Shown: piece after piece, positions 1 through 16,503 of the stretch
Layout: every line of letters begins with the position of its first letter
How positions within the stretch are numbered: position 1 is the stretch's first letter
Source: Minisyncoccota bacterium
GTDB taxonomy: Bacteria > Patescibacteriota > Minisyncoccia > Phycocordibacterales > Phycocordibacteraceae
Length of the DNA stretch: 16,503 nucleotides
Direction: 5' to 3'
Assembly (NCBI GenBank): GCA_022844065.1
Contig: JALHML010000001.1
Span: 1-16,503, forward strand
Notes under the pieces: generated by a model
Databases searched by the model: none
Seen by the model: the letters and a program-made list of their open reading frames with translations, nothing else
What the model was told of the DNA's origin: nothing
Translations under genes and position numbers: made by a program

Positions 1-114
1 GAACGGGCGCATCGTTGGGTGACGACGACTCTTTACCTGCGCGAAATGAGCGCCAGCGCCAAAAAGACGCTCGACGCCGGGGCCGCTCTCGCGGTTCTCT
101 GTTGCTTCAGTCAT
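1..114 (-). CDS. rpsB: 30S ribosomal protein uS2, N-terminal part (cut by window edge)
   Basis: Only the first 38 codons are inside the window; the gene runs off the left edge. The visible protein carries the uS2 N-terminal signature: a glycine/alanine-rich start (LFGAGAHFAQVKSRRHP, residues 17-33) that matches the family pattern of 'aGvHfGH..srr(w)HPkM.pyi'. uS2 binds the head/platform region of the small ribosomal subunit near the mRNA exit side. The ATG at 114 is chosen because it sits 9 nt after a good -10 box and the family motif follows about 20 residues later, as usual. There is no Shine-Dalgarno in front. The upstream neighbour on the same strand is the gtrA-like gene, whose stop codon overlaps the -35 element. 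Identification is confident despite truncation. Confidence 0.85.
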   Translation of the reverse strand, partial: MTEATENRESGPGVERLFGAGAHFAQVKSRRHPTMRPF

Positions 115-123
115 GATTGGCCT

Positions 124-152
124 AGGATAACACAGTCTATTCTAGGCATCAA
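124..152 (-). promoter_or_regulatory. Promoter of rpsB
   Basis: On the minus strand TTGATG (147-152) and TATCCT (124-129) are separated by exactly 17 nt, with a TGn extension before the -10. The -35 overlaps the TGA stop of the gtrA-like gene. The predicted start point falls within a few bases of the rpsB ATG at 114, implying a leaderless or near-leaderless mRNA. Confidence 0.6.
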
Positions 153-550
153 ATGGCCCATCCTCCCTTTTGAAGATCCTTAGGGCCGCTCGCGAATATG
201 TACCTAGACCCATAGAGCATGGCTATATACAGGAGACAGATAGTAAGAATTAAGGAAGAGAGGTGCGGAAGATAAAGCCACTCTACAAATACGTAGATCA
301 GCACTGTGCCAAGTAAGAGTCCGAGGGTCTCCATACTAAGAAACCATCGAAAACGTGCGTTGACACCCAATTCTCCTTTAAAGACCCAGAGCCTGAGGAG
401 ACTGTACTTGGTAAAAGAACGTGCAAGGTACGCCGTTATGCTCGCGGCCAGATACCAGATTCCAACAATCTCAAGAAGTACGAAGAAGAGACCGATATTA
501 ACGAAAGTGCCGAGGATTCCTGTCAGAAAATATCGACTCAGGAATCGCAT
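149..550 (-). CDS. GtrA-like small membrane protein
   Basis: A 133-aa, strongly hydrophobic protein with four predicted membrane helices and the GtrA/DPMS layout: an N-terminal basic-aromatic stretch, YFLTGILGTFVNIGLFFVL as helix 1, a second helix ending before the 'SLLRLWVFKG' motif (the counterpart of the family 'N..W.F' motif), then two further helices. GtrA-like proteins are thought to flip or position polyprenyl-linked sugars for cell-surface glycosylation. An upstream in-frame ATG at 616 would lie inside prfA; the ATG at 550 is preferred because it lies 4 nt after the prfA stop and begins exactly at the family N-terminus. The short purine run TAAGG just before it is the only candidate ribosome-binding site. 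It is probably co-transcribed with prfA. The substrate cannot be deduced. Confidence 0.8.
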   Translation of the reverse strand: MRFLSRYFLTGILGTFVNIGLFFVLLEIVGIWYLAASITAYLARSFTKYSLLRLWVFKGELGVNARFRWFLSMETLGLLLGTVLIYVFVEWLYLPHLSSLILTICLLYIAMLYGSRYIFASGPKDLQKGGWAI

Positions 551-554
551 GGCC

Positions 555-1508
555 TTACTCAGTATCCTCTGCTGCTCCCACCCCACCCGCCTCAGAGGCT
601 GCCTGGAGCGCCTCAATCAGGGGGTCTATCCCGCCAAGCATAATCTTGGGCAAATTGTGCCAGCTCTCCTTCAGGCGATGGTCCGTAACCCTATCCTGAA
701 GGAAATTGTAGGTCCGGATCTTCTCCGAGCGGTCTCCCGTACCAATTTGGCCCGAACGTAGGTCCGCATGCTTCTTTGCCTCCTCTTCGTCATGCAGCGC
801 TTCAAGCTTTGCGGAAAGAATCTCAAGCGCCTTAATACGGTTGTTGAGCTGCGTGCGCTCACTTGTTGAACGTACATCAATGCCGGTTGGGCGATGGATA
901 AGGCGCACGGCACTCTCCACTTTGTTTACGTTCTGGCCGCCTGCGCCGCCGGCACGCGAAAATTCCATATCAATGTCTGCCATATCAACTTCAAACTTTG
1001 GCTTTGCACGGATTGGGAGCGCTGCAACAGAGGCTGTGGAGGTATGAATACGTCCGGACTTTTCCGTAATAGGAACTCGCTGTACGCGATGTACCCCAGT
1101 CTCAAACCGAAGCGCATCGTACGCAGCCACGCCATCAATCTCTAGCGTAAGCTCGTCTACAACACGAACCTTCCAGCGCTTCCCTTCGGCGTATTTCAAA
1201 TACATCTCCTTTAGTTCCTGGGCAAAGAGAGTTGCCTCGTCCCCTCCAGCACCAGCCCGAAACTCAAGTACGATAGCCTTCGGACGTATTGCTTCTTCTT
1301 TGTCCTTATCTAAAATTTGCTCAATCTCTCCAAGAATTTCTTTCTGTCTGTTGTCGATTCTTTCAAGGTCCTCGGCAAGCATTTCGAGTAGTACCGCGTC
1401 GTCTCCCGCAGCTTCCGTTGATTCGATACGCTCTTTTTGAAGACGTTCAAACTCCTCCGCGAGGTACGCGGTCTGATGATTTTGCTTAAATTCTGAGGAG
1501 TATTCCAT
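555..1508 (-). CDS. prfA: Peptide chain release factor 1 (RF1)
   Basis: RF1 recognises UAA and UAG in the ribosomal A site and triggers hydrolysis of peptidyl-tRNA. The protein (317 aa from the ATG at 1508) shows the catalytic GGQ loop at about residues 190-192 in the context [17 protein letters not shown]. The codon-recognition tripeptide is PIT at about 146-148 ([14 protein letters not shown]), which is the P-x-T form of RF1, not the SPF of RF2. It is shorter than E. coli RF1 (360 aa), mainly in the N-terminal domain, as is common in reduced genomes. A GTG 18 nt upstream (1526) is in frame, but it lies inside a terminator-like hairpin; the ATG lies 6 nt after a TATCAT box and is preferred. 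It follows rpmE, a very common bacterial gene order, and precedes the gtrA-like gene by 4 nt. Confidence 0.95.
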
Positions 1509-1514
1509 GGATGT

Positions 1515-1520
1515 ATGATA
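1515..1520 (-). promoter_or_regulatory. -10 element of prfA
   Basis: TATCAT on the minus strand, ending 6 nt before the ATG at 1508. No clear -35 is visible; the spacer region is the GC-rich hairpin downstream of rpmE. The placement would give a leaderless prfA mRNA. Confidence 0.4.
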
Positions 1521-1524
1521 ACGC

Positions 1525-1557
1525 ACGAGCGCCCCGCCAGGTTGGCGGGGCGCTCGT
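1525..1557 (-). terminator. Hairpin between rpmE and prfA
   Basis: A perfect 15-bp GC-rich inverted repeat (1525-1539 with 1543-1557) with a 3-nt loop. It starts about 10 nt after the rpmE stop. The run that follows on the minus strand (GCGTTATC) is not a proper U-tract, so it may be a weak or partial terminator, an attenuator that trims prfA expression relative to rpmE, or an mRNA 3'-end stabiliser. Confidence 0.6.
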
Positions 1558-1566
1558 TATGCGTCG

Positions 1567-1824
1567 TTACTTGCCTGCTTTCGCGGATGCAGCGCGCTGC
1601 TTGAAACGTTCAACGCGGCCCGTCTTATCGAGGGAGCGGTCTTCACCGGTGTAGAACGGGTGTGACTTCGAGGAGATCTCGATAACGTACTTCGGGTATT
1701 CTTTGCCTTCAAAGGTCGCAGTCTCCGTCGTGCGGATGGTTGATCCAACGAGGAACTGGGCACCGGACGACATATCCTCAAAGAGGACCTGGCGATAGTC
1801 GGCGGGGTGGATGTCTTTCTTCAT
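1567..1824 (-). CDS. rpmE2: 50S ribosomal protein bL31, type B (zinc-free)
   Basis: An 85-aa large-subunit protein matching the type B L31 pattern: MKKDIHPADYRQVLFEDMSSG at the start, 'FLVGSTI' near residue 25, and 'SSKSHPFYTG' near residue 52, followed by a basic tail. It contains no cysteine at all, so it is the C-minus, zinc-independent form, not the zinc-ribbon form. L31 bridges the two ribosomal subunits at the central protuberance. The ATG at 1824 lies 9 nt after a TATAGT box. It stands first in the rpmE-prfA block and is followed by a hairpin. Confidence 0.95.
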   Translation of the reverse strand: MKKDIHPADYRQVLFEDMSSGAQFLVGSTIRTTETATFEGKEYPKYVIEISSKSHPFYTGEDRSLDKTGRVERFKQRAASAKAGK

Positions 1825-1833
1825 AGCCTCGAA

Positions 1834-1862
1834 ACTATACCAGAGCCCCGTAAAGCGAGCAA
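1834..1862 (-). promoter_or_regulatory. Promoter of rpmE
   Basis: Minus-strand TTGCTC (1857-1862), 17-nt spacer, then TATAGT (1834-1839) with a TGG extended -10. The ATG follows after 9 nt. The -35 lies within the downstream arm of the hairpin that terminates the preceding gene, so terminator and promoter share bases. Confidence 0.6.
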
Positions 1863-1887
1863 CCGCCCCAAAGTGGGCGGTTGCTCG
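1856..1887 (-). terminator. Terminator of the Ig/CARDB protein gene
   Basis: A 13-bp perfect stem (1856-1868 with 1875-1887) and 6-nt loop lying 20 nt after the stop of the Ig/CARDB gene. The downstream U-tract on the minus strand is poor (CTTTACGG). Its far arm overlaps the rpmE -35. Confidence 0.65.
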
Positions 1888-1907
1888 GGCTTCAGGAATG
1901 TCGAGCT

Positions 1908-4346
1908 CTAAAATTCCTGGAAGTTTGGAATCACGTTAACCGTCACAGACTTGGAGACACCTGCACACGTAAGGGTGTAGGTACTCTGCGTGCTTATGGT
2001 CGGGTTAGCTGACCCAGAAGCACTACATGCTGGTACACCCGTTACCATCGAAGACCAGGAGACACCCGGACCCGAAACCGAACAGGACGCATTTTCGCCG
2101 TTTACACCTGCTGCGGTCCACGTAAGGGTTGTGGACTGCCCTGCTCTGAGCCGGTTCGGGGTTGCGGTAATGGTGAGCTCGGTTGGTCGGTTCATACACC
2201 AGCTCGCCGCCACAATCACATTCGGACAGTATGAGACACCCGCGTTCGATCCACTAACATTCATGGCGTACGTGCCAGGCGTTGAGAAACTGCGATTTGC
2301 AGTTGATCCGGTGCCATAGCTGCCGCCATCTGCTGCGGTCCAGGTGTACGGACCCGAGGCACCGCCTGACGGGTTTGCATTGTAAGTGACAGACTGTCCA
2401 GGCGATACTGAGCTACTACTTACCGAACACGAGAGCGCAGGGGTTGGAGCGGCTGCCACGGTTACGGTTGTCCATGGGCCACAGTTGTTGCCATAGTTCG
2501 ATTCAGTTGTAATCGCAGTCCATGCGGTGTTGAAGTTTGCACAGGCACGAACTTGATAACTTCCCGCTGACGGGAACGTGTAGGACGCAGAACCAGGTGC
2601 GCTCGCTCCAGACGCAAGGCCACCAATATACCCGCTGTTGAAGAGCGCTCCAGTCTCACTCACCTGGAAGAGCATTGGGAAGCTTCCTGAGGCGCCGTTG
2701 CCGATATTGCTTGCGGTTGCAGAGAGCGTTGCTGGAGATCCTGCCGTTGCTGCCGTTGGACTAACAGAACCTGCCGTGAGGTCTGCTGGTGCTGAAACTA
2801 TCGCCTGACAGGTTGCGCTTCCAGACCTGCCGTCACTTCCCTGTACCATGACAGTTCCCTGCTTAGATCCAACCGTTGAATAGCTCCTCGCTACCTGTTT
2901 ACTGGTGCCAGACAAACCATCGGTTCCGGACCAGGAATACGTATACGTTGGTGCATTGGTGCTGTTTGCTGTACAGCGATAGCTTTGTACAGATCCGTAC
3001 ACAGTGCCGCCGTCGGCCGCACATGCGTCCTGATCTTGAGCAACCTTACACCGTGTGCCGACCTGACTTGCCTCGCACGATGTGCCGTTAGAGACACCCT
3101 CTGCGCACGTATTCTGGAACGCAGTAGTGTTTGAGCCGCCGGAACACACTTTGGTGTATCCACTACCAGTTGACTGCCACGTCTGTCCCGAAGAAGTACC
3201 GCCAGGATTATTTATAAAAGCCTCCCAGGTTACCGATTCGTTAGTAAGGGTGTCATCCGGTGACGCTACACATGATACCGAAAGAATGTTTGACGCGACC
3301 GTAAGGTTCTGCCAACCACTACAGTTGTTCCCGTAGTTACTTTCCGTGTGCACATTCACCCAACTTGTATTGTTGTTTGCACAGACGCGATAAAACTGCG
3401 CACCTGTCGATGCTGGCGTATACGACGCTGAGACTTGCTGCCAGCCTCCGGGCGAAAGTGAGTTTACTGCTGTTGCTGCCAGTACCTGATTCACGGTTGC
3501 GCAGTTTGCATCACATACCTGAATAAGGTTTGGGAAGTATCCCGCAGCTCCTGCGCCTTGGTTCGCCACACCGCCGTAGAGCGTAACTGGTTGATTCGTA
3601 CTCGCCGTCACGGCGCCCCCCACCTGACCAACGAGGTCTGGAATCTGTGTGACCGTAACCGTTACGGCGCTACTAACGTTGCCTGTACTCGCGGACCCGC
3701 CTGTCGGCTCACAGGTATAGATGGTGGTCTCAATGTTACAGGTCGACTGATTCGAATAATTAATCTTACAGGTATCGTTTGTCCCTGCGTTGCACGACTT
3801 TCCTTGCGGATTTGAAGGGCAGTCAGGAACATTGTTGTATGCGCTGCTGTTTTGCGTAAGTGGGCAGGAGAAGTCTGAGATATCAGTCCCGTCATACTGC
3901 CATGTAGAACCAGTGGAGGCTGTACCAGTAGTACAGGTAATCACATAGGTCGTTGTCTGTACTGGCGATACACTCGTCGCTCCCGCTGTGTTCGGATTGA
4001 CAGTACCTACTCCGTTACTTATAGAACAGGTAGTTACGTTGGCTGAGTTCCAGGAAAGTTGTGTGGCGGAACCAGCGACTATAGAACCAGGGTTTGCAGT
4101 AATGGATGCTGTGGCTGTAGCAGGAGGAGGATCGTTGCGAGGCGGCGGATCACGGGGAGGTGGGTCACTAGGAGCGGGATCGCTAGTGCCCGGATCTTCT
4201 AAACCAGGGTCGTCAGACAGCTCGTCATTCCCTATGGAGTAGACATGCGTAGGGGTGAAAGCAACGATAAAGAAAAGCACGGCGGCGACAAGCAAAAGGC
4301 CCTGCATCGATCCACCTAACACTGTGGAGAATGATCTGTGAATCAT
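1908..4346 (-). CDS. Secreted Ig/CARDB multidomain surface protein with nested Cys-rich modules
   Basis: An 812-aa exported protein. Residues 1-37 form a signal peptide or N-terminal anchor (hydrophobic core GLLLVAAVLFFIVAF). Residues 45-76 are a Pro/Asp/Arg-rich linker. An Ig-like domain starts near 79 (pattern 'SITANPGSIVAGSATQLSW'). CARDB-like domains span about 236-350 and 521-630, and both end in the repeated motif TESNYGNNC. PKD/Ig-like domains lie at about 355-517, 636-712 and 722-807. Two six-cysteine modules of 70-80 residues (about 147-217 and 384-463) interrupt loops of the first Ig and first PKD-like domains. Such architectures are typical of adhesive or structural exoproteins. 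No LPXTG or other sorting signal is visible at the C-terminus. The ATG at 4346 is used because the signal peptide begins directly after it. A TATATT box lies 21 nt upstream, a longer leader than for most neighbours. Function beyond surface adhesion is unknown. Confidence 0.8.
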   Translation of the reverse strand: MIHRSFSTVLGGSMQGLLLVAAVLFFIVAFTPTHVYSIGNDELSDDPGLEDPGTSDPAPSDPPPRDPPPRNDPPPATATASITANPGSIVAGSATQLSWNSANVTTCSISNGVGTVNPNTAGATSVSPVQTTTYVITCTTGTASTGSTWQYDGTDISDFSCPLTQNSSAYNNVPDCPSNPQGKSCNAGTNDTCKINYSNQSTCNIETTIYTCEPTGGSASTGNVSSAVTVTVTQIPDLVGQVGGAVTASTNQPVTLYGGVANQGAGAAGYFPNLIQVCDANCATVNQVLAATAVNSLSPGGWQQVSASYTPASTGAQFYRVCANNNTSWVNVHTESNYGNNCSGWQNLTVASNILSVSCVASPDDTLTNESVTWEAFINNPGGTSSGQTWQSTGSGYTKVCSGGSNTTAFQNTCAEGVSNGTSCEASQVGTRCKVAQDQDACAADGGTVYGSVQSYRCTANSTNAPTYTYSWSGTDGLSGTSKQVARSYSTVGSKQGTVMVQGSDGRSGSATCQAIVSAPADLTAGSVSPTAATAGSPATLSATASNIGNGASGSFPMLFQVSETGALFNSGYIGGLASGASAPGSASYTFPSAGSYQVRACANFNTAWTAITTESNYGNNCGPWTTVTVAAAPTPALSCSVSSSSVSPGQSVTYNANPSGGASGPYTWTAADGGSYGTGSTANRSFSTPGTYAMNVSGSNAGVSYCPNVIVAASWCMNRPTELTITATPNRLRAGQSTTLTWTAAGVNGENASCSVSGPGVSWSSMVTGVPACSASGSANPTISTQSTYTLTCAGVSKSVTVNVIPNFQEF
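2958..3197 (-). other. Six-cysteine module 2 nested in a PKD-like domain
   Basis: Residues about 384-463 of the Ig/CARDB protein. It begins with TWQ, has six cysteines with gaps of 12, 9, 8, 8 and 15 residues, and ends Y-R-C. It is inserted between 'INNPGG' and 'YTYSWSGTDGLSG', which are contiguous in uninterrupted PKD/Ig domains of this kind. Confidence 0.6.
3696..3908 (-). other. Six-cysteine module 1 nested in an Ig-like domain
   Basis: Residues about 147-217 of the same protein. It also begins with TWQ, has six cysteines with gaps of 14, 8, 7, 9 and 8 residues, and ends Y-T-C. It sits in the loop before the last strand of the first Ig domain ('YVITCTTG' ... 'SSAVTVTV'). The shared start, cysteine order and nested position indicate homology with module 2. 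Confidence 0.6.
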
Positions 4347-4423
4347 GGATGGGTACTTAGAAAAGGTAATATACGTTCAATTATGCCCTGCTTTCGTAAA
4401 GAATTCTTTCTCTATGAACACCC

Positions 4424-5755
4424 CTAGTTCGCACTCAAGAAGTCGATATCCTTCTGAAACGCAGCTGCCTTGCCCATCACGCTCGTAGCGTACCCTTGGC
4501 CGCTTGTCGCCCAGTTTCCTCCCGCATAGTATTTTGCTGCTGCCGTATGCTCGGCAATATAGGAACCTCCCGCAGCTCCCCCGTCTGAGAGATAGAGTCC
4601 GGTTGCGGTAATAGCATGAAGCGGGTTCCATGGATCAGCGGCTCCCACACCAAGCGTCGACTTAATGCGTCCTTCGTACATCTCCCAGGTGGAAGGGATA
4701 AACTGCGTTGGCCCCATCGCTCCCCCGTAGCCTCCCGGAAGCGGACACGAGATTGGGGTCGCGCGCCAATCACGACCAGCTGCAGCCATTAGTCGAGCAA
4801 ACGGAACCGTATCGCGAGGCACTTTCATGGTGCCTGGGAATGGGGTACCGGTGTTCTTCCCTTTTCCGTCTCCGGTCTCAAGACTCGTTATGAGACACTG
4901 GCCCACATTCTTTCCGAGGTCTGATTCCTGCGAAAGGATAGCCAGAATGAGTGCAGGGCGCACACCCGTTACCCTTGAGGCAGACTGTGCGTACTTCACA
5001 GCATCGCCGAACTGAATACCTGACGTATCACGCAGCGGGAAAAGCTTCGCGCGAATCTGTGCGGCTGTCTGCTCCTGCGACGTCTTTAGCTGGCGATACT
5101 GACTCTCTTGCCCTTTAGTCTGTGCAAGGAGCGACCGTTTCTCTGCTTCCTTTGCCTGCACCTTTTTTTGATCCAAGATAAGGGCCGAACGAAGAATCTC
5201 TTGATCGGTACGCCGACCTTCAAGTCCAATTTTTTCGCGCTCAGTAGCGATACGCGTATCACGCAACTCTTCAAACGAAACGCGCATCGCCTGCTTTATG
5301 GATGTAAACGTATCAAGATCCCCAAACACATCAGAAAGATCTCCCGTTGAGAGCACTGCCTCAACAATAGAAATGTCATCTATGGCATCGGTCTGGCGCA
5401 GAATCTGAGCGAGCGATTCCTGTTCGCGAGTCATCTTCTCAGACAGCGTACCGAGAGTGCGACTATGGATGGTGATGCCGGCGGAGAGCGCCTTGATCTC
5501 AGTCTCGGTTGTGCGGACTTGGAGCTTTGCCTTCTTAATTTCCCCATCAAGAATCGCAATGTCGCGCTGCAAGGACGCACCTTCTGCAGATAAGGAGTCG
5601 ATAGTCGCCTGAGTCTTCTTCATTTCCCGTTCGAGGTCAGCGAGCTGGCGCTCAAGCTGCGCACGCTCTTCACCAGAAAGCTCCTGCGCAATGATTGCAA
5701 CAGGCGCAATAAAGAGCACCGCGAACAAAGAAAGAACAAATAGAAAGCGCTTCAT
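4424..5755 (-). CDS. Secreted coiled-coil lytic murein transglycosylase
   Basis: A 443-aa protein with a signal peptide at residues 1-24 (hydrophobic core followed by 'AIIAQE'). A long charged EnvC/PcsB-like coiled coil spans about 26-235, interrupted by a conserved 'AVLSTGDLSDVFGDLD' segment at 133-149. The C-terminal half is a transglycosylase domain of the SLT/MltB type. The catalytic glutamate is probably E277 in 'ALILAILSQES', followed by the fold signature 'GGAMGPTQFIPSTW' (344-357) and 'AKYYAGGNW' (407-415). It would cleave the glycan strand of peptidoglycan in the envelope, and the coiled coil could place or restrain the enzyme, as EnvC/PcsB/RipC-like coils do for their partners. The start follows a TATACT box by 11 nt. 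It ends 77 nt before the start of the Ig/CARDB gene, a gap that holds no visible terminator hairpin. Confidence 0.85.
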   Translation of the reverse strand: MKRFLFVLSLFAVLFIAPVAIIAQELSGEERAQLERQLADLEREMKKTQATIDSLSAEGASLQRDIAILDGEIKKAKLQVRTTETEIKALSAGITIHSRTLGTLSEKMTREQESLAQILRQTDAIDDISIVEAVLSTGDLSDVFGDLDTFTSIKQAMRVSFEELRDTRIATEREKIGLEGRRTDQEILRSALILDQKKVQAKEAEKRSLLAQTKGQESQYRQLKTSQEQTAAQIRAKLFPLRDTSGIQFGDAVKYAQSASRVTGVRPALILAILSQESDLGKNVGQCLITSLETGDGKGKNTGTPFPGTMKVPRDTVPFARLMAAAGRDWRATPISCPLPGGYGGAMGPTQFIPSTWEMYEGRIKSTLGVGAADPWNPLHAITATGLYLSDGGAAGGSYIAEHTAAAKYYAGGNWATSGQGYATSVMGKAAAFQKDIDFLSAN

Positions 5756-5766
5756 ACCAGGCGTTT

Positions 5767-5772
5767 AGTATA
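5767..5772 (-). promoter_or_regulatory. -10 element of the transglycosylase gene
   Basis: TATACT on the minus strand with a TGC extended -10, ending 11 nt before the ATG at 5755. No good -35 is seen; the sequence upstream is the rplY terminator hairpin. Confidence 0.55.
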
Positions 5773-5787
5773 GCAGAAGACGAAACG

Positions 5788-5817
5788 AGACCACCTGCAC
5801 TTACGCGCAGGTGGTCT
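5788..5817 (-). terminator. Terminator of rplY
   Basis: An 11-bp perfect stem (5788-5798 with 5807-5817), 8-nt loop, 16 nt after the rplY stop. It is followed on the minus strand by CGTTTCGTCTTC, an imperfect pyrimidine-rich tail that leads into the next promoter. Confidence 0.65.
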
Positions 5818-5832
5818 TGTGCAACAAATACG

Positions 5833-6471
5833 TTATACGGCTTCCTCTTCTTCTGTGTCCTTGCCCTTCTTCTCAACCTCAATAGCGTCCATATCAGGCG
5901 CTACCGACTCTTCCTCAGGCTCCTCTTCTACCGCCTGCGCGATAGCAACAATCTCGTCCTCGGGAGTGAGGATCTCAACGCCTGCTGGTGCGGTGAGGTC
6001 AGAAACACGAATCTGGTCGCCATCTGCAGCAAGAGAAGAGATATCAACCTCAATCTCTGATGGGAGCTTCGAAGGATCAGACTCGATCTCAACTTCGTGA
6101 AGCACCTTCACGAGGTTTGAACCCAACTTCACCGCCATAGACTCGCCAATGAAGGAAAGTGGTACCGAGACCGTAACCTTCGCTCCCTTTTGAACTGCGT
6201 AGAAGTCCGCGTGGCGTGGGATGTGGGTAACCGGGTCGCGATCAAGATCGTGAATAAGGACCTGCATCGGCTTCTCAAGACCCTCAAGGGTAATAAGTGC
6301 GGACTCGCCACCATGGCGAAGAAGTGCCTCGAACTCAGGGCGAGGGACGGTTATAGAAATAGCCTCCTGCTTAGGTCCGTAGACAACTGCAGGGAGTGCG
6401 CCATCCTTAGCAAGCTTCAAAGAGCTCTTGCCAAGAATAGTGCGGGGGGAAACGCTTAATGTGTGCTGCAT
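5833..6471 (-). CDS. rplY: 50S ribosomal protein bL25/CTC (5S rRNA-binding)
   Basis: A 212-aa protein of the CTC/TL5 type. The N-terminal L25 domain (about 1-93) has the family features 'LPAVVYGPK' near residue 27 and 'HIPRHADFYAV' near residue 82. The CTC C-terminal domain (about 94-185) includes 'VKVLHEVEIESDPSKLPSEIEVDISSL'. The tail (186 to the end) is extremely acidic (EEEPEEES, DTEEEEAV) and poorly ordered, a common feature of long L25 proteins. It binds 5S rRNA in the central protuberance. The ATG at 6471 lies 9 nt after a CATACT box, and a hairpin follows the gene, so it is likely monocistronic. Confidence 0.93.
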   Translation of the reverse strand: MQHTLSVSPRTILGKSSLKLAKDGALPAVVYGPKQEAISITVPRPEFEALLRHGGESALITLEGLEKPMQVLIHDLDRDPVTHIPRHADFYAVQKGAKVTVSVPLSFIGESMAVKLGSNLVKVLHEVEIESDPSKLPSEIEVDISSLAADGDQIRVSDLTAPAGVEILTPEDEIVAIAQAVEEEPEEESVAPDMDAIEVEKKGKDTEEEEAV

Positions 6472-6480
6472 AGTGCAGGG

Positions 6481-6486
6481 AGTATG
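6481..6486 (-). promoter_or_regulatory. -10 element of rplY
   Basis: CATACT on the minus strand ending 9 nt before the ATG at 6471. No convincing -35 and no Shine-Dalgarno. Confidence 0.4.
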
Positions 6487-6510
6487 CCTGAAAAGGCTTC
6501 GTTCCGCAAC

Positions 6511-7509
6511 CTAGCTGGTGGCTGCCGCTACCTTTTCAAGGCGCGCCAGGAAGGCTTCGCGAGCCGCCGGCACATTCTCGTCTTCCCCTTTCCAAATCAT
6601 GAGTGCCTCTTCCTGAAGGGCGCGTGCATAGCTAAACGTAAGCGGCCATGGGGCATTACGTTCCCGAGCGAGCTTCGTTATGGCCGCTAGATTGGCAGTT
6701 GCTTGGTCTGGAGTCTGACCACCAGAAAGGAATACGATACCCGCCACTTCAGCAGGCACGGTCTCCATAAGTGCCCCCAGAGTATCCTCTGCAACCTCTT
6801 CAGGGGTGTCTTGTCTACCGCTCTTATTCCCTGAAACGGCCATTGAGGTCTTTATGATGATGCCCGAGAGGTCTGCGCACTGTTCGTTTAGGGTGTCGAA
6901 TAAGACACGCATCACGGACTCGATAACCGCACGCGCGCGCAACCTTCCATGTGCCCCATCAAGAAGTACTTCAGGCTCAAGGAGTGGCACCATACCTGCT
7001 TTTTGTACTTCGCAGGCATAGGTGGCAAGCCGCTTCGCATTCTCAACGAGTGCTCTGGCGGTTGGGAGACGATCTCCGTCAATGGTTATGGCCGCACGCC
7101 ACTTCGTAAAGCCAGTAGCGTAGTCGGTATGATACGCGGTGAGGCGCTCCGGCAAGCCCAGAAGTCCCTTCGTTATAGTTTCGCTCGGACTCTCAGCGAG
7201 CGGCTCAAGTCCCTGGTCAACCTTAATGCCGGGGGTTATCCCTTTTGCAGCAAGAAGTCGTGGAAACAACTCACCATCATTTCCCTTCTGCGAGAGGGTT
7301 TCTTCGTGGAGAATAACGCCGGTGAGATATTCCTCTATTCCTGGCGTTGCAAGAAGCATGTCACGAAACTTTCTGCGCATTTCGGGACCCGTTTTGATAC
7401 CGAACGCCGTAAGGCGCTTTTCGTCAGCACTTTTCTCGCTCTCGTCTGCGGCAAGTATCCCCTTGCCCGGCGCAACAAGTGCACGCGCAGTATCCGAAAG
7501 GTTCATCAT
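6511..7509 (-). CDS. Class I fructose-bisphosphate aldolase
   Basis: A 332-aa Schiff-base aldolase of the eukaryote-like glycolytic class I family. It splits or forms fructose 1,6-bisphosphate from DHAP and glyceraldehyde 3-phosphate, and may also handle sedoheptulose 1,7-bisphosphate. Visible signatures are 'KGILAADES' (16-24), 'FTKWRA' (134-139), 'LLEPE' (176-180), the Schiff-base lysine K220 in 'GIIIKTSM', 'FLSGGQ' (260-265) and 'SYARALQ' (293-299). An in-frame ATG at 7563 would overlap the start of the divergent pilin gene and add unrelated residues. The tandem ATGs at 7509/7506 are preferred; the first lies 6 nt after a TGC-TACACT extended -10. It is transcribed divergently from the pilin operon, with only 44 bp between the starts. 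Confidence 0.95.
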   Translation of the reverse strand: MMNLSDTARALVAPGKGILAADESEKSADEKRLTAFGIKTGPEMRRKFRDMLLATPGIEEYLTGVILHEETLSQKGNDGELFPRLLAAKGITPGIKVDQGLEPLAESPSETITKGLLGLPERLTAYHTDYATGFTKWRAAITIDGDRLPTARALVENAKRLATYACEVQKAGMVPLLEPEVLLDGAHGRLRARAVIESVMRVLFDTLNEQCADLSGIIIKTSMAVSGNKSGRQDTPEEVAEDTLGALMETVPAEVAGIVFLSGGQTPDQATANLAAITKLARERNAPWPLTFSYARALQEEALMIWKGEDENVPAAREAFLARLEKVAAATS

Positions 7510-7515
7510 ACAAAA

Positions 7516-7521
7516 AGTGTA
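7516..7521 (-). promoter_or_regulatory. -10 element of the aldolase gene
   Basis: TACACT on the minus strand, preceded by TGC (extended -10), ending 6 nt before the ATG at 7509. It lies back to back with the plus-strand pilin promoter. Confidence 0.5.
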
Positions 7522-7541
7522 GCATGCGGGTTCTCGTGGGT

Positions 7542-7547
7542 TAGAAT
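7542..7547 (+). promoter_or_regulatory. -10 element of the plus-strand pilin operon
   Basis: TAGAAT ending 6 nt before the ATG at 7554. The ten bases TAGAATATAC are identical to those in front of the other pilin-pair operon (minus strand, 12579-12588), at the same distance from the start codon. Confidence 0.5.
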
Positions 7548-7553
7548 ATACAT

Positions 7554-7994
7554 ATGAATACACAGAAGGGATTTACCTTAATCGAGCTCTTGGTTGTGGT
7601 TGCAATTATCAGCTTATTAAGCTCTGTTGTCGTTGCGTCCCTTAATACCGCCCGTACTAAATCAAGAGACGCTGCGCGCGTTACCACCATAAAACAGGTG
7701 CAGAACGCGCTTGCCCTCTACTACGTTGACCGCAATGACTACCCACCCATCGCCCAAAACGAATGCGGCGGCACCGAAGGCTTCACAACAAGCAACAACG
7801 ACTTTATGGGTTCCTTGGTAAGCACGGGTTACTATCCTTCGTATCCCGTCGATCCAGGGAATCTCAACTGCGGTATGCAGTATGTTCGTGACAGTGCTAC
7901 GTCCTACCGCCTCTTCTATCGGCTTGAGGCGGGACCGGTGCCACCCGCTACCGGCTGCAACCAGCCACCAACGTGGTACTGTCTCCAGCCATAA
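7554..7994 (+). CDS. Type IV pilin-like protein, copy 1
   Basis: A 146-aa class III signal-peptide protein. The leader MNTQKG is followed by [13 protein letters not shown], with prepilin-peptidase cleavage expected after G6 and the conserved glutamate five residues into the mature protein (E11). A single N-terminal helix (about 7-55) carries the shared motif 'SLNTARTKSRDAAR' and precedes a small globular part ending in a cysteine loop, CNQPPTWYC. It would be extruded from the membrane into a pilus or competence pseudopilus. It is the first gene of a plus-strand operon, 3 nt before the small membrane protein gene. The start is fixed by the signal peptide. Whether it is a major or minor pilin cannot be told. 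Confidence 0.9.
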   Translation: MNTQKGFTLIELLVVVAIISLLSSVVVASLNTARTKSRDAARVTTIKQVQNALALYYVDRNDYPPIAQNECGGTEGFTTSNNDFMGSLVSTGYYPSYPVDPGNLNCGMQYVRDSATSYRLFYRLEAGPVPPATGCNQPPTWYCLQP

Positions 7995-7997
7995 TCT

Positions 7998-8249
7998 ATG
8001 AGCGTAACCTTTGACGAGGAGCAGCAGATAGCCAGGGTGCCGCAGACCGGCGTATCGGGCCTCTATGCGCTCGTTATTAGGTGGGGATTTGCAAAGGACG
8101 AGAAGCAGGCTGTCATTGTATTAGTAGCGATAGCAGTGGGATGCGTGCTACTCACAGGCATCGCTCTATTCAGCGGCAAGAGTACAACCACCATATCGCC
8201 CGCTGAGTACGCCGAGCGAGCACGATCGCAAGACACAGCACCCCGATAA
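7998..8249 (+). CDS. Small one-TM 'FDEE / WGFAKDEK' pilin-associated protein, copy A
   Basis: An 83-aa protein that I do not recognise as a named family. It has an N-terminal acidic motif TFDEE (4-8), a conserved LVIRWGFAKDEK (25-36), one membrane helix (about 38-59, AVIVLVAIAVGCVLLTGIALFS) and a short polar C-terminus. A paralogue lies at 12313-12576, and each copy directly precedes a pilin. The 12-residue core is identical in both copies although several codons differ, pointing to selection on the protein. It is joined on both sides by the stop-start junction TAATCTATGA and has no ribosome-binding site of its own, so it is probably translated by coupling. A role as assembly partner or membrane chaperone of the pilin is inference only. 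Confidence 0.75.
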   Translation: MSVTFDEEQQIARVPQTGVSGLYALVIRWGFAKDEKQAVIVLVAIAVGCVLLTGIALFSGKSTTTISPAEYAERARSQDTAPR

Positions 8250-8252
8250 TCT

Positions 8253-8714
8253 ATGAAGCGCGGATTCACCCTCATTGAACTCCTGGTTGTCATCGCCATC
8301 ATTGGCGTCCTCTCAAGTGTTGTCCTCGTGTCCCTTAATTCCGCTCGGGCGAAAGCAAACGATGCGAAGATACGTACTGACCTCCGACAGATATCAACGG
8401 CTCTGCAGTTCTATTTCGATAAGTACGGCACCTACCCAACAAATCCTCAGCCGTGCTGTGGGTCAACCTTTCCGAACGCCCTTACACCACTTGTAACCGA
8501 AGGGTTCATTGCCACACTACCAACGTCACCGAATCCGTCGCATCCGTATTACTACTACAACTATGGCGGTACGATCGGAGGCCTTGTGGTGAGCCAGTTT
8601 ATGGGCACCGCACCTTCAACTGGATACGCTGGCTCCTGTCGCCCGTGGGGACCCGGACAGAATTGGTGCGATACATCATCCAATACCTACTATTGTCTCT
8701 GTAACCCATACTAG
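8253..8714 (+). CDS. Type IV pilin-like protein, copy 2
   Basis: A 153-aa pilin with leader MKRG and mature start [16 protein letters not shown] (E8 is the conserved mature residue 5). The helix is followed by '[13 protein letters not shown]' and a globular domain rich in Tyr, Gly and Pro. Cysteines occur as CC (about 69-70) and in a C-terminal cluster ending CLC, which suggests a disulfide-closed end. It starts 3 nt after the small membrane protein through the TAATCTATGA junction. The closest match in the window is the pilin at 11823-12308, which follows the paralogous small membrane protein. Confidence 0.9.
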
Positions 8715-8723
8715 GCCTCGTGC

Positions 8724-8729
8724 TAGACT
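8724..8729 (+). promoter_or_regulatory. Extended -10 element of the PfkB-family kinase gene
   Basis: TGC-TAGACT, ending 7 nt before the ATG at 8737 and only 9 nt after the pilin stop. It would let the kinase be transcribed separately from the pilins as a leaderless mRNA. Confidence 0.5.
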
Positions 8730-8736
8730 CTTGTTC

Positions 8737-9732
8737 ATGAGCATAGACATCCTCGCCATTGGCGACATCGTTACCGAACCATTTATTCGCCTCACAGACG
8801 CTCATGTCGAAGACATGAAGGACTCCGACACAAAGCAGTTGTGTATGCGCTTTGGGGACAAGATTCCATACGAGTATGCTGTGCTTGCGGTTGCTGTAGG
8901 GAATGCCAGCAACGCTGCAGTAGCCGCTTCCCGCCTCGGACTTTCCGCCTCCCTCCGCTCTTATGTTGGCGACGATAGGTACGGTCCTGAATGTATTGCG
9001 AAACTTGTCGAAGAAGGCGTCGATACGTCTCTTATGGTGACAGAGGCTGGCAAGGCCACAAACTATCATTACGTTCTCTGGTACGGCAGCGAGCGCACGA
9101 TCCTCGTACGGCACGAGGAATTTGCGTACACGGTGCCGGAGCTCTCTGAGAGTCCGAAGTGGTTGTATCTCTCCTCACTTTCAGACAACTCACTTCCGTA
9201 CCACGAAGCAATCCTTGAGCTTCTCAAAAAGCATCCTGATACCAAGCTCGCCTTCCAGCCAGGAACCTTCCAGATAAAGCTCGGCAAGGATGCCTTGAAG
9301 GGTCTCTATGAGCGCAGCGAGCTCTTCTTCTGCAACAAGGAAGAGGCGCAGCGCATCTTGAGTCTTCCCGAAGAAAACAATATGGGTGTCCTCCTCGAAC
9401 GATTTGCTGCACTCGGTCCAACGATTGTTGTTATTACGGACGGACGTGAAGGCGCGTATGCATTCGACGGAAAGCGGAAGATGCACGTACCTATGTATCC
9501 GGATAGCCGTGCACCCTTTGAACGCACCGGTGCAGGCGACTCGTTCGCCGCAACCGTTACCGCCGCACTCTCGCTTGGTTTGCCCCTTGAAGAAGCGCTT
9601 TTGTGGGGACCAATCAATTCGATGGCCGTGGTGCAGGAAGTGGGTGCACAAAAAGGCCTTCTCACACGTGAGAAACTTGAAGAATATCTGCGCGTTGCTC
9701 CTCCCGAGTACAAAATCGCAGACCTCGTCTAA
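8737..9732 (+). CDS. PfkB-family carbohydrate kinase
   Basis: A 331-aa ribokinase-fold kinase. The N-terminal strand MSIDILAIGDIVTE and 'VGNASNAAVAASRLG' (54-68) correspond to the substrate-binding Gly-Asn region of PfkB proteins. 'VGDDRYG' lies near residue 77. The anion-hole/catalytic motif is 'RTGAGDSFAA' (263-272), with D268 as catalytic base; 'NKEEAQRIL' (200-208) fits the conserved NxxE region. It would phosphorylate a sugar or nucleoside with ATP; the substrate cannot be read from the sequence. An upstream in-frame TTG (8731) is possible, but the ATG at 8737 is better placed behind the -10. It follows the pilin operon and is closed by a bidirectional terminator. No PfkA is seen in the window, so a role in feeding sugar phosphates into the neighbouring pentose-phosphate enzymes is plausible. 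Confidence 0.88.
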   Translation: MSIDILAIGDIVTEPFIRLTDAHVEDMKDSDTKQLCMRFGDKIPYEYAVLAVAVGNASNAAVAASRLGLSASLRSYVGDDRYGPECIAKLVEEGVDTSLMVTEAGKATNYHYVLWYGSERTILVRHEEFAYTVPELSESPKWLYLSSLSDNSLPYHEAILELLKKHPDTKLAFQPGTFQIKLGKDALKGLYERSELFFCNKEEAQRILSLPEENNMGVLLERFAALGPTIVVITDGREGAYAFDGKRKMHVPMYPDSRAPFERTGAGDSFAATVTAALSLGLPLEEALLWGPINSMAVVQEVGAQKGLLTREKLEEYLRVAPPEYKIADLV

Positions 9733-9733
9733 C

Positions 9734-9764
9734 AACAAGCCCCGCTGTAAGCGGGGTTTTTGTT
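9734..9764. terminator. Bidirectional rho-independent terminator
   Basis: CCCCGC (9740-9745) pairs with GCGGGG (9751-9756), loop TGTAA, extended by A/T pairs, and is followed on the plus strand by TTTTTGTT. It lies between the convergent kinase gene and the small membrane protein gene (its stop is at 9763-9765) and can serve both. This is the only hairpin in the window with a classical U-run. Confidence 0.85.
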
Positions 9765-9957
9765 ATTCCACAGGACTTGGTGTGGGAACATTATATCCTT
9801 TCTCAAAGTCCGCATCAGCCGCGAACGGATTAAACGGCTCCTGTTCATACGCATCGTTGCTTAAGTTAGCAGCATCGATAATGAGAGCGATAGCACCAAG
9901 TGCGAGCACGACAATAAGGACTATGGCTGCGTAGGACGTGAGCTTCTTCCCCTTCAT
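9763..9957 (-). CDS. Hypothetical small one-TM protein
   Basis: A 64-aa protein without recognised family. It starts MKGKK, has one membrane helix at about 7-29 (TSYAAIVLIVVLALGAIALIIDA), and then an acidic, aromatic-containing tail (DAYEQEPFNPFAADADFEKGY) ending in TPSPVE. The positive N-terminus suggests the tail is outside the cytoplasm. It is preceded by a TATACT box 9 nt before the ATG, lies directly after the transketolase C-terminal subunit gene, and ends in a shared terminator. The well-formed promoter, terminator and TM segment support a real gene. Function unknown. Confidence 0.65.
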   Translation of the reverse strand: MKGKKLTSYAAIVLIVVLALGAIALIIDAANLSNDAYEQEPFNPFAADADFEKGYNVPTPSPVE

Positions 9958-9964
9958 ATAAATA

Positions 9965-10954
9965 TCAGTATATACCCAAGGACGTGCGTACCGCTGCCGC
10001 TATTCCTGAAGCCTGGAGGCCATAGTGTTTGAGTAACTCTTCCGGCTCTCCCGACTGCCCAAACACGTCCTTCATTCCAAGACGCGTTACGGGGACTGGA
10101 TACCGCTCGGAAAGAAATTCAGCAATCGCACTCCCAAATCCACCTGCTACCTGATGCTCTTCTATCGTTATGACGCGTCCAGCGCGCCGTGCCGCCTCTT
10201 CAACCTTTTCTTCGTCGAGCGGCTTAACCGAAGGCACATGGAGGACCGTTACTTCAATGTTGTCGGACGCTAGGGCGCGTGCGGCAAGCAACGCTTCGTA
10301 TGAAAGAGCCCCGGTACTCATGAGTGCAACCTTAGGCTTTGCACTCTCCCAAAGCACGAGAGCCTTCCCAATCTCAAAAGGGGTGTCAGTTGTTGTAAAT
10401 ACCGGCGTAGGTGCGCGCCCGAAGCGCAGATAGGTTGGTGTCTTTGATTCTGCAGCAGCCATAGTTGCCTTCCTTGCTTCCTCTGCGTCTCCCGGAACAA
10501 TTACGTTCATACCGGGCAGCATACGCATCATGCCAATGTCCTCGAGCATCTGATGGGTTGCACCGTCCGGACCCACCGACACCCCTGCATGCATACCGCA
10601 CACAACAACCGGCTGCTGATTAAGTGCAATGGTTGTGCGGATCTGTTCGTAGTTACGTCCCGGACTGAATGCGGCGTAGCTCGCAATGAACGGACGCTTT
10701 CCAACCGCTGCCATACCGGCCGCTACGGTTGCCATGTTTTGTTCTGCAACACCGACCTCAATGAAGCGGTCAGGGAATTCGTTCTCGAACCATTCAGCAC
10801 GAGTACTCTCTTTAAGATCCGCACAGAGCACCACAACGTTCGGGTCCTTCTTTCCCGCCTCAACAGCACCGAGACCAAAGCCGTCACGGGTCGCTTTCTT
10901 CTCGATATCCTTCGAGAAGACATTGGTATTGAGTTGTGCGTTTTTGTTAAGCAT
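9965..10954 (-). CDS. tktC: Transketolase, C-terminal subunit
   Basis: A 329-aa subunit holding the pyrimidine-binding and C-terminal transketolase domains. The catalytic glutamate that activates thiamine diphosphate is probably E71 in 'VGVAEQNMA'. 'VGPDGATHQMLED' (127-139) contains the conserved substrate-pocket histidine, and 'EEHQVAGGFGSAIAE' (265-279) marks the C-terminal domain. With the adjacent N-terminal subunit it would make an alpha2beta2 transketolase that moves two-carbon units between ketose and aldose phosphates. Split transketolases are usual in archaea and in many reduced bacteria. The ATG at 10954 overlaps the end of the N-terminal subunit gene by 8 nt, implying coupled, equimolar synthesis. 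The gene ends in TGA. Confidence 0.93.
   Translation of the reverse strand: MLNKNAQLNTNVFSKDIEKKATRDGFGLGAVEAGKKDPNVVVLCADLKESTRAEWFENEFPDRFIEVGVAEQNMATVAAGMAAVGKRPFIASYAAFSPGRNYEQIRTTIALNQQPVVVCGMHAGVSVGPDGATHQMLEDIGMMRMLPGMNVIVPGDAEEARKATMAAAESKTPTYLRFGRAPTPVFTTTDTPFEIGKALVLWESAKPKVALMSTGALSYEALLAARALASDNIEVTVLHVPSVKPLDEEKVEEAARRAGRVITIEEHQVAGGFGSAIAEFLSERYPVPVTRLGMKDVFGQSGEPEELLKHYGLQASGIAAAVRTSLGIY
9967..9972 (-). promoter_or_regulatory. -10 element of the small membrane protein gene at 9763-9957
   Basis: TATACT on the minus strand, ending 9 nt before the ATG at 9957 and lying at the 3' end of tktC. No clear -35. Confidence 0.5.
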
Positions 10955-11804
10955 ATTCGTTCGGTACCCTTCCAGCTCCGTTGCGGAGCTCTTTCATGAA
11001 TCGGGCCCCCTCTTCTTTGGTGGGCCACTTCCCGTGCCATTTGTAATCGTATTCAATCTCAGGAACGCCCTTGCCTGGAATCGTGTGGGCGATGATGAGG
11101 GTTGGCTTCTCTGGAATCGCGCGTGCATGGTCACACGCATCAACGAATGCTTCTATGTTATGCCCGTCTATTTCCATCACGTGCCATCCGAACGCTTCGT
11201 ACTTTTCCTTGAGGGAATTAAGCGGCATTACGTCCTCGGTCATACCATCTATCTGGATGTTGTTGCGGTCCATAACGGCCGTTAGGTTGCCGAGCTCATA
11301 TTTGGACGCAAACATAACCGCTTCCCAGGTGTTGCCCTCCTGCTGTTCCCCGTCCGACATCATGACAAAGGTACGGTTCTTCTTCCCGTCCATCTTAAGT
11401 GCAAGCGCAATACCTGCCGCTTGTGAGAGTCCGCTTCCAAGAGGCCCTGAGGTTGTCTCAAGTCCTGGAAGACGATCTCGTTCGGGGTGTCCCTGAAGCC
11501 TTGAACCAAATTTGCGAAGCGTAAGGCATTCTTCAACCGGGAAATACCCTGCATGTGCCATGGCGGAGTAGCGGACCGGCACCGTGTGTCCGTTCGAGAG
11601 AATCAATCGATCACGCTCTTCCCAATCAGGATTCTTTGGATCGTGTTTGAGTATATGGAAATAGAATGCCGCGAAGAGATCACTCATGCCTAGTGGACCC
11701 GCCGTGTGTCCGCTTCCGGCTTGTACAAGCATGTCGAGAATAGTCTCGCGGATTGCTTCCGCATGAGTCTCAATATTTTTAATCTCAATGTCAGTGAGCG
11801 CCAT
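10947..11804 (-). CDS. tktN: Transketolase, N-terminal (thiamine diphosphate-binding) subunit
   Basis: A 285-aa subunit with the thiamine diphosphate-binding half of transketolase. 'GSGHTAGPLGMSDL' (30-43) and 'NGHTVPVRYS' (71-80) provide the substrate and cofactor histidines; 'QGHPER' (104-109) is conserved. The ThDP-Mg motif begins 'SDGEQQEGNTWEA' (150-162) and ends at N181-N182 about 30 residues later, the usual spacing; the first Gly of the GDG signature is Ser here. It acts in the non-oxidative pentose phosphate pathway together with RpiB and Rpe-like protein encoded about 2 kb upstream. The ATG at 11804 lies 18 nt after the pilin stop and 7 nt after a TATCGT box; AAGGGG in this gap could instead serve as a weak Shine-Dalgarno. 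Confidence 0.93.
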   Translation of the reverse strand: MALTDIEIKNIETHAEAIRETILDMLVQAGSGHTAGPLGMSDLFAAFYFHILKHDPKNPDWEERDRLILSNGHTVPVRYSAMAHAGYFPVEECLTLRKFGSRLQGHPERDRLPGLETTSGPLGSGLSQAAGIALALKMDGKKNRTFVMMSDGEQQEGNTWEAVMFASKYELGNLTAVMDRNNIQIDGMTEDVMPLNSLKEKYEAFGWHVMEIDGHNIEAFVDACDHARAIPEKPTLIIAHTIPGKGVPEIEYDYKWHGKWPTKEEGARFMKELRNGAGRVPNEYA

Positions 11805-11811
11805 GCCCCTT

Positions 11812-11817
11812 ACGATA
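11812..11817 (-). promoter_or_regulatory. -10 element of the transketolase operon
   Basis: TATCGT on the minus strand with TGA before it, ending 7 nt before the ATG at 11804. The purine run AAGGGG between the two makes a Shine-Dalgarno reading possible as well. Confidence 0.35.
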
Positions 11818-11822
11818 TCATG

Positions 11823-12308
11823 CTAGTTGGCCGAAGACTTTGAGTATAGGTTTCCTCCCCACCACGGACAGGTGTTCGTGGTGCCATCAAGCCACACGGC
11901 AGGAACACCTGAGCCGCACGTACCCTGCGGATTCTCCATAGAGGTCCCGAGAAAATATGCTGATCCGGTTGAGTAGTAATGAAATGGAACGAGACCGCTT
12001 GAGGCGTACGGAGTGAGATCATGTGGCTGTGGATTGAGGTAGGTCTGTAGCCCTGGTATCCAGTTCGCCTGCTGCGTATCCACACACCACCCATCCGATC
12101 GACAGCCTGCGCTTGGTGGATAGGAACCGTTGGCGTCGTAATAGAATGCGAGCGCAAGAACTATTTGATTCATCGCTGCCTTTCGGCTCGCGTCCCTCGC
12201 CCGGCTACGTGCGGTATTCAAGGACGCGAGCACTACCGACGAGAGCATACCGATGATGGCAATCACCACGAGGAGCTCTATGAGGGTAAATCCGCGCTTG
12301 TTCTTCAT
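11823..12308 (-). CDS. Type IV pilin-like protein, copy 3
   Basis: A 161-aa pilin with leader MKNKRG and mature [21 protein letters not shown] (E11 is the conserved mature residue 5), then 'SLNTARSRARDASRK', a helix into 'ALAFYYDANGSYPPSAGC', and a globular domain with cysteine pairs near residues 75/81 and 139/152. The reading frame is open much further upstream (to 12482), but that part overlaps the small membrane protein gene in another frame; the class III signal peptide fixes the start at 12308. It lies 4 nt after the stop of small membrane protein copy B, mirroring the plus-strand pair. The divergent C-terminal domain suggests a different pilin subunit or altered surface properties. Confidence 0.9.
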   Translation of the reverse strand: MKNKRGFTLIELLVVIAIIGMLSSVVLASLNTARSRARDASRKAAMNQIVLALAFYYDANGSYPPSAGCRSDGWCVDTQQANWIPGLQTYLNPQPHDLTPYASSGLVPFHYYSTGSAYFLGTSMENPQGTCGSGVPAVWLDGTTNTCPWWGGNLYSKSSAN

Positions 12309-12312
12309 AGGT

Positions 12313-12576
12313 CTATCGTGGAAGCGGTTCAACGAATCCGTTCTTCGCCCGTAGCTCGTCGGGTGTGTACTGCTTATTCTTGCTGCCCCCAAAAAGTGAG
12401 GCAAGTGCGAAAACCATAATAAGGAACGCAATCCCCGCAACCGCAAGGAGCACATATTCCGCATTCTTCTCGTCTTTCGCAAACCCCCACCGTATAACGA
12501 GTCGTACGAGCGCGGGCGACTGCGTAAGAGACGGCGCAGAAGCTATTGGCTCTTCGTCAAAGGATACATCTGCCAT
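12313..12576 (-). CDS. Small one-TM 'FDEE / WGFAKDEK' pilin-associated protein, copy B
   Basis: An 87-aa paralogue of the protein at 7998-8249. It shares SFDEE (5-9) and LVIRWGFAKDEK (26-37), followed by a membrane helix (about 41-62, VLLAVAGIAFLIMVFALASLF) and a polar tail with 'YTPDELRAKNGF'; copy A has 'ISPAEYAERA' at the same place. The region between the FDEE and WGFAKDEK motifs and the C-terminus have diverged. The ATG at 12576 lies 6 nt after TAGAAT. It is followed after 4 nt by a pilin gene, the same order as copy A. No known domain is recognised; a role in pilin insertion or assembly is only an inference from context. Confidence 0.78.
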   Translation of the reverse strand: MADVSFDEEPIASAPSLTQSPALVRLVIRWGFAKDEKNAEYVLLAVAGIAFLIMVFALASLFGGSKNKQYTPDELRAKNGFVEPLPR

Positions 12577-12582
12577 GGGTAT

Positions 12583-12588
12583 ATTCTA
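12583..12588 (-). promoter_or_regulatory. -10 element of the minus-strand pilin-pair operon
   Basis: TAGAAT on the minus strand, ending 6 nt before the ATG at 12576, in the 21-nt gap after the Rpe-like gene. It shares TAGAATATAC with the promoter at 7542. Confidence 0.5.
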
Positions 12589-12597
12589 GCGTACAAA

Positions 12598-13320
12598 CTA
12601 TTCGTAGAGACCGTGCCGTTCCGTGAGCTCATTAAATTCCTGATACCGACTCCCGAGGTCTGGAGCTTTCCAGAGCGCGGACCCAACAACAAGCCGCTTC
12701 ACACCAGCATCAAGCAACTTCGGCGCATTCTCAAGCGTAACCCCGCCGTCCACTTGTATCTCTATGGTTGGATAGCGCTTCCGAAAGAGTGCGATCTTTG
12801 CTAAGACACGCGTATCAAATGGCTCTCCCATATGTCCAATCTTTCGTATACCCATGAACTGCACGTAATCAATCTTCTTCAAGTGCGGCTCAATGAGCGC
12901 AAGATCAGTCTCAATCCCTATAGAAATACCAAGTGCAAGGAGTCCCGGCGTAAACTCTGCATCGTGCCCGTACGTACTATGCGTACTGGAAAGGAATCTC
13001 GGAATATAGCGCGTGCTCTCGCTATGCACCGTGAGTCTCGATGCTCCAAGTCCAATCCATGCACCAGCGGCACCCTCTGGGTCCGCACTCATAAGGTCAA
13101 TCTCGAATGTAAACTCCCCTGCGTACGGTAACAGCTCGCCATCTGAAAGCATCTGCTCCGGCTCGTTAGGGTCGGTACTGTAGGGCCAACTCGGTGGACC
13201 TGCAAACACGCCGTCCACAATATCAATCTGCACCTCTTCGCATACCCCAGAGAGCTGGGAAAGCTTTTCTTCGAGGTCTTTCCGTGAGGTCGGGATAACA
13301 GCTGGAACGATGATTCCCAT
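12598..13320 (-). CDS. Ribulose-phosphate 3-epimerase-like protein (divergent)
   Basis: A 240-aa TIM-barrel protein of the Rpe superfamily. Recognisable elements are 'VQIDIVDGVF' (30-39, Rpe: HxDVMDGxF), 'FEIDLM' (72-77, Rpe: FDVHLM), 'LTVHSES' (96-102) and 'IEIQVDGGV' (186-194). The two catalytic aspartates (D33 and D191) are kept. The two metal-binding histidines are replaced by Q31 and D75, and the usual MSVNPGFGGQ phosphate loop is replaced by 'VQFMGIRKIGHMGEP' (153-167). It may therefore be an epimerase with a modified metal site or a relative with another sugar-phosphate substrate. The long upstream extension of the frame (to 13650) overlaps rpiB; the ATG at 13320 fits the first barrel strand and follows TATACT by 6 nt. 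It lies 31 nt after rpiB. Confidence 0.75.
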   Translation of the reverse strand: MGIIVPAVIPTSRKDLEEKLSQLSGVCEEVQIDIVDGVFAGPPSWPYSTDPNEPEQMLSDGELLPYAGEFTFEIDLMSADPEGAAGAWIGLGASRLTVHSESTRYIPRFLSSTHSTYGHDAEFTPGLLALGISIGIETDLALIEPHLKKIDYVQFMGIRKIGHMGEPFDTRVLAKIALFRKRYPTIEIQVDGGVTLENAPKLLDAGVKRLVVGSALWKAPDLGSRYQEFNELTERHGLYE

Positions 13321-13326
13321 CCCTTT

Positions 13327-13332
13327 AGTATA
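13327..13332 (-). promoter_or_regulatory. -10 element of the Rpe-like gene
   Basis: TATACT on the minus strand, ending 6 nt before the ATG at 13320. AAAGGG fills the gap but touches the start codon, too close to act as a normal Shine-Dalgarno. Confidence 0.5.
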
Positions 13333-13351
13333 CCGTCTGGAGGACCTGGTA

Positions 13352-13840
13352 TCAGCCGAGTTTCTTGATGCGACGTACATGCCGTTCCTCACCGGTGAAT
13401 GGTGCTTCGAGGAAAATGCGCACCGCTTCCTTTGCATCCTCTTCGGTAAGGAAACGAGCAGCGAGGGAGAGCACATTCGCGTCATTATGCTCGCGCGAAA
13501 GACGCACGATATCGTACCCGTCGAGCGCTGGTGCGCCTGCCGCATCAATAGCACCTGTTGCATGCGCCTGTCCGTAATAGAGGGCACACCGAACACCCGG
13601 CACACGATTGGCGGCCATTGCTTCTCCTTGCCCCGATCCACCAATAACAATACCGAGCGTACCCGGAGTAGCTACCACTTTCTTTGCGCACGGCACCACG
13701 TAGTCTGGATAATCGTCGTCGCCCTCAAGCGTAGCTGCGCCAAGATCTTCTACCTCATACATGAGCGCATCGCGCAGATACTCGGTGAGTACACGCTTGA
13801 GGATAAATCCGGTGTGGTCTGCAGCGATGAATATCTTCAT
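13352..13840 (-). CDS. rpiB: Ribose-5-phosphate isomerase B
   Basis: A 162-aa RpiB/LacAB-family isomerase that interconverts ribose 5-phosphate and ribulose 5-phosphate. Motifs: 'AADHTG' (6-11), 'DDDYPDYV' (41-48), 'GIVIGGSGQGEAMAANRVPGVRCA' (63-86) and 'REHNDANVL' (116-124). The E. coli-type catalytic cysteine (ICGTG) is absent; instead there is GGSGxGE, as in the actinobacterial RpiB whose base is a glutamate (Glu75 in M. tuberculosis), here probably E73. The ATG at 13840 follows the GAPDH stop by 3 nt through the TAATCTATGA junction, so the two genes are very likely co-transcribed and translationally coupled. It ends in TGA. Confidence 0.93.
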   Translation of the reverse strand: MKIFIAADHTGFILKRVLTEYLRDALMYEVEDLGAATLEGDDDYPDYVVPCAKKVVATPGTLGIVIGGSGQGEAMAANRVPGVRCALYYGQAHATGAIDAAGAPALDGYDIVRLSREHNDANVLSLAARFLTEEDAKEAVRIFLEAPFTGEERHVRRIKKLG

Positions 13841-13843
13841 AGA

Positions 13844-14890
13844 TTAAATGGTTAGCTCAGGTTCTGGGGCTACGGAATTAACCTGCATATTCCCTGCTTT
13901 GAGTACGTGCTGGACCAGGGTTGCGGTATATCCGGCTTCGTTGTCGTACCAGGCGAGGACCTTAACCAGGTTCCCATCAACAACACGCGTCATACCGAGG
14001 TCCGCAATACTTGCCGCCCGCTCCCCCACAATATCGCTTGAAACGAATTCCATATCAGACGCTTCAAAGATTCCCTGCCAACGAGGCAAGGCAGCAGCCT
14101 TCCGGAGCACATCGTTCACTTCTTCAACGGTTGTTGCGCGTTTTGCAATAAAAGTGATGTCGGCAATGGATCCAGCAGGTACGGGAACTCGGAGCGAGAT
14201 GCCATCGAACTTTCCCGTGAGTGCCGGGTACGCTTTGGTAACCGCAATCGCGGAGCCCGTTGAGGTTGGGATGATGTTCTGTGCCGCTGCCCGTCCTTCT
14301 TTCATATCCTTGGACGGTCCGTCCACAATGGACTGCGTACCCGTGTAGGCATGCGTAGTTGAGAGAATTGCTTTCTCAATACCAATAACTTCGTCGAGAA
14401 TTGCGATAACTGGCGACGCTGAGTTTGTTGTGCACGATGCATTGCTTGTTATAGGGCAGGTACCGAGCTTTGATTCGTCGAGACCCATAAGCACGGTAGC
14501 GCCGAGCGGATGTTCGTCTTTAACGGGGCCCGTGATAACCACACGCTTTGCACCCGCAATAACGTGCGCGTTCGCTTTCTCGTAGTTCGTGAAGAACCCC
14601 GTTGATTCAACCACTACATCAACACCAATCTCTTTCCAGGGAAGCAGTGCGGGATCTCGTTCAGACACAAACCTCACTTCCTTTCCGTTAATTGAAAGTG
14701 CACCATCTTTCCAGGCAACGGGAAATGGCGCACGGCCATATACCGTATCGAACTGAAGCAGGTACGCGAGGTTCTCCGCAGACCCAAGATCGTTTATTGC
14801 GACAATCTCTACCTCAGGCCTGTCCCAGGTTTGTCTGACAAATGCCCTCCCTATTCTTCCGAACCCGTTAATTGCTACCCGAATGGCCAT
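13844..14890 (-). CDS. gap: Glyceraldehyde-3-phosphate dehydrogenase
   Basis: A 348-aa phosphorylating GAPDH that oxidises glyceraldehyde 3-phosphate to 1,3-bisphosphoglycerate. The Rossmann motif INGFGRIGR (7-15) and D34 in 'AINDL' suggest NAD preference. The catalytic cysteine is C153 in 'SNASCTTNS' and the catalytic histidine H180 in 'TTHAYTG'. 'WYDNEAGYT' (314-322) is the conserved C-terminal element. A few extra residues (KDEHPLGA, about 124-131) replace the short loop seen in many homologues. It is the first gene of the gap-rpiB unit. Unlike most neighbours, its upstream region has no -10 box close to the ATG; TATA-rich candidates lie about 20 nt upstream in a 14-bp palindrome. Confidence 0.96.
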   Translation of the reverse strand: MAIRVAINGFGRIGRAFVRQTWDRPEVEIVAINDLGSAENLAYLLQFDTVYGRAPFPVAWKDGALSINGKEVRFVSERDPALLPWKEIGVDVVVESTGFFTNYEKANAHVIAGAKRVVITGPVKDEHPLGATVLMGLDESKLGTCPITSNASCTTNSASPVIAILDEVIGIEKAILSTTHAYTGTQSIVDGPSKDMKEGRAAAQNIIPTSTGSAIAVTKAYPALTGKFDGISLRVPVPAGSIADITFIAKRATTVEEVNDVLRKAAALPRWQGIFEASDMEFVSSDIVGERAASIADLGMTRVVDGNLVKVLAWYDNEAGYTATLVQHVLKAGNMQVNSVAPEPELTI

Positions 14891-14903
14891 GAATGAAGTG
14901 CGC

Positions 14904-14917
14904 TACCTATATAGGTA
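14904..14917. promoter_or_regulatory. 14-bp perfect palindrome upstream of gap
   Basis: TACCTATATAGGTA is a perfect palindrome 13 nt upstream of the GAPDH start, in the 63-bp gap after the S74 gene. It overlaps the best -10 candidates (TATACC, TATATA), so it could be an operator for a dimeric regulator. It could also simply reflect AT-rich promoter sequence. Confidence 0.35.
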
Positions 14918-14953
14918 TAAGTTTAGCATTCCCACGCTAGGGCTTTGTCCTCC

Positions 14954-16503
14954 TTATGCTGCGGGTGCTGGAGTTGGTTCGGGGGCTGGCGCTGGCGCTG
15001 GCACTGGTGTCGGTTCCGGCGCCGGAGTAGGTTCAGGCTCTGGTGCTGGAATCGGCTCTGAAGTTGGCTCAGACACAGGTTCAGGCGGTGGTGTAGGTTC
15101 AACAACAGTCTCGCTCGGTACTGATTCTTCCTCGGTAGGTGTTGGCTCGGGCGTAGGAGTTGGTGTAGGTTCAGGAACTACTACAGGATCAGGCTGCGTA
15201 CGGTCTATAACCTGGCACTCCCCTTCGCGAATTATCTGTGCACCGTTGCGGATAGCGAGACAGTACGGCTCTCCCGTTACTTCGTCATAGAACGTAATAC
15301 CGGTTGGCTTTTCCGGGCTTCCAACCGTTAGGCGCTCAACAACGAGCTCAACCGCTGCGAGCATACCATTTCGGATACTAAACTTTTCAAGTATTTCGGT
15401 AAGAGTTGCAAGCTCTGGGAACGAGGTAGACACAGGACGTGCGGCAAGCTCGGCGAGCTGCTCTTCGATGGAGGAGAGGCGGTCCATGATGAGGTCCGTG
15501 CGGCGAAGCGATTCCTCTCCTGCGCTAATGGCGAAGCTCGCCATCTTGTAGAGATCAGCCTTGCCACCTGTGTAGACTTCTTCTGGTAGAGTTTCGGATG
15601 TCTGTGTAAGGAATGCAGTTGCGCTCACGGAGCCTGTTGCAAGAACACTTGTCGCCGTAAGAGCATCATTGATTGTAGCGGTGCCCGAAACGGTGAGTTT
15701 GCCCGCTATGGACGCGTCAGTCGATACCAGGAGGGAGTACGCTACTGTATTCTCCGCAGCAGGTGCGAGTGCAAGTGTGCGTACGTTGAGCTCGTTTACA
15801 CCTTCAACGAGATACGGAATGAAATCGAGATATGAGACGCCGAGGTATCCGTTCACCGGATCCACAATCTTTGCTGAGTTTGGCATTACAGCCTGCACGT
15901 CTTGTGCGATGAATCCGATTTCAGGACGATCGCTGCCTATCATGTTGTAGGTCTTGGCATTGATTGCAGACAGGACCGAGAATGGGTTCTCGACGTCCTG
16001 AATATTCTCCTTGAGTCTCTGGTCCGAGACGTCGGTGATGGTGCCGGTGTATTCGATGTCTCCGGTGACGTCGAGTGCTACAGATGGTCCGATCATACCA
16101 ATACCCACATAGCCCGTACGGTCCAACATAAGAACAGGAGTTGAAACCCAGCCAGCGTATTCCCTAGTGAAATACAAATTTCCCACCGTACCATCGTCTG
16201 GTATGCGCATTGCCCATCCTGAAGCTGGGTACGCTGCACCAGCTAACCTAATACTACCGCTACCCAACGCCTGGGTTGCGGTATTATTTACAATATGGAG
16301 CTTTCCCTCAGGTGCTATGGAGCCAATACCGACATAGCCTGCAGATGAGATACGCATCGCCTCACTACCACCATTAGAGACAGTGATCGGACCGTATCCA
16401 CCCGAGACAAAACTATTCGTAATAGCGGTTCCACCGGCGTCAGAATTACTTGGAACGATACTGAAGCTCGTTTTGGTAGTTAGGAGCTGGATACCTGCAC
16501 TTG
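14954..16503 (-). CDS. Surface/tail-fibre-like protein with S74 intramolecular chaperone domain (5' end outside window)
   Basis: The frame is open to the right edge with no stop, so at least 515 residues are visible and the N-terminus is missing; the ATG at 16357 is internal. The N-terminal visible part has tail-fibre-like repeats ('MRISSAGYVGIGSIAPEGKLHI', 'GYVGIGMIGPSVALDVTG'). Then comes a Peptidase_S74/endosialidase intramolecular chaperone domain starting 'SDQRLKENI', with the Ser and Lys five residues apart that form the self-cleavage dyad in phage endosialidases. 'IGFIAQDVQAVMP' and 'YLDFIPYLVEGVNELN' complete it. A further 270 or so residues follow: a beta-rich segment, a helical region, a Cys pair (YCL..., ECQ) and a Pro/Thr/Glu/Ala tail. 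It is probably a trimeric exported surface fibre, and not a phage gene, as no other phage genes are visible. Confidence 0.8.
   Translation of the reverse strand, partial: SAGIQLLTTKTSFSIVPSNSDAGGTAITNSFVSGGYGPITVSNGGSEAMRISSAGYVGIGSIAPEGKLHIVNNTATQALGSGSIRLAGAAYPASGWAMRIPDDGTVGNLYFTREYAGWVSTPVLMLDRTGYVGIGMIGPSVALDVTGDIEYTGTITDVSDQRLKENIQDVENPFSVLSAINAKTYNMIGSDRPEIGFIAQDVQAVMPNSAKIVDPVNGYLGVSYLDFIPYLVEGVNELNVRTLALAPAAENTVAYSLLVSTDASIAGKLTVSGTATINDALTATSVLATGSVSATAFLTQTSETLPEEVYTGGKADLYKMASFAISAGEESLRRTDLIMDRLSSIEEQLAELAARPVSTSFPELATLTEILEKFSIRNGMLAAVELVVERLTVGSPEKPTGITFYDEVTGEPYCLAIRNGAQIIREGECQVIDRTQPDPVVVPEPTPTPTPEPTPTEEESVPSETVVEPTPPPEPVSEPTSEPIPAPEPEPTPAPEPTPVPAPAPAPEPTPAPAA
14957..15202 (-). 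repeat. Low-complexity Pro/Glu/Thr/Ala-coding repeat at the S74 protein C-terminus
   Basis: About 82 codons dominated by PEPTP, PAPEP and PAPAP units encode an extended, probably wall-spanning or envelope-proximal tail. The complementary strand reads as Gly/Ser/Val repeats, which creates an artefactual plus-strand reading frame. Confidence 0.8.

Follow-up and report, generated by a model that had tools for sequence, protein, structure and literature searches.

Evidence for an unnamed family of small membrane proteins preferentially linked to satellite type IV pilins in one order of Patescibacteria

The window analyzed here, a stretch of DNA of 16,503 nt, carries two short genes that each lie directly before a type IV pilin gene, on opposite strands (Table 1). 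Both ORFs are present as given in the preliminary description, and their products, which we call partner proteins, have the features claimed there: an FDEE N-terminus, the block LVIRWGFAKDEK and one transmembrane (TM) helix. Overall, the two copies are 41% identical, and in both the common FDEE and LVIRWGFAKDEK elements are followed by the hydrophobic helix. The ORF coordinates and the scores for the class III signal model PF07963 bear out that a pilin gene starts 3-4 nt behind each copy, and the PF07963 cut-off is exceeded by all three of the window pilins. An additional pilin, absent from the preliminary description, ends 3 nt before partner 1, so the forward-strand locus is a pilin-partner-pilin run, with an identical TAA TCT ATG junction on both sides of the partner. 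The core had also been described as identical in protein with differing codons, and in the 36 nt encoding it we count five synonymous and no nonsynonymous differences between copies 1 and 2. A -10-like box precedes 4 of the 10 window genes tested. From reading the translations, we take the neighboring genes to encode an aldolase, a PfkB-type kinase, two transketolase halves, ribulose-phosphate epimerase, RpiB and GAPDH.

Table 1 Features of the two partner-pilin loci in the window
Feature	Position	Strand	Description
Box, TAGAAT	7542..7547	+	-10-like; 6 nt before the start of pilin 1, the first gene of the pilin-partner-pilin run
Pilin 1	7554..7994	+	Directly 5' of partner 1, 3-nt gap; PF07963 1.7e-9
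Partner copy 1	7998..8249	+	83 aa; FDEE N-terminus, LVIRWGFAKDEK, one TM helix, short C-tail
Pilin 2	8253..8714	+	Directly 3' of partner 1, 3-nt gap from stop to start (8253); major-pilin-type N-terminus; PF07963 2.6e-8
Pilin 3	11823..12308	-	161 aa from the ATG at 12308; 4 nt after partner 2; PF07963 3.4e-10
Partner copy 2	12313..12576	-	87 aa
Box, TAGAAT	12583..12588	-	-10-like; 6 nt before the start of partner 2; no Shine-Dalgarno-like site

Two other genes of the window were noted in passing. A 64-aa protein with one TM segment is encoded at 9763-9957 (reverse strand), flanked by the genes for the transketolase C half and the PfkB-type kinase; it has a weak SecE match below the cut-off and is conserved at that place in the loci L003 (72%) and L127 (39%). 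The reverse-strand ORF at 14954-16501 combines an S74 chaperone-of-endosialidase domain with a Pro-rich tail and has same-place relatives in L003 (40%) and L127 (43%).

The genome of the window contains two further family copies (contigs C42 and C11), each with a pilin next downstream, and all four copies are of the partner-then-pilin type. Both window copies belong to one 12-row branch of the family tree in which every member is pilin-linked. We rejected a recent inverted duplication as the origin of the window pair: each copy has its own nearest relative in another genome, and on the tree the two are diverged paralogs. In the syntenic relative L127, the orthologs of partner 1 (66% identity) and pilin 2 (87%) are adjacent, and the same holds in L003 for the orthologs of partner 2 (58%) and pilin 3 (82%). 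Since partner identities lie below pilin identities in both relatives, the partner changes faster than its pilin there. The part of L003 that separates the transketolase halves (8923-9566) contains pilin-like sequence overlapping 28 residues that match the C half, which would fit the insertion of a pilin island.

With copy 2 as the sole query, a search returned 10 proteins, copy 2 included, and a profile built from 11 sequences returned 101 at E up to 0.1. The matched proteins are mostly nameless and otherwise annotated as hypothetical, from organisms such as Kaiserbacteria, Taylorbacteria, Paceibacterota and Parcubacteria. At E up to 1e-5, the profile matched 10 genomes in a sample of 379 from across the phylum; every one of the 10 belongs to the order of the window, and the family was not detected outside that order in this search. 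Within the order, 131 of 297 genomes carry it, with up to seven copies per genome. The proposal that the motif belongs to no named family agrees with our database comparisons. No family in Pfam or NCBIfam was common to the 47 members scanned, either at the curated cut-offs or at E 0.1; at the latter threshold, the most widely matched family reached at most two members in Pfam and at most three in NCBIfam, among the best 25 of 36 Pfam and 25 of 28 NCBIfam families by member number. Comparison with PDB sequences yielded no shared match and eight weak ones (best E 0.07), mostly to a SecY segment, and we found no description of the family in the open-license literature as searched by title or abstract start.

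An alignment of 157 copies shows a phenylalanine in 92% of them, followed by acidic residues, and then, before or at the start of the TM segment, a glycine (81%), a lysine (71%), a D/N/T/S position, an alanine (94%) and a leucine (81%). The consensus reads [VI]xF(x)[DE][DE]E at the N-terminus, with a G-x-x-K-[DNT]-E-x-x-A turn into the TM helix. Because conservation across the 157 copies is only this loose, the identical block in the window represents one clade's version of a broader motif. Most members have 60-110 aa, usually with an outer tail that contains prolines. Among the 14 close pairs for which dS could be measured (several near saturation, with dS over 1), 11 have dN/dS values of 0.03-0.26, and three paralog pairs from one genome have values of 0.29-0.53; dS is saturated in four further pairs. 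These ratios indicate that the family is under purifying selection, in keeping with the suggestion that the motif is selected.

Lysine and arginine are more common before than after the TM segment in 121 of 156 copies, with the reverse in 15, and this excess fits a cytoplasmic N-terminus. The low-confidence AlphaFold2 model (mean pLDDT 68.5) consists of three helices, one of them the TM helix, and no strands: a helix at residues 22-29, a turn, a helix at 36-63 that contains the TM segment, and a short tail helix at 72-78. A strong amphipathic helix before the TM segment was rejected, as the hydrophobic moment there (0.36) is barely above that of shuffled sequences (0.31). In raw counts that ignore kinship, an outer tail of eight residues or fewer is found in 8 of 115 pilin-linked versus 16 of 41 unlinked copies; tail length overall differs slightly between the two groups (p 0.04, kinship likewise ignored).

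To describe the linkage to pilins across the order, we read 123 loci that hold the 157 copies recognized by the family model. The loci comprise the regions of 50 matches, 80 further regions and two of the three loci returned by a peptide-pattern scan of genome contigs (one pattern); the 80 regions were taken mostly from the top of the order-wide matches, and weak copies are under-sampled. A same-strand pilin lies downstream within 30 nt in 101 of the 157 copies, at 31-200 nt in 8 and at 201-1000 nt in 4, where start codons were set by a simple rule and distances may be off (10 of 30 listed distances are zero or negative). Of the remaining copies, 6 have a pilin only just upstream, 37 have none and 1 meets a contig end. 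Gene order is thus nearly always partner then pilin, with 109 copies having the pilin within 200 nt after them versus 6 only before. Homologs are not found mostly away from pilins; 115 of 157 have one within 200 nt (the 101 close downstream and 14 others). Several of the copies without a pilin are cut by contig ends, such as L042 and L069, and the L042 ortholog in L039 has a pilin 11 nt upstream. No same-frame fusion of partner and pilin occurs among the 157 copies. These linkage counts, like the lysine and arginine counts above and the copy-number, array and box counts below, are raw and ignore kinship. Some solo copies occupy sites that we take, from their translations, to be DnaE/RNase HII, FBA/L25 and rplB/rpsS; at the last, the copy at L139:3287-3529 (reverse strand) apparently sits between rplB and rpsS, as named from the translations, in a ribosomal protein operon.

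Which pilins have a partner was examined in 12 hand-picked genomes, 9 with the family and 3 without, which contain 126 PF07963 matches over the cut-off (7 of 133, below it, were left out). Pilins were called clustered where at least four PF07963 matches fall within 6 kb. A partner stands directly upstream of 0 of 51 clustered pilins versus 30 of 75 others, and the other 45 of these 75 non-array pilins lack one. In turn, 30 of the 36 partner copies have a pilin directly downstream, a frequency far beyond chance given that each genome contains only 4-20 pilins. Five of the arrays appear, from reading, to include the core operon pilB-pilT-pilC-pilA-pilD-minor pilins; no partner was present in these five, and the core PilA has none. 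The linked pilins mostly have a major-pilin N-terminus or close variants of it, with a median length of 171 aa. The family is therefore not a general partner of pilins, being absent from clustered core-type arrays and placed before only part of the other pilins. Of the dedicated pilin partner envisaged in the preliminary description, the usual position directly before a pilin stands; generality does not, given the arrays, the partner-less dispersed pilins and the 37 copies with no neighboring pilin. We are highly confident that this is a real, unnamed protein family, tied preferentially to satellite (that is, dispersed) pilins.

Partner copy number and pilin number are correlated across 58 genomes (Spearman 0.65), and mean PF07963 matches are 9.6 with the partner versus 5.3 without. 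If one pilin is subtracted for each of the 67 partner copies in 32 genomes, ≈7.5 remain, so the excess does not consist only of paired pilins. Presence of pilins does not discriminate at the level of the order, because 293 of 297 genomes have them; the 4 without include none of the 131 partner-positive genomes, too few to count. Among 27 partner-less pilins inspected, 22 have a same-strand ORF of at least 130 aa that ends within about 150 nt before them. At L243 (G035:C1), the satellite pilin at 266673 has its start overlapped by an ORF of another kind, 68 aa long and with one hydrophobic segment, and other unrelated small partners of this kind may exist. Some pilins were seen to have long, odd leaders with a repeated GFT-type start (RGFTPLE... 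or similar), as if the pilin start carried an insertion; they occur at L044 (forward strand, after partner copies ending at 6657 and 7506) and at L070 and L189 (reverse strand, each after a partner copy).

The layout of the start regions was compared using a box defined as TANNNT ending 4-10 nt before the start codon, which 27% of shuffled sequences contain. The box precedes 73 of 101 linked partner starts versus 19 of the 101 pilin starts behind them. It also stands before 20 of 37 solo copies and, among dispersed pilins without a partner, before 15 of the 24 compared (24 of the 27 inspected pilins, three left out). Shine-Dalgarno-like strings show no excess (5, 3 and 0 versus 6.7% in shuffled sequences, and so below the shuffled level). 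In the window's genome, boxes that abut some starts without Shine-Dalgarno sites suggest leaderless transcripts. The simplest reading of the sequences would be a leaderless transcript of both genes that starts at the partner and from which the pilin is translated as well.

In the family tree (155 rows, poorly resolved), the label linked or unlinked changes at least 29 times; shuffled labels average 36.3 changes, and 0-2 of 500 shuffles were as low. The starred branches force at least eight such changes. Linkage has thus arisen or broken up repeatedly, a history that speaks for a recurring advantage as well as against an obligate tie. Strict pair-specific co-evolution was rejected, as neither test of it was significant: 85 of 1000 random re-pairings within genomes gave a correlation at least as high as that observed, and the best-matching partner coincided with the best-matching pilin in 336 of 770 tests versus 296 expected. 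The 'subunit-specific' docking factor offered in the preliminary description is accordingly not demonstrated.

The lability of linkage and the weakness of co-evolution would also be expected if this small membrane protein served a general function unrelated to pili and lay beside satellite pilins because both occupy the same genomic niches or travel in one mobile cassette. The solo copies, some of them at unrelated housekeeping spots, and the variation of pilin islands between syntenic genomes point the same way. Against this explanation stand the strong bias in gene order, with gaps of mostly a few nucleotides, the promoter-like box that is found on the partner and missing on the pilin, and the complete absence of the family from clustered pilin arrays. 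We regard it as unlikely, though it is the most serious of the alternatives. The same junctions could instead mark a leader ORF that controls the pilin through translational coupling and whose protein product matters little: the pilin starts -4 to +20 nt from the partner stop in 86 of the 101 close pairs, and its start has neither a promoter-like box nor a Shine-Dalgarno excess. Protein motifs are, however, kept over very divergent copies at low dN/dS, and unlinked copies retain them too, and we consider a leader ORF improbable. Least probable, and quite doubtful, is a degenerate pilin that carries perhaps a modified class III signal (G-F-x-x-x-E, as in WGFAKDE) and itself enters the filament or its base, since the G at -1 and E at +5 in 72 of 157 copies and the weak archaeal-pilin (4e-4) or class III (1.4e-3) matches of single members are set against a TM segment that begins about 10 residues after the G, unlike in pilins, the lack of any match of either window copy at E up to 1 to PF07963 (a prepilin motif with the hydrophobic helix at once behind it), and a profile-profile comparison that aligns the TM segment only, at 14.7% probability, on which we rejected homology to pilins.

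Our preferred reading builds on what the computations showed, namely the family, its topology bias, selection, linkage, operon-like layout and restriction to pilins outside clustered arrays. In it, the partner would be a single-pass inner-membrane protein with a cytoplasmic N-terminus, a short juxtamembrane helix, the TM segment and an outer tail, usually encoded at the head of a probably leaderless operon of two genes. Behind it would follow the gene for a satellite paralog of the major type IV pilin, and the partner would be made just ahead of its pilin from what is probably the same message. The partner may then bind the TM segment of the pilin within the membrane and either stabilize it or pass it on to the common, core-operon-encoded PilB/PilC assembly engine, which the conserved cytoplasmic end of the partner would face. 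We hold this role, an N-in single-TM accessory factor for the stabilization or docking of dispersed major-type pilins, with middling confidence, and the biochemical step is an inference. A more far-reaching version of the accessory reading is speculative and in our view rather unlikely: in these ultrasmall bacteria, one shared type IV pilus engine would build alternative filaments from satellite major pilins, each admitted by its own co-expressed single-TM adaptor, with the cytoplasmic [VI]xFxEE end docking on a common part of the engine, the core PilA doing without an adaptor, and tail-less solo copies acting as free docking regulators.

Known pilin-associated proteins offer three points of comparison. 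The short pilin chaperone Spc of Geobacter is likewise small, is encoded together with a pilin and has been proposed to stabilize it; it corresponds to the C-terminal half of the pilin and is encoded after pilA-N. Unlike Spc, the partner is a TM protein in its own right, and its gene precedes that of a full-length pilin. The TfpX, TfpY and TfpZ proteins (FimB-like) of Pseudomonadota are described, in the portion of the source available to us, as inner-membrane pilin accessory proteins encoded next to the pilin gene, downstream of it in a pilin-accessory cassette, with about 235-245 aa (one variant has 170 aa) and, in most, three N-terminal helices and C-terminal beta domains (PMC11841053). The same portion describes TfpY as needed for optimal assembly and likely to contact pilins, and as not detected in the pilus (PMC11841053). 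Like these proteins, the partner is an inner-membrane protein encoded beside a pilin gene. Unlike them, it has about 87 aa (83 and 87 in the window), one TM helix and no strands in the low-confidence model, its gene usually lies upstream of the pilin, and it belongs to another phylum. Because the defining features fail, we do not file the family with TfpY-type proteins and set it apart from TfpY by description; by analogy, it may resemble them in its possible role.

Among Patescibacteria, the part of a study of Saccharibacteria TM7x available to us places pilins both in type IV pilus machinery loci and as an orphan, and ascribes help in host binding to a thin pilus; the phrase 'membrane protein' is absent from this part of the text (PMC12206443). 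TM7x thus resembles the window's order in having pilins both in machinery loci and outside them. Pilin gene clusters are also discussed, in the accessible part of the source, for Paceibacteria attached to Methanospirillum (PMC9763046). In Patescibacteria, type IV pili are candidate structures for attachment to the host, and genomes of the window's order hold many pilins of no assigned use. By marking pilins outside the core operon, the family offers a handle on the pilins of alternative filaments and on how a small cell controls the choice among them. If the accessory role holds, the partner would represent a pilin accessory protein with a single helix, far below the TfpY type in size.
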